The position numbers and the translations under genes were made by a program. DNA of 64,000 nucleotides, from positions 186,001-250,000 of the forward strand of contig NW_023501041.1 in assembly GCF_014066305.1 (NCBI RefSeq), given 5' to 3'. The notes under the pieces were generated by a model. It saw only the letters and a program-made list of their open reading frames with translations. It was not told where the DNA came from and did not search any database. Source of the DNA: Letharia columbiana. Lineage: Eukaryota; Ascomycota; Lecanoromycetes; Lecanorales; Parmeliaceae. Below, in pieces: positions 1-64,000 of the stretch. Numbering within the stretch: position 1 is the first letter of the stretch; every line of letters starts with the position of its first letter.

Positions 1-240
1 AAATCTTATTCACGTCCTAGTAGGCCTCTAAACATTTGGAAAGCCTCACAACTCAGAAAACCACTATCCGGAAGTTCTACCTGTGGAAAGAGTTCACCCA
101 ACCATTCGACATAGACAAGTAAGGAGCTACGACGTCGCAATCAAAGACAGTGAAATTTATCCCCTTCATCAAAGGCGACTTTCCCCTACGAAATCATTCC
201 ATCTACCTGACTCGTTCTGATCAAAGATCCAAGCTCAGAA

Positions 241-1312
241 ATGTACGCCATGGCTACGAATGCGTCAAACTCTTCAACCAGTACCGTGGACTCGGAAACC
301 TCATTCACTGTGAGTCTACCAGGCCTTGAAATTGCCACAGAGGTTGTATCTGATCTGGAGTTTAGCATTCCTCACTACAGAGTTATGACTTTCAGCAGAC
401 CGCTTTGGGATTCTTGGGCCTGCCAACAGGTCGGTCGACCTTTGAAAGCCTTGCAGATAGGTAGCTGACAGATCAAATTCAGAGATTCGGCTCGAGATCT
501 ACGGGTACTTCCTCTTAGCCCCCCTGGCCTCTTCACCTCGAACCAACGAGACATCATACAAGGGTCTACGTTCAATTCTACCCGTGATACTCTCACCAGA
601 AACCTGGACTGTAGGAGGCCGGCCAATAGCAAGTTTATTTCCTCTCTACCCTGCCATTCTATCCACCTGCAGGGCCATCCATGAAGAAGCAACAGAGGTA
701 CTCTACGGCAAGAATCTTTTTCAGTTCGGGGTGCCTTACGAAGCAAATAATGAAATCGGTGGGAACATCAGCATCCTTGAACAAAGCGAAAACGTATTTA
801 AATTCAATAACAAGGATTGGCGGTGGCGATCAGATGGTCCCCTCCTACTCAGAGACTCCACATTCGCATGTTTCCTCAACAGCATTGGACCCGGTAATGC
901 TGCCAGCTTGAGAGCCATTGAATTCGTCGCGCCCTGCGGCGAGAACAATAAATATCAGTTTCAATTAATGACAACGTTGCTTGCGCGTCACGTATTAGGA
1001 CTGAAGTTCATCAGGGTCTCCAATTATTTTGAATGGCCTGTAAACGGAGATTGGCCTCGATGCTTGGCTCCTGCAGGCAAAGATGAGGAGCTGCACCAGA
1101 TTTGCCGCACATTGACAGACTTAGTGCGCGGATGTCCTTCGCTCGAAGAGTTCGAGTACAGAGGCAGCTTCATCAAGCCGGATTCAGAACTCGAGGCGAA
1201 GACCGGATGTCTGGGGAAGATTTCTCGCCTGTTGGAAGAACGAAAGTCGAAGAACGCTCCTCGTATGGTACCGAGTCAAGAGAAAGAGAAGGGCGACGAA
1301 ACCGAAAGCTAA
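241..1312 (+). CDS. 2EXR/F-box-like domain protein
   Basis: A 315-residue protein of unknown function in three exons: 241-309, 381-429 and 483-1312. The first intron has a GTGAGT donor. The second has a CTGAC branch site 12 nt before its AG. Splicing the second intron creates the sequence FLGLPTEIRLEIYGYFLL at about residues 32-49, the LPxEIRxxIY signature that opens the 2EXR/F-box-like domain of many fungal proteins. A later segment reads 'STCRAIHEEATEVLYGKNLF' (around residues 100-120), which also fits that family. Such proteins are usually called F-box-like, but I see no proof of a link to ubiquitin ligases. The start is the first ATG in a good context; a second in-frame ATG follows three codons later. 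Family assignment fairly sure, role unknown. Confidence 0.75.
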
Positions 1313-1866
1313 TTGAGATTTGTCCAAGGATGGAACACGCAGTCAGTGGACGAATTCAAAGGGTAGCAAGGACAAGAGTCGAACTGAAGCTCAGAGAACA
1401 GGACATGGAGACAGGAGAACTAGACGAGAGGTGAGGCTGGGAACAGATTAGCCCCGACGCGGTTCCAAAGATAGTCAAAATCTAGAACAGGCCGGATCAG
1501 GGTTGCACAGGACTGCGGTTCTCAGATAGCATGCAAAACATCCACAACAAACCTCTCGGTAAAGGCAGCAAGATCTCGATCGTCCACCAAATCGTTTCGT
1601 AAGCACCAAGCTGACGTGATTTAAAAACGGCACTTCTACTTAGATCTAGCGACCAACTGGTCAGCCTCTACCGAAGAGGCGAAGTATCGGCTCGACGGCT
1701 CTAGACGCTGACATGCATGCGTGGCTCAAAATGCAGAAGCATAAAGGGCAGTCGTTGATCTCATTTCGTTGACCAATCTACAAAGCTCCTAAAGTTCCAT
1801 CACCTACCATTTCGGACATACAATCTGTCCTCAATCCCAAAAATTACATCCCCAGCTCAACATAAA
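1313..1866. other. Intergenic region
   Basis: No convincing coding sequence or RNA gene. It holds the 3' end of the upstream gene and the presumed promoter of the gene at 1867. Confidence 0.5.
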
Positions 1867-2475
1867 ATGTCTGACCCCTACAACCAACAATCCCAATACG
1901 GCGTCTACCAAGGCCAGCCCAAGCATCAAAACTACAACCAGCAGAGATACAACCAGCAAGCCTACGGCCAACAGGGTTACCCTCAGCAAGGCTATAACCA
2001 ACAGCAAGAGTACGACCAGCAAGTAGCCCGCTACGGACAAAACCACCAACAAGCCGCCTACGGCCAAGAAGGCCAGCAACAATACGGCCAGCAGCAGCAA
2101 CAGTAAGCACCCCTCCCTCCCTCACTCACTCACCACTTGAGCCCCACCACTAACGCCCACGACAGAGCCTACCAGCAACCCCAATACCCCCAAAGCGAAG
2201 GCCAAGACGGCGAGCGCGGCATCGGCGGCGCCATCACGGGCGGTCTCGCCGGCGGCTTCGGCGGCCACCAAGTGGGCCACGGGTTCCTGGGCGCGATCGG
2301 AGGAGCGATCCTGGGCAGCTTCACCGAGGACAAGCTCAGGAAGCACGAGCAGGAGAAGAAGCAGCAAGGGTCGAGGCCGCACAGCGCGCAGGGGGGCAGG
2401 GTGGGCGGGGGAGGATTCTCGGAGAGGTTCAGCGAGAATGTGAGTTTTGGTGGGTTTGGGGGGAAGAAGAATTGA
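1867..2475 (+). CDS. Q/Y-rich glycine-zipper protein
   Basis: A 181-residue protein in two exons, 1867-2102 and 2166-2475, joined through a GTAAGC...ACAG intron. Residues 1-95 are dominated by Q, Y, G and N in repeats such as YGQQGYPQQGYNQQ, a prion-like low-complexity composition. Residues about 100-140 form a glycine zipper (GGAITGGLAGGFGGHQVGHG and onward, ending ILGSFTEDKL), like the glycine-zipper 2TM families that form paired membrane hairpins. The C-terminal part is basic and charged (KLRKHEQEKKQQ). No signal peptide is visible. Function unknown; the composition suggests self-assembly or membrane association, which is inference. Confidence 0.8.
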
Positions 2476-3087
2476 AACTGAATTGAATTGAATTGAAATG
2501 AGGTGTTGGGTGTGAGGAGGTGGGGAGGAATTGGGGGAGAGCGTGAGTGGAGTTGGGTGTTGATAGATTGTGTTGATGTTCTGGTACCTGTAACAGTTCA
2601 ATGTCCTGAGAATGCACTATCGATCTCTCCTTGATTCGCATTCCAGGTTACCAAGTCCACTGCCTGCGCGATTGCTGATTGGGGAGAGAAGACAGCTCCC
2701 GAGAGGCTGAGGCCGACAACTATTCCATTCCCGTAGTTACAACATAGCGGAACCAACAGATACGCATTCAGCCTCGGCTGACACGAGTCGCAAGTGCAAG
2801 ATGAGTGGCGCGCTCCGGGTGCACGCTTGTGAATGATGAAGCTCTCGCTTAATTTCGGTAAGCCCTAAATCTCCAGCTTACTTACCTTACCTAAGGTAGC
2901 GACCAGGCACAGTCAGCGGTAAGGAACCCTTACACTCGGCTCAGTAGCTCCTATTCCTATACATGGTGTTTTGAGCTCTTCTTTTTCTTCAAGCCCTCGG
3001 TCCCCAGAAACTTTGCGACCGAGCAGCTCTTCCACCTCCTACTCTCCGGTACTCCCTTTTCCACATAGCAAATCCAGCACCTCCATC
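2476..3087. other. Intergenic region with CCTAAGGTA motif
   Basis: No gene seen. Near 2877-2899 lies a run of TTACCTTACCTAAGGTAG, one of several CCTAAGGTA/CCTAGGTA-type words in this part of the window. It sits about 200 bp before the next start codon and may be part of that promoter. Confidence 0.4.
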
Positions 3088-4754
3088 ATGGCAGACCAGA
3101 ACACCCGCGGCTTTCGGAAATTCATGCTGGACCCCAAAAGCTCGGTCATGACATACATCGCAGACAACATACCTCCGGAGCACATCTCGCATCAGCAAGG
3201 AAGCAATGGCAGACTGCAGAACGGTGCATTGAACGGCCAGCAGCCGAACGTACAGGACCCCAATCGACTCCAACAGAACCAAATCCTCAGTCAAAACCCA
3301 CAGAATCAGTCTCAAGACGCCTTCATGCGTCCGCCTTTGCCGAATCGACCCAGCCAATCCAATTCTCAGTCCTCGTCTCCACGGCCTGGTTACGCACAGC
3401 CGGTCCAAAGCTCACAAATGCCGATGAACACTCCATATATCGCCTCGAACATGAGCCAGGCAGACCAGGGACTGAACGGATACTCTGGGGCTCAAAGCCA
3501 GCTTCCAGGCTCGCAACCCATGTCGAATCTATCACTGGCGCAAGAATCCATGTCCCAGCAGGGTCCACAGGGTCAGTACTCAGCCAATCAGAACGGCAGT
3601 CCATCCACGGTGATGATGGGACAAGGGCCCCCACAGCCGGGCGCAAGACGTAGAAATTCCCCACAATCCGCCCCAAGGTTGTATCACCGTATGGCGCTGG
3701 ACTTTGAGATCACCAAGAAAGCATTCTTCCTCGCAAAATCCCGTAAGAGCCACCCCCACCCCCACACCAACTATCATTCACTGACATCTTTCCAGAGAGA
3801 AATACCCAGGAAACGGCATCCGCAGCCTACGAGCTCGAATCGAGCTCGCGCCGGATATGGGGGCTACGACACGAGCACTCGTGGGAGTTCGAAGGCTACT
3901 CCGAAGCCGGCCACGAAGCCGTGTTCGCTCACTGGCGCGCGGAATACGAGATGTGGGCGGACACCGTGCTCGACATCCAGGACGGCCAGATCCTCGCGGA
4001 CGCCGCGGACGCCTCCAAGTACGGAAACGCATCCGCGCATCGGGACGCGGAAGGATGGGACTCGCAACGGGGGCAGGCGCGGTCGGGGTCCCAGGAGCTG
4101 AACGGCGGGAACAGATACCCTGGTCCGTCATCCATGCCGCAGGAGCAGACGCCTACTCCGCAGCAACAGGTATTTCCCCAGCAGCAGATGCCGCAGCCGC
4201 AAACCCTCTCAATGAACCAACCACTACCACCAGCACAGAGCATGCAGAACAATCAACCACCACAGCCAATGCCTCCCGGAGCATTCCCTCAAAATGAACC
4301 ACCGGCACCGCTCAACGATCCAAGCGTCCCACCCCAGCAAAGCCCACAACCGCCCCGGATGCCAATGGCCCAGAACCCACCGCCGAACATGCAGCCCGGC
4401 CCCTTCACCGCCTCACCCAACATGCCCTACGCCAACGAGACGCCAAACCCGCCCCCGCAGCAACCCATGCCGCGACCTGGCCATCCCCCGAACCAGCTCC
4501 CGGCTCCTTCGAACAGGCCACCGCAGCAGCAATACACGCAGCAGCAGGCCTACGGTCCCAGAACATCAGTGTCTCCCGCTCAAACCATGCCCCAGGCACA
4601 GGGCCAGAACGTAGGTGTGGGTATGGGTATGGGTATGGGTACGGGACCGCGGCCGACCGCGTCGCCGCGTCCCGGGCCGCAAATGCAAATGCAAATGCGG
4701 CCGAGTTTGCAGGCGGGGGGGCAGATGTCCGGGAATGGGGGCGGGAGGTCGTAG
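3088..4754 (+). CDS. Q/P-rich protein, unrecognised
   Basis: A 537-residue protein in two exons, 3088-3742 and 3796-4754 (donor GTAAGA, acceptor TTTCCAG). The start at 3088 is the first ATG in the frame and has a good context (ATCATGGCA). Only two segments look folded. One is an N-terminal stretch (residues 1-35). The other is a central block around residues 208-300 containing LYHRMALDFEITKKAFFLAK across the splice junction, then IWGLRHEHSWEFEGY and a Trp/Glu-rich helix-like section. The rest is disordered: N/Q/S-rich before the block and P/Q/M-rich after it, ending in GMGMGMG-type repeats. The pattern resembles a transcription or chromatin cofactor, but I recognise no domain. Confidence 0.75.
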
Positions 4755-5631
4755 AGCGGACATAGCCGGGGGTGTTTGATGGAGTTTGTGTAGGTAGGTA
4801 AGGTAGTTTGATCTGTCTCCGCGCCAGGGGAGAGAATCTGCCTATGCACATGCAGATGGCCGTCTTTTGCTTTTCTTTTTCTTTTCCGAAGTGAAGTGTA
4901 TTACAATCATCGTACCAAGCACACAGCATCAAACATCCCAAGTAAATATCCCAAAACGACGAGGAGCGAAACCCAACGCACAATACCTTATCACCCTCAC
5001 CATCAATCCATCACAAACCCATCGCTCCCTTCATCTGTGCAGAACTCCCTATCATCATCGTCGCCTTAACCTTGCAGCGGAACTCATCTTCTTTCCTCGT
5101 GACATTGACCATCAAGGGCGTGCTCCAACGGCAACGACAACGACACGAGCCGAGGTAAGTAAGTGAAAACGGATGGTCGGAGCCCCTCAAGCAAGCAAGC
5201 AAGCAAGAGGGGGAAGGGAGCATCGACGCTAGTCTAGGTCGTAGTGCTGACTATGTAGGTACCTCATTCACCTTAAACACGTTGCTAACGACATACAGCT
5301 ACCTAGGTAGAGTACCTTATCTCGCCCTGGTCGCCTTGGCGTCGGTCTAGCTGCCTTACCTAGCTGTATGCAATCTGGCCACGAAAAGTCTCACGATGTG
5401 CATCTGGAAGAGCGCAGAACATCAGGCACGCACGCGCCCTTGGCCGCCGATACATGGGGTATAGCTCGTGGTCAAGCGTGCCGGATCAACACACGGGAAT
5501 CCTATTCTACCGTGTGCACCTGCAACGAGGACAATTCTTCGTCACAGGCAAGTTCGTTGTCGAATTCTAATGCTCATCTGGCCAGAGCTACATACAATCG
5601 ATATAATTCATCAATTGCACGACACACCAGA
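4755..5631. other. Intergenic region with CCTAGGTA motifs
   Basis: No gene seen. It lies between the 3' ends of two convergent genes. It contains several TAGGTA/CCTAGGTA-type words (about 4790-4806, 5257-5265, 5298-5315 and 5352-5364) and a short GCAA repeat near 5190-5209. Confidence 0.45.
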
Positions 5632-6623
5632 TCACTCCTCCGAGTCCCGCTCCGCGCCGAATACAAACCCAGTCCTGTGCAATTCGTGCTCCCTGTAATA
5701 CCGTTCCATCTCGGGCACATACTCCGAACCCTCCGGGCAAAACGTATAGTGCTCGTACTCACTCTCGACCTCCCTCCCGTTCACGTCCGTAACGTTGTCG
5801 TCCCGATAGCAAGCGTCGTACCCGGCGGCCCAGTCCACGAGCCGGTCCCAGTTCCTGCACTGCCGGGTCTGGAAGGGGTCGTAACCCTGGCGGAACGGTT
5901 TGGGCGGCAGTTCGAACCAGGGCGTGTCGTCGGCGTGGCAGTAGACGTCCTGCAGGAGGCCGTCGAGACAGTGCTCCACGTGGTGGTAGAGGTTGTCATC
6001 TTCCAGTGGCGCGCCCCGATGGGCCGCTGACGTGAACTTTTGGATCTTGATCTGCGCTTTTGTGATTAGAGTATTCCTCACCACAGTCTGGGTGGGGATA
6101 TAGACGTACAAGGCAATGCATTTGATGGAATGCACCGATGATGTAAATTCCTTTGGATTGATCCCAAGGGAACCGTTGGGAACGTGGCAGGCCGTTCTGC
6201 GCGGCAAACTCGTCCGAAAGAGCGATCGTTCCGGGACTTATGTCCAGTGCTCCCCACAGCGCGTCTCGCTCTTCCTGGGTCCCCACTGCTGGGCCATACT
6301 CGGTACTAGAGTAAATAGGAACAGATACGTTGCGGACCAGTCCAGCTAGTAGCTTGTTAGTACACTACAAAATGAGCAACGAGGCATGGAAGCTTACCCC
6401 AGCGCGTGCCTTGCGGTGAGATGCTGGACGTCTCAGAATTTGCAGAGTTCGGTAAGGGTAATATGAAGAACAAGTTGCAGCTTAATGAAATGACGAGGAT
6501 CAGGCTGAGTATGGCTGTGGAAAGGCGGATCTGATAGCAGCCTCGACTTTTTCGCTTCCAAGCTAGCTGGCTCCTCTCAAACCCTTCTTCATCTTCATTG
6601 ATCAGAGGCAAGTATTTCTCCAT
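5632..6623 (-). CDS. UstYa-like (DUF3328) oxidase
   Basis: A 293-residue type II membrane protein of the UstYa/DUF3328 family. Exons are 6623-6398, 6345-6110 and 6051-5632, with GTAAGC and GTACGT donors and in-frame phases. A membrane segment lies at about residues 34-56, followed by the lumenal domain. Both family-defining HxxHC motifs are present: H149-Q-M-H152-C153 and H178-V-E-H181-C182, the second followed by LDGLLQDVYC. Family members oxidise and cyclise ribosomal peptides (ustiloxin, phomopsin, asperipin, victorin pathways) in the secretory pathway. The gene faces a small secreted repeat protein at 8110, the expected kind of substrate. No key residue appears missing. Membership is very likely; the substrate is inferred from position. 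Confidence 0.9.
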
Positions 6624-8109
6624 CCTCGCCGGATGTGAGCAAAAAGTGATTTAGTAAGAACAGAAAGGACTCGAGACGCGAAGTGCAGTGCAGTATAATT
6701 GTTGCATCTCGTCGTACCAAAAGGACGAAAATATATAGGGGACCGTTGAGACATGGCAGGTGCAAGTGATGGGGAGCATGAGCTGGCATAGCGTTAGCAT
6801 TAGAAACGAGACTGCGAACTTCCGTATTTAGGAATAATAGACGAAATGTAGTACAGATAAGAAGCTATGCAGTGATCTGCCATGCACGAGAACGATCGGC
6901 GTTATGCAAGAGAGACCCTCCATCTGCGGGATGACGTAGCTCAGGAAAGGAGGGCATCAACTGCACGCTTCCAAGGGAACAAGAATTCCTCTCTCCAGAT
7001 GGCTGCCGACCGTGAGCCTGAATGGCTGCTGAAAGGTTCTTGCTTTCCTGCCTGTCTGGATGTGCGACAGCGAATTGCAATCGGAGACAAGAGACAAGGG
7101 TGATGTTAAGATTCAACACCACCTCACGAACCCTCTTAAGACCAGTTCAATGGCATCTCCTCACTTGCTCTCGACTCATAGGCGCTAAGTGAGAACATCA
7201 GATGATCCGCCGGCGGACATCTCTGTTGAAGGTTAGAAGCTTCAAGTAACCTCTCTTTGGACCTTCAAGTGATTGAGCTACTCACCCCACACTAAGACAC
7301 AGCAGACATCGTTGTCTCCTCAGCCGATCGTAGGCTCTATTGACGCTGATAGAGAGATAAGAACCTATGCCTGCATAATTCACGTAATCACGTAGTTTTG
7401 ATCCTACGCAAACCGGCACCTCCGGCCTGAATACTTTCTAATCATGCCACTCATTGATCTCGTTATGTGCGTCACACTACTAGCGGAGACGAGTACACCA
7501 CCTCAGTCGATGGTATACTCCTCGCATTAGTATTGTTGGCCGTTGATAGGTCTAAGGATTTCGGACGGGCTTCGAGCGGCTCGAGCCTTGTTGTTTCAGG
7601 ATGGCGGGTTCTGATATACTCGCAGATCACACCTCCCCCGCACCTCTTGCCTTCGCTCATCCTCTGCGACCAGGCATGCCTCTACCCCAGTCTAACTCAT
7701 AGTGCAGGTGAAGCAGTCCAATGAGCCTCGACCATTGCCGAGCACCTTCTGAATCAAGCGCACCCAGGATCTTCACGGAAGACATGAGCATGGTGAGCGA
7801 CACCAGAGGTAATGATAAGACAGTAATCTAATGAGGTGTTCTCTTAGTGGGCGTTATTGGATCAATCGTGCATCATGCAATACCACGTCAGGCTGTGGAC
7901 CTTTTCGATGACACTCTTATCAAGATGTACGTCTGGTACAACCCCGCTTTCCACAAGAGAGTAGCCATAAACAAACTGGCAGCATCGTATATATGCCGGG
8001 CATGCCTCGGGCTCAAAGCGTCTTCTCTGACCATATTTCATCCCGCGTCGAAACGAATTTCTCATAGCCTACAGCCCACGTCTCGCGGATCATCATCCCA
8101 TCTGTCACG
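6624..8109. promoter_or_regulatory. Shared intergenic region between UstYa-like gene and repeat precursor
   Basis: About 1.5 kb between two divergently oriented start codons. I found no convincing gene on either strand; the open frames here lack introns, signal sequences or recognisable motifs. It presumably contains both promoters. No specific operator was identified. Confidence 0.4.
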
Positions 8110-8685
8110 ATGCTTCTCCACCTGGCAACCCTTGTCCTCTGCCTCTCTGCGATCTCTAGTGGACTGCCTGCGGCTATCAGGGTGAGTTATCGTGCGGAGC
8201 TTTACCAAACCGTTGCTGAGTGGTTTTCAAGCTTCGTGAAGCAAACGCTAAGGCTGGGTCTGAGCTCGGAGCCTTAATGATGATGCCCCAGTCGTTGGAT
8301 TATGTCAAGCCTCGTGAAGCCGACGCTAAGGCCGAGCCCAAGCCAGAAATTATACAGATGATGTCCGAGTCACTGGACTACGTCAAGCCTCGTGAGGCGG
8401 ACGCTGAGGCCGACCTCGAGCCAGGAAGTATACAGATGATGTCCGAGTCACTGGACTACGTCAAGTGTGAGCCTCGGTGAAGTTCAGATGATGTCCGAGT
8501 CACTGGACTACGTCAAGCCTCGTGAGGCGGACGCTGAGGCCGAGGCCGAGCCGGAACACATGTCAGCCATGTCCCAATCGCTAGACTACGTCAAGCCTCG
8601 TGAGGCGGACGCTGAGGCCGAGGCCGAGCCGGAACACATGTCAGCCATGTCCCAGTCGCTGGACTTCATCAAGGTTGCATCTTGA
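8110..8685 (+). CDS. Secreted repeat precursor, candidate RiPP (dikaritin/KEP type), frame disrupted
   Basis: Exon 1 (8110-8181) encodes a 24-residue signal peptide (MLLHLATLVLCLSAISSGLP...). A 50-nt GTGAGT...AAG intron follows, and exon 2 starts at 8232. The mature part consists of six 26-residue units ending in SLDYVK (SLDFIK in the last), each followed by PR and an acidic spacer such as EADAEAEAEP. The SLDY codons recur every 78 nt (8292, 8370, 8448, then 8500, 8578, 8656). The fourth unit is 26 nt short, which shifts the frame near 8466-8487. The layout matches fungal Kex2-processed repeat proteins and dikaritin precursors: signal peptide, short Tyr-containing core, basic cleavage site. 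KPR in place of KR is unusual. The head-to-head UstYa-like gene supports the assignment. The break could be pseudogenisation, an assembly error in repeats or an unusual intron. Confidence 0.6.
8232..8676 (+). repeat. 78-bp coding tandem repeat, six units
   Basis: Six head-to-tail copies of a 78-bp unit with one contracted interval of 52 bp between the third and fourth SLDY codons. Units 5 and 6 are nearly identical at the DNA level, and units 2 and 3 are more diverged, suggesting recent duplication at the 3' side. Confidence 0.9.
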
Positions 8686-10714
8686 ACAGACAAGGTACCA
8701 CTCAGCGAGGTGCTGTTGTGTACTGAGCTAAAGGTGGTGCATGTGATCGGGCGAGAAATGAGATCTGATGAGCGTCGTGTTTTCAGGAGGGTCCCCTTCG
8801 TTTCCGGGTGATAGTTACAGTTGTATTTCGGTCAGAATTGTGGCAACGGTTCATTTCAATCAGCAATTTCACAGGCGCTTTCAAATGCACGTAGGCTGTA
8901 GCCTGGAAAATATATACTGTTAAGGTGAAGAAATTATCTGCTCCATGTCACTGTGTAGATGATGATCCCACAGATGTGCCATTCGGGGGTCAGAAGGCTA
9001 ACATAAGGCTGAGACCTTGAGGCAACAGTCTTGACCTCTCAAACATTAACTAGGAGCATGGTCTCTCTGACCTGTTGAGCATGGTGGGTAGACTCTCTGA
9101 AGCCCGGAGCCAGTGATTCGTGTACAGAATGAACGTACTTTCGTATCCTTTGACAGTATGGGAGCTCGAACGGACGGGTTGCGTGCATCACCATCTAAAA
9201 ACGCAGTCACCGCGTCTCTAGAAAAGCGTTGCGGTTAGCTTTGCATGCCCGGCGACCTTTTCAACAGCTTCGCGGGTGTACCAGGCTGATGACATGAGCG
9301 GCAAAGAGCTAGGAGTCTCTGGGAATGGCGATTTCCTGGATAGGTTTGGTTTTGCTTGTAGCTATCACTGAGAATAGGATGCAGCGTAGACATGGTCACC
9401 ACTGTTCGGTACGACTCAGCAGCAGTTGCCAATTCGTCCAATGCAGGCTACCACTCCCTGTTCAGTCATGGTGAAGACTTGTTCGGGATGAGGGAACCGT
9501 TCGAGATGCGCATACAGCCGATCAATCAGGTTCTTGAGTGACTATCGCATTTAGGGTTAATCCAGGCTAGATAACTGACATTCGGTAAACAATGAAGTAG
9601 CGGACTCCCGTGCTGTACCAAGTGCGAAATGGTGGGGGGGCTGGGAAGCCGGATTTAGAGAGTAGGCGGATCGAGGCCGAAGAGGGGAGAATACAAATCT
9701 TTCACGCGCCATTTCAATAAATTAAACAGATATGTGCCAAGGTGATGAGATTGAGATACAACAAGTGAAGAGAAGCCCGGGTGTTTGATCATTGGTGGGT
9801 GAACGAAAAAAGACGAGCCATACAAGTAGATAAGCGAAAAGTACCGCGCTACACACTAGCGTGGTATTCTTCGTATTCCAAAGTTTGTCGCAATTTGCAG
9901 AGCGAGTCATCACTATTCTTCACATAATGCCATAAGATAGGCTTTTCCCTTTAGCCCAGGACATGCCATCTCTTATGTGACGACCAGAAGTCGCTTCTCT
10001 CCAAGTTGCGGGCTGAGTGGGAGTCTGGGAGAGATTGAATTCTGTTAAACCGGCTCACGGGCAAGGCCGATGGCTCCAGACCTGGCAGCTGTACGCATCC
10101 AGAGGAACAGACTTCAAGAGGCTGATCTCTGCCGCGCTTTGGTCATGTTCTTACTTCGTCGCGACTGCTCTAGATGTGCTCTTACCCCAGAACTCTTTGT
10201 CAGCTTCGAGAGTTTCATGCTTTGTCAGAGTTCGCTTGATTGTCGCTTCTGGCCTTGAGGTCAGCACTAGGGCAACTGGCAGCGCGAAGCCTCAGTCTTA
10301 TATGTAATAGTACTAACAAAATGACTTTAATGACTCGATGCTAATAACGGTTCGCTTTAGTTACGACGGAGCTCACTGAAAGCCTTGGTGTTACAGTCGA
10401 GAGCCGGTCCGTTGGAGTCTGGCTGTGCATCGCGTGTGTATTTATGTTCAGAACAGAAGTTTCTACACCATGATCCGTTCTATTCATTTGTCTGTATACA
10501 AGTCTGAACATACGTGAAGCCGTTGTGTTTTGGTGCCACTCTTGAATGCCGCGACGCCGAGTAGCAGTAGTGATACAAGTCAGCTTACGGCGCTCTCAAC
10601 CCACACTGCCAGCCAATGCGAGGTAATCACTTGAACAAGAACCAGTTCGTGGAGCACTACTGCCAACTTCAAGAAAAGAAATCGCGAATCTCTCTCCAAG
10701 AGCAGTCCACCAAA
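8686..10714. other. Intergenic region
   Basis: About 2 kb without a supported gene. Open frames are short on both strands and show no signal peptide, domain or believable splice pattern. If the peptide locus has further enzymes, I do not see them here. Confidence 0.45.
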
Positions 10715-11826
10715 ATGGCCGCCGCCTCTTATTACCAGCTCGATTCCTTCCCAAATTCGGACCCAACTGCGGGATCTGACCTATACTCGGGCCACGACTA
10801 CAACAACCACCCCGTGCACCCCAGTGAACCGTCAAGACCGGACCTCCACACTGTGCATTCGAACGGCAACAGTTACAACAGTAACGACGGCCACATGCGG
10901 CCGACTGAGCCATCGAGGCCGGACTTATACACTGTGCATTCGAACAGCAACAGCTACAACAGCCCTCCTCAGCATTCTATGAACAATATGCACAGCGGCC
11001 CGCCTCCGCAGCTATCGAGTGACAGCTGGAACGCAAGACCTCCACACCCAATAGATCCTCCCACGAAACCGCTCGTGCACTCCTCTCATGTCGCAGTCCC
11101 TCAACCGCTCAAGATCCAGACCCCCAACAGTCGTCTTCGACAGCGCAGGTTCCAGACGCTGAAACGCTATCTGCGCATCGGAAAAATCGTCACCAAACTC
11201 ATCACCATTCTCTTCTCCACCATCATGTTCGCAATCATGCTCTTCACGGTCATCAAATACCAATCCACCAAGGGCGAATTCCGCGGTGGCAGAACCGCAT
11301 GGCCTGAGGAGCCGAAGCTGTGGCCAACCTTCATGCTGCTTGCCGGTGCTGGGTTGACTCTGCTTCTGTCATCCATAACGCTTCTCTCGTACTGCTGTGC
11401 ATTCGACAAAGCGAGGCGGAGCTGGAAGCTTACAGTGGTGAAATACGTGATACACATCGGAGCGTGGCTTGTCATCTCGGCGCTCTACCGGTACGAGAAG
11501 AGCACGCACGGAGTAAACGACGACCTCTGGGGCTGGTCCTGTTCGACGCAAGCTACCGCGCTGCAGTCCGAGTTCAACGGGGTGGTGCATTTCTCGAGTC
11601 TGTGCAGTGTTCAGGTATGTTGCCGTCGCCGCCGAAAAGAAAGGAAGCGTGGCTGACGATCCCGCAGTCAAAATCTTGGGAAGTCTCGTTGGCGGAGGTC
11701 GTGGCCAAGATCGTGTTTGCAGTCGGGCACTATGCGATATACATGAAGACGCGAGATGATGAACAGCAGCATTTGGCGAACGGCGTTGGTGGCGCTGGGA
11801 CGGGTTTCCTGGAGGACGTCTTTTGA
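10715..11826 (+). CDS. Four-helix integral membrane protein, unrecognised
   Basis: A 352-residue protein in two exons, 10715-11614 and 11668-11826 (donor GTATGT, acceptor CCCGCAG, phase 0). The start ATG has an AAAATGGCC context. Residues 1-150 are disordered and contain a duplicated segment of about 22 residues built around EPSRPDL(H/Y)TVHSN, at roughly residues 34-55 and 69-90. Four hydrophobic helices follow: about 165-188, 210-237, 250-270 and 303-325. The second ends in LLSYCCAF. The four-helix arrangement with short loops resembles the MARVEL-type proteins of fungi, but I cannot confirm that family. Probable role at a cell membrane; nothing more specific is supported. Confidence 0.75.
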
Positions 11827-12298
11827 TTCGTGCATTGCCGTCGTTGGAGTCTGCGAGTTTCATGTACCAAAAAACCCCTCTTCTATCGATATTTACCTCG
11901 CTCAAAAAGATTGTGTGGCCACCTAATACCAAGTGTCGGTCCCCGTGCTCCAACATCGATCTTGGCTTCTGTCCCAGTGATAAGCCTGCCCGCCTCATGT
12001 TTCCATACCCTGGTGGTGCCGGCAGGGTTCTGGTTTCAGGGGTAAAAGGTTGCGCTACCAAAATCCGCCTCCTGAAATGTCACCACAACTCAACAACAAA
12101 CGAAGTTACGATGAATCTTTCAGCGTCGCACTTACTGTTTGTTCATAAGCAGATTGACAACGTTACGCCAAGGAAATTTTTATTAAAATCTCATTCTCAA
12201 AAGATATGGGTTTGCGAAGACCCGGGGCGTTGGTGATCTTACCCAGACAACCAGAGCCAACTCACGGGGACATGGCACCGTTCTCTTGATCCTCCAAG
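11827..12298. other. Intergenic region, convergent 3' ends
   Basis: Region between the 3' ends of a plus-strand and a minus-strand gene. No additional gene seen. Confidence 0.5.
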
Positions 12299-13403
12299 TC
12301 AAAAAATTGTATAACCCCCTACACGCAACCATCAGTCTCCACATCTCCTATCCAGGCAAGCCCCAAAACTCACCATCAATCTTAATATCCGTCCCCGTGA
12401 TGAACCTCCCCGCCTCACCACAAAGCAAAACCACCGCGCCGGTCAAGTCCTCCGGATCCCCGATCCCCATCGGGCTCCTCTCCAGCCACGACTGCCTCAG
12501 CCCGGCCTGACCCGGCCCCCCGCTCAGCCGCGTGTTCATGATGCCGGGACTGATGCTGTTGACCCGGATGCCGTGGCCGACCCACTCGCCGGCCATGGAC
12601 CGGGCCAGGTGGTGGACGCCGGCTTTGGAGACGGCGTAGGCGGAGTGGGGTTGGGGCTGGTTGACGACGTAGCCGGACATGGAGGCGGTGAAGACGATGG
12701 AGGCGGAGGGGAGGTTGCGGGCGATGACGTCTCTGTCCGTCACCGTGTCAGCGGAACGGACGAACGGGGGGAGAAAGAAAGCGGGAAGGGAAGGGAAGGG
12801 AGGGAAAAGAGGACCTAGCGACGGCCCTGGCGACGAGAAAGGAGCCGTGGACATTGACGTCGAAGATGCGACGCCAGGAGCCGATGTCGTACTCGACCGC
12901 GAGTTTCGACTCCGAGATCCCGGCGAAGCAGAGCAGGACGTCGACGCCGCCGAAGACGGCCGCCACCCGCGCGACGGCCGCATCGACGGCGCCTTCATCC
13001 GTGACGTCGACCTTCTCGAACCGAACCCCCGGCCTCGCTCCTTCGCCGACGACGCGGGCCAAGTGTTGCAACGCCCGGCCGCCCATGCCCGCGTCGACGT
13101 CGAAGACCGCCAGCTGCTCGACGCCGTGCTCGAGGAGCGCTCGCGCGCAGACGAGGCCGAGACCCTGGGCCCCGCCGGTCACTGGGGGGGAGGACGACTG
13201 AGTCTTGCGGGTGTGGGCGGAGGGTGGGGACACGCACCGATTGCTTTTTTGCCGGCCAGGGAGAAGCGGGCGGCTGCGCGTTCCGCGGGGGTCTTTTCGG
13301 GGTGGACGAGGGAGGGGATGGGTTGAGGGGTCGGGGGATCGTCGGCGATTTTGAACGGGGTCATGAGTTTGAGTTTGCCTTTTGGCGGGCCTGTATCCGC
13401 CAT
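12299..13403 (-). CDS. Short-chain dehydrogenase/reductase (classical SDR)
   Basis: A 303-residue NAD(P)-dependent oxidoreductase in four exons: 13403-13238, 13181-12815, 12732-12374 and 12318-12299. The dinucleotide site TGGAQGLG spans residues 57-64, and the loop after strand 2 has acidic residues (FDVD), which favours NAD over NADP. Catalytic S195 is in FTASMSG; Y210 and K214 form YAVSK. A downstream VNSISPG segment is typical. The last 20-nt exon gives the ending KIDGGYTIF, the usual C-terminus of this family; reading through its intron instead gives an atypical tail, so I prefer the spliced form. The third intron's GTCCTC sequence is a weak donor. The usual NNAG motif is CFAG here. Substrate unknown; residues 1-50 resemble fungal polyol/sugar dehydrogenase-like SDRs. 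Confidence 0.88.
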
Positions 13404-16025
13404 TGTGGAGTTTGATGATGGCGAGGGTGATGGGGTGAGTGACACAGAAACGCTATGCGTGGTTGAGACTGGAGGAGGGTTTGGTGGGGGGTAAATCTAG
13501 ATTTGGGTTACGCATCAATGAGGCGAGTTCACTGCTTCAGATATGGGAGACTTTGATCAAAAGAACGCGATTATCAAATAATCGTACAAAGTAGAAGAGC
13601 AAAGTGAGGATTAAGAGGTTACAGCACCACAAGCCATGTCGAAGCCGCGAAGTCCGCTGCGCGGGCAAAAAAGGGACTGCACTGGGGGCGAGATGTGAAG
13701 CTGGATGACTCAACAACGACGGGACATACACTCAGACTCTTGGTACATGATTGGTAGGAATAGCTATAGAGAACAATTTTGATGCGGGGGAGTTTGTGAC
13801 CAGGCTTACCGTTGTCGAGTTATAGAAGGTGGTAAAGATACGATTTGCAATTTTCGCGGCCCCTCAGTGCAGGTTTTGTTTTTGCCCCCCAAGCAGGGAA
13901 ATTCTGATGTCTAGGTAATTTTTGCAGTGAGAAAGATTGTTAGAAGGGTTTACGAGAAAAAAAAGGAACATTTGGATATATAATAAAATAAGATAAAAAA
14001 TTTATCCTCAAGGTCGCAGTCTGCAAAAGATTGCGTTCCAGAATCCGACGCCGGGGTAGCTCAATCGGGTACGCTACCTTATTGTGCGGTCGCCGAAATA
14101 TGCTCACATCTCACTAGTAGAGCGTGTGGCTCTTAGTCAAGAAAACCTCAAGGTCGCGGGTGTACGAATATCAATGTCTCTGATAATTTATTACATGTAC
14201 TGACAGCAATACAGTCGAGCCCCGCCTTCGGCTCTAGAAACCACTCTAGTATCGAGAACTTCTCGACCTTTCTTTTTTCCTTTTTTTTTGGGCGATTTCT
14301 TCCACCAGTGGGCGACAAATAGCCACGGCTTGGTAAGGCTACCGCCCCAACCACCATAATCGGTGCTTCTATTCGAGACGCAAAATGGTATGTATGGATG
14401 GTGTTGATTGGACTGTAGGAAAAGAAAATGGACGTAAACAAACATTGTTCTCAACACCAATTGGCCTTTGGCCAGTCTTGGTGTTCCGGTGACCGCCCTA
14501 ATATTTTGCCTAGTAAATCATGAAAGAGTCTGCCTTCTATAATTTCGTACCTAGCGCATCACGAATAACGACAGATAGAGCCGATATCCTCTTCAAGTTC
14601 TGCAAGCGCAAAGATTGACCAATCATAAAAATCTTATCGACCGTTTCAAAGATTGGTATTATTCTGTATAGAGAATGCGAGTGCGAATCGCCTAATCCCA
14701 GGCTCTAGCCTTGTACCGCACGATTGGTCCTACCAGAGTACTTCGATATATGTACTAATCCATCGAGGATCATCTAGATGGGAGATCTTTATGTGTAGCA
14801 GTGTGATTCTGTTCAGTTACGTCGCCCGAAGCTTAAGTCATAAGATAGATGCTATGGCACTTCAATACGCTGCGACTTATATTGCGCAAGTACTGCATCC
14901 GATGAGAACATGGCCGTGTGATTTAATGAAGTCGGCCACTTGGTAATGACTTCGATTCTGATCAGGAGACAGCAAAGTGACAACCAAGAGCAAGGGTTCA
15001 TAACGGGATTGGGAATCCCCATTATATGTACAGCATTCTCTGGAAAGGACATCTTGGTTATACGCGTAAAGAGAGTATAAGATGAAGAAAAGGCGGAGAC
15101 AGCTTTGCAATAAATCTGGTGTTCGAAGCTGGTCGAATTGTAACATATCGACAAGATCTGTCAACGAAAGTTTTCTCGCTGTCAATGCTCAAACACGATG
15201 CGATCGTAGTCTTGAACAACGCAACGACCTCCCCGGGTATGATACCTCAATTTGACAGCAAATCCATCTTAGAAACCAAGTTTCTCTCTCAGCTTGTTTG
15301 GGCCATGGCCTCAAATGGCATAGCGGTGGATTTGGATTGGAGTCAGACGTGCCACGCACTTACCTCGCTGCACCGGTGATACATCCAATAAGATCATTCC
15401 GTCTGTCCACTGCAGCATCGAATTGTGCTGAAATGTGAAGAAATGCCTCTGAGACAACAGCGGCTACGATCCCAATGTGCAAGGAAATATCTCAAGGGGA
15501 AGAACTGATCGGGCAGGCGAGATGTATGATGAAGCTATCTCAAAGAAAGCTTGACATTAAAAAACCCACTGGTCATATCCAAATATTACCTACTTGCCAG
15601 AAATTCTGGGCCAGGCGAGCCAGATACCAAGATATTCTGCGGGTCAAGTCTTCCCTTTAACTTTGTTTGAGAACCTGTGGGCTGCAAGGTGCTTCGATCC
15701 AGAGTTGCAATCGTTACTCTACTTAAGAATGCCCTACATTACAGTCCCCAAGCTTTTGTTCATATTGGCGGACTATCCATGAGCAAATTAACGGAAAAGA
15801 ATTGTTAACAAATGTCCTAAGACTTACAGAAATCATGTTTGTTAACCCTGAAATTAAGCAGGAAACTCAGCAACCGCCCTGCAAGATGGCAAAGATGGAC
15901 AGTACGGAGCCGGACGTAATATCAAACACTGTTCATTCTCGCCATAGAAAGCTACCACTCTTCGACAGACCCATACAGACCCGCAAAGTGTGAACTCAAT
16001 TGAAACTGCCTCGGTCGTCAAGGCG
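13404..16025. other. Gene-poor region
   Basis: About 2.6 kb with no supported protein gene. The part at 13900-14030 is AT-rich with poly-A runs, followed by tRNA-Lys-like fragments. The part at 14500-16000 has only short frames with no motifs and may be decayed repeat DNA, but I cannot identify a transposon. Confidence 0.45.
14050..14167 (+). pseudogene. Interrupted tRNA-Lys(CTT)-like sequence
   Basis: Segments of a lysine tRNA appear in order but broken. A 5' part (GCCGGGGTAGCTCAATCGG, 14050-14068) is followed about 48 nt later by TAGAGCGTGTGGCTCTTAGT (14118-14137), with CTT in the anticodon position, and then by CAAGGTCGCGGGT after a further insert. The T-loop TTCGA is altered and no matching 3' acceptor strand follows. 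Fungal tRNA introns sit just after the anticodon, so the D-loop insert is not a normal intron. A second copy of CCTCAAGGTCGC lies upstream near 14004-14017. Most likely a scrambled tRNA relic. Confidence 0.45.
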
Positions 16026-17234
16026 TCATTCTTCTCCTTCATACTCGGAAGTCGCTCTTCGTGCATCGACCGCCTCTTCTTGTCTTGCACGCTCGTGACG
16101 CCTCTCAAGCTCATGCCTTTTAGCAAGCACCCGGAGTCTCTCCAGCTCTTCAAGTTTTTCAAGTTTGTGCCGTCTCTCCAACTCGTCCCACCTACCGACC
16201 GCATGACGTCCTTGGGACACACCCTCCACATTCCCTTCAATCCCACCGCGCGCCCGAACTGGCTCAAGGCGTTGATGCACATGCAAATGGCCGCTGTAGT
16301 ACGGGACCAGAGCTTTCAGTTTGAGCCGGCGGAGGAGATCAGAAACGGAAAACCTGGGGTCAAAAGCGCAGGTACCGATGAGCTGCGCCAGGCCGAAGCT
16401 GCTGATATCATGCATTGCATCGACCATACCGCCCGCCACCTGAACCCAATTCATGATCTCCGACCACTCGAGAGTACCCTCGTGCTGTCGAAATTCAATC
16501 GTCTTGTTTGATCCGAAAACCATCGGACAGAGATTATAAGCGAAGCACCTGTCTGGACGGTCCTCTTTATCTGCATACAGCAGCACGAGTTCTTCCTCCG
16601 TCTCGCAGCCTTGGATCGCTCGTACGGTGTCCCACAGATCGTGGCCTGTGAATGCTGCAGACGGGCCTTTGGCGTGGCAATTGCCGATTCGGTGAGCGGG
16701 ATGAAGGCTGTTGAGCTGAGACTCGAACAGAGCCGTCAGGATACAGAAATGCTTGAGCGTTTGCAGAGGAAAGCCGGCCGTCTGATTGCCGACGTGGACG
16801 TGCAGGCCACAGGATGGGTTCACGGACACGTCGAGATGTTTCGTCAGTGTTCGAATCACGTGCTGCACCCGACGCAGCGCCTTCGGACAAAAGCGCATCG
16901 CTGGAGACGTGATCTCAATGTCGCACTCCAGAAACCCGTCTTTGGAGCGAGGACCGTCCTTGATGTCGATGGAGGTGTCGTGGGAGACCGTCCATTTCTG
17001 GTTGCCTCCGGCAGATGTCATGTTGTAAGTAGGGAAGCCGTTTGCTCTGAGCAAATGGACGAGGTGTTCGCGGAAAAGGATGCAGAGTTTACTCTCCTCG
17101 TGCAAAAGCGATGAAACTTTCTTTTCCCAAAGGATGCCTTCAGCGGCGTGCAAAGCTGGTTTGTATGTGGTAGGATCAAAGGAGACGATGCATTCGAATT
17201 CGATACCGAAGGTAAGGTTCAGTGGTTTAGGCAT
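16026..17234 (-). CDS. Putative amidoligase (Amidoligase_2 family)
   Basis: A 402-residue single-exon protein matching the amidoligase fold, related to glutamate-cysteine ligase-like COOH-NH2 ligases. Signature elements run in order: FGIEFE (residues 9-14), DTSIDI then ECDIEITSP (about 90-115), GLHVHVG (about 142-148), and KTIEFRQHEGTL (about 244-255). These supply the acidic and histidine residues that bind Mg-ATP in the family. Family members join amines to carboxyl groups in peptides or small molecules; the fungal substrate is not known. The last 70 residues are very rich in Arg/Glu (DELERRHKLEKLEELERL and onward) and probably form a long charged coiled coil. No signal peptide, so likely cytosolic. 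Strong family call, unknown pathway. Confidence 0.87.
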   Translation of the reverse strand: MPKPLNLTFGIEFECIVSFDPTTYKPALHAAEGILWEKKVSSLLHEESKLCILFREHLVHLLRANGFPTYNMTSAGGNQKWTVSHDTSIDIKDGPRSKDGFLECDIEITSPAMRFCPKALRRVQHVIRTLTKHLDVSVNPSCGLHVHVGNQTAGFPLQTLKHFCILTALFESQLNSLHPAHRIGNCHAKGPSAAFTGHDLWDTVRAIQGCETEEELVLLYADKEDRPDRCFAYNLCPMVFGSNKTIEFRQHEGTLEWSEIMNWVQVAGGMVDAMHDISSFGLAQLIGTCAFDPRFSVSDLLRRLKLKALVPYYSGHLHVHQRLEPVRARGGIEGNVEGVSQGRHAVGRWDELERRHKLEKLEELERLRVLAKRHELERRHERARQEEAVDARRATSEYEGEE

Positions 17235-17503
17235 GCTTGCGGGACAGCTGAAGGATATATGGTAGAATTGGGAATTTGCAGAAGGAAGTTGACTTGAGAA
17301 GGCTTGTCATTCCTAGCATTGGATGCCTTTGATGTTGGAAAAGAGATTGCTCGTCCCAAGAAGACAAAGATATGTGTATGATTTTATAACAAACAAAGGC
17401 CAGGGGCTCGGACAGTCATGACCTAACAAGGCTCTAACAGCTGCTACAAACAAAGAGCAGCATTGATAGCAAGTCAACACACAAGACAGACAAAGCACTG
17501 AAG

Positions 17504-17860
17504 ATGCTTATTTTAGACGACTACATTCTGAGCCAAGTCTTCTTTCCAACTCTCCTATTACCATCACCATCCAGACGCCACTCGAATAATCACATTGTCC
17601 CCATCCTCCTCATGGACAGCCTGGCAACTATGCCGACGCCGCTGGAGATGACGATAATCAGCAGTCTGGTTGGGATCGTTTTTTTCATGGCTGTCTTGAG
17701 TGTACTGCTTGCTCCGGCGTCGGTCCTTTGGATTGTGACTTGCGATGGTAATGCAGACCGGATGGCGAAGCTGTCGCGAGGGCCTAATAGACAACGTGAG
17801 TCAATTCAGGCCGAGAAGCCCAGCAGTAGATCAAGAAGCACGGACATGAACAGTGACTAG
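17504..17860 (+). CDS. Small single-pass membrane protein, uncertain
   Basis: An open frame of 118 codons with one hydrophobic segment (EMTIISSLVGIVFFMAVLSV and onward), or 79-80 codons if the in-frame ATG near 17612 is used. A GTGAGT sequence near the 3' end could be an intron donor, so the C-terminus may differ. No family recognised and no neighbour gives a clue. It may be a chance frame. Confidence 0.3.
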   Translation: MLILDDYILSQVFFPTLLLPSPSRRHSNNHIVPILLMDSLATMPTPLEMTIISSLVGIVFFMAVLSVLLAPASVLWIVTCDGNADRMAKLSRGPNRQRESIQAEKPSSRSRSTDMNSD

Positions 17861-18035
17861 TAATGAAGTAGCAAATTTTATCTTCTGGTTTAACAGCATG
17901 CAATGAAGATTGGATTACTATCAAGTCCATCCATGTGATAGCACAGGGCATTCCCCTAGCAGAAGTCTACCAGGTATCTTTCCCTCATGAGTGCCGTCAT
18001 TTTTTGTCTCCATCACATCATCCAAGGATGTTGCT

Positions 18036-19022
18036 CTACCATTGGACCTCACCCTCCTTCTTGGTCTCAGCAGTCCAGCCATCATTGCCAGTCTGCACAG
18101 GAGCAGCACCCGCAGCCCAGTCGGCACCCTCCGCATCCCAAGTGGAGCTGGGTTGAGCACCAGCAGTGTTGTTTGCAGCGCTGAAAGCAGCCGCGCCACC
18201 TGGAGCACCCCCTGGAACCTCCCACTCGGCGTTACCGGCGAAGCCCTGATCGATAGCTTGAGGTCCGACATCGTTGACACCTGGGACCTTCTCCTCCTCT
18301 TGGCCTGCCGAGTCCTTGTTCTCTTCGGCTTCAGGATCGCGGTAGAAGTAGAGATCGACCATGACGTCCCATTCGGTTTCACGGTCGGCGAGGGTACCAC
18401 GTAGACGGAGGACCTCACGTGCCAGCATCCACCAGATCAGACCGATAGCATGACGACCCTTGTTGTTTGTAGGGATAGCGACGTCGACGAATTCGGTGGG
18501 AGAGTCGGTATCGCAGAGAGCGACGACAGGGATGTTGACGTAGGAGGCTTCTTTGATAGCTTGGGCATCGGTGCGTGGGTCGGTGACGATGATGAGGCGG
18601 GGCTCTTTGAACGAGCGGGTGATGTAGTTTGTGAAATTGCCAGGAGTGAAGCGACCGGCGATGGCAACAGCACCGGTATGAGCGGCGAACTTTAGGACAG
18701 CACGTTGACCGTAAGGACGAGCAGAGATGACGGCGATATCAGCAGGGTTGTCGACTGCTGCGATGATGCGAGCTGCGAGGACGACTTTCTCCCTAGGAGC
18801 AGCAGAGTCAGCTTCCGCGGGCAAGTAACTTGACAGCTTCCTTGGATCTTACCAGGTTTTTCCAATGTTGATCACGTTGATTCCATCTGGGCGAGTCTTC
18901 CACAGGTACGGCTCCATATGAGTTTGCATGTTCTTGGAGCCCAAATGACATTGAGCTGCAAGCAACATCTCAATGTCTTGAGAGGTCGCATTGAACATTG
19001 ATGGGAGGTTGTTGGGTGCCAT
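18036..19022 (-). CDS. RPS0: 40S ribosomal protein S0 (uS2)
   Basis: A 308-residue small-subunit ribosomal protein in two exons, 19022-18853 and 18792-18036, joined through a 60-nt GTAAGA...CCTAG intron that restores [14 protein letters not shown]. Features of uS2/laminin-receptor-like S0 are clear: the opening [64 protein letters not shown], and [19 protein letters not shown]. The C-terminal 70 residues are acidic and Trp-containing, as in other fungal S0 proteins. It is needed for 40S maturation and translation. It is divergent from the mitochondrial S15 gene, with 221 bp between the start codons. Confidence 0.97.
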
Positions 19023-19243
19023 CTTGACGGTCTTGATATCGGGATGAGCACAAGATATCGAGGAAAGGTGATGTTGAGCTGCTGTCGAGCTGAGTTGTGT
19101 GTAAGGCCTTGAAGCTCGATTTCGCGAAGAAAGTTTGTGCGGGATGCTAATGTAATGCGCTAGTCTAGCGCATACGATATGATACGGAGAGTTTATGAAA
19201 TTTGAGCGAGTCCCCTAGTCCTCCGCAGCAACGAGTCTCTCAG
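19023..19243. promoter_or_regulatory. Bidirectional promoter RPS0 / mitochondrial S15
   Basis: A 221-bp space between two divergent start codons, one for a cytosolic and one for a mitochondrial ribosomal protein. It must hold both promoters. No named motif was identified with confidence. Confidence 0.6.
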
Positions 19244-20316
19244 ATGGCGTCGCGTTTGCCATTGCGTCTTCAAACGCGGACTGCAGTCGGTAAGTCATTC
19301 CATTGGCCAACTAAAGTATCGAGACTGAATGCGCTGCAGAGTCACTATGGTGCCATACTCCTCCAAGCTTCCTCGCTCCTATCCTAGCCTCGTCACATCT
19401 ACATTTCTCCACGACCAGCAGCCTTGGTTGGAACATTCGGCAACTCAAGAAGAGGAAGCAAGTGCATCGAGATGAGTACACACTACGCCAAGTCAAAGCC
19501 CGCAGAGATGCCAATCTGAGTCGTCAAGCTGTTCTCAAAGAACAAAAGGCCAAAGAATTAGGAGACCCAATCCGTGGTATCCCTACACCTTTCGTCGAAT
19601 CGTTCGATACGGAAGTTCCTCAAGAGATCAAGCAAGACCCGAGTGCCGTCTCTCTCGAGGCTGTAAAGGCTAATCCAGACACGCCTCCTCCTTCGCCAGC
19701 TTACGCCTCAGAAGAGAAGCACCTAGATCATGGAATTAAGCATGAAGAGCTGGCACGGTCCCTCGAATTCTCCCGATACCTCACGCGACCTCTGCCACCT
19801 CCTTCTTCTACCATTGCCGACCCTGACCAGGAAGCGCAAGCCCATGAGAGATGGGAATCACGAGATGCATCGGCTACAGAAGCAGTACAACGCATCGTCA
19901 GTCTCACCAATGCTAGCAGCAAACACCGAACGAAAAAGAACACCGAACGCATCATCGAGACCTTCGGGCGTCACAACACAGATCACATACTCAAGCCCAA
20001 GGGACCCGCAGTTGTGAAACATAATCCACTTATCCCACCTCAGGTACCCACACCAAGAACAGGCCCAGATACGGGATCTTCAGAGGTTCAAATTGGCATC
20101 TTGACAGCCAAGATTCGAGTGCTGGCAGATCGGTATGAAGGTCCGAATCGTAACGACAAGGTCAACAAGCGGAATTTGAGGCTGTTGTTGCACAGGCGGC
20201 AAAAGCTGTTGGCTTACATGGAGCGAAAGGAGAGGGGTTCGGAGCGATGGCAAAGGATGATCAGTTTTCTGGGCTTGACCCCTGCGTGCTGGAAGGGCGA
20301 GATCGCTGTGCAATGA
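19244..20316 (+). CDS. MRPS28: Mitochondrial small-subunit ribosomal protein bS15m
   Basis: A 340-residue mitoribosomal protein in two exons, 19244-19289 and 19340-20316 (donor GTAAGT, acceptor GCTGCAG, phase 1). The N-terminus (MASRLPLRLQTRTAV, then Ser/His/Leu-rich with an FSTTSS cleavage-like site and KKRK) is a typical mitochondrial presequence. The S15 domain occupies about residues 250-325: DTGSSEVQIGILTAKIRVLA, then NKRNLRLLLHRRQKLLAYM and ERW. These are the residues of S15 that bind the central domain of small-subunit rRNA. The 200-residue region in between is a fungal extension, rich in charged residues. The yeast counterpart is MRPS28. Confidence 0.93.
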
Positions 20317-21087
20317 GAAAGAGATTCTTAGTGACTAGAGGAAGACCAGCTGAACCGAGCATGCACCTCCCCCGCGTGGTGTTCAGCATCAGGGGCTGTC
20401 GCTTCGGTCGTCATCTCTGTAGATTGGGTAGTCTATTTCACAGAGAACCTGCGTGAGGGCGCGTACTGGTGTCTACTAGGCCTTCGAGATTTCGCCTTCG
20501 GAGAAAGATGGTGTGCGCGCGCTCTGCCAGCATGTTTGTTTCATTCAAGGCTATGTGTCTACTAAGATTACTACTGTATCTATCTTGTTTTACATACTAC
20601 ACAGTGCTCAGAGGGTAGAGGAGCGCGGCATCAAGTCATTCATGAGTGCAGAGGTGGACTGAGACTTGATTATTCGCTAGAGTACTAGTACGCTCGCCCA
20701 AAGTGCAAACAACTAGTAGCAGTGATACAGAAGTTTCCCCCAAAGATATCACTTAAAATGATCCGTACCATTTTCGAGTCTGTTTCTCTCATGGGGAGGA
20801 GTTCGTGAATCACAAAGAATTTTGGTGGCACAAGTTCCTACAACCAGCCCAATCCGGAAGGCGCGCTAGTGGTCACGCTAACAGCAAAACATTCCGAACA
20901 TCTTCAACTCCACAAAACGCTTCTTTCTCATCAACAACACCAACCTCACTTTTCTTCCACACCCTCACATCTTATCTTGCTAAGCAAAAGAATCATCACA
21001 GCTCAGTGGCAGCTACCATTTCTACCTTGATTGCCTCACGGCACTCCTCCGCCCACTGGGTTCCCCTCCAGGTTCGACTTACTTACC
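20317..21087. other. Intergenic region
   Basis: Promoter and 5' leader of the gene at 21088. No separate gene seen. Confidence 0.5.
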
Positions 21088-24000
21088 ATGGCGAGAACCC
21101 GTAGGCAGGTTACTCTCCAGGAACAAGAGTCTGGGGTACCTGCATCACCTCCGCAATCCCTACCCACCGCAACTCGTTCAAATCGTACCAAACGCACAAC
21201 CACTCGCAACAACACCACCGCCGCTCCCCCAGACCTCCCGCCCTCAACACGAGGCGGATCAGTTCGAGGTGGTCGCATCGGCAAAGCCAAGAAAATAGCG
21301 CGAGGTCGTACACAACCCCTAGCCACGAACAGCCATGATGCACCAGAGTCTTCGGCTATGGACGCGGACCCACCTGAAGCTTCCGATAGCTCAACACAAG
21401 TAGAAGCCGCGGTACAAGCCAGCCCTACCACACGAAAAGTCTTCGATGATAACGAAAAAATGGAGGATACGGAGAGGCTAGACGTGGAACCCCCTGGTGA
21501 GACCCAATTTCCTACAGGTGTTTCTGTACATCCCGTGCAGGTTCAGGACATGAATGCACATCCCGTGCAAGGAGCCACTACCCCACAAGAGCGCCGCGAA
21601 TCGGCCACATCCCAAACATTTAGGGACATTCTGAACAGTAGTCCTCGAAGTCCTGGACGCAGCCCTGGGCCTCTCACCCCTAATGCCGTTGCTCCAACCA
21701 CTCCATTAAATCCTACGTCGGAGACCTCTTTTAGAGCTCCTACCCCAGCTGGGGTAGCTCCCGTTTCATTGTCTCCTTCTCCCAAGCCCATCCCACAGGC
21801 TCCCAAACCTGACTCTGAACCAACAATCTACTATCTACCTAGCAATCCAGAACGTTCACATAGTCTCATTACCCTTCATATGGACCATATTCAGGGCACA
21901 AAGGACCCTGTTCGGCCCTCAAAGCCTGCGGCATTTGTGGTGCCTTCTGAACTTGTTGCTCCTCTTTGTCGTTACATCGAGTCACGAGCGAATCCAGGTT
22001 CTGACTTGAGTAAACTTACGACAGATCATCCCATTGTAAAGTCATTCGTCCAAGGGGACGCAAGATACCGGCCGCAACTTCCATCGTGGCAATCACAGCA
22101 GTCACTACCGCCTCCAGGCTTCACCATGAGAGACGCCTTCATGAGGAGGGCCCAACGCAAGAGAGGGTTTCGGGAAATGGAGGAAGAAACGGCTACACTT
22201 CAGGCTGAGAACGCCAAATTGAGGGCCAAGGCCGCCGAAGCATCACGCTCAAGTACTCCGCAAACCACAAAGAATGAGGCCTTCCAATCACTTAAGTCGC
22301 CTCAAAAGCGTACCAAAATCGTGCCCGACCCGTATACCGCCGACGGTCAACTCTTACTAGGCAGGACCAAGGAAATCGAAGTTGACGAATATGGAGTAGC
22401 AGTCAATCCCACAGATGACCCGACTTCGCGTTGGAGTGAGTACATTCCTGATACTATAGTCATGCGTTCTCTAGGCTAGGTTTTAACGGGGTTGTAGGTG
22501 ACATCGAGGCGAGAAAGAGAGCCCAACTTGAGGAGGCTCGGCACATCGCGGATGTTGTCGAATCGCCATACGTTGCAGAAGAGAATCCAGATACCAACGG
22601 CCCTGCGTTAGGGGGACTATTTGCAGAATCGCAAGACCAAGTTCAACCGGAACAAGTGCCAGAGACACCACGTGCCCGGGGTTGGGGACTCTCAAGTTTC
22701 TTACCTTCTGCTCGTTCAGTCACCAAATACATTCCGTTTTCATCCCGTCTTGCCCCCTCTGCCCCACAAACCCAACCATCACAACCTCAGCACCTCGCGC
22801 AGACCGAGCCCCAGGTCAATTTGGGTAGCTCCCAGACCCAACCTGCCCCTGACGTTCCAGATTCTGTCGCTGACCCAGGCCGTCGTCGTCGTCAACCGAC
22901 GTCAAACCAACAAAGGCTTCTCACTAAGGAGCAGTCGGAAGAGGAGAAGCGGATCAAGAGGATGAGAGCACAATTAAGGAGAGAGGCAGAGTCTTTAGAG
23001 AAGCAGAAGAAGGATTTAGAGATTGCGAAGAAAGACCTGGCGGAGCAGCAGAAATCCGCGGATATTGCCCAGACTCCTGGACAGAAGCGAAAGCGCAGGC
23101 CATCTCCTGATGTTATCCCGCTTCCAGCCACTGGCGGCTTTGGCTTGGTTGATGAGTATTTCATGGTCGACTCATCGTCTGACGAAGAAGTTGCGGCGGC
23201 GCAAGAGACGCCAACTAAAGAACGTCCTTTCAAGAAAGCTCGAACCAGCGCACCTAATGATGCCATTTTTGGTAATCCTTTTAGAGCTCGGCCCTACACT
23301 GGCACATTATTTGCTCATCCGGACGAGCTACGATCTCGTCAAGACGACAAATCTTTCATTGAATCTGATGGGCCTGATACGCACCCAGCGTTGGATAGCA
23401 CACCACCCCCTGGTCCCACGCTCATATTCAGAGTCCCTTCTCCAGGTAGTAGTGACAGTGATGATGACGAAGATGACGAACAAGAGCAAATCAACAAAAC
23501 AACCCAAGAAGCATCGTCAACAAGCGTACCTGAGATTAGGAGTATCCTACGCAACTCACCACTGCAACCACGTCCAACAACCAACTCCCCTCTACCTTCG
23601 AAAGCAATGGCACCACCACCGCGTCCTGACTCAGGCCATACAGCTATGCCGGCAGCTGCCGCCATGAAACAGTCAGGTGCTTTGGAGAAGGCTAGAGAGA
23701 AGGCTTTGAGGCATCAACCGAAGCAGCCAAGCACGCTTCGAGAGTCAAGCCGATTGTCTACTTCTACGGTGGACTCTGACCTTGGAGATGAGGAAAACGT
23801 TGACGAGTACGATCCTGCGCACCCTGCCGGTGTACCAACCCCCAGCAAGGTACCAGTCTTTGAACAGTCTATTCCTCCTGCGGCACCAACTTTCGGGCAG
23901 GCGGTTAGCAGTCCTACAGCACCAACAGGACTTCCACAGTTTGTCACACAAGCTGCCAGCGAGCAACCGGGCGAGCAGCAAGCTGTGCCTAACACGAGTG

Positions 24001-24563
24001 GAAAGCAGGCAGAGACTATGCACAATATTTCTGCAGCTGCTCGTACTGATGATGTACGATCAAGTGGTCAACAAGCCGTTCCGGCGAAGAAACAAAGCGA
24101 GATTATGGATGACGCTGATCAATTCATTGCGAACTTGAATCCGAAGATCAAAGCTGATATGGATCGTTATTGGCAGGAGCACGGTGACGACTATGTTTTA
24201 GATGACGGATACGAAGAGTTTGAAAAACAGATGTTAGCGGAGGAGCAAGACTTGATGGACGGTCCAAATGGGTTCCCTTACACACAACCACAGAATGTCA
24301 TCTCTGCAGCGTTGGACCGAAATGGAGCAGACGGTTTGTCGGACAGGGGTATACAGACTGAAATTGAGGACAATTGGCGACCTGGAGATTTGGAGCGTAC
24401 GCAGAGTGATCCTGCGAAAGGGATGAAGGTGTTCTTCAATAGGCTGGTCAAGGATGGAGGTATCGAAAGAGAGTTAGCCGATAGAGTGATAGCGATGGGA
24501 GTGCCTCCTGGGATCACCGAATACCTTGCAGGGCAAGAGGTGATGGGACCGGTGCCTGCTTAA
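21088..24563 (+). CDS. Large disordered protein with coiled coils, unrecognised
   Basis: A 1143-residue protein in two exons, 21088-22435 and 22480-24563. The donor is GTGAGT after RWS, and two downstream acceptors (ending 22479 and 22497) both keep the frame, giving products that differ by six residues. The start is in ACCATGGCG context. Residues 1-270 are basic then Pro/Ser-rich (RTRRQVTLQEQ, GGSVRGGRIGKAKKIARGRT). A folded segment near 275-350 includes IYYLPSNPERSHSLITLHMD. Coiled coils are predicted by eye near 370-400 and in the second exon (SEEEKRIKRMRAQLRREAES). An acidic stretch (SSDSDDDEDDEQEQ) and a conserved-looking C-terminus (MKVFFNRLVKDGGIERELAD) follow. The basic patches and KRKRR-like signal suggest a nuclear protein. 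No family recognised. Confidence 0.75.
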
Positions 24564-25046
24564 GGCAGCGTGCCGTGTATTTGTACGACATGCGGGAGGG
24601 ACGTGACGAGACCTTAATTCTGACGGGCGGCTTGGAGATGCACATTAACATTCTTTTCTCGGGTCCCGACAACATACCGCACTTTTCGACGTTTGGCATC
24701 TGTTATATTTCCACTACGGTCCGACGATAAACAGCAGCTTCACATACACCTTCCTTTCGTCAATTCGGCGGACTGTCATCTCACGATAATCTTCTTAGAC
24801 ACGACGCTTTTATCTTCTCGCTCCAGCTTTGCTTCGGCATTGCAAATGGAGGGCTTGCGACCGGCTTATCCTTGACACATACTGGAGTTTGGGCTAGTGA
24901 GCACATCCGTGCTCGTCGCCGACGAGGACCCTCAAAATGACGCGAGTAGAATTTGGAACAAGATGCCAAGACAGGACGAGCGTTACAGATCTTGGAAACA
25001 GCAACTATCTTGTGCCTTCAAAGTCCGATGCAGGAGGTTCTGGACT

Positions 25047-25622
25047 GCATGAGGCTTTGTTGACATATCGGTGTTCAGTGGAGGGCAGTTGAGGTTGGGT
25101 TGTCTGCAAAATAGCAAGATGTCATGATTGGGGGAGATACTTTCTACCTCGGGTCATGGGATCAATATGCATCTTGTATCAGTACGTCGAAAGTCGGACG
25201 CAGACAGCCCATCTCATTGCTTTCAAAGGACGTTTTGCCACTGCATGAGGCTTCGTTGACATATCGGTTTTCAGTGGAGGGTGATTGAGGTTGGGTTGTC
25301 TGCAAAATAGCAAGATGTCATGATTGGGGGAGATACTTTCTACCTCGGGCCATGGGATCAATATGCATCTTGTATCAGTACGTCGAAAGTCGGACGCAGA
25401 CAGCCCATCTCATTGCTTTTCAAAGGAAGTTTTGCCACTGCATGAGGCTTCGTTGACATATCGGTTTTCAGTGGAGGGTGATTGAGGTTGGGTTGTCTGC
25501 AAAATAGCAAGATGTCATGATTGGGGGAGATACTTTCTACCTCGGGTCATGGGATCAATATGCATCTTGTATCAGTACGTCGAAAGTCGGACGCAGACAG
25601 CCCATCTCATTGCCTTTCAATG
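25047..25622. repeat. 196/197-bp tandem repeat, about 2.9 copies
   Basis: Three near-identical copies starting at GCATGAGGCT, positions 25047, 25243 and 25440. Copies share long words such as GTTGGGTTGTCTGCAAAATA and AGTACGTCGAAAGTCGGACG. Copies 2 and 3 are almost the same and copy 1 has a few substitutions. The array has no obvious coding capacity. Confidence 0.92.
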
Positions 25623-27942
25623 GTTTTGTTTGAGGAGGGGGAAGAGCTGGCTCTTGATGGGTGGTTTGGTGTGCTGTGCTACGAAGATACCATGCGTGTT
25701 GTTACAGAAGGAGTTCATCAGGGTGTCAGTGGTCTTTTAAAAAGCATAGAATAGATACCCCCAGGAGCGATTACAATGAATCAGTTTCAACAAAGTCCAG
25801 TGCACATAATTCGTAGTGTTTGATATTCGGGCTTGTAAAGATGGAGCCAAAAGAGCCAGAACGCTTGTCCTACCGTACGACGTCTGGAGCCAGCGGTGGT
25901 GGTGACTGCCTATGCTGCCATGAGGAGGAAATGCGGCCGGTACTGCAGGTCTCGTAACACGACTTGCTCCATGACATGATCTGTGGTGAGTATCTCCAAG
26001 GTTTCGCTACATTTTTATGAACATCATACAGCAAGAACGTCGCTAGACAGACAGACAAAAACGAATGTCTTGCGGAGTGCAAGTACTCCATGGTGATGTT
26101 CATGACCAAATGGTGTTCTTCAGGGAGGTGAGGAAGGCAATAGAGCTCAGGTTCGCAGTTGAGGATAGGAGCCACCAAAGGAAGTCTCGATTCCGAACGT
26201 GAATGCAATGAGCCAACGGGAACAACCGCATTGGGCGTGAAGGCTGGGACGAGGAGGCAGCCGGACATTGACCACCTCCAGGCAGCGGCTGGAATGCTGC
26301 GTCTAGTCCTGATGAAGTGGGTTTTGGGTTCTCGAGACGACGGCGGTGGGACTGGGGTTGCGCAGATTTGCCTCTAGGATGCCATTGGCCAGCAGCGAAG
26401 TCGCCATGCACCGCGATTCCAGGGGCGAGTAGTCAGAGAAGAGGGTTCTTGCGCTAGCGGTGCAATCAATCACATGCTGAAGGCCGTTTTGAACCAGTGC
26501 TGCTTAGAGAAAGGTCGATTTTCAACTCAGAGCTGCTGCCGCCAAGGCGAGCATACCGTCCAACTTCGCCAGGCCTATCTCCTCGAGCCATCAACATATG
26601 CCCTATCCGTCAACGTCCGCAGGAGTCATTGCTGCTCCGCACGCTCATCCAACCGGTAAGCGAACCAAAACTCTGCGCCCTCGTTGAATAAGACACCATC
26701 CTAGATCTTCTGGTGCGTGCTGCTGGTGATGCTATGGTCTTTCGAAAAGGTACAAGAACTACCAAGGCGCTTTGGAGCTCGCGGAGCCGCCAATTCCGCT
26801 GTGGAGTCTCGTATGTGACCTGAGTCCATAGACACTCCAGCCATTGCCAAAACCTTCAGTGGTGCCTTCAGGACTAGCGGTGCTCCTCCCTCTCGGGATC
26901 CCCTCGGCCGTATCGAGGTGGACTGCTGTATTATCGGCGAATTTATTCAGCTCCTTCTGCTCTGCAACCGTGATAGTGACGGATGTTAGCTCACGCTCCG
27001 GCTCGGGTTCTGGCTCGGGGTTCAGGCCCGAGCTCGAGCTGGAGTTGAGCCTTGACCTTAGCCTTAGCCTTGAAGTTGGCGAAGAGGTCACATCTTGACC
27101 CAACTCTTCCCAACCGGACGATAATACTCGAGTTCGGAACCGAGGAGCGGACACGAGAAGTAGATGAGCTAACAGGCCATAGCGACTAGACGGAGCTCAA
27201 CTAGATCTCCTATATGGCGGCCAAAGATTGTCTTCACTATAGATTGATATTTCGTGTTACAGCTATGGAGCTAGCGGTGGATAGAGCTAAATTTCGAAAG
27301 TGGCAGAAACGAGGCCAAGGCTGGCAATATATCCTACCAGTATAGATGCTAGGCCTTGCATATGATGTGATTCGGCAGCGGGCAGCGAACCCAAGTTCAG
27401 AGCTATGAAAGCCTTGGAGAAAGCAGTGTTCATGTTCGTAGCGAAGGGCAAAGTAGCTGTGTCGAACTTCCTCGAAAGTGAAGCATTATTCCCTCTGTGC
27501 CTGTGCTCTAAAACCCGGTCATCGTCAATTTCAACACTTTGCGAATTCACATCTCACCAGAGACCTTATCCTCAGATTTCGCATCGGAAAGCAAACACCA
27601 AACACCAGCACGCGATCTTTTGACCGAATTTCTTCCATACCCTACTATCAACCATCTACCGACATCCATCTGTCCGACTCATGTCCTTATTAGAACAGCA
27701 TCGAGCGCACACATCCACTTGACATCCGTGGTCAAGCAAGACCGACACAGCATACCGCCAAAGATGGACTATATTCGAACCCTCACGCAACGGAGTGCCA
27801 GTGAGACAAGAGTTGGAGACAGGGTACGTGTTTTAATTCTTTGCTCATGTGCAAGATGTTTGTAACGCTTAATCGATGCTTTGAATGTTGGATGGAAAGC
27901 TGCCACTGTTCCGCGATGCTTGTGTGGATTGGTGGTGCTTGT

Positions 27943-28450
27943 AAGAAAAAGGAAGTTCCGGAGCCGAAGCAGGACTTTGATCCTCTGGGACTTGCTCTTG
28001 CCTTCGCATCACTGCCTTCCCATTATCTCAATCATTGCTGCGGATGAATGGAGCACGCTTGAGTGAATCTTGAGTGGTGTAAGAGGGAAGAAGTTCAAGA
28101 GCAGGAGCAGGATCTATGCTCCTTTCCGCCTGCCACCCTTTTCCTGGCCTCATCACTGCCAGTGGATGGAGTGTGCTTGAGGGGATGTTTGAGTGCTAAA
28201 AGGGAAGAGAGGTGAGAGGCAGGAGCATGACTCATGACTCTATACCTATGATGGCTGAGCCTGTCTTCGTATCAACGCAATCATCGCCGCTGATGAAGAG
28301 ATTTTTGCGTGAGCGAGCAGCCCTGATTCGAGTATGTTTGCATATTGCAAGACGAAAGAAGTCGCAGAGCAGGAGCAGGAGCTGAAACTCCTATCAGCCG
28401 CCGCTTCTCTCACATCATACTCGATCATCAGTGCCGATGAAAGCTCCTTC
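27943..28450. repeat. Degenerate tandem repeat, about 115-150 bp per unit, four units
   Basis: Four diverged units begin near 27943, 28080, 28197 and 28349 with (G)TAAGA/AGGGAAGAAG-like sequence. Each contains GAGCAGGAGCAGGA-like words and later CATCACTGCC...GATGAA. Similarity is visible by eye but there are many indels. Confidence 0.5.
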
Positions 28451-28550
28451 CACCTCCCTCCCCTCGAAAATCCATAAAAACATACAAGGAAAGAGCACAT
28501 CACTCCATCCCTTCATTTCCTCTTTCCCACACCCACGCCCCCCAACCACC

Positions 28551-29614
28551 ATGACCCTGTCCCCTTTCCTCCCCCACAGGATTCTCAAACGCAAAGACCC
28601 GACCACTGACTCGCCCTCGCCGCAGAAATCCCTCTCCACCCCACCGTCCCGCCCAAACTCCCCCACATCGCCCCACTCGCGCTCCAGCCCCAGCACCCCA
28701 CGACCCCGCACACCGAACACGGACGCCCTGCCCGGCAGCGCCGGCGCCCTCGAAGGCCTACTCAACGCGCGGTCGTCGCAGCTGCAGAAGCTGGCGGACC
28801 GCGTCGAGAGCGTGAACGAATGGCTCGAGATGGACGGCATCGTGCTCGCGAAGCTGATCCACGACATCGGTGCGCAGGTGGGCAGAGAGGAGGAGGCGGA
28901 GCGCGCCGGCAGGGAGGCCGCTGAGCGGGCGTTGGCGCTGTGGAAGGAGAATAATCCCTCGACTCCGGCTGCGAGCAAGGGTCCTGTGTCGCCGGGGCAG
29001 TATCGGGGCGTCAATGCCGGGAGTAGTAGGGTCAGTAGTGGTGAGGGCAGGCCTAGTAGTGGGGAAAGCAGAGTGCCGGAGGTGTTCCTTAAGGGTATGG
29101 ATCTTGGTGGGAAGAGCAAGGAAGAGAGGGTGAATGAGAATTGCGGCGTGCGAGATCTGCGGGAGCGGATCAAAGGCATGAAGAAATGGCGGCGGGAGAT
29201 TGAGCGGACTGTGTGCTGGCAGCGAGAGGAGTATCGGCGTGTTCAGAAGGCGATCAACAGGCAGAGCAACCAGAGCGAGGAAAGCGGCGTCACGGAGAGA
29301 GGTGTCACAAGGAGGGTTGTGCAGTTCGAGGATGATGAGAATGTCGAGGGCAGAGGAAAAGATAAGGAGGGGGCTGAACCAGTGAAGATAACTGGTGTGC
29401 ATCGCGACGAGGGGTGGGGCGTTGGTGGGCAGACTTGGGAGAAGAAGAGGTCAGTGTGGCTGTTTCTCGCTGTTGGAGATTGGATTGCAGGATGCTGACT
29501 TCATTTGCATCTAGTGGCAAAGTGCCAAGTCAGTCGGAGTGGGAGGAATTGTTCAGCGATGGCAGGATTGGATGGGATGATAAGGGTATTCGTCGGAGAC
29601 ATTTAGGATGTTAA
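28551..29614 (+). CDS. Coiled-coil protein, unrecognised
   Basis: A 332-residue protein in two exons, 28551-29449 and 29515-29614 (donor GTCAGT, branch GCTGAC, acceptor ATCTAG). The start has an ACCACCATG context; an upstream in-frame ATG at 28437 is less likely. Residues 1-65 are Pro/Ser-rich with SPxR motifs. A helical region at about 68-145 (EGLLNARSSQLQKLADRVES and onward) and another at about 205-245 (DLRERIKGMKKWRREIERTV) look like coiled coils. The C-terminal exon is acidic/aromatic (SEWEELFSDGRIGWDDKGIRR). Probably a cytoplasmic or nuclear scaffold-type protein, but no family recognised. Confidence 0.75.
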
Positions 29615-29807
29615 TCTCGTCTGCGGCGTAGCCCTACCATTCCGTAAAGAGTGAAGGTGTCTTTGTGTTTTGGATCAGGTGTTGGACATCGGACATTGGC
29701 AACCAAAAGACAAGGCTCAGAATGTACGGGACGTACGGTCGCTGCATGCGCAATATGTGCATCGGCGTGGCGCAACAGTATCCTTAAGGTATGATCGATA
29801 GGAGGAC

Positions 29808-32021
29808 TCAGTCATCAAAGCCCTCAAACGTCTCAAGCTTGTCCTCTTCTGCCTTCTTTGCTTTGACTTGGTCAATCATACGCTCCAACTCTTGTTGCTT
29901 CTCGCGCTCAGCAGGTGTCATCTTCTCCCACTTCTCCCAATCTCGCTTTGTACGCTTCTTACTTCTTCTCAATTCCCTCTCGTCTCGTGCATCAAGCTTG
30001 TCGCTCCATGCCCTCTTCAGCTGCTTCTTTACCCGCGGAAAAGGAGCCATGTCAGCTGTGATAGATACCTCGGTCTTCTCTGCTATTGCCTCTTTCCTCA
30101 CTTCTTCCCTCTTTTTATCCTTGTACGCATACGCATTCCAGTTTATGTCCACGCCCAGTGCTTTGTCACCCTCCCATTTCTTCAGCTCTGGCATCTTGGG
30201 AAGCTTGAGCAATCCCCACGCATTTCCCAAGTCCTCCCAGTCCAGATCGCCGATCCGAAAGATGCTGCTCGCTTGATGCTTGCTGTAGGATCTGACCCAA
30301 GACACAAATCCGCGCTTTGCTTTATCATTGAAAGCACGGTCTGACAAAACTATTTCCCTTATTGCCTTTGTTGCAGCTCGAGCATCTTCATCGGTGACAT
30401 CGAAACAAGGCCTAGTCAATGGAGTGATTGGAGTTTTGCGGACCTCAAGAAACGAGATGTAGTCCTCTTCGCGCCCAGGTTGTAAAAGGACCACACTCAA
30501 GCCTTTGCGACCGGCTCGCCCGGCTCGCCTGGAGAATTTGGAGTCAGCATTCCTTGTTCCAGACAAAAGGCCGGGTAATGAGATGACTCGAGGGGGGATA
30601 GGGCGACATTTGCTCGCGAAACATATCTTGGAAGCATTTTCCAAAATGTACGTACCCACAACGATGTAAAAAGACCTTGGGATCACTCGGTGGGTCTACT
30701 TGGATCACAAGATCCGTTTGAGGGATGTCAAGACCCCTAGCTGCAACGTCGGTAGTCAGAAGAATCGAAGGCGTGCTCGAATTAGCAAAGACAGCAAGAT
30801 TCTTAATACGGGCCTTTGCAGGATGCTTTCCGTGAAGCGGAATTAGAGTAAAGGATTGACGATTCGGCGACGGAAGGATTGACAAAAGCACGTGCTGAAA
30901 GTAGTCGACTGCGGCGCAGGTGGAGAGGAATATGATGATCTTGTTTGGAGATGGCTCTAATGCTGAGAGGATCTTGGAAATGGCAGGAAATTTATGGGAC
31001 GCAGGAGCGATAAGATAGCTCATCTGGAGACTATGATACGTTAGGATGATCCTCTGCAGCCACGAAAGGATACCTCTTGCGCTTACCTAGACGGCGTCCT
31101 TCTATCCTGCCCGCCATTTATTCCCTTGACTTTGACAGCGATTTTTACAGGATTCCGCAAGCCGACCCTAACGATCTCTCCCACCGCCTCGCTCACAGAG
31201 GCAGAGAAAAGGCCCGTACGCCTCTGTTTAGGCAGCCTTCCCAGTATCTTCTGCAGGTCTTCCCGAAATCCGAGGTCCAACAGTCTATCTGCTTCATCGA
31301 GCACAAGGACCTCGAAGGATGACTGAGGGCATTTGACGAGCGGTGATGACAGAAGTTCCAGTAGCCGTCCAGGAGTGGCTACAAGTAGGCTCGGGCTGTA
31401 TTTGAGGAAATGGCTTAGATCTTGGGTTGTTGAAGTGTCACCGCCTACGAGAAGCTGTGCAACAACTCTCGGACCTGAAGATGAGGGCGACAATTCCTCG
31501 GTCCCCGCAGAATCACTCTCGTCGAGGAGTTTCATTGCCGCGGAAGAAGGCTCGTGAAAAGCTAGTATTGATTGCAGAACGCCATAAATCTGTGTGGCCA
31601 ATTCCCTACACCTCTCAGCACCAATCTAGCCGTATCCGCTTCCTTTTTCCTCACCTTGTCGGTGACAAAATAATGGCTCCTACGTGATGGCGTTTGATCT
31701 CCTCGTCCAACCGTAAGAGCTTCTCCAAAGTTGGTATCAAGTACGCTAGGGTTTTCCCAGATCCTGTCACTGCTTCTACAACCACGTCTTTATGCTTCAT
31801 GAACTGTGGTATAGTACTGGCTTGTACAGGCGTCATTCTAAGCACAATCCAGAGTTAGCATCTCTTCCTGAAGGCGTAAGCTTGAGATTGATGTACCGCT
31901 TGAAGCCCATGCTAGACACGGCATCAAGAATCCATTCAGCCAACGGCGGCGTAAGAGCCTCCCAGGCTCTTGATGATGAGGCGGCGGCTTTCACGGGCGC
32001 TGCCTGCGGTTCTGGTGCCAT
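29808..32021 (-). CDS. SPB4: ATP-dependent rRNA helicase Spb4 (DEAD-box)
   Basis: A 640-residue DEAD-box helicase in five exons: 32021-31897, 31837-31655, 31605-31087, 31030-30656 and 30528-29808. Every junction keeps the frame and restores a helicase motif: Q motif region TPVQASTIP, motif I AVTGSGKT (64-71), motif Ia SPTRELATQ, motif II LDEAD (205-209), motif III SAS, and motif [15 protein letters not shown] across the last junction. Spb4-specific sequence includes [14 protein letters not shown] and the C-terminal domain with [10 protein letters not shown]. Spb4 acts in the nucleolus on pre-60S particles during 25S/27S rRNA maturation. The C-terminus has the expected Lys/Glu-rich helix. Length is close to the yeast protein (about 606). 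Confidence 0.97.
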
Positions 32022-32619
32022 TTTTTCCTCAAATGGCCCTTACAAGAGCAAAAGGAAAGCAACCACGAGACCGTGCAGGGTTCAAATGGTTTGGCTTGCT
32101 CAATCTCGCTACGGTTAAGTGAGCAGACAGGGAATTTGTATGGGACTATAGCAGGACTGCGAAACAGAAGGATTGAAGGGATTCATTAGCGTCCGAGGGG
32201 TCTTGGCGGCACACGGGGAAAAATCGTTATCTAATCTGTTAGCGCTGCGGCAAGCCTTGGCTCACTCCTTCACTGCTTGGAAAAATACTTGGCCGTTTCC
32301 TGTCATCATTGACCTACGAATACTTTCAAACATCCTCGGCGAAGGCCAGCAAGCTTCTCAAAGCTGGACTCACGGTGTTAACTTTCATACACTTCCCATG
32401 CCCAGATATTCTGCGCAGTTTACCATGTCGAGCGCTTCGACGCAGCACGCACTCTGGCAGTGAGGCAGAGAAAACGTCACGATAGCGGACCTCAAGCATC
32501 GAAACCACCCACTCCACTCAATTTTGTCAAATAATCGTTCTATTCTATACACTTCCTCTTCTGGCTTTGGTTCTAGCCTGGTGCTGCCACCGTTCCATTC
32601 CTTTTGCGCCCTCCTCGCC
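32022..32619. promoter_or_regulatory. Divergent promoter region SPB4 / DGK1
   Basis: About 600 bp between two divergent start codons, holding both promoters and leaders. No separate gene seen. Confidence 0.5.
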
Positions 32620-33765
32620 ATGTCACAACAATACCAAACACCCGGCACCCCTCGGATCATCTCTCCCACGCCCACACCCACCGAAAGTCACCGCGACAGC
32701 TACTTTGCCCCCATAACACGCTCCGCCACCGCCAAAAGACACAACTCCCCCTCCCCCATATCCGAAGATCCAGAACCCGACTCCCCTTCCTCAGACTCCA
32801 GCCTCGAAAAGCGCGCTCGATCTCGCAGCCGGAGTCCGAAAACCCAAGCCAAACGACAAAAGGAAGCTGCAGCCTCGAAAGCGTCTCAACTTACGAAAAA
32901 GCCACCAGATGGTGCGGTTTCTGAGGCCAACGGCCATCTCTCTCCTTCCTCCGCCACTTCTGCAGACTCGTCCTACTGGCGCTCCATATCCCGGTCCCCC
33001 TCGCCCCTTGGTCTTATCCCTATTCACAGACACTGGCGCTCTTTCGTTCACCGGCATGAAATACCACGCAAAGCCCTACATGTCTCCATCGGCTTCTTCA
33101 CACTCCATCTCTACACACGCGGAACGTCCGCTGCATCAATACACCCATGGCTGCTAGGTGCACTGATACCCATCGCCAGCGCCGACTATGCGCGGCATAC
33201 CTTCCCAGCCTTCAACCGGTTCTATATCCGAGTGCTAGGGGCGCTGATGAGGGAAAGTGAAGTAGATGGATACAATGGCGTTATATGGTATCTGCTAGGG
33301 GCATGGACAGTGCTGCGGTTCTACCCCAAAGATGTGGGCGTTATGTCAGTGCTGTTGCTCAGCTGGTGTGACACGGCAGCTAGTACCTTTGGACGGCTAT
33401 GGGGGCGCTACACTCCGCGATTACGACGGGAGAAGAGTCTAGCAGGAAGTACGGCGGCGGCAGTCGTGGGGGCGATTACAGCGGTTGTGTTCTGGGGGTG
33501 GGCGGTGCCAACTTATGGGCGTGGAGACGAGGGTTTCATGTTCAAGGGACAGTTGGGACTTCCCAAGGCAGTGAAGGATGCCATTGGCTTGAAAGAAGCG
33601 CAGGGTGTGGTGGGTGGATGGGTAGCATTAGGAATAGTGAGTCTCTGCAGCGGACTGATTGCGAGCGCGAGCGAAGTCGTCGATCTTTTTGGATGGGATG
33701 ACAATGTAACGATTCCTGTACTAAGCGGGCTTGGCCTATGGGGTTTCTTTAAAGTGTTTGGTTGA
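32620..33765 (+). CDS. DGK1: CTP-dependent diacylglycerol kinase Dgk1-like
   Basis: A 381-residue intronless membrane enzyme. The start is the ATG in GCCATGTCA context. Residues 1-130 are a disordered, Ser/Pro- and Arg-rich cytosolic tail (KRARSRSRSPK). The catalytic membrane domain follows, with the CTP-transferase-like sequence EIPRKALHVSIGFFTLHLY (about 150-168), DYARHTFPAFNRFY, and LLSWCDTAASTFGRLWGRYT (about 250-270), then LAGSTAAAVVGAITAVVFWG and SEVVDLFGWDDNVTIPVLSG near the end. These match the Dgk1/dolichol-kinase-like superfamily. Yeast Dgk1 makes phosphatidate from diacylglycerol at the nuclear/ER membrane and counters lipin (Pah1). Confidence 0.92.
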   Translation: MSQQYQTPGTPRIISPTPTPTESHRDSYFAPITRSATAKRHNSPSPISEDPEPDSPSSDSSLEKRARSRSRSPKTQAKRQKEAAASKASQLTKKPPDGAVSEANGHLSPSSATSADSSYWRSISRSPSPLGLIPIHRHWRSFVHRHEIPRKALHVSIGFFTLHLYTRGTSAASIHPWLLGALIPIASADYARHTFPAFNRFYIRVLGALMRESEVDGYNGVIWYLLGAWTVLRFYPKDVGVMSVLLLSWCDTAASTFGRLWGRYTPRLRREKSLAGSTAAAVVGAITAVVFWGWAVPTYGRGDEGFMFKGQLGLPKAVKDAIGLKEAQGVVGGWVALGIVSLCSGLIASASEVVDLFGWDDNVTIPVLSGLGLWGFFKVFG

Positions 33766-34126
33766 CACTCAATGAATAATATCACCACTCAATACGATCA
33801 CAAATCGTAGACTCAGTCTCGCCATTTTTGTGAATGCCTACATCGCGTCAAAGCCTTCTTCCTCGCACCATTAAGCGCCACGTAATCCCGGCTCTCTACC
33901 CAAAGTCACCGACAAGGACATCTTCTTGCCCGCTATATATATAAATTTTGAGAGTCGAAGCCGCACTCATATCGCAATCCAATACTGCCGTCGAACCGAA
34001 CCATCACAAGTAAATTACAGGCTCGAATGCAAAACATGACCACCCAAACCATAGCTCCGCACCCCCCATCTTCATCTCGCCGTCCAACGCGTGAAAACCG
34101 ATCCCTTGACTCCCCAACCTACCGAC
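33766..34126. other. Intergenic region, convergent 3' ends
   Basis: Between the 3' ends of DGK1 and the next minus-strand gene. Contains a short TATATATATA tract near 33936-33945. No gene seen. Confidence 0.5.
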
Positions 34127-35689
34127 TCACACCAGCACGACCTCAACAGCGACGCCACACCGGCCCCCTCCCTCGCCCCAACACGGCGCCCCATCGACGA
34201 TCTCCAACAAGACTTCAAACGTGTCGGGGAGATCCTGTTTGAGAAGAATCGTCCTGTCGACGCCCTTGTCTTGCTTCCAATCGAACGTGGCCCTGATGCC
34301 CGAGACGACATGATTGTGCTGGCCCGGCTGAGCGCAGATTGCGAGGACGGCGGTGAAGAAGGAGGCGAGAGTCATGCAGGAGCGGAGTTTGAGAGGGACG
34401 GTGTCGGTTGAGAGGGGGATGGCGATGAAGAGGGTTGTGCGGGACTGTTTGTGGGAGGGGAGTTGGAACGCTGAGTCTGTGGGGTCTGGGTTGAGGGATG
34501 TTGGGGTTGGGAACCTGGAGGGGTTCGGCGAGGATGCGGATGGGGTTGGTCGTGGCGACGAGTGGGTGGATGGAGAACGCGTTGCCGTCGGGAGCTGCGG
34601 TGATGTGGGGTCCAAGGGGTTTGGGGTGGAGATCTGACGCCTACGTTTCGTGGGCCTTGCTAGAGAGTTGGGGTCTGTGGATTCGTGTCCCTGATACTGC
34701 GGTCCATGGGATATGGGGGTGTCTGCACTGTTTCCATGTGGCTGTTCGCTGGTTGCCCCCTCGTCGGTGCGTTCCGCAGGGGCATAATATTGTCTTTGAA
34801 TTCCATTTGCGCTGTCCTCGTTGGGTTTGGAGGTAAGATGCTGATATGGTGAGACCGGCACAAATTCACACGGGCCGTTTGGGGAATCCTCCTCACGTCG
34901 CTTTGGAGATGATACATCGTGTATCGGTCCCGAAAAAGGTGCTCTTTCGGTTGGCGCCTGAACGGAATGCTGACTATCGTGATGTGCCGTGGGAGGGGAG
35001 AGCTGTACGTCACGACGTTTGGCTTGCATGAGCCTCGGAGGGTTGTTGAGCAAAAAATAGTGGGCGTTTCTTTGAGGCGTAATGTACCCTAGATTCAAGG
35101 TGGCTGGACGCGCCGAAGATGGATCCAAAGGATTTGTCAGAGGTAATTTTGATGGTTGCCACTCTGGCTGTTGTTGGGCACGGCCATCAAGGTTGGCCGG
35201 TGATCCAACACAAGGTGGATTAGAGAGCATCTGCATGGGATTTGCATGCTGTGACTTCGAATCGATATTGGACCCTTCAGAGTCTCCTGGATCTTTCTGC
35301 CACATCCCATAAGCAACTGTTCGCTTCGAAAACCCTTCTGCAGGACCCAGCCAGCTTTCAAAGGAATAATCCCAATGGCGCCCTGTCCAGTTGTACCTTT
35401 TTACGATGAGTCTTCGGCCTCCAATATCAATAGTGCAGAAGGTGTATTGGGGACTCCAAGACCAATAGATAACTTCAGCCCACATATATTGTCCTTGCGG
35501 CTGGTCGACAGTCACCTGAAGAGTTACAGGTTTGCGGAGACCGGCTCTGGTACTGCCTTGATTCTTCTCGGCGAATGGGGGCAGCTCATGATGATACAGC
35601 TGCTTTGCTTCTGCTAGCCATTCAATAAAATGGTCATTGGGAAGTCTGTCCGGATCCTGCCGCCCTCCTCTTACCACGGAACCCTCCAT
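34127..35689 (-). CDS. Conserved-looking fungal protein, unrecognised
   Basis: A 520-residue protein read as one exon. The first ATG in the frame is at 35689 (ATATATATGGAGG). An N-terminal domain of about 135 residues is rich in aromatics (YMWAEVIYWSWSPQYTFCTI, RRLIVKRYNWTGRHWDYSFE). A long disordered Pro/Ser/Gln region follows, with a basic KRRRQISTPNPLD motif that could be a nuclear signal. The C-terminal domain (about 415-520) contains LKLRSCMTLASFFTAVLAIC, a TFDW segment and LPDTFEVLLEIVDGAPCW, which resembles a domain common in uncharacterised fungal proteins. The role is unknown. A GTAAGA word near the start leaves room for an unrecognised intron. Confidence 0.7.
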   Translation of the reverse strand: MEGSVVRGGRQDPDRLPNDHFIEWLAEAKQLYHHELPPFAEKNQGSTRAGLRKPVTLQVTVDQPQGQYMWAEVIYWSWSPQYTFCTIDIGGRRLIVKRYNWTGRHWDYSFESWLGPAEGFSKRTVAYGMWQKDPGDSEGSNIDSKSQHANPMQMLSNPPCVGSPANLDGRAQQQPEWQPSKLPLTNPLDPSSARPATLNLGYITPQRNAHYFLLNNPPRLMQAKRRDVQLSPPTAHHDSQHSVQAPTERAPFSGPIHDVSSPKRREEDSPNGPCEFVPVSPYQHLTSKPNEDSANGIQRQYYAPAERTDEGATSEQPHGNSADTPISHGPQYQGHESTDPNSLARPTKRRRQISTPNPLDPTSPQLPTATRSPSTHSSPRPTPSASSPNPSRFPTPTSLNPDPTDSAFQLPSHKQSRTTLFIAIPLSTDTVPLKLRSCMTLASFFTAVLAICAQPGQHNHVVSGIRATFDWKQDKGVDRTILLKQDLPDTFEVLLEIVDGAPCWGEGGGRCGVAVEVVLV

Positions 35690-36434
35690 ATATATGTTGG
35701 GAATGGATTTAGGCGTCAATCATTTAGAATACTCATCGACATTGAAATTTTCTGTTATGTATGATAATTAGTACGGGTCTTCTGTTCTACCCAAATGGTT
35801 CCCACCATGGATTACCAATCTTTGTAATCTGTCACGTTTTTCATAAGCATGGCTTTTATCCTATGGGTCTCGCCTTTCATGGTAGTCTATTGTGAGGCTT
35901 TTATGTCAGTGATGGACTATTTGAAAAAACAGGCCATCCAAACACCAACATGTTATCAGGCTTCGAAGTCTCCATTATCATGATCTTCTGTAGTGCTCTT
36001 GTGCATCAGATGTGGTGATTAACACAAGTGACAAGTGTAAGACATGATGTGAGAGTCGGACCTTACTCTTGGTCTCCTGTATCTGTCCCCAACTCCCCCC
36101 ACTTTCTCCACTCTATACTTATAGCCAAGCTGAACATTCGACTGAGGGCCCAATAGCAGTCGTCCACAAATCCCACTCTATCTCTAGCCATAGCACTTAC
36201 TCGCTTTCCCTGAATTGTGCTTGTCCGTGAGTATCATTTTCCGACCGGTGGAGAGAAAAATTGTGTCAACCTACCATAAGATGGCGTCGATATACCAAAT
36301 AATACAACCCGCGAGGCATCTTCATGCTATACACCCCCAGTGCTACGTACACAAGCCCATCGCCGCCAATCTTGTGCGTAGCATGCCAAAGCGGGATTAT
36401 CAGTCATGAGCCTAATGAGCGCATCGTAGCCACC
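35690..36434. promoter_or_regulatory. Divergent promoter region
   Basis: About 745 bp between the start codons of the conserved fungal gene (minus) and ARP10 (plus). No separate gene seen. Confidence 0.5.
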
Positions 36435-38171
36435 ATGGCCACTGCAGCAGGCTACTTCGACCGCAAACCCCCTTCCGCCACCCGCCCTCGTCTCTCCCAC
36501 CTCCAACCCGATCCTTCTTCCCCGCACACCCCGCAACGAACCGTCTCCTCAGCCTTCAATTCCCCGTCGCTCAGCTACCGCACACCTGAAGAAGAAACGA
36601 TCATTTTCGAGTTCGGAAACCGCCATTTCGGCGCTGGTTTTCCGGGCGAGAGCGCACCGAGATGCAGACTGGGATTTGGACCGGAGCAAAGTAGGAGGGT
36701 GGGGGATTATAGAAGATGGATGCCAGGTTTTGGTGAGCGGAAGAGGAAAAGGCGGAGGGTTGACAATTGGGATAACGACCATGAGCTGTGGCGCATGGAT
36801 GTGAGGGGATTGGATATGGGGCTCGTGGGTGATAAAATAGAAAGAGCGGTCAGGGAGGCTGTCACCAAGCATCTACTTATAGATATGAAAGGGAAACGGC
36901 TGGTTGTTATTCTGCCGAGTTTGATGCCTCACCCTTTGCTAAACACGGTGTTGGGGACATTATTCGCCACGTTCCAGAGTCCGCGTATTACGTTGCTGAG
37001 TCCTCCGATCCTTAATACGGTCATGGCTGGGTTGAGGTCGGGGCTTGTGGTTGATATCGGATGGAGGGAGACCGTTGTGACCGGGATTTATGAATATCGA
37101 GAGGTTCATGAGAGAAGAACTACGAGGGCTATGAGGATGGTTACGTTGGAGATGGCTATGCTACTTGAGAGGGAGCAGGGCAAGAATGCAAAGAAGCCGG
37201 CAGATGCTTTGAAGGAGGAAGCAGACGATGGAATGGTGACTGTGGACTTAGAGCAGGCGGAGGAGGTGACTACGAGGATGGCTTGGTGCAGGAGCCGCTC
37301 GGGGCCCGTTCCGGCATCATCAACCTCTCAAGATCTGCCCGGTCAATTTGGTAATATCTCCATTGCCGAAGACGAGCCCAAAGATTCAACTAGCTCCAGC
37401 GATCTCAAAGGAAATACCCCAATCTCCATTCCCTTACCCTCCTCCCCACGCCTCAACATCCAACTCCCCTTCTCAGCCTTCGCCTTGCCAGTCGAGACAG
37501 CTCTCCTAGGCAATTCACTACAACGGCACCAACTCGACGACCACGAACAACCCCTCCACAAGCTCATTTACCAAACCTTACTCTCTCTACCACCCGACGT
37601 CCGTGCAGTCTGTATGTCCCGCATCATCTTCACTGGGGGTGGCTCAAACATACTTGGCCTCAAGGCAAGACTACTCGACGAAGTTGCTGCAATTGTTGAG
37701 ACGAGGAGTTGGGACCCGGTGGAGGGGAAAGCGGCGGAGGAGAGGAGAAGAAGGTTAAGAGAGGTTAGTGGTAATCGACAAGCAACGAAGGTCAAGGAGG
37801 TCGAGACGAATTCTACAAATAGTTCAATGGATCGAAAAGCGTTAGAGGGGAACATATCAAGTCCAGCATCGCTGGCACCGCAACTCCAGGATTCGATCGA
37901 AGAGAAGATCCAGCGCGAAAAGGACAAGGGAAGGAAACCCACCGTTTCTGGCGTCATTCGAGGAGTCGAGACGCTGGGCGCTTGGGCTGGGGCGAGCTTA
38001 TTGGTTAATCTACGGATCAAGGGCGTTGTGGAGATCGAGCGGGACGCTTTCCTGCAACATGGATTGGCCGGGGCTCGAAAGGATGCGGAAGCAAGTGCTG
38101 CACCGCAGAAAGCAGTGCCAAGGCCCAACATAGGATGGCAGACCGGATGGACACTTGGTCCTTGGGCGTAG
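36435..38171 (+). CDS. ARP10: Actin-related protein Arp10/RO-7-like, dynactin pointed-end subunit
   Basis: A 578-residue intronless protein of the actin superfamily. The start in CCACCATGG context is preferred over an upstream in-frame ATG at 36324. Actin-fold landmarks: ETIIFEFGNRHFGAGFPGES near residues 55-75 (phosphate-1 region), RLVVILPSLMPHPLLNTVLG, SGLVVDIGWRETVVTGIYEY (phosphate-2 region), and RIIFTGGGSNILGLKARL near residue 395 (adenosine region). A long insertion with acidic and Ser-rich sequence lies between. The C-terminal SLLVNLRIKGVVEIERDAF is the conserved actin tail. Neurospora RO-7 and yeast Arp10 belong to the dynactin complex that activates dynein. Good family call; exact orthology not testable here. 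Confidence 0.85.
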   Translation: MATAAGYFDRKPPSATRPRLSHLQPDPSSPHTPQRTVSSAFNSPSLSYRTPEEETIIFEFGNRHFGAGFPGESAPRCRLGFGPEQSRRVGDYRRWMPGFGERKRKRRRVDNWDNDHELWRMDVRGLDMGLVGDKIERAVREAVTKHLLIDMKGKRLVVILPSLMPHPLLNTVLGTLFATFQSPRITLLSPPILNTVMAGLRSGLVVDIGWRETVVTGIYEYREVHERRTTRAMRMVTLEMAMLLEREQGKNAKKPADALKEEADDGMVTVDLEQAEEVTTRMAWCRSRSGPVPASSTSQDLPGQFGNISIAEDEPKDSTSSSDLKGNTPISIPLPSSPRLNIQLPFSAFALPVETALLGNSLQRHQLDDHEQPLHKLIYQTLLSLPPDVRAVCMSRIIFTGGGSNILGLKARLLDEVAAIVETRSWDPVEGKAAEERRRRLREVSGNRQATKVKEVETNSTNSSMDRKALEGNISSPASLAPQLQDSIEEKIQREKDKGRKPTVSGVIRGVETLGAWAGASLLVNLRIKGVVEIERDAFLQHGLAGARKDAEASAAPQKAVPRPNIGWQTGWTLGPWA

Positions 38172-38263
38172 ATCTCATTGAGTGATTTGATAGATTCGTG
38201 CCCGAATGGACTATGCGTCCACAAGTTGGGTTTGAAGTATCCATGTACAGGAAACAAATCCAT

Positions 38264-39917
38264 CTAACCGAAAATTGCCGACGGCACATCCGCATCTCTA
38301 AAGCGACTCTCCCCCTTCTCCGCCAACCCCAAATCAAAATCTTCCGCCCTTCTCCTCCTCCCCCCCGGTCCCCGTTCCAAGTCCAGATCCATCGGCGTAT
38401 CCCTCGTAAGATCGAACCCGCCCTCCCGAATCTTCTCCACCGCTCTGGGCGACAGACCCCCGGGGACCGACCTCCTCGTGCGGATATCATCCTGGAACGA
38501 GCCCAGGCAATCCAGCTCCGGAAAATACACGCACATGCCGAAGATGGCCCAGTTGTCGGCGTTGAGACGGGCCTGCTCGGGCCGGGTGAGGCCGAGGAAG
38601 GCGGTGAAGAAGTAGCCGTAGGATTGGTAGAGGGTGCTGAAGGTCCAGGAGGGCCAGTCTCGGTTGGTGAAGTAGTCGTCCGTGGAGGGCGGGTTGGAGG
38701 CGGGGGGTACGATTTGGGGCTGGTCGATGACGACTGCGGACGTAGAGAGAGAGGGGGAGAATGTCAGTACGTGTGTCGAACAGTTCTGTGGGTGGGAGCG
38801 AGCGGGGGATGAGAGTTTTCTCGGTGTAACGTACCACCATTTGTGACCAAATGAATGAGTTCGTGCAAGTCTTCCAGATCTGCCGATCGTTGGAATTTGT
38901 AGACCTCCGAGGTTCCCGCGTTCGGTGTCGGTGCACCGAGGTCGAGCAGAGTAGGTACGTCAAAATGAGAGGGGCACACCGTTATCCCGTAGAGAGCTCG
39001 TGCCGTATCCTGCACCGCGGTCTGCGCCGCTCCCGGTAGCAGACCTTCCGTCGAATATTTGGCGTCTGTAAATGCGGTGGTTGCAAGAAGCTGCTGAGCA
39101 ACATCGAAATTGCAAGTGCCCTTTGAAGGGGAGGCTGGATTTGGCATATACCAGGAGAAGGTGCCGTCGAGCTGATTGTTGACAAACATGAGGCCCGGCC
39201 AGATGTCATTGTAGGGTGGTGGTCCTATGCAATCGTGTCATCAGTGTAGTGCAAATTGAATCACAATGGTAGGTTCTAGGCGTACTTGTGAGTCCATATT
39301 CTGTGACTGAATCGAAATATTCTCCGATCAATGGCAACGAAAAGTCCTGTTGTCCATTGGAATTGGTCATATGTGTATAGTATACTGCATAGTCTTCCAG
39401 GCATCTGTATCGAGGTTTTAAGTTATAGGGGTTGGTCGCAGGGTTTGTGAATACTCGGTTGACCATGCCGAATGTGTCTGAATGTATTGTTTAGCAACGG
39501 ATCGCATGATTCGGACACTGTTCCTTCTCAAACCATACTGATGATGTTGTTGTAAGCATTCACATTGTCTGTGGCAGGATTGAGCTGGTGATTCGCCTGA
39601 AAGGTAATCCCAAAGAACAGAAATAGTAGTCCTCTGATTTCCTGCTGAGTAGGATATGAGGGGAGATTCTGCACGAGTGTCTGCGCGATGGCCGAAACAC
39701 CGCCGAGAGACTTCAAGGTAGGCTGCATCATTGGTCGCCCATTGGGAGTGGGCCTGTTGCACCCACCATTCCCGGAGAGAGGGTAGAGATTGAAGCTGCT
39801 GTCGAACGTTGAATATGAAAGTGGGGTAATGGGCACTCTGGCCAATACCAATGGAGAAAGCGTCGAGAAGAGAAGGAGCTGCAGAGGCGCATGGCCATGA
39901 AGGAGAGAATTCAACAT
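38264..39917 (-). CDS. Secreted HExxH metallopeptidase-like protein
   Basis: A 476-residue protein in four exons: 39917-39539, 39477-39286, 39224-38835 and 38733-38264. All junctions are phase 1 with GTATGG, GTACGC and GTACGT donors. The N-terminus is a signal peptide (LQLLLFSTLSPLVLA). A zinc-type motif H311-E-L-I-H315 sits at the end of exon 3 in DLEDLHELIHLVTNG. No third zinc ligand is obvious to me, so catalysis is not proven. Several cysteines (CNFDV, CPSHFDV, CLEDYAVYY, CVYFPELDC) fit a secreted, disulfide-bonded protein. It lies 92 bp from the convergent ARP10 stop and is divergent from the Ser-rich secreted protein at 40904. It could be a degradative enzyme or effector; both are inference. 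Confidence 0.75.
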
Positions 39918-40903
39918 AGCAACTAGTGGATGACGACGATTTCGTGGAGAAAGATATAGACAGAAATGACAGGATACGTGAGAGAGAAGTCGCAGGCGAG
40001 ATGGAGAAGGAGATGTTTTGAATGGCACTGATGGCTAACAAGACTTTTCGGACTGATTTGCTCACGTTGAGTTGGTCGAACTGACTTTTGCGGGCGACAA
40101 GGTAAAGGGATAGGGGCAGGAACATCTGACAGTGACTATGTTTAGGGAAGATGGCCATGGAGTAGTAAAGCAGAGGCTGAGCTCGTCATGGGTTTGATTC
40201 CTGCTAATTATCTCCGAGCTCGCACTGTTCTTTTGCATCTTTAACAAGCAATATTTGACGGTCAACAAGCAATGACTACTTTAATTCGGAACTTTGGACG
40301 TTATGCTTTCAAGGCTCGCGTTTCAAGTGCCTGCATCGTGAAGGAAGAGAAGTGTGCCCTCATCAAATGCCTGTGCTCCGCCACAAACCTGTCCAGCCGC
40401 CGAAACGCGCTAGAGCGCGCTAAACTACCAAACCAACCTCCAACAGACAAGGATTCGCCTCAGTTGCTTCCTTTTTCCTGCACCCACTATCGGTCCACCC
40501 ACGCTGAAACAGACGGTCAATATATCGTTAATATACCTGTTACCTCGTCACCCAGACAAGCTCGCTATCAAGATTTTCTAGTGTCCTTCCATCTCGCCCA
40601 GATGCTGCTGGAAAGTCAGGAGGTTAACACTGCTGCCTCGGCCAATATGGTCCTAACAATGTCTGAGCACTGCCCTCTAGGGCTTATCTGTAGACTTTTA
40701 CTTACATGAAGCGGTGACCAGGCACTTGGCCCCGCTATCCCGGGAAACGGGATGTATAGCATGCCGTGACTTTACGAGTAGCTGGAGTGATACTTTTTGG
40801 GAGGTTTATTTCATTTTGTGCCTTCAAGTTCTTTTCCGCCTTTTCACGCTTCCCTACAATCCTACTATATCTTCGCTTTTCAGTATATCGTATTCCATTT
40901 TCT
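39918..40903. promoter_or_regulatory. Divergent promoter region of two secreted-protein genes
   Basis: About 1 kb between divergent start codons. Open frames extend into it from both sides but lack in-frame features supporting longer proteins. No separate gene supported. Confidence 0.45.
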
Positions 40904-43471
40904 ATGGACCTTGCATTTCTTACCCGGCTCATAGGCCTGGCTCTTGTAGCATTGCCAGTAGCTTATGCTTATCCATCTTCCCTATCATCCTCCATCTCTG
41001 CACCACCCTCACAAGCGACCGTCACAATTGCAGGTCAAGTCTTCATAGTCGATCCAGCAGATATCATCCTGGACAGGACGACAATACAACCTGGCTCAGC
41101 TGGAATTTCCATTAATGGCCAAATTGTGTCAGCTGACGCTGCTCATGACCTCTTCGTGGATGGCACCGAAATACTTGCTGATCCGACCGGCTCGAATTCT
41201 GCCGAGAATATCGCTAACAACAAAACTGCCAAATTCAGCAGTAATGCAACGTTTTCCGGCAGTGTCCCGGCCAGCTCTGTCACAGCTACTGCCGCCGGAT
41301 ACAACATCCTGGGAGGAGAAATTGCTCATATAGCGGTACAAGTGGCAAGCACTCATGCAACATATCACGCGGGAGTTCCAATCTCTACATCCGTATCTGC
41401 TTCGACGTCAATGGCAGCAACACCTTCTGGCGGTTCAGCCCCTCTTGGACCTGTCGTGATTCCCTCGGCTTCTTCCGCCATGACCAATTCCTCACTTTCG
41501 AAGGCCTCAACTGCTGGACTAGCTCCCAACGTCCAAGAGAATGTATCACAGACACAATCTAGGAGTACAGGTTCGAATTTTATGTCTGCTTCGACGCCCA
41601 AGATCAATCTGATCCCCACCGGTTCTTCCATTCATAGCAACAGTAGCTCTGGTTTCTACGTTGTTGCCGGAGCCTCGAAGATATCTTCAAGCGCGTCTTC
41701 TGATCGACAGTCAATGCATTCAACGGGAACACCATCTCCGTCGGCCATATTAGTGCCTGGTGGGCAGCCCAATACCATAACGACTGGTCCGACCCTAGCT
41801 ATTCCCACCATTTCCTTAAACCCAACTGGATCCGTGGCTAGTTCACAAGTTATGCTGCTGGTTGGAGCAATCTTTAGCATCACTGAGGAGGCGAAGACCC
41901 TCTCTGCTATCATCAAAGACAACGGACCCAAGGTATCTTTGGTTTCGAAAATCAAGGGGATTGATGATGGGATCCTCAATGAGCTGGAGGACATGCATCC
42001 TCCTGGCCCTCCTCCGTCGTATGAAGAGGCGTGCCTCGATGGGGCTAGCATCTTTGACCTCTTGGAAGATCTAGGATGTCTCAAAGGCGCCTTCGACAAA
42101 GTAATAGGCGATCTTGAAGACGACACGCCTGATATAACAAAAATACAGACCGTCTTTGATAACATTGGGAAATTAGCGGAGAACCTTGAAAAGGAGGAAG
42201 AAGATGACGATGACGATGAGACTTCTACCAGCGAAACGGACTCGCAGGCTTCAAAAACTCGGGACTCGGAAACGGAAGGATCAAGCACTTCAATGAGCAG
42301 TACGCCCAGCATGACATCAACCGCCTCGTCTCGCATGTCGTCCAGTAGTTCAACGGCCACTGCAACCATACAGCTTATCGACAGGTACCCATTGGCCGAC
42401 CCTGACATGTCTAACTACAGCGCTCCAGATGTTGCCAATCAAGCCTTCATGGCGTTCCTAGGGGACATTCTCTCGTCAGCCAACGGGATCGGATCTGGTC
42501 CATCAGGCTTCGCCGTCGTTATCGGAAGCGCCAAAGCAACAGCCAATTCTTCTTCTTCTTCTTCTTCTTCTTCTTCTTCATTGGCTGTGATGTCTTCCTT
42601 ACCCGCCACCGTCCGTACCTCTTCGTCAGCCAGGGTAGTGCCGTCGGAAGCCGCAGCAACAGGCATTGGTAACCTAGGAAGTATAGTAGCCCAAGTCACC
42701 AGCGAAGAAGCAGCCTCTTCGCAAGCTGGTTTCACAAGTGCCGCGGCAAGCCCAGGACTTTCATCCGGTATAGCAGCAGGATTTGCCGCTCTAGGCGGAG
42801 AGATAGCCCAAATCGCGGCACAGCTAGCCACAACCCATACAATACAACCTGCGGGGGTGGCAGTCACCACTGGAATACCAATACCGACATCAACAGCAGT
42901 AAACGACGACGCCCTAGGAGCCGAGTTAGCGGCCATAGCATACCAGATCGCGTCCGCTTCAGTAGCAGCTATAGACGCCGCAAAAATTGCATCGCCCTCA
43001 CCAGTCACCTCTTCGTCACTCGCCCCCTCACCTGCACCTTCTCCCCAACCAACAGGTACCAAATGGAGCATCGATCTCGCTTTCCAAATCTACACCTGGG
43101 GCGGTGCCAACGCAATGACCGATTTCTACTACAAGATTTGGATGACGAATCTCACCAGAGATGCTGCAGGTCCCGACTTCTGCGCCGCGAATAGCTGGAT
43201 CGCGAACGTGCCGATCGACGATGCCGTGACCAACGTGCCGCCATATCCCACGAAAGATTTCAAGTTTGCCATCCCGGCTGGGATTCTTGAACCGGCGCCT
43301 TTGCCTTGCACGTGGCAGCCGAGTCCAGGGAACTCACAACCTGGCAGTATGACGTGCAATCCGGGCGGGGAGATTGTGCTATGCACGATTCCGGTAACGA
43401 CGGCCATTACGTGTAAGCAAGACAACCCAGATAGGATAGGGCCACTGGCGCAATGTGTGTTCTGGCAATGA
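40904..43471 (+). CDS. Large secreted Ser/Thr-rich wall-type protein with internal repeats
   Basis: An 855-residue intronless protein. The start at 40904 gives a clear signal peptide (FLTRLIGLALVALPVAYA). Residues about 30-85 hold VTIAGQVFIVDPADIILDRT...GISINGQIVSADAAHDLFVDG, a unit common in fungal cell-wall and adhesin-like proteins. A segment LGGEIAHIAVQVASTHATYH near residue 137 recurs as LGGEIAQIAAQLATTHTIQP near 630 and more weakly as LGAELAAIAYQIASASV near 668. Between these are Ser/Thr-rich tracts, an acidic patch (EEEDDDDDE), and an 11-Ser run encoded by a TCT microsatellite at 42547-42580. The C-terminal 130 residues are Trp/Cys-containing (FCAANSWIANVPIDD, CTWQPSPG). Probably a wall or surface protein; no GPI tail is seen. 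Confidence 0.82.
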   Translation: MDLAFLTRLIGLALVALPVAYAYPSSLSSSISAPPSQATVTIAGQVFIVDPADIILDRTTIQPGSAGISINGQIVSADAAHDLFVDGTEILADPTGSNSAENIANNKTAKFSSNATFSGSVPASSVTATAAGYNILGGEIAHIAVQVASTHATYHAGVPISTSVSASTSMAATPSGGSAPLGPVVIPSASSAMTNSSLSKASTAGLAPNVQENVSQTQSRSTGSNFMSASTPKINLIPTGSSIHSNSSSGFYVVAGASKISSSASSDRQSMHSTGTPSPSAILVPGGQPNTITTGPTLAIPTISLNPTGSVASSQVMLLVGAIFSITEEAKTLSAIIKDNGPKVSLVSKIKGIDDGILNELEDMHPPGPPPSYEEACLDGASIFDLLEDLGCLKGAFDKVIGDLEDDTPDITKIQTVFDNIGKLAENLEKEEEDDDDDETSTSETDSQASKTRDSETEGSSTSMSSTPSMTSTASSRMSSSSSTATATIQLIDRYPLADPDMSNYSAPDVANQAFMAFLGDILSSANGIGSGPSGFAVVIGSAKATANSSSSSSSSSSSLAVMSSLPATVRTSSSARVVPSEAAATGIGNLGSIVAQVTSEEAASSQAGFTSAAASPGLSSGIAAGFAALGGEIAQIAAQLATTHTIQPAGVAVTTGIPIPTSTAVNDDALGAELAAIAYQIASASVAAIDAAKIASPSPVTSSSLAPSPAPSPQPTGTKWSIDLAFQIYTWGGANAMTDFYYKIWMTNLTRDAAGPDFCAANSWIANVPIDDAVTNVPPYPTKDFKFAIPAGILEPAPLPCTWQPSPGNSQPGSMTCNPGGEIVLCTIPVTTAITCKQDNPDRIGPLAQCVFWQ

Positions 43472-44104
43472 GGTTTGATCGCTAGGCATGATATGCTTAA
43501 ATCATAAAAACGATACATGTATTAGACTAAACATCTGAAGCCGCCACCTCAATTAGCCTTTGACGTGACCGTATGTTGAAGCATCTGTCCGTCTCGTCAT
43601 GTTATGTGCAAGCGCGGCGCGCAAGGTAGATACCTTCTCAGTGAATTTCTGGTAATTTGTTTCTCAACTTATACTTTTTGGACCGACGACCTTTGGTTGA
43701 GTCTGCCTCGACTTGCTTCTACTTGTGTTTTACTCCAGCCGTGAGACTCTTACCATTTGACGCTATCCACAATCTACTCTTACTCTACGGTTGAATACAT
43801 CTCGGTCATGGCCGTGTCTCCTTGCTTGTACAATAATCATTGTGAGAATTCATGGCAACATGGCGGCTCGCCTCGCGTATCATGGTGGTAATTATCGGTC
43901 ATTTTCCTAGCCAATCGCCTATTAGATGGTGTGTTTGATAACGAGTCTATAAAACTGTATAACATCTCGTTGATGCTTCAACGTAGTGTTAGCTTCAATC
44001 TTTGTGCTCACTATCGACTCATTCAAATTGCACGTATTTCTTTTCAAGTAGAGCGAGCGAACCGGTTCATTTCCTACCCTCGCGACCATTGCACGCAACT
44101 CGCA
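43472..44104. other. Intergenic region, convergent 3' ends
   Basis: No gene or RNA seen between the 3' ends of the Ser-rich protein and the kinase. Confidence 0.5.
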
Positions 44105-45091
44105 TCAGCGCCTCACCTTTGACCGTTCCGCCACCAAGTTCTTCACCAGTTGCAGACTGTTAATCCTCTTGGCCGGATCCTTAACTAAACAATCCATCAT
44201 ATTCCGATTCAACGTACTCGAATAGCCCTTGGGGAGCGGTTTCGGCTGCCTCGCCCTGGGAGATCTATACCACCTATCCTCCGCGGCCTCCCCTCTGGGC
44301 CAATCCCTAGGGGGCCACGAAACCGGGCCTTTACCGTGGGCCAGAGCATGGATGATGGACCCTAAGCCCCAAACGTCGTTCTCTTTCGTCATCAAGGGAA
44401 TCTCGGGGCCGATCCACTCCTTCGTTCCGCCTCCATAGGTCACTCCCTCCATTGTCGCGAGGCCGAAATCTCCGAGCACGACTTCCGGGACGGGGTTCCG
44501 GCTTGTGGGTTCGCGGCGGAGGAAAACGTTGGGGGGCTTGATGTCCCGGTGCACGACTCTCTTCCACTCCCGAGGCGGGGAGCTGGGATATCGTGCGAAG
44601 CGGTTGTAGCCATAGTGAAGGAACGCAATCGCGTCCGCAAGCTGGATGAAGCAGTGCCACATGAAATCCTCTGAGACACCCCCCTCTCTTCCTCTAGGGG
44701 TATACTCACTCAGATCGCCCCCCTGGCAGTGTTCGAAGTACAAGACCAAGGAACCCCTGGAGCCATTAGCCTCTACATAGTTAGCGTGATCGAACCCGAT
44801 GATGCTAGGGTGGCGGGTCAGTACCGATTCGAAAAGGTACATCTCGCAGGGTATGGCACCCTGCATTTCGAAGCGTTTCTGTTCTTTGCGCACCAAGACC
44901 TTCTTGTCGCTTTTCCTCTTGACGACCCAGAGCTTGCCCTGGCCGCCTTCGCCGATGTGTCGGAGCTTGTCATAGCTCTCTTTCACGACGACTGAACCGT
45001 GTGTTTCCGAGGGTCCACGGATTCCGCGCTCTCTAATGGGGCCGCGGCTCTTCACGCCTGGTTCTCTGCCTCCCCCGGTCACCCACACCAT
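44105..45091 (-). CDS. Serine/threonine protein kinase, NEK-like
   Basis: A 328-residue single-exon protein that is almost entirely a kinase domain. The Gly loop is GEGGQGKLW (47-55), the likely ATP lysine is K69 in VLVRKEQKRF, followed by the helix C Glu, then H181-R-D-I-K-P-P-N (catalytic loop) and D208-F-G-L-A (Mg binding). The domain continues with TKEWIGPEIPLM in the place of the APE region, DVWGLGSIIHALAHGKGP, and DPAKRI. The first 40 residues are basic and probably disordered. The catalytic residues appear intact; IGPE replaces the usual APE. Overall pattern is closest to NEK/NIMA-like kinases among fungal families, but divergent. No regulatory domain is present. Confidence 0.87.
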   Translation of the reverse strand: MVWVTGGGREPGVKSRGPIRERGIRGPSETHGSVVVKESYDKLRHIGEGGQGKLWVVKRKSDKKVLVRKEQKRFEMQGAIPCEMYLFESVLTRHPSIIGFDHANYVEANGSRGSLVLYFEHCQGGDLSEYTPRGREGGVSEDFMWHCFIQLADAIAFLHYGYNRFARYPSSPPREWKRVVHRDIKPPNVFLRREPTSRNPVPEVVLGDFGLATMEGVTYGGGTKEWIGPEIPLMTKENDVWGLGSIIHALAHGKGPVSWPPRDWPRGEAAEDRWYRSPRARQPKPLPKGYSSTLNRNMMDCLVKDPAKRINSLQLVKNLVAERSKVRR

Positions 45092-45885
45092 GGTTGGAAT
45101 CGACTTTGCGTGTGTTAACGTTCAAGCGGACCGCGCTTGTCCGCCGTCTTTTGCGGTCGTGTGTCTTGACGGGAAGTCTGGCGTGGATTTGCTGCGTCTG
45201 AATTTTGGGGTTTCCCTCGATGCAGGAATCCCCTGGACAGCTTTAAAGAGTCTCGCTGAGTGGCGAGAACAAGAGCCATTGTTCCAAAGTACTTCTATTC
45301 AACGGTACAAAGAAGCTTGAGGACCCCGGTCCGTGCAACAAAGCATGCTTACGCGGTGCTTCTATGAAGAAACCGACACTAATAATCTTGAGAGACAATG
45401 GATTGTGCGTTGAGTCGTGACAGCTTTTGTTGACTTGAAAGCGAACAACGATAAGGAAGGACAACAAAACGCTACTGGAACCTTATCAGAACAACTGCAG
45501 AGAACAAAGATTGTAGAAAAAGACTAGTTATCGAAAGCTTTGTTTAAAGACCGAATACGTTCCTAAAGAGTCAAGATATTGCAAGCAGGTCCTGGGTCTG
45601 ATCTATGGTGGCGAAAAGGACTAAGCCAGCGTACTTTGAAGAACTTGATGTGATCGCTTAGCTTGTAAATTTCGTCAGACTCCTGATCTCATAGGCTCAA
45701 TCCCAGCGATCTTGCTTCATCAAAGCCCCTTGACATTCATGACCAGATCCTTGTGACCCTCCTTCAAGCATGTCATGGCATCCATCATAGGCAAATCGGC
45801 GTCGCAATTCTACGTATTTGAGCACTGATATGTACGGTATTCAGCCCGTGGATTTTGATAGTGCATGACAGAAACAATTTTCACT
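45092..45885. other. Intergenic region
   Basis: About 800 bp with no supported gene. Confidence 0.5.
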
Positions 45886-46878
45886 TCAGATACTTTTCTC
45901 CATATACACAGTAGTGCACTCAGCATTACTGCCCCAAGTACCCAATGGCAGGATACCGGTCCTAAGGCTTTTATATCCTCGCCTTTGATAGTAACCCTCG
46001 TTGCCGAGCTCGCGGATAGCGACGAGCCTAAGTTTGCGATGACCCAACTGACACTCTACACCGCTTGCAGTGTCTTTTTCCAACTGCTTAGCTTCAGACC
46101 CAGCGAAATCTGCAATTCTATTCTGATCCCAAACCTTCATCACCTCATCCAAATCCACCCCGTGCACCTGACCACCCATCTCAGTCCGCAACGACGACGA
46201 CAAATGCGCCCCTGAAGATCCCGGCGCATGTACTCCCCTTGAAAAATCCAGCACTCCAACCCCATCGCGACCAAGCAGCCACTCCACAGTTTTCAAAACG
46301 CGAGCGCCAAGCCCAAGGCCCCGATGCGTAGGCGAGACCGCAAAGGCGCGAAGTTCGTGTATGGGAACCGGGTTTTGTCGTTCACGATAGAGCGCTTGGA
46401 GTTTGTCGTTGAGTTCTCCCAACGCAGCAGAGATGGAATTAGAATCGGAGTCATTTCTGCCCTGCCTCTCTTGACCTGGAGCAGCCCGCCCGGCACGGGA
46501 CGCCCACTGCGCGCGCTTTCTGACATCCTCGTCATCGACGGCCATTACGCTACCGGTCGCTACCATCTGCGCCAGCTCGCCATCCCTCTTCGCATGCGCC
46601 CTGTCGCCGTCGCTGCTTTCGGTCGGATCCCGGCGCTGATCGCTTTTCACAGCGAAGACGACGATGGTGAAGCCGTCCGCGCCGATGATGTCGGCGAATG
46701 TGGCCGGATCTGCGATTCGGAGGTGCGAGGTGCCGAAGATATCTGGACGAAGGCAGTATGTGGCAGTGTAGGAGACGTTGAGTAGCGATTGAAGGGCTGT
46801 GAGAAGGGGGAGGGTAGTGGGATTGGGGGAGAGGTGAGGCGGGAAGAAGAGGACGGTGCGGAGATTCGGGGGAGTCAT
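45886..46878 (-). CDS. GNAT-family N-acetyltransferase
   Basis: A 330-residue single-exon protein. The acetyl-CoA binding motif is clear at about residues 182-207: LRAFAVSPTHRGLGLGARVL, with the R-G-x-G-x-G/A pattern of GNAT motif A. The C-terminal part contains LVAIRELGNEGYYQRRGYKS then LPLGTWGSNAECTTVYME, matching the motif B tyrosine and the end of the fold. The N-terminus starts in the fold too (RTVLFFPPHLSP...). A linker of about 60 residues in the middle (around 90-150) is charged and disordered. Substrate unknown. No close functional partner among neighbours. Confidence 0.85.
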   Translation of the reverse strand: MTPPNLRTVLFFPPHLSPNPTTLPLLTALQSLLNVSYTATYCLRPDIFGTSHLRIADPATFADIIGADGFTIVVFAVKSDQRRDPTESSDGDRAHAKRDGELAQMVATGSVMAVDDEDVRKRAQWASRAGRAAPGQERQGRNDSDSNSISAALGELNDKLQALYRERQNPVPIHELRAFAVSPTHRGLGLGARVLKTVEWLLGRDGVGVLDFSRGVHAPGSSGAHLSSSLRTEMGGQVHGVDLDEVMKVWDQNRIADFAGSEAKQLEKDTASGVECQLGHRKLRLVAIRELGNEGYYQRRGYKSLRTGILPLGTWGSNAECTTVYMEKSI

Positions 46879-47236
46879 GACAGCGCTAGATAACTACAGA
46901 GTATGGAGCTTCTGCATCTCTGCATTTCGGCAGATCGACTGCTATAATAAGGTATCAAGTATCAGGAAGGGGCGCGTGGTCTTCAAATCGTTGGTGTCTA
47001 TTGTTAGGTTGACATGATCTTTAGTATGTCGACTCCTAGATAAATTCAGAGGCAGAAAATCCGAGATATCAGTGCTCGAATACGTAAAGCGGATTTGGCA
47101 GGACAGATTATTTACCATAGCTGTATCGCATTTACAGATAAGCGGCTAGGCAGATCTACTTTAGCGGTGAGAGTCAAAGGGCGCTGAACGGGCTGTTATC
47201 CTAACAGGCTGCAATCTGGAAAGATAGAGAGCAAGA
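46879..47236. other. Intergenic region
   Basis: No gene seen. Lies between the GNAT gene start and the 3' end of the next minus-strand gene. Confidence 0.5.
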
Positions 47237-48094
47237 CTATCTGTCAACTCGAAAGAGAAGGTCTACGCTTCTTTGAGCATGGCATATAATGTCCTCATCA
47301 AGTGCGAGCGTCTCCGAGGCCGCCGAGCCTACATTCCCTGCAGAACCCTCAGTGTAGACCGTCTTCAGCCCTGCTGCCACCGCCAAGTCCTCGACCAACA
47401 CCGCAACGCGAAGCGTCCCAGCCCATCGCTTTGCAGCAACCCAGAACTCCAGAGGGAGAGTCTTTGACAAAGCATCGCACTTCCACTTGGAAGCTTCCGT
47501 AACGAACGGGACGGGAGGCGCGTAACCGTACGTCAAGTAGACCGCGTCATTGAGCCGATCCACGGTGGGGGCCGCACGACGGCGGGCTATAGGATAGGGG
47601 TCGGAGTTGAGATTCCCGCTGACTACGACATGCGGAGACTCGGTGCTGCCGGGGTACAGTCTCCCGTGACGCTTGGTCACGATTCTGGTGACGATCGCGG
47701 GATGCCTTATGAGCGACAACCAGAACACCTGCAGGGCGTCATGCTTGAACAGTCCTAGTGGCATCATGAAGTGGATGCAATCCCTCGTCTGGATCTCGGA
47801 GAAAGTGCCGTTCCCTTCACATTTCAGCTCACCGTCCATGGTCATCTGGCCTATCTCGCAATCGGGCCCTACGTGTTTTCCCGGTTGCCAGTCAAAAGCG
47901 AGGAAGCCATAATCGTGAAGAGGGAGCAGCTTGTCATCTGGCTTCGTCTCGTGGTGAACCGAGCGATGGTTATAGGGCGTCGTCATCATCTCACCGCGAA
48001 GGTATTGGCGATTCAGGTCCAGGACTGCTGCGTAGTTTGGTGCCGATGACCATTTGAGCTGGTCTTCTTCTATTTGTGCTACAGTCTCGACCAT
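47237..48094 (-). CDS. Unrecognised protein, possibly DUF6919-like
   Basis: A 285-residue single-exon protein with no signal peptide or membrane segment. The N-terminus (MVETVAQIEEDQLKWSSAPN and the following AAVLDLNRQYLRGE) and the segment PLHDYGFLAFDWQPGKH resemble fungal proteins annotated DUF6919; this is from memory and only moderately sure. Other segments are DCIHFMMPLGLFKHDALQVF and VYLTYGYAPPVPFVTEASKW. The start is the first ATG of the frame. No function is known. Confidence 0.65.
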   Translation of the reverse strand: MVETVAQIEEDQLKWSSAPNYAAVLDLNRQYLRGEMMTTPYNHRSVHHETKPDDKLLPLHDYGFLAFDWQPGKHVGPDCEIGQMTMDGELKCEGNGTFSEIQTRDCIHFMMPLGLFKHDALQVFWLSLIRHPAIVTRIVTKRHGRLYPGSTESPHVVVSGNLNSDPYPIARRRAAPTVDRLNDAVYLTYGYAPPVPFVTEASKWKCDALSKTLPLEFWVAAKRWAGTLRVAVLVEDLAVAAGLKTVYTEGSAGNVGSAASETLALDEDIICHAQRSVDLLFRVDR

Positions 48095-48640
48095 GTCGTG
48101 TGCTTTCCAAGGACTTCGAGCGTAAAAGCAGTGGCCAAATATGACAGTCGAGGTACGCGAAGAATGTGAGAATCTGGAGATTTTGAGTGTTAGCGCTGTT
48201 TGTTGCCTTGCATACTAGATCATGACGTTACGGATGTATGTGTTGGCCAAAATGTAGGAAACCGACCTTGAGATCGAAACCGACCTTGAGATCTCACAGA
48301 CGTGCAATTAATTGGTCCATGTCGGCTCTTTGCTCAGATCGGAAGATCTTGACAATAATCTCATGTAAGACTTGTGTTCTCTCTTTCGGTTGGTCCTAAC
48401 ATCACCACCGGTGGCCAAGAAGGCTTTCGACTACTGATAGATAAATGTGGCCCCATACCTTCCAATCGGCTATCGTGAATCTTTGAACCGCTGTATCATC
48501 AGTGCCATCAAAATATTACCCAAAGTTCCTCGGTGAACTGCCTTTCATCGATCAGTACGAATTCAGAAGTTTGCTAGCGCTTTGTAAACCCAGAAAGCGC
48601 AACGCTAGAATTTTCATGCGCAACCCAGTATAATATCTTT
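48095..48640. other. Intergenic region
   Basis: About 545 bp with no supported gene. A short direct repeat ACCTTGAGATC(G/T)... near 48266-48297 is visible (CGACCTTGAGATC twice). Confidence 0.45.
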
Positions 48641-49165
48641 CTACTCTGGGCCTGCGCCACAAGAGATGGCGAAAACGTTCTTATTAACTTTACCAACGCC
48701 CAAACGCTCGGCGATATGGTGTTCATCGTATGCTATCAGCAACACGTAGTAGAGATCCCATTTCGACTGATCCCGCTCTTTTGGGATGAAGCATATCCAC
48801 GTATCAGTCTCTTCGAGGGTAAAATGATGTGCATCGGAGATCGCGATGAAATGGTAGGTCGATTCACGGCCGGTAAGCAAGTTCGCATCTGTGTGTACTG
48901 TGACCGTTCCACCACAAATCTCCTCGATTGTTTGCTGGACCGTATCTACGCTTTAACGGAACTTCCATGGTGAGATAGAAGGTTGCGGACCAGGTCCAAA
49001 ACTGGAGGTACCGCATGTCTTGTTGGGTGGGATCTGAGTTGGCAACAACATAAGCGTCCTGAAAATCAGGATATGTCCGTGATAGCCGGACCCGACGAGC
49101 CCTGGCGCGAATCGATTTCCCTGTGGATGTACTACCTTATTTTGCGGCAATCTACATGCCACTGC
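48641..49165 (-). pseudogene. Frame-broken coding remnant, unrecognised
   Basis: Two adjoining open segments on the minus strand read like one protein in different frames. The upstream part (about 49140-48951) includes SRTYPDFQDAYVVANSDPTQ and RYLQFWTWSATFYLTME. The downstream part (48949-48641) includes VDTVQQTIEEICGGTVTVHT and ends VLLIAYDEHHIAERLGVGKV then CGAGPE. A single extra base at about 48950 separates them. An alternative 40-nt intron would also restore frame but is short for this organism. No start codon or complete upstream exon could be assigned. No family recognised. Confidence 0.4.
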
Positions 49166-50239
49166 ATATGACAAGCGACAGTGGAGTGCTAAGAGCTCGG
49201 TGACAAGTCTAGGACCGTTTGTTCCTGAGCGGGCCCGGCGATGAGGCTACATAATGGACACAAGCGAGCCTTGCCTCGAATAGTCGCCAAGGTGCCGAGA
49301 TAGTGTTTTCCACACCCGGTTTCTAGTCTACCGTTGGAGCCGGAATTATCTCATATCAGCTGAGAGATTCAGAGAGGAGCTTTCCCAGCACGATTTGCGC
49401 TTGGCGCCGGGCGGAAATATCTTTATTGTCAAATGGATGTTGTCATTCTTGCATAGTCGTACGAGTCAGTGTTATGTTCTAGGAGGATGCAGTGTGCAGC
49501 ATTTTTCAACTCATCATTATCCAATTTGGGCTTGATCTTTATAGAAACCAATGGGTCCGACTGGTGCTGATATTGCCAGGCTGGAGCCCGAAGGTTCCCG
49601 TACAAAGACATGCTCACGAAATACATAGCGCGGAGCGCTTCATGTCCCGATTCAGGAGCTTGGTAAGGTACAACCGCTTGCATGCTGAACGGTGGAAAGG
49701 ATTGGATTTTATAATCGGAGTTTGTGCGTCGATGTTGCAAATCGATTTTACAGCCTTGTGGGGGAGGCTGTAGAGGATACTATACAATGTTGCCTCGGGC
49801 TGCATGTGCTTGGCATCGCCCACCTGTGTTTAAAGGAACAGAGTCCTCCAACGTGGATAGCCAAATCCTACCGTCCGTCCTGCAAGGCTGCACAATCTTG
49901 TAGGCCAATGAGAACAAGAACGCTTGCATACGTTCATGCGGCATGACTGCGATCTTGGAAAGTGTAAGCGAGATAGGCAAGAGCGAGAACCCAGGTCTGT
50001 GAGATTAGATGTTTTATTTTTGAGAGTTGGGTTTCTCGTTGTTCTTCCACCTGCCGGCGTGTAGAATGCGAACAGTGTCTGACCCTTGCCTTGTACCTTC
50101 TGTTCTATAGCATCTGAATATACATAATAGCCATCGGCCAAAGGAAGACTTGGCCTGCGATCTGTTATCTTGTGACTCATCTGTGCTCTTAAGCCCTAGA
50201 AACTCATTAATAGTCGCTCTATCCTTTCGACGATGCGCA
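49166..50239. other. Region with unassigned short frames
   Basis: No supported gene. A minus-strand frame at 49429-49740 (containing PESGHEALRAMYFVSMSLYG) and another at 49830-50180 look somewhat protein-like but lack a start, splice pattern or domain. Confidence 0.35.
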
Positions 50240-51369
50240 TCAGTCGTGTTTGGCAACTGTAACCTGCGTAACATTGCTCAATGAGCCAGTCCGAGCAGTC
50301 ATCGTCAAGAAGATATTGCCGTGATCACCTAGCAACATACGTGAGTTTCTGCTGAGTCAAGAGCTTACAACATACCGAGTCCTTTCACGCTCCCTCCCAT
50401 TCCACTTCTCACACACACTGAATAGACAAGCATCGCAGCCTCCCAAATCCGATACCAAGACGTCGTATCCGAATTGCCCAACACACGAAGCGAACTTTTA
50501 CCGTCCCCTACAACCCATCGATGTAAGCAAGAGCCACAATGGCGCAAGAATTGCATTAGAACATCTTACTAGCTGCAACAATTGCTGGAAGTCTGACTTT
50601 TGCAGCAGGATCAGTTCTAGAGCCGAATACCTCGGTTGTTTGCGTAACCTCCATGTCGTCCAAAATAGTCACACAGGATTTGCGGGGTCCGAAAGTTCCA
50701 CGACATTCGACTGCTGCTTGGTAGGCACTTAAAAACATGGTAAGTCCGCCGTCAGCTCCTAAGTAATGTCAGCGGCTGGACTAAAGAAGTGCAGTTGCAA
50801 AGTACACATGATCATACTGACCCATGTTGGTCGCACTTCCGCCTTGCAATTCGTCGCCCGTCTCACATTTTGAAATAACTGCATTGGCAGCATTCTGGAC
50901 TTCGTAGAGACTTGCATAAGCGTGCGAGTAACCTTCGGCCAGACCGATCTGAATGTAACACAGTCCCTTGTCTATTAAGTTTCAGAAAAATATCATTATG
51001 GGTCAAAACAACACGTTCATTCTTACCACCCATATATCTATATGGCAGGGCAAAGCGAGGCTTGTGCCAGCGAGTGTGACGTCCTACCCATGGGAATTGC
51101 TCCGAGCCAGAAGAGATATAACTCTTCGCATCTTTACAATCGGCAATGTTGAGTTTGACACCATACTGCGCTCCATCACATTTGATAGTTAAGGTGTTAT
51201 CTTTTGAGACATCATTTGGAGTGAGAGATCCATTTGAGGAGGAGGTAGGATGCAATAGATTAGATGGTGGATATAACCTTGACAATTGATTCTCGGCTTC
51301 ATTTAAGCAATTTGCAGGCACAACGCAGACCAGAACAGCAAAGAAATGTAGACCCCGTGTCAGTGACAT
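50240..51369 (-). CDS. Secreted protein, five exons, unrecognised
   Basis: A 300-residue protein with exons 51369-51027, 50971-50822, 50758-50570, 50507-50376 and 50328-50240. All four introns are phase 1, 47-63 nt long, with GTAAGA, GTCAGT, GTAAGA and GTATGT donors. The N-terminus is a signal peptide (LHFFAVLVCVVPANC). The protein contains several cysteines (CDGAQYGV, NIADCKDA, CYIQIG, KCETGDE, ECRGTF, KSCVTILDD) and a Gly-rich C-terminal part (SGMGGSVKGLGDHG). It is divergent from another secreted protein at 51663, with 293 bp between. The identical phases and dense introns support a real gene. It could be an effector or extracellular enzyme; I do not recognise a family. Confidence 0.75.
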
Positions 51370-51662
51370 GATCCTGGATTCTGGAAGAATCAAAGCCTAT
51401 GGAGGATGCCAACGCCTTCGTAATGAACGTAGATGCTTGGAGATACGCGTCAGCACAGCTGACTGCGCGTGGAAGGATCTTCCCTTCAAGCGATGGGTGG
51501 ACCAATCGACGCTTGTGAGGGACGAGTTGTGCGAATGCGACACAAATTGCAGACTTAGGCGCACGAAGACCTTAAGACCCAAGCAGACGACTCGATCCAT
51601 TCGAACAGCGGATTCAATTCCCAACCAAAAGTCAAAGCACAGAAAGCAGTGCCTTTGGCAAA
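51370..51662. promoter_or_regulatory. Bidirectional promoter of two secreted-protein genes
   Basis: A 293-bp space between divergent start codons of two signal-peptide proteins. Presumably drives both; no motif identified. Confidence 0.5.
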
Positions 51663-52668
51663 ATGACCAGATTTGGCCTCAGGGTCATCGTGACTGGCTT
51701 TCTACTCTCCCTGGGTCATGGCAGTAATATACCTCGATGCGACTCCCATGGATACGGCCAGCCACAACCGGCTTTCTGTACCAATTTGATACTCGATGAG
51801 ATACCAATCGGCAACCGGTTCAGTCGTCTTTTTTCCCTCAAAACGTCCATCAAGCTCGAGGACATCACTCAAACGCAATGGTCACACAGGGTAGAGCTTC
51901 CATTCCTGCGCGAGAACGGTCAGTTTGTTCAGTGATTTGAAGCATGCCGCCGTCAGCTGAGAACAAATTAAGACGGCTGCAAGGTAGCATTACTGGCTGT
52001 TCGCTTTATCAATGGCAGCATTTCGCATGACACAAGTACATGGAAAGGTATTCACGGTGAGGCTCAACGCTTGAAACGCTCATGTGGGGGTACTTCTGCC
52101 GCTCCCCTGGGTGGAAATCTCGTAGTCGGTGGGTTTGCAAATCATATGAAGGGGACGTGTGGCTTATGGTTTTCTGCACAGGTGATCATTCTCGGCTTGC
52201 CATAATACTATATGCGCCGGGATCCGTTTATGATGACATTGTAAAGGTAGATCTGGCGGCAGGTACACTCATTGTCGCCGATGAGGACCCGGAGCCAGAT
52301 TTAGGCACTACTACTGGTATCGTTAAGCCGAGCAGCCTATCTTGTAGGGGCGCATTGCTGGCGTTGGGTAATTCCACAGTTTGCAATATGACGAAAATAG
52401 TCAATGTAAGCGAAGCAAAGAAGTAGCACAAACGGTGGAAAGAAAAGGGAGGCTGTTTGAAAAAAGAGGTATCAGTGTATCATTTTCTGGATCCTATGTA
52501 GACCCAGACGAGGATCGAATAGCAGAGCAAAAGGAAGAGAAGGATTTGCCGATTCGAATACTTACTCTTTGGGGACCCAATAGTTGGGAGGAGTTACCTA
52601 TGAGAGTGCAAGAACCCTTAGCTCAACGCATGATACAACAATATTCGGTCGACTGGACATTGGTGTAG
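51663..52668 (+). CDS. Secreted protein, four exons, unrecognised
   Basis: A 279-residue protein with proposed exons 51663-51918, 51973-52128, 52182-52367 and 52427-52668. The first junction (GTCAGT...TTAAG) is well supported. The second and third were chosen because they keep the frame and give 53- and 59-nt introns; other donors are possible. The N-terminus is a signal peptide (LRVIVTGFLLSLGHG) followed by IPRCDSHGYGQPQ. Later segments include LAIILYAPGSVYDDIVKVDL, PDLGTTTGIVKPSSLSCRGA and LPIRILTLWGPNSWEELPMR, which look conserved. The neighbour at 50240-51369 is divergent and also secreted. No family recognised. Confidence 0.65.
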
Positions 52669-52869
52669 AGGGAAGTCTGGTTTCTGAATGGTTACTCAGT
52701 GGACTCAGATCATGTGATCGCGTGTTACCGCGGAAGTATTCCGCCGGGTAACTAAAGACGTGAGACTTGGAAAGCCTCTCCAATCTCAGGATCTTATATC
52801 CAAGCATTGCTTTCTTATTATACACCTTTATTGCTTGCTTCAGACATCTTATGAGTATAATTATATGCA

Positions 52870-55421
52870 ATGGGAATCCCAGGGCAAGTTGTCCCGCAAA
52901 TCCAGGTCAATCTCGCTTTGTTAACACCGACTTCCACAGCATTTACAAGCAGATTGGGCCTGGTCAGAGAATAGCGCTGTCCAAAATCGCAGTGGAACAC
53001 CTCGAAAGAACCGGCCGCCCTCTTCGCATAGCTATTGACATATCCATATGGCAGTTCCAGATACAGTCCGGTCAAGGAGGAAAGAACCCCGCTCTCCGTA
53101 CCCTTTACTACCGCCTCCTGCGACTCCTCACACTATCGATACAGCCCCTCTTCGTCTTTGATGGTCCGCATAAACCTCCATTCAAGCGGGGTCGTAAGGT
53201 TGCGACAGGTGCAGCGTGCCTGCCGAATTGCCTTACGAAGGAACTCCTCAAGCGTTTTGGCTTTCCATACCACACTGCTCCCGGAGAAGCGGAGGCCGAA
53301 TGTGCGCTGCTGCAGAAAGAAAACCTCGTTGACGCTGTCTTGAGTGAAGATGTGGATACTATAATGTTCGGCTGCGCTGTGACCATGCGTAGTTGGACCG
53401 CCGAAGGGCAAAGAGGAAGCAAGAGCCCAACACACGTGAATCTTTACAACGCCGAATCTACGAAGAAAGAGAAGGGCCTAGACAGCGAAGGCATGATCTT
53501 GATTGCCCTTATGAGTGGCGGAGACTATATACCCGCTGGCATACCGGGGTGCGGGATAATGACTGCATGCGCGGCAGCCAAAGCTGGCTTTGGTCGAGAC
53601 CTTTGCCAATTGTCCAAGGATGATATCGAGGGGATCAGGAAATGGAGAGAAAGACTTGAGCAGGAACTCCAGACAAACGAATCCAAGTTTTTCCAAAAAA
53701 AGCATAAAAGTATCAAAATTCCCGAAAATTTCCCTGACAAGGCCGTATGGGGCTACTACACACACCCCGCGGTTTCATCTACAGAGAAAGTTGCGAGACT
53801 GCGCGATGAGGTTAAGTGGGGTCTCCAAGTGAACGTCACAGAACTCCGCGTATTCGTTGCAGATGCCTTCGATTGGCAATACCTTTCTGGTGCTAAGAAA
53901 TTCGTCCGTGGATTGGCACCAGCCTTGTTGCCGCACCAACTTATCAGAAGGAGCAAAATCAATGCCACAGACAACGACGACCTTGAAGCCAAGGAAATTG
54001 CGGAAGCAAAGCTTGTAAAAAGTATTGGTGGCCAAAGAAATCATTGGAATACCGATGGCGAGCCCGAGCTACGGATCGCCTACATCCCAATTGACGTTGT
54101 TGGACTAGATCTGGAAGCAGAGGAGAAGGATGATTTTCAAGGCTACGGCCTGGATGCCTCGGGAGACGAGCAGCCAGCGTCGGAATGTGATGAGACTAGA
54201 GATCGGTCCAAAAGCCCTGCGAAGAGGCGAGGCCCATCCACTTATGATCCTGCCCAGATTGAGAAGATCTGGATTTTGGAGACCCACGTAAAGCTGGGTG
54301 TGCCGTTGCTCGTCGAGACATGGGAGGAAGAGATGAGGAACCCCAAGAAATTTGCATCCAGAAAGACAAGGGAGAAGGCCAAGACAATGACGTTTAAGGG
54401 CGGTATAGAGTTAGGAGCACTGGACCAATATGTCAAAATCACAAAGCCAGGACCGGATGGTCGTGCCACAAAGCTTCCAGTAAAGGGCAAGGAAAGCACA
54501 CGACTGCCTCCGGCCTTTTTAGCGCCTAGAATTGTCGACATGTCCACAGTTCAGCAGCGAAATGTGCTGGCTGAGAACACAAATCCAGTGGGTCAAAAAG
54601 CACAGAAGCAAAAAGAGCCTTCAGAAGCAAAGGCGACACGGACTCGAAAGGCCCCGTCAGCCAGCCAGACCTCTACACCACCAAAAGACCGCGGGACGAA
54701 TCCTTGGACGTTAGCGAAAAGAACTCCCGAAAAACCTAGGTTCAAGTCTCCACCAAGAGATTCTCCGCAAGAGCTGGAAAATCTAGAAAAAGCTTGCAGC
54801 CATATCGCATGCTTTACAGCGTCGGCTTCAACGAAGAAGCGACATTCTCGGCCTACCACCCCAATCTCTGACACGGAAGACCCGACAGGGACCACACGAG
54901 GCATCAATGGAAATGTCACTCTACGCAGGGGGAAACCTTCCACACCAGCAAAACCCTCGCCACGAAAGAAGCGGAGCCCACTGCAGATGGCCAACGATCT
55001 GTATTTGGCCGGACAGCTACGTACTCCAACACTGACTCCAACCGGGAAGCAACAGGATGGGATTGGTATGGCAGAGAATGCCGACCTTCTGAATTCGCAG
55101 AAGGTGAATCGCAAACTCGACTTCAAGGAAACCCAAGCAACCCCACCACCAGCGTCTCCAGTTTCAATCTCATCCTCGTTGCCGTCGCCATCGACCCTCC
55201 TCTCTCCGGCAAACCCTTCGGATAAGGAAAGTACCGGAACGGAGCCGCCTTCCAAGGTACAGCAACCGCCGACCAGGACCGCGGGTGCTAGAAGGCTAGT
55301 TGCCCTCAGGGAAAGCCTGGAGGGCGCGTGGAAGTGTCTGGAGCCCTGGGAGGTCGGAGCGAGGTCGTCTGGTCGGAGTGTCTTCAACAGTGTGGAGGTA
55401 TTGGATCTGACGGGAGGCTAA
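52870..55421 (+). CDS. GEN1: XPG/Rad2-family Holliday-junction resolvase GEN1/Yen1-like
   Basis: An 831-residue structure-specific nuclease in two exons, 52870-52883 and 52940-55421. The 14-nt first exon encodes MGIPG, the invariant N-terminus of the Rad2 family. The intron begins GCAAGT and ends CCACAG, so it is a GC-AG intron; splicing gives MGIPGIYKQIGPGQRIALSK. Metal-binding acids are visible: D38 (AIDIS), D79 (FDG), E121/E123 (PGEAEAEC), D142/D144 (SEDVDT) and D200 (SGGDY). The H2TH region follows. The long C-terminal half has RKTREKAKTMTFKGG and a disordered basic/Pro-rich tail with PRKKRSPLQ. The product resolves four-way DNA junctions in late cell cycle in relatives. Tail-to-tail with DEG1, 78 bp apart. 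Confidence 0.93.
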
Positions 55422-55499
55422 GCGAACAGTAGAATTGGATACTTTGTTGACTACTACTCTCGAGTTCATATGTACATATTCTTGAAAAGACACATACGT

Positions 55500-57361
55500 T
55501 CAGTGATTTCCACCGTCCTGGCCCTCGCCCACGACCCTCCTGAACCCTCTTTCCTTGGTCTCCTCATTCCGCTCGAACCCCTTGCGCTCCGCATACCTAG
55601 CATTGACCGTCCCCACGCTCTCCATCCTCGGTTTGCGCATCACGGGCACGTAAGTGCCCACATGCCTGGGCCCGTCCCCGCCCTGAAAGACCTTCTGGCT
55701 GCCCGCACATTTGCCCACGGCGACCTCAGCTTCGGCCTCTGAATCATCACCGCCGCGACCGGCGTGCCCGACCACCACGTCCAACAGGCTTCCCGCCAGC
55801 ACCTCGTCCATCTTCCTTCGCCTCCAGAACCTCCACAGATCATCCACCAGGCCGCCGGGACCGAATTTGCCGGCGCCCTTTGCGGGGCCCGCTCCTTCCC
55901 CCGAGGTATCACCCACGTACACCCATTCCATCGCATCGACCCCGCTGTCGGCGTCTTCGCGGGGGAAGATGCAGTCCCACAACACCAAGGGCGCGTCGTC
56001 TGCCATCTCATACTGCGGTTTAGCGGGAGTTTTGGAGATGTTGAGGAGGTCGTCGATGACGGAGGGAGGTTCGAGTCCTTGGCCGACGAGAAAGAGGACG
56101 GCGACCATGTGGCGGACTTGATGCCAGAGGAAGGCTGAGCCATGGAGGGTAAACGTGTAGATGGTTGGTGTAGAAGATTGACCTTTGAGGTCGTCATGTT
56201 GATGGAAGCCCGGAGCTTCGTTTGAGTGCTCGTGTTGCCGGAAGCCTGGTTTGCCGATGTAGCCGACGGGGCCATGCTGGCTGCCAATTCCTTCGATGTC
56301 GGCGTGGAAGATGCGGCGTTCGAAGTTGTCGATTTGCTTGCTCGCGTCAATTTTGCAGAAGTTTCGGTAGTCATGGAGGCCGATGAATTTGTGGGCTGCT
56401 TCCCGCATGGCGTCGACATCGAGCCAGCCATCTCGTCTACGGCCGGCGGATAGACCTGGCTGGATTGATGCATTGAGCAAGCCTGCAGAGCCGATTGTTG
56501 GTGTGAAGGCTGGCTGGGTGAAAAAGTATTTGTAGCGGCGCTCTTTGCAGGAGAAGCGGGCGGAAAAGTTGAGAGGAGGGGCAGGGCACCATGCCAACAT
56601 TCGAATGTCTGGCGGCAGAAGTCGGTTGAGGACTTGGCAGTATGGAATCTCGTCGTTGGTTGGATGGAAGGGCAATCCTTCGTCACTCTCAGACTCACTT
56701 GTAGATGATGGAATAGGTATTGCATCTTTCACGAGACTGGGAGCAGCGGTCTCCAGATCTTTCATGTGCGAAGGTACCCCCCTTTCCGCTGCTGCATTTC
56801 CCAAAGAAGCCGGCTCCTGAACCCGGCTGACCGGACGGTTACTCCTAACCCTGATCCCAACGACCTGTCCAAAAGCACTGACGCCTTTGTCCGTTCTCCC
56901 GCACTTGGAATATTCACAGCCCTCCCAATTAGGCTCATCTTGCCCCAGCGAAGGATTAGGAGTTGGAAACACGAGTCGGGCCTTGTTCAATGCCTTCCAT
57001 AGCGCTTCTTCAACGGTGGGCAAGGGCGTCTTGTTATTGGGGTGGAACTCGAGGCCGTTGTAGCGCTGGCCCAAGTAAGCGAACTTGAGGGCGATGAAGC
57101 GGGTGGAATATTTAGAGGGGTCAAACTCTCGATTAACACGCGCGTTCTTGGGTTTACGGGCTGGTGAAAAGATTTGTGGCGGAAGGGCGGTGGAATTGTA
57201 TCTGACTACGCAATGAGTACTTGTTGTAGTCGGGCATTTAGAATCACTCACTTTGCGGTCTGCTCTTTGAGCTGTTGCTCTAATAAAGTTACCCGGGCAA
57301 TGAGCTGATCAGCGCTCCAGGTGGACAAGTCCGGTGGCTCCTCGTCGACCTGTTCCCCCAT
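55500..57361 (-). CDS. DEG1: tRNA pseudouridine(38/39) synthase Deg1/Pus3
   Basis: A 603-residue TruA-family enzyme in two exons, 57361-57252 and 57201-55500 (GTGAGT...GTCAG, 50 nt). The short first exon encodes a helix (SADQLIARVTLLEQQLKEQT). The core includes IALKFAYLGQRYNGLEFHPN, the catalytic D141 in KCGRTDKGVSAFGQ, RFSCKERRYKYFF, and SAFLWHQVRHMVAVLFLVGQ. It makes pseudouridine at positions 38 and 39 of the tRNA anticodon arm. The C-terminal extension of about 130 residues is Gly/acidic and fungal-specific. The frame is open upstream to 57562 with ATGs at 57487 and beyond; that longer form would carry a basic, hydrophobic leader that looks mitochondrial. The start at 57361 has the better context. 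Confidence 0.94.
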
Positions 57362-57956
57362 GGTAGCGAATAGCTTGAGTCGTCGGGTCTGTGTATACTG
57401 GCAAGAGAATGATGAAGCATGTTGCTCGTAGAAAGCTTTACACCCTATATTGGCGAGTACGAAGGTCCGCTTGAGCAGCAAATGCATACGGTAGGGTAAC
57501 GAGATTGAAACGTAAAGTACCAAGTTATGTACTTTACTTAGACTACCCGAGCGAGCCGCCATGCGGGGGCCCGCTTAGGGTACTTTACCTTAGAGCACAG
57601 CCAGTCTAAAAATTTAGCGTCGCGCGCAAATCTCTAGCCTTTCACGCCGTCAAGATTACAGCAAGATAAAACCATAAAGTACAGAGGAGAGTAATAGACT
57701 ACCTATGACAGCGAGTCGAGGGGGCAGCAAAAAACGCCAGTAGATATCTTGACACTACTGACGTAGACCAGATTAGTGACGCGGACCAGACATGTCCACG
57801 GAGTGCTAAAATCTTAGACTGGCCGTTCCCTACGAGTAGTACGAGTAAGGTAAGCGGGGTGTCCGCTAAGGTAGTCCTACAGATCAACTACAAGTCTACA
57901 TCAATCGAATCGCATTCGAACGAACGCTACCAAGACTGAGATGAGGCTCAATTCAC

Positions 57957-57990
57957 CAGAACAGAACAGAACAGAACAGAACAGAACAGA
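57957..57990. repeat. CAGAA pentanucleotide microsatellite
   Basis: About seven perfect copies of CAGAA in a row. Confidence 0.9.
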
Positions 57991-59266
57991 CCAAAGAGAG
58001 CAAGACGACCTTGAGGCAATCTATGGTGCATGAGTCTGATGATGATGGGATGGGATGAGAAGGCGGTGGGGTTGGGAACGGGATGGAAGAGGCCAATTTG
58101 GTTAGAATCAATTCGAAGTCGTTCTTCGTCTCGGAGCCAAAGTGTGTCGAGCTAACAAGAGAAGGTTTTGATTGACTGAAACAGATCCGAGGACTGCCGC
58201 TTGTAACATCTACCTCGGCCGTGTGATCCACGCTCAGCGCAACGCCTATCCCTCCTTCCGCTTACCCAGGCTTCATTGTGAGAGCGGCGGCGGAAACCCG
58301 CACGTGCTCCATCTTACCATCTTGACCAAGACGCATCGCAAGACGCATCGGAAGATAACGTTCGATGTGAATTAAAGTGGGAAGCGGTGCGCCGCCGCCT
58401 CTGCCTCAGTTACAACCCCTCATTGCATGGCGTTCATTCTCAACAGTATCCCGGTCCCTCAATTCTATGCCACCAATGACGATGACGGAAATGAGCCTTT
58501 TGTGACGAAGCTTCTGAAAAGAGCTATTGCCAATGACTATGTTGTGCAAGCAGGATGCTCATCTATCGTGGTCGTGGGCTTGAAGATTAGCTGGACATCA
58601 CTGGACCATGACTACCCAAAAGCTGATGCCCACAGATCTCTGTCCTTGTCTTTGGATCATTTTTAGCGGAACTCTTCCGAATATCATGTCCCAAAAGAAT
58701 TGACTGCAGCAAAATGATGCAGCAACGGATCAGGCCAGTCGCAATTCGTTCACGTGGTCACATATGTATGCATACTGCAGGTGATGAGTCAATCGTTGAC
58801 ACAACTTCCTGTTCCGGAAGTACTCGAGACGTGGCCAAGAAGGTTACAGCTCCTGCTGCAAGATGGCCATGGCTCGAAGTCCAGGCCCTGCTCCTTAGCC
58901 TTGTTCCCAAAACACTATTCCCGTTATTCTCAGCCTTACCGCCTCTGATGTACGAACATCGATTGCTCATCCTCACACTACATTGGATGCTTCTCTGTAC
59001 ATCGCGATGGGAACATCCATGCTAAGTCCATCGCAGCATAATGGATCTGCTTAGTATCTCCGCTAAGCATCACTGCACTTCTTCGGTCCACAACGACAAA
59101 CATACAAGACCTAAATGACGTCGATTGCGCACCCGAGGATCGTAGATGGAATTTCTCGGATTTAGTCAGTTGTCACCGTGTTGACCGACTGTTGCATCCT
59201 GATGTATTAAGGGCGAAGTCATTCCAGTTGTCCCGTCCCGAGTCTGTGGCCAGGTTTCCAATCGTT

Positions 59267-59594
59267 CAAACCGTCCGTCCAAAAGGCCTGGAACAGTTCA
59301 AAACGAAACTATCTACACCGTACGTTACGCAGTCCACAGTCCGTTCACAGTCTGGATTAGTCCAGACCTCCAAGATACTTGGTGAGGTTCTTAAAGAAGC
59401 TAAGCGACCCCTTCGGAAAGACAATCTGTGCTTAGTCAGTATTATTGCTATACTGCCATTGTACTCAAATATCCGCCACACAATTCGGCCCCCATCAGAC
59501 CGCCACGCGGACAGTCTAAATCGTCCTTCCAGACATCTGAACTCGTCCACGGACGGTCGACAAGATCCTTGGACTGGTCCAAACCGTCCGTCCA
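59267..59594. repeat. GTCCGTCC-rich block with direct repeats
   Basis: The word CAAACCGTCCGTCCA occurs at 59267 and 59580 in the same orientation. Between them lie many related words (CAGTCCACAGTCCG, TAGTCCAGACC, CACGGACGGTCGAC, TTGGACTGGTCC). Such clustered GTCC words are seen near the ends of some fungal DNA transposons, but no terminal inverted repeat or transposase was found. Confidence 0.4.
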
Positions 59595-59839
59595 GAAAGT
59601 GGGGGCGGACTACTGGGAAGCTTGGCCTGCGGGAGGTTCATGTTCCAAAAAGGTGACACGCCTTACATATACAGCGATCGAATCGCAAGCTTGGCACTCC
59701 TGTCGCGTTTCCTCGCCATGCCTAGAGAGCTCGTTAGGTCTCAATTCCACATATCGCTTCTCATTGTTATCTAAGGCGAGGCGAATTATGATCATCGCCA
59801 GCCACCAATACGAGTCTTGCGCTTTCAGAACTATTCACC

Positions 59840-60090
59840 GCTTCTGATTCTGATGCGTCGACCTCAGCATTCCCGGCTGCTCTGAAATACTCGAAGCCAG
59901 ACTTTCTTTGACCCAATCCCAGGCCCAGTGACCCATCACCGTGCTTCCTCGATTCTCCAACGACCCCAATAATCTCTCCACCACTTTTCCATTCCGGATC
60001 CTCAGTGCCGAAACCTTGCACTGTGATAATGCAACACCGTGTAAGGATCCGTCTGCTCCCCAGCCTCTTTCACACCCTAAAATAGTTGAT
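59840..60090 (-). pseudogene. Decayed coding remnant, unrecognised
   Basis: Read on the minus strand, one frame gives EQTDPYTVLHYHSARFRH, then a stop, then GSGMEKWWRDYWGRWRIEEA. A second frame continues with VMGHWAWDWVKESLA. The pieces look like one Trp-rich protein end with a stop and a frameshift. No family is assigned. Confidence 0.3.
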
Positions 60091-61224
60091 GCGCCTCATT
60101 GAAGACCAATCTTGGCGCTTGGCCCCTGGGAGTATCTCGGGAGGTTTCCTAGAATGTGACGCTGTTGCACCGGGAAATTTCGCCAGGATATCTAAACCCG
60201 ATTCACAGGCTTCGCTGCAGGCTCCCTTGGAAGGACCTGGAAGGTCTTGAGAGCACGGTTAGCGTTTCCTTGGTCATTTCCCAGTGTATTCGTCATTGAA
60301 TGCCGCTATTTTGCATGCCGGATCTTGAGTTATTGCGTTGGTGCGATTTGAAAAACTCTCGACTCCGAGCTTATGATCGTTATAAACATAGTAAACGTAG
60401 TCCACACTCGCCGTCCATCTTTTGAACAGCCCATTGCTCCTGAGGATAAGTTTGCAGATTTGCGACCGGGTTCAAATTTTTTTCAACTACGCGTTCCAGA
60501 ATTCGCAACATGAGCTTCGAAACTCCAAGAGGTGGATCACTTCATGGTGGTTGCACGGCTGCCGCAAGTAAGTAAAACAATGGTTTCTTCGCCCTGGTCT
60601 TGTTGTCAACTCCTCATGCCATTCTCTCATGGACTCGCAACTCCATTTGGCGAAGCTCAGATGTAAGGCCCGAGATCAAAATGCCTCATCCCGGCGGAGC
60701 GATCTTATCGCCACAGTGGGACTGAGGGTAAGTGGGCCTTTTGATACTCACTCTGAGCCACATCTACACCAATTCTCTACCAGTAAGTGGCTCTTCTCTT
60801 CATTTTACCTTTTTCATAGCCATAACATCTCTTGATCATACCCTCTTTTTCGCCTACGTCTTAGTCGTATTCCAAATACATCATGTAATACACCATACGT
60901 GTTTATACTATCAGAAAAGCCAAAATCACTGCTACCGTGACATACTGTGCTACCACTTGTGCCACGACTACCTAGACACACCGTCGTCTGCAGTACACCG
61001 TGCTACTACCCCTGCTACTACGTCCACAGACAGACTAAGTCGCTATGATGTCAGCTCCTCACAAGACTGACTCAGATATAGAGACGTTACTACGACAGCG
61101 TACGCGACAAATAGAACCGAACGAGCTAATACTCTTTCTGCTTTTTTTCTTCAGGGGGTTTGATACTTCGTAAGACCAACGAGGACGAATATCATGTTCA
61201 AGACTACACTGGCTCTTAAGGCAT

Positions 61225-61660
61225 ACGGCCGGCAAAGCACACGACTGGCAGGGCATTTGGCAAGCAGCCCACGCAATACGAAAAGAATCGCATAGACTTC
61301 GAGATATACGGCTAGTAGATCATATGGCTAGTAACGCATAATCAGATCAGAGGCACACCGCTGTCGGAGCATACCGCATTAGGGCATACAGATGTTAGAG
61401 CACACTTTCAGTAGAGCACACGGCCAGCAGAGAATTTCTAATCCACGACTAGCAGAGTACTTTAGCAGGACATTCCTAGCCCTCGGCTAGTAGAGCATAT
61501 GACCAGCAGAGCATCCTTAGCCCACGGCTAACAGCACATAAGGATCCCTAGTTCTCGGCTAGCAGAGCACACGAGCATTTCTAGTTCACGGCTAGGAATG
61601 AACAGTCACCAGCGCACCCGTCAGCAGAGCACACGACTAGCAAGGCATTCGGCCGGTAAA
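61225..61660. repeat. Degenerate short-unit repeat tract (CGGCTAGCAGAGCACA-like)
   Basis: More than ten loose copies of CGGCTAG / CTAGCAGAGCACAC / AGAGCATA words, spaced about 20-40 bp. They appear in GGCCGGCAAAGCACACG, CACGGCCAGCAGAG, CTCGGCTAGTAGAGCATATG, CTCGGCTAGCAGAGCACACG and GTCAGCAGAGCACACGAC. Not a perfect tandem array. Confidence 0.6.
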
Positions 61661-62585
61661 ATTCACGATCATCGTATTTCAAGAACTAAGACTTTTGTAT
61701 CGTATTTCCGGAAAATAAGACTCCTATATGGCATTTCAAGAATATAGCTTCTAGACTGACATTCGTCGCCAGCGTCCCACAGTCAGCAAGGCACACAAAT
61801 AGTAAGACACACGATACACAAGACACAGAACACACGGCCACGTCACCTATCACGTCGACACCATCGTTCTTCGCACCTCCAGCCCTGATGCTGACGATTA
61901 TCGTTTGGGACGACCTCTTCTCGTCGACGCCAGCATCCTTTCGTACGAGGCCGTCGTTTGGGATTTGGGTATCTTTCTTGACGCTGAGATCCGACAATAC
62001 GTCTATTCAGCTAATGCATTCAGCGCTGAAATCGCCCAGCCACTCGCTTACATCTCATATGTGCTCTATATGTGTGTACGATGCGGGGAAATAAGACAAC
62101 TAAACCGTTCATAGACACTTCTGTTCGAGATCCCCTCATTGCGGTGAAGCATCCGCAACCAATCATAGATACTCTTGTCTCATTTTGTTCCTTCAACACG
62201 CCATTGGAAACATCAATGCCGTAATTGAGAGGCAAACATGACCATCATGGGATGTCAGCGTACGGAAGAAGCCTGTCTTCTCCTACGAACTAGACGACCG
62301 CTGCCGTACTGACAGTACCCATTATTCAGGAATTGGTACATAGTCTGCTTAGGAGGATAGACCAGGTGGGCCTGAACCTTCCTTATCGGTTCCCCGATGA
62401 GAATATTTCTAATAAGGAAGGGTACGAAAGGAGTCAGGTAGGACCGAGGAATCGAATGTCGTGTATAAAAGGGTCAGTGATTTCTCCAATTTGAGATATC
62501 CAGTACCTTCTATCTGCGTTTTACTTAGGTGGATCAGCAACATTCCCATACCATTCTCTCATCTTCGAAAGCCACATCAACCAAG

Positions 62586-63797
62586 ATGAAGATCTCTCAA
62601 GTGACCCTGATGTCTCTGCTTGCCGCAAGCACTCCGATTTCCCAAGCTCTGTCAGTGCCTCGCTGGAGCAGTCACTCTGACACTCGCCTGGCAAAACGAA
62701 CGCAGAGAGTTACTTACGCTGGCATCAACATTGCTGGATGCGAATTTGGCATAGATACCAATGTGATCAGACTCCACTCTACGCTGGATGTAAGATGATA
62801 CTAAACATTGGAAGGGAACCCTGGGGACCTCGGGAACGTCGGGTTGCCCAAGCTCGGTCGGACCTACGCAGATGCAGCACTTTGTGAACGATGACAAGCT
62901 CAACCTTTTCCGCCTTCCCGTCGGATGGCAGTACCTCGTCAACCACGACCTCGGAGGTGCGCTCGACCAGACCTTCTTCAGCACCTACGACCGAATCATG
63001 CAAGCGTGTCTCGCGACCGGGGCGCACTGCATCCTGGACGTGCACAACTACGCCCGCTGGAACGGCGGCATCATCGGCCAAGGCGGCCCATCGAACGACG
63101 ACTTCGGCAACCTCTGGGCCCAGCTCGCGCAGAAATACGCCTCGCAGGGCAACGTCATCTTCGGCCTGATGAACGAGCCTCACGACCTGGACATGACCAC
63201 GTGGGCCGCCAGCGTCCAGCAGGCCGTCTATGCCATCCGAGACAACGGCGCCACGACCCAGATGATCCTCCTCTCCGGCACGAGCTACGACGCCGTCGGC
63301 GGCTTCCAGAGTAACTCTGCCCCGGCGCTCTCCAGCGTCCAAGACTACGATGGGTCTCATGACAAACTGATCTATGAAGCCCATCAGTATCTCGACGGTG
63401 GGGGCGGCACGGCGACCGAATGCGACACCAACGGCGTGGAATACACGCTCGCGCCCCTGACGGCCTACCTGCGCAGCGTGGGCCGCCAGGGCATGCTCAC
63501 CGAGACCGGCGGCGGCAACACGGCCAGCTGTTACACGGACGTCTGTGCCGAGCTGAGCCACTTGAACTACAATTCCGATGTCTGGCTGGGCTGGGTTGGC
63601 TGGGCCGCTGGTACGACAACTTCCCCGCTCCGCTCCTCCCTTGGCTCGTACTTCCGGACGCACGCGCTGACTGGACATCACCTACCTATCTAGGAAGCTT
63701 CGATAGCAGCTACAACCTTACCGAAACGCCGAACGGCAATCAAGACACCTCTCTCGTTTCATACTGCATCGCAGGCAAGTTCGACAAACCGCCTTAA
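62586..63797 (+). CDS. GH5 endo-beta-1,4-glucanase (cellulase), secreted
   Basis: A 358-residue glycoside hydrolase family 5 enzyme in three exons: 62586-62762, 62815-63610 and 63694-63797. The first intron contains a TACTAAAC branch site; its AAG acceptor is a less usual choice but gives the family-like junction IDTN-GTLG. The N-terminus is a signal peptide (LMSLLAASTPISQALS) followed by a KR site (LAKRTQR), likely a propeptide cleavage. Catalytic elements: GWQYLVNHDLGG, DVHNYARWNGG, acid/base E180 in LMNEPHD and nucleophile E289 in TETGGGNT. The last exon restores GWAAGSFDSSYNLTETP and CIAGKF, as in Trichoderma EGII-type enzymes. No cellulose-binding module. Role: plant cell-wall cellulose breakdown outside the cell. 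Confidence 0.94.
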
Positions 63798-64000
63798 AAT
63801 CAGGCGCGGGGGAGGGGTGGCTGTCCAGGCTCCTGTGCCGGACACTGGTGGCTCTTGTGTGTTATGACGATGGCAGTGTAGACCCTGGCATCATGGGAGG
63901 TTATGGCCTGCGTGCATTCATGCCGCCTTTGCAGCTGTTAGATTGTGTGGGACGCAATCATGCAGGATGCGGGTCATCTTTTATTTACCACTCGTTACGA
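63798..64000. other. 3' flank, window end
   Basis: About 200 bp after the GH5 stop codon; no feature seen. Confidence 0.5.

Follow-up and report, generated by a model that had tools for sequence, protein, structure and literature searches.

In the 52.2-Mb genome of the lichen fungus Letharia columbiana, an ascomycete of the family Parmeliaceae (class Lecanoromycetes), a UstYa/DUF3328 gene on the minus strand and a repeat-unit gene on the plus strand form a divergent, head-to-head pair. We consider this locus to be, with a probability of roughly 0.58, a small two-gene RiPP pathway of the KEP-plus-DUF3328 kind, new in its sequence and known in its kind. The pair lies in a stretch of 64,000 nucleotides (G000:C6:186001-250000), which was analysed as a whole and is called the window here. 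Its features in window coordinates are as follows:

5632..6051, minus strand: UstYa-type oxidase exon 3, with the second HxxHC motif (HVEHC, 5968-5982) and the stop codon; from the ORF, Pfam match and alignment
6110..6345, minus strand: UstYa-type oxidase exon 2, with the first HxxHC motif (HQMHC, 6113-6127); from the ORF, Pfam match and alignment
6398..6623, minus strand: UstYa-type oxidase exon 1, with the ATG at 6623, an N-terminal tail and the membrane helix; from the gene model
6624..8109, no strand: divergent intergenic region, 1,486 bp from start codon to start codon by the gene-model coordinates
8110..8181, plus strand: precursor exon 1, signal-peptide-like MLLHLATLVLCLSAISSGLPAAIR; from the gene model, with a similar start in the database proteins P0002 and P0003
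8182..8231, plus strand: predicted precursor intron of 50 bases, GTGAGT...TTTTCAAG; from the gene model
8232..8480, plus strand: precursor exon 2 in frame A, with units 1-3 (cores at 8292, 8370 and 8448), ending in KCEPR and a stop
8440..8685, plus strand: open stretch in frame B, with units 4-6 (cores at 8500, 8578 and 8656), ending in SLDFIKVAS and a stop
8466..8487, plus strand: frame break, a 22-base spacer versus 48 bases in the other spacers, giving a unit spacing of 52 versus 78

The oxidase gene is intact, with three exons and two introns in a model that runs from the ATG at 6623 to the stop at 5632 and encodes 293 amino acids. The protein matches PF11807 with an E-value of 2.5e-24 (86.8 bits against a curated cut-off of 25). 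Both motifs of the HxxHC(x)nHxxHC signature are invariant in all 17 aligned sequences (the window protein and 16 of its 20 homologues; the fragmentary or differently spliced P0013, P0018, P0019 and P0021 were left out), which upholds the description in the earlier note of a UstYa membrane protein with both motifs. By its Pfam score, motifs and predicted membrane anchor, the protein can be assigned to the UstYa/DUF3328 family. The 20 homologues returned include the full-length Letharia lupina protein P0004 (99% identity) and proteins from Imshaugia aleurites (76%), Varicellaria (53%), Venustampulla (48%) and, as a partial sequence, Tricladium (55%), and a search of genome_contigs with the UstY alignment gave no relatives. 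In a low-confidence AlphaFold2 model (pLDDT 49.8), a single N-terminal hydrophobic helix spans residues 21-54 and each HxxHC motif lies in a helix; the model was set aside as too weak to serve as structural evidence. No convincing relative was found among solved structures, the single match being an ABC transporter at E 0.12. DUF3328 proteins are described as binuclear copper enzymes on the basis of CctR, which acts on cyclochlorotine and whose motif binds two coppers and is required for C-H hydroxylation (PMC12435403).

The facing gene, read in the earlier note as a signal-peptide protein in head-to-head orientation, indeed begins with a signal-peptide-like exon: residues 2-16 have a mean hydropathy of 2.14, on which the signal-peptide character was judged. 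Six SLDYV-type copies follow at core-to-core spacings of 78, 78, 52, 78 and 78 bases, and the 78-base period was also detected by Tandem Repeats Finder. The six copies do not make up the single protein of six 26-residue units that had been proposed, since a stop follows unit 3 and units 4-6 lie in another frame; the final copy, moreover, reads SLDFI and not SLDYV. When compared with the KEP pattern of a signal peptide and Kex2-separated repeats in one frame, units 1-3 fit in frame A, with units 4-6 in the other frame. A second intron joining frames A and B was considered and rejected on hand-judged site lists, as GT-AG pairs of suitable length lose units and have weak sites. Among the six codons of SLDYVK, four differ between unit 1 and units 2-4, all synonymously, and two differ non-synonymously between unit 6 and the other units. 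The purely synonymous differences that set unit 1 apart from units 2-4, together with the presence of the repeat in four further database proteins (P0002, P0003, P0024 and P0025), argue that the repeat did not arise by chance.

P0002 is an unbroken predicted protein of 132 aa with four units and the C-terminal end SLDFIKAAS. P0003, from Lecanoromycetidae sp. Uapishka_2, is labelled partial (102 aa, three units) and is likewise unbroken, ending in SLDYVKAAA. Because both arrays are unbroken and their ends resemble frame B, the break in the L. columbiana copy is either derived or an assembly error; as sequenced, the frame-broken copy would yield at most three units. A profile search that scored 7989 candidates gave five hits, of which three had been found before and two, P0024 and P0025, were further relatives. 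The public L. columbiana protein P0001 (HO173_002471) is identical to the frame-A repeat part and likewise stops after three copies. Its gene model has a different first exon, without the signal-peptide-like start, and this exon could conceal the precursor from secretome-based mining. For P0003, the NCBIfam matches to TonB and acyl carrier protein lay far below the cut-offs and were taken as low-complexity chance matches. The precursor query found no relatives in viral_contigs, and a literature text search for SLDYV and longer strings returned five papers, which their titles mark as unrelated. UstY relatives occur in Varicellaria, Venustampulla and Tricladium, genera that are absent among the precursor relatives listed, which counts against the proposed pathway.

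Across the window array and P0002, P0003, P0024 and P0025, 13 of 16 units have Tyr as the aromatic core residue and 3 have Phe, as counted by a pattern search with Leu fixed and listed alternatives only, which missed a P0024 unit with Phe at its very start and left a degenerate second copy in P0025 outside the pattern; Asn replaces the core Asp in two of the 16 units. With Phe standing in for Tyr in some units, a macrocycle closed by a Tyr ether cannot be taken as established. At least two Xaa-Ala/Xaa-Pro dipeptides directly follow 12 of 13 PR or RR sites, and five dipeptides follow 8 of 13, where the count is confined to sites with E, D or G as the next residue and the single exception lies in the leader of P0003. 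This is the pattern expected if Kex2 cuts and a Ste13-type enzyme trims. At the position of KPR in the other sequences, P0024 has the dibasic KPVRR. PR↓EA is also the natural, moderate-to-weak Kex2 site in the proregion of killer toxin K1 (as described in PMC7021474), which differs in having a single site and in being a protein toxin precursor of another kind; for Kex2 substrates, processing with other residues at P2 is mentioned in PMC2515848. The genome contains one Kex2 P-domain match (C4:1361802) and one DPPIV_N match (C18:784561).

From these features we infer the processing steps, the enzyme-substrate link and the type of oxidation. The precursor would enter the ER via its signal peptide, and Kex2 would cut behind the Pro-Arg that closes each unit (KPR↓EA). 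The subsequent Xaa-Ala/Xaa-Pro dipeptides would then be stripped by a Ste13-type dipeptidyl aminopeptidase, and a carboxypeptidase would probably take off the Arg, giving several copies of a peptide that ends in SLDYV(KP). The SLDYV segment around which the earlier note placed the core is present in the copies, but the predicted freed peptide, for example EHMSAMSQSLDYVKP, would have about 15 residues or more and be longer than SLDYV alone. The membrane-anchored UstY, a binuclear-copper oxidase by family, would act in the lumen, where its oxidation of this peptide would most likely fall within or beside the conserved Leu-Asp-aromatic-Val segment.

Genome-wide, 35 PF11807 matches were grouped into 22 genes including the window UstY. 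The 21 other genes were covered by 17 stretches at 16 loci, with about 3-5 kb on either side. A mechanical repeat rule was satisfied in 9 of the 17 stretches; one of these (L026) was discarded on reading as low-complexity, leaving eight. Repeat precursors with KR sites therefore lie beside UstY genes at 8 of the 16 other loci:

L013:3343-3879
L014:6565-6759
L015:5724-5891
L019:7374-7860
L020:7570-8010
L022:7159-7485
L025:2757-3167, minus strand
L028:2317-2883, minus strand

Each of the eight has cores with Tyr or Trp, including DAVYDH, VVYTWS, YVYPFKTYP, DLYEY, AAYGVY, GAPGIWSV and DNAWGGGT. In each, a signal-peptide-like stretch also precedes the repeats (judged by eye), usually in a different frame, as would be the case if an intron intervened. 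Loci L014 and L015 appear to be recent duplicates. Counting the pair in the window, this lichen fungus has about nine precursor-UstY pairs. The arrays at L014, L019 and L022 also contain frame breaks, that at L019 being a one-base shortfall, so either repeat arrays decay often or the assembly carries indels in them.

Among five random control stretches (L030-L034), one satisfied the rule (L033, an AT-rich satellite); these are poor controls, with a GC content of 0.15-0.20 in three of the five. Neither of two gene-rich stretches upstream (L011 and L012) satisfied it. In the rest of the window, the single match fell inside the amidoligase ORF and was rejected as a precursor. A looser rule also listed low-complexity and antisense ORFs, including window 10635-10979, which were set aside.

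We placed the window UstY in a tree of the 22 genome genes, many of them fragments, and nine outside proteins. It falls into a group, here called A (support 0.967), together with genes at L017, L024, L027 and L029. No repeat precursor was detected within about 4-5 kb at any of these four other loci, compared with 8 of the 12 loci that lack a group A gene. The chance of finding none in four is 0.038 by a hand computation, in which L014 and L015, likely duplicates, both count among the eight. Genes beside the other precursors belong to group C (0.916) and to the weaker group B (0.738), with the L021 and L025 genes unresolved beside group B. A B and a C gene stand together beside a precursor at L013, L014 and L022; at L021 such a gene pair occurs and a precursor was not detected. 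The pairing in the window is an exception in group A, which either weakens the link between enzyme and precursor or raises its interest. The phylogeny, which the earlier note had named as a check on its proposal, speaks both ways: the window UstY groups with paralogues at four loci without a detected precursor, and one of these, the L017 gene, sits in an R1-like dikaritin locus, so that membership of group A is compatible with a dikaritin-type cluster. This locus (G000:C62:42204-53243, L017 and L018) contains a tyrosinase and two UstY genes that have an O-methyltransferase between them, and no repeat precursor was found within the fetched stretch.

Around the pair, Pfam searches that covered 57 of 61 listed window ORFs (at least 100 aa, a floor that misses short exons) found no tyrosinase, methyltransferase, P450, NRPS or PKS synthase, and the genome-wide PF11807 matches include a single gene in the window. 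This agrees with the earlier description of one UstY gene with neither a tyrosinase nor a methyltransferase, and it counts against the proposed pathway. No tyrosinase was found near the locus, and the genome search, whose counts are lower bounds, matched tyrosinase on C38 and C62 only. The nearest pathway candidates are an SDR gene at 12.35-13.45 kb, which is the reductase-type Pfam match in the window, and an amidoligase gene at 16.0-17.3 kb; the first ribosomal-protein genes appear at 18 kb. The putative amidoligase (16029-17306, minus strand; PF12224, E 1.5e-20) lies about 7 kb from the precursor. Farther along, positions 25044-25620 contain a tandem repeat with 2.9 copies of a 197-base unit and 97% matches.

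A repeat precursor beside a single UstY gene is a recognised arrangement, described in PMC6514808 for asperipin-2a (aprA/aprY) of Aspergillus flavus, a four-gene cluster without a tyrosinase. Asperipin-2a has the core FYYTGY and transporter and reductase genes, whereas the window locus has a core around SLDYV, PR↓EA sites and no established partner gene. Ustiloxin and phomopsin share with the window a signal-peptide-like leader, repeated cores, Kex2-type sites and UstY enzymes (according to PMC6514808). They differ in having two and five DUF3328 genes, respectively (as given in PMC7329392), as well as a tyrosinase and a methyltransferase, neither of which was found close to the window locus. 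KEPs combine a signal peptide with Kex2-separated repeats, a pattern that the window precursor shares for units 1-3, and 22% are reported to have DUF3328 neighbours (Umemura 2020, PMC7329392); in this survey of 1461 strains, DUF3328 genes peak immediately beside KEP genes. KEP sites are dibasic, in contrast to the Pro-Arg sites of the window, where the public gene model also lacks the signal-peptide-like start.

The lichen RiPP Clans R1 and R2 (Pasinato and Singh 2025, PMC12048977) are likewise from Parmeliaceae with UstY as the signature gene, R2 having a single one. They differ in that the available text of this survey reports no repeat precursor in either; 'Letharia' is absent from its main text. 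In Letharia, the locus resembling Clan R1 is the one on C62 and not the window locus, and the acetyltransferases that flank Clan R2 were not found adjoining the window UstY, the one GNAT match being barely above the cut-off and 37 kb away. Among the matches listed, KEP and lichen terms occur together in this 2025 survey, in a review of RiPP proteases and in a genome paper on Aureobasidium. The available text of a Cladonia metagenome paper (PMC12542154) mentions neither precursors nor ustiloxin.

Set against the five-gene dikaritin definition of Ding et al. (as relayed in PMC12048977), the leader and repeated cores are present, frame-broken after unit 3, and the tyrosinase, the methyltransferase and several DUF3328 genes were not found at the locus. 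For the transporter or peptidase, a candidate would be the MFS transporter about 10 kb from UstY, upstream of the window (L012:4008-5204; 6 of 10 listed upstream ORFs scanned). A 2021 redefinition relayed by the same source goes by the enzyme and covers precursors oxidised or cyclised by DUF3328. The dikaritin-like pair proposed in the earlier note holds in part: the known single-UstY arrangement, the adjacency of KEP and DUF3328 genes and the eight precursors at 16 other loci speak for it, and the group A result, the Phe units and the frame break speak against it.

The repeat gene might instead yield an unmodified, linear, secreted pheromone-like peptide by way of Kex2 and Ste13, with UstY as a chance neighbour. 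Its PR↓EADAEAEAEP spacers resemble the spacers in precursors of the yeast alpha-factor type, Phe can take the place of Tyr in the core, and the other group A loci have no detected repeat precursor. However, in a 52-Mb genome that carries about 22 UstY genes, it would be improbable for one of them to lie directly beside the precursor by chance. DUF3328 genes are, moreover, enriched next to KEPs in general and nearly absent beside those annotated as mating factors or pheromones, which are reported to have no such neighbours apart from three exceptions (PMC7329392). This argues against a plain pheromone, and we regard a chance pairing as unlikely. A genome search with an alpha-pheromone DNA pattern gave no match and was uninformative.

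It is quite unlikely, in our view, that the L. columbiana precursor is a decaying pseudogene, with the UstY persisting or acting elsewhere and the family working only in relatives. The break between units 3 and 4, the unbroken arrays of P0002 and the partial P0003 with their frame-B-like ends, and the broken arrays at L014, L019 and L022 would all fit such decay. Yet frame A retains the signal-peptide-like start and three complete cores, the intact UstY shares 99% identity with its L. lupina homologue, and the one-base shortfall at L019 resembles an assembly indel, so the breaks may be artefacts. We consider it very improbable that the UstY leaves the adjacent precursor alone and acts on another substrate, such as a non-ribosomal peptide, a polyketide or another metabolite, in the way that CctR acts on cyclochlorotine. 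DUF3328 enzymes do also work outside RiPP pathways (according to PMC12048977 and PMC12435403), and the four other group A loci without a detected precursor point the same way; against this, no NRPS or PKS synthase domain occurs in the window ORFs scanned.

A more far-reaching and rather doubtful proposal is that of a conserved lichen-fungus peptide family in which a single UstY, from a group otherwise without detected repeat precursors in this genome, modifies the segment MSxSL[D/N][Y/F][V/I]K independently of the Tyr hydroxyl, for example by C-H hydroxylation or by cross-linking Leu, Asp or Val through a C-C or C-N bond. Its product might be a secreted signal in symbiosis or defence that KR-type mining would have missed. 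A first exon that hides the signal peptide, the Pro-Arg sites and the frame break may explain why mining might overlook the window locus. Together with the eight other arrays beside UstY genes, it provides testable precursor sequences with predicted cores.
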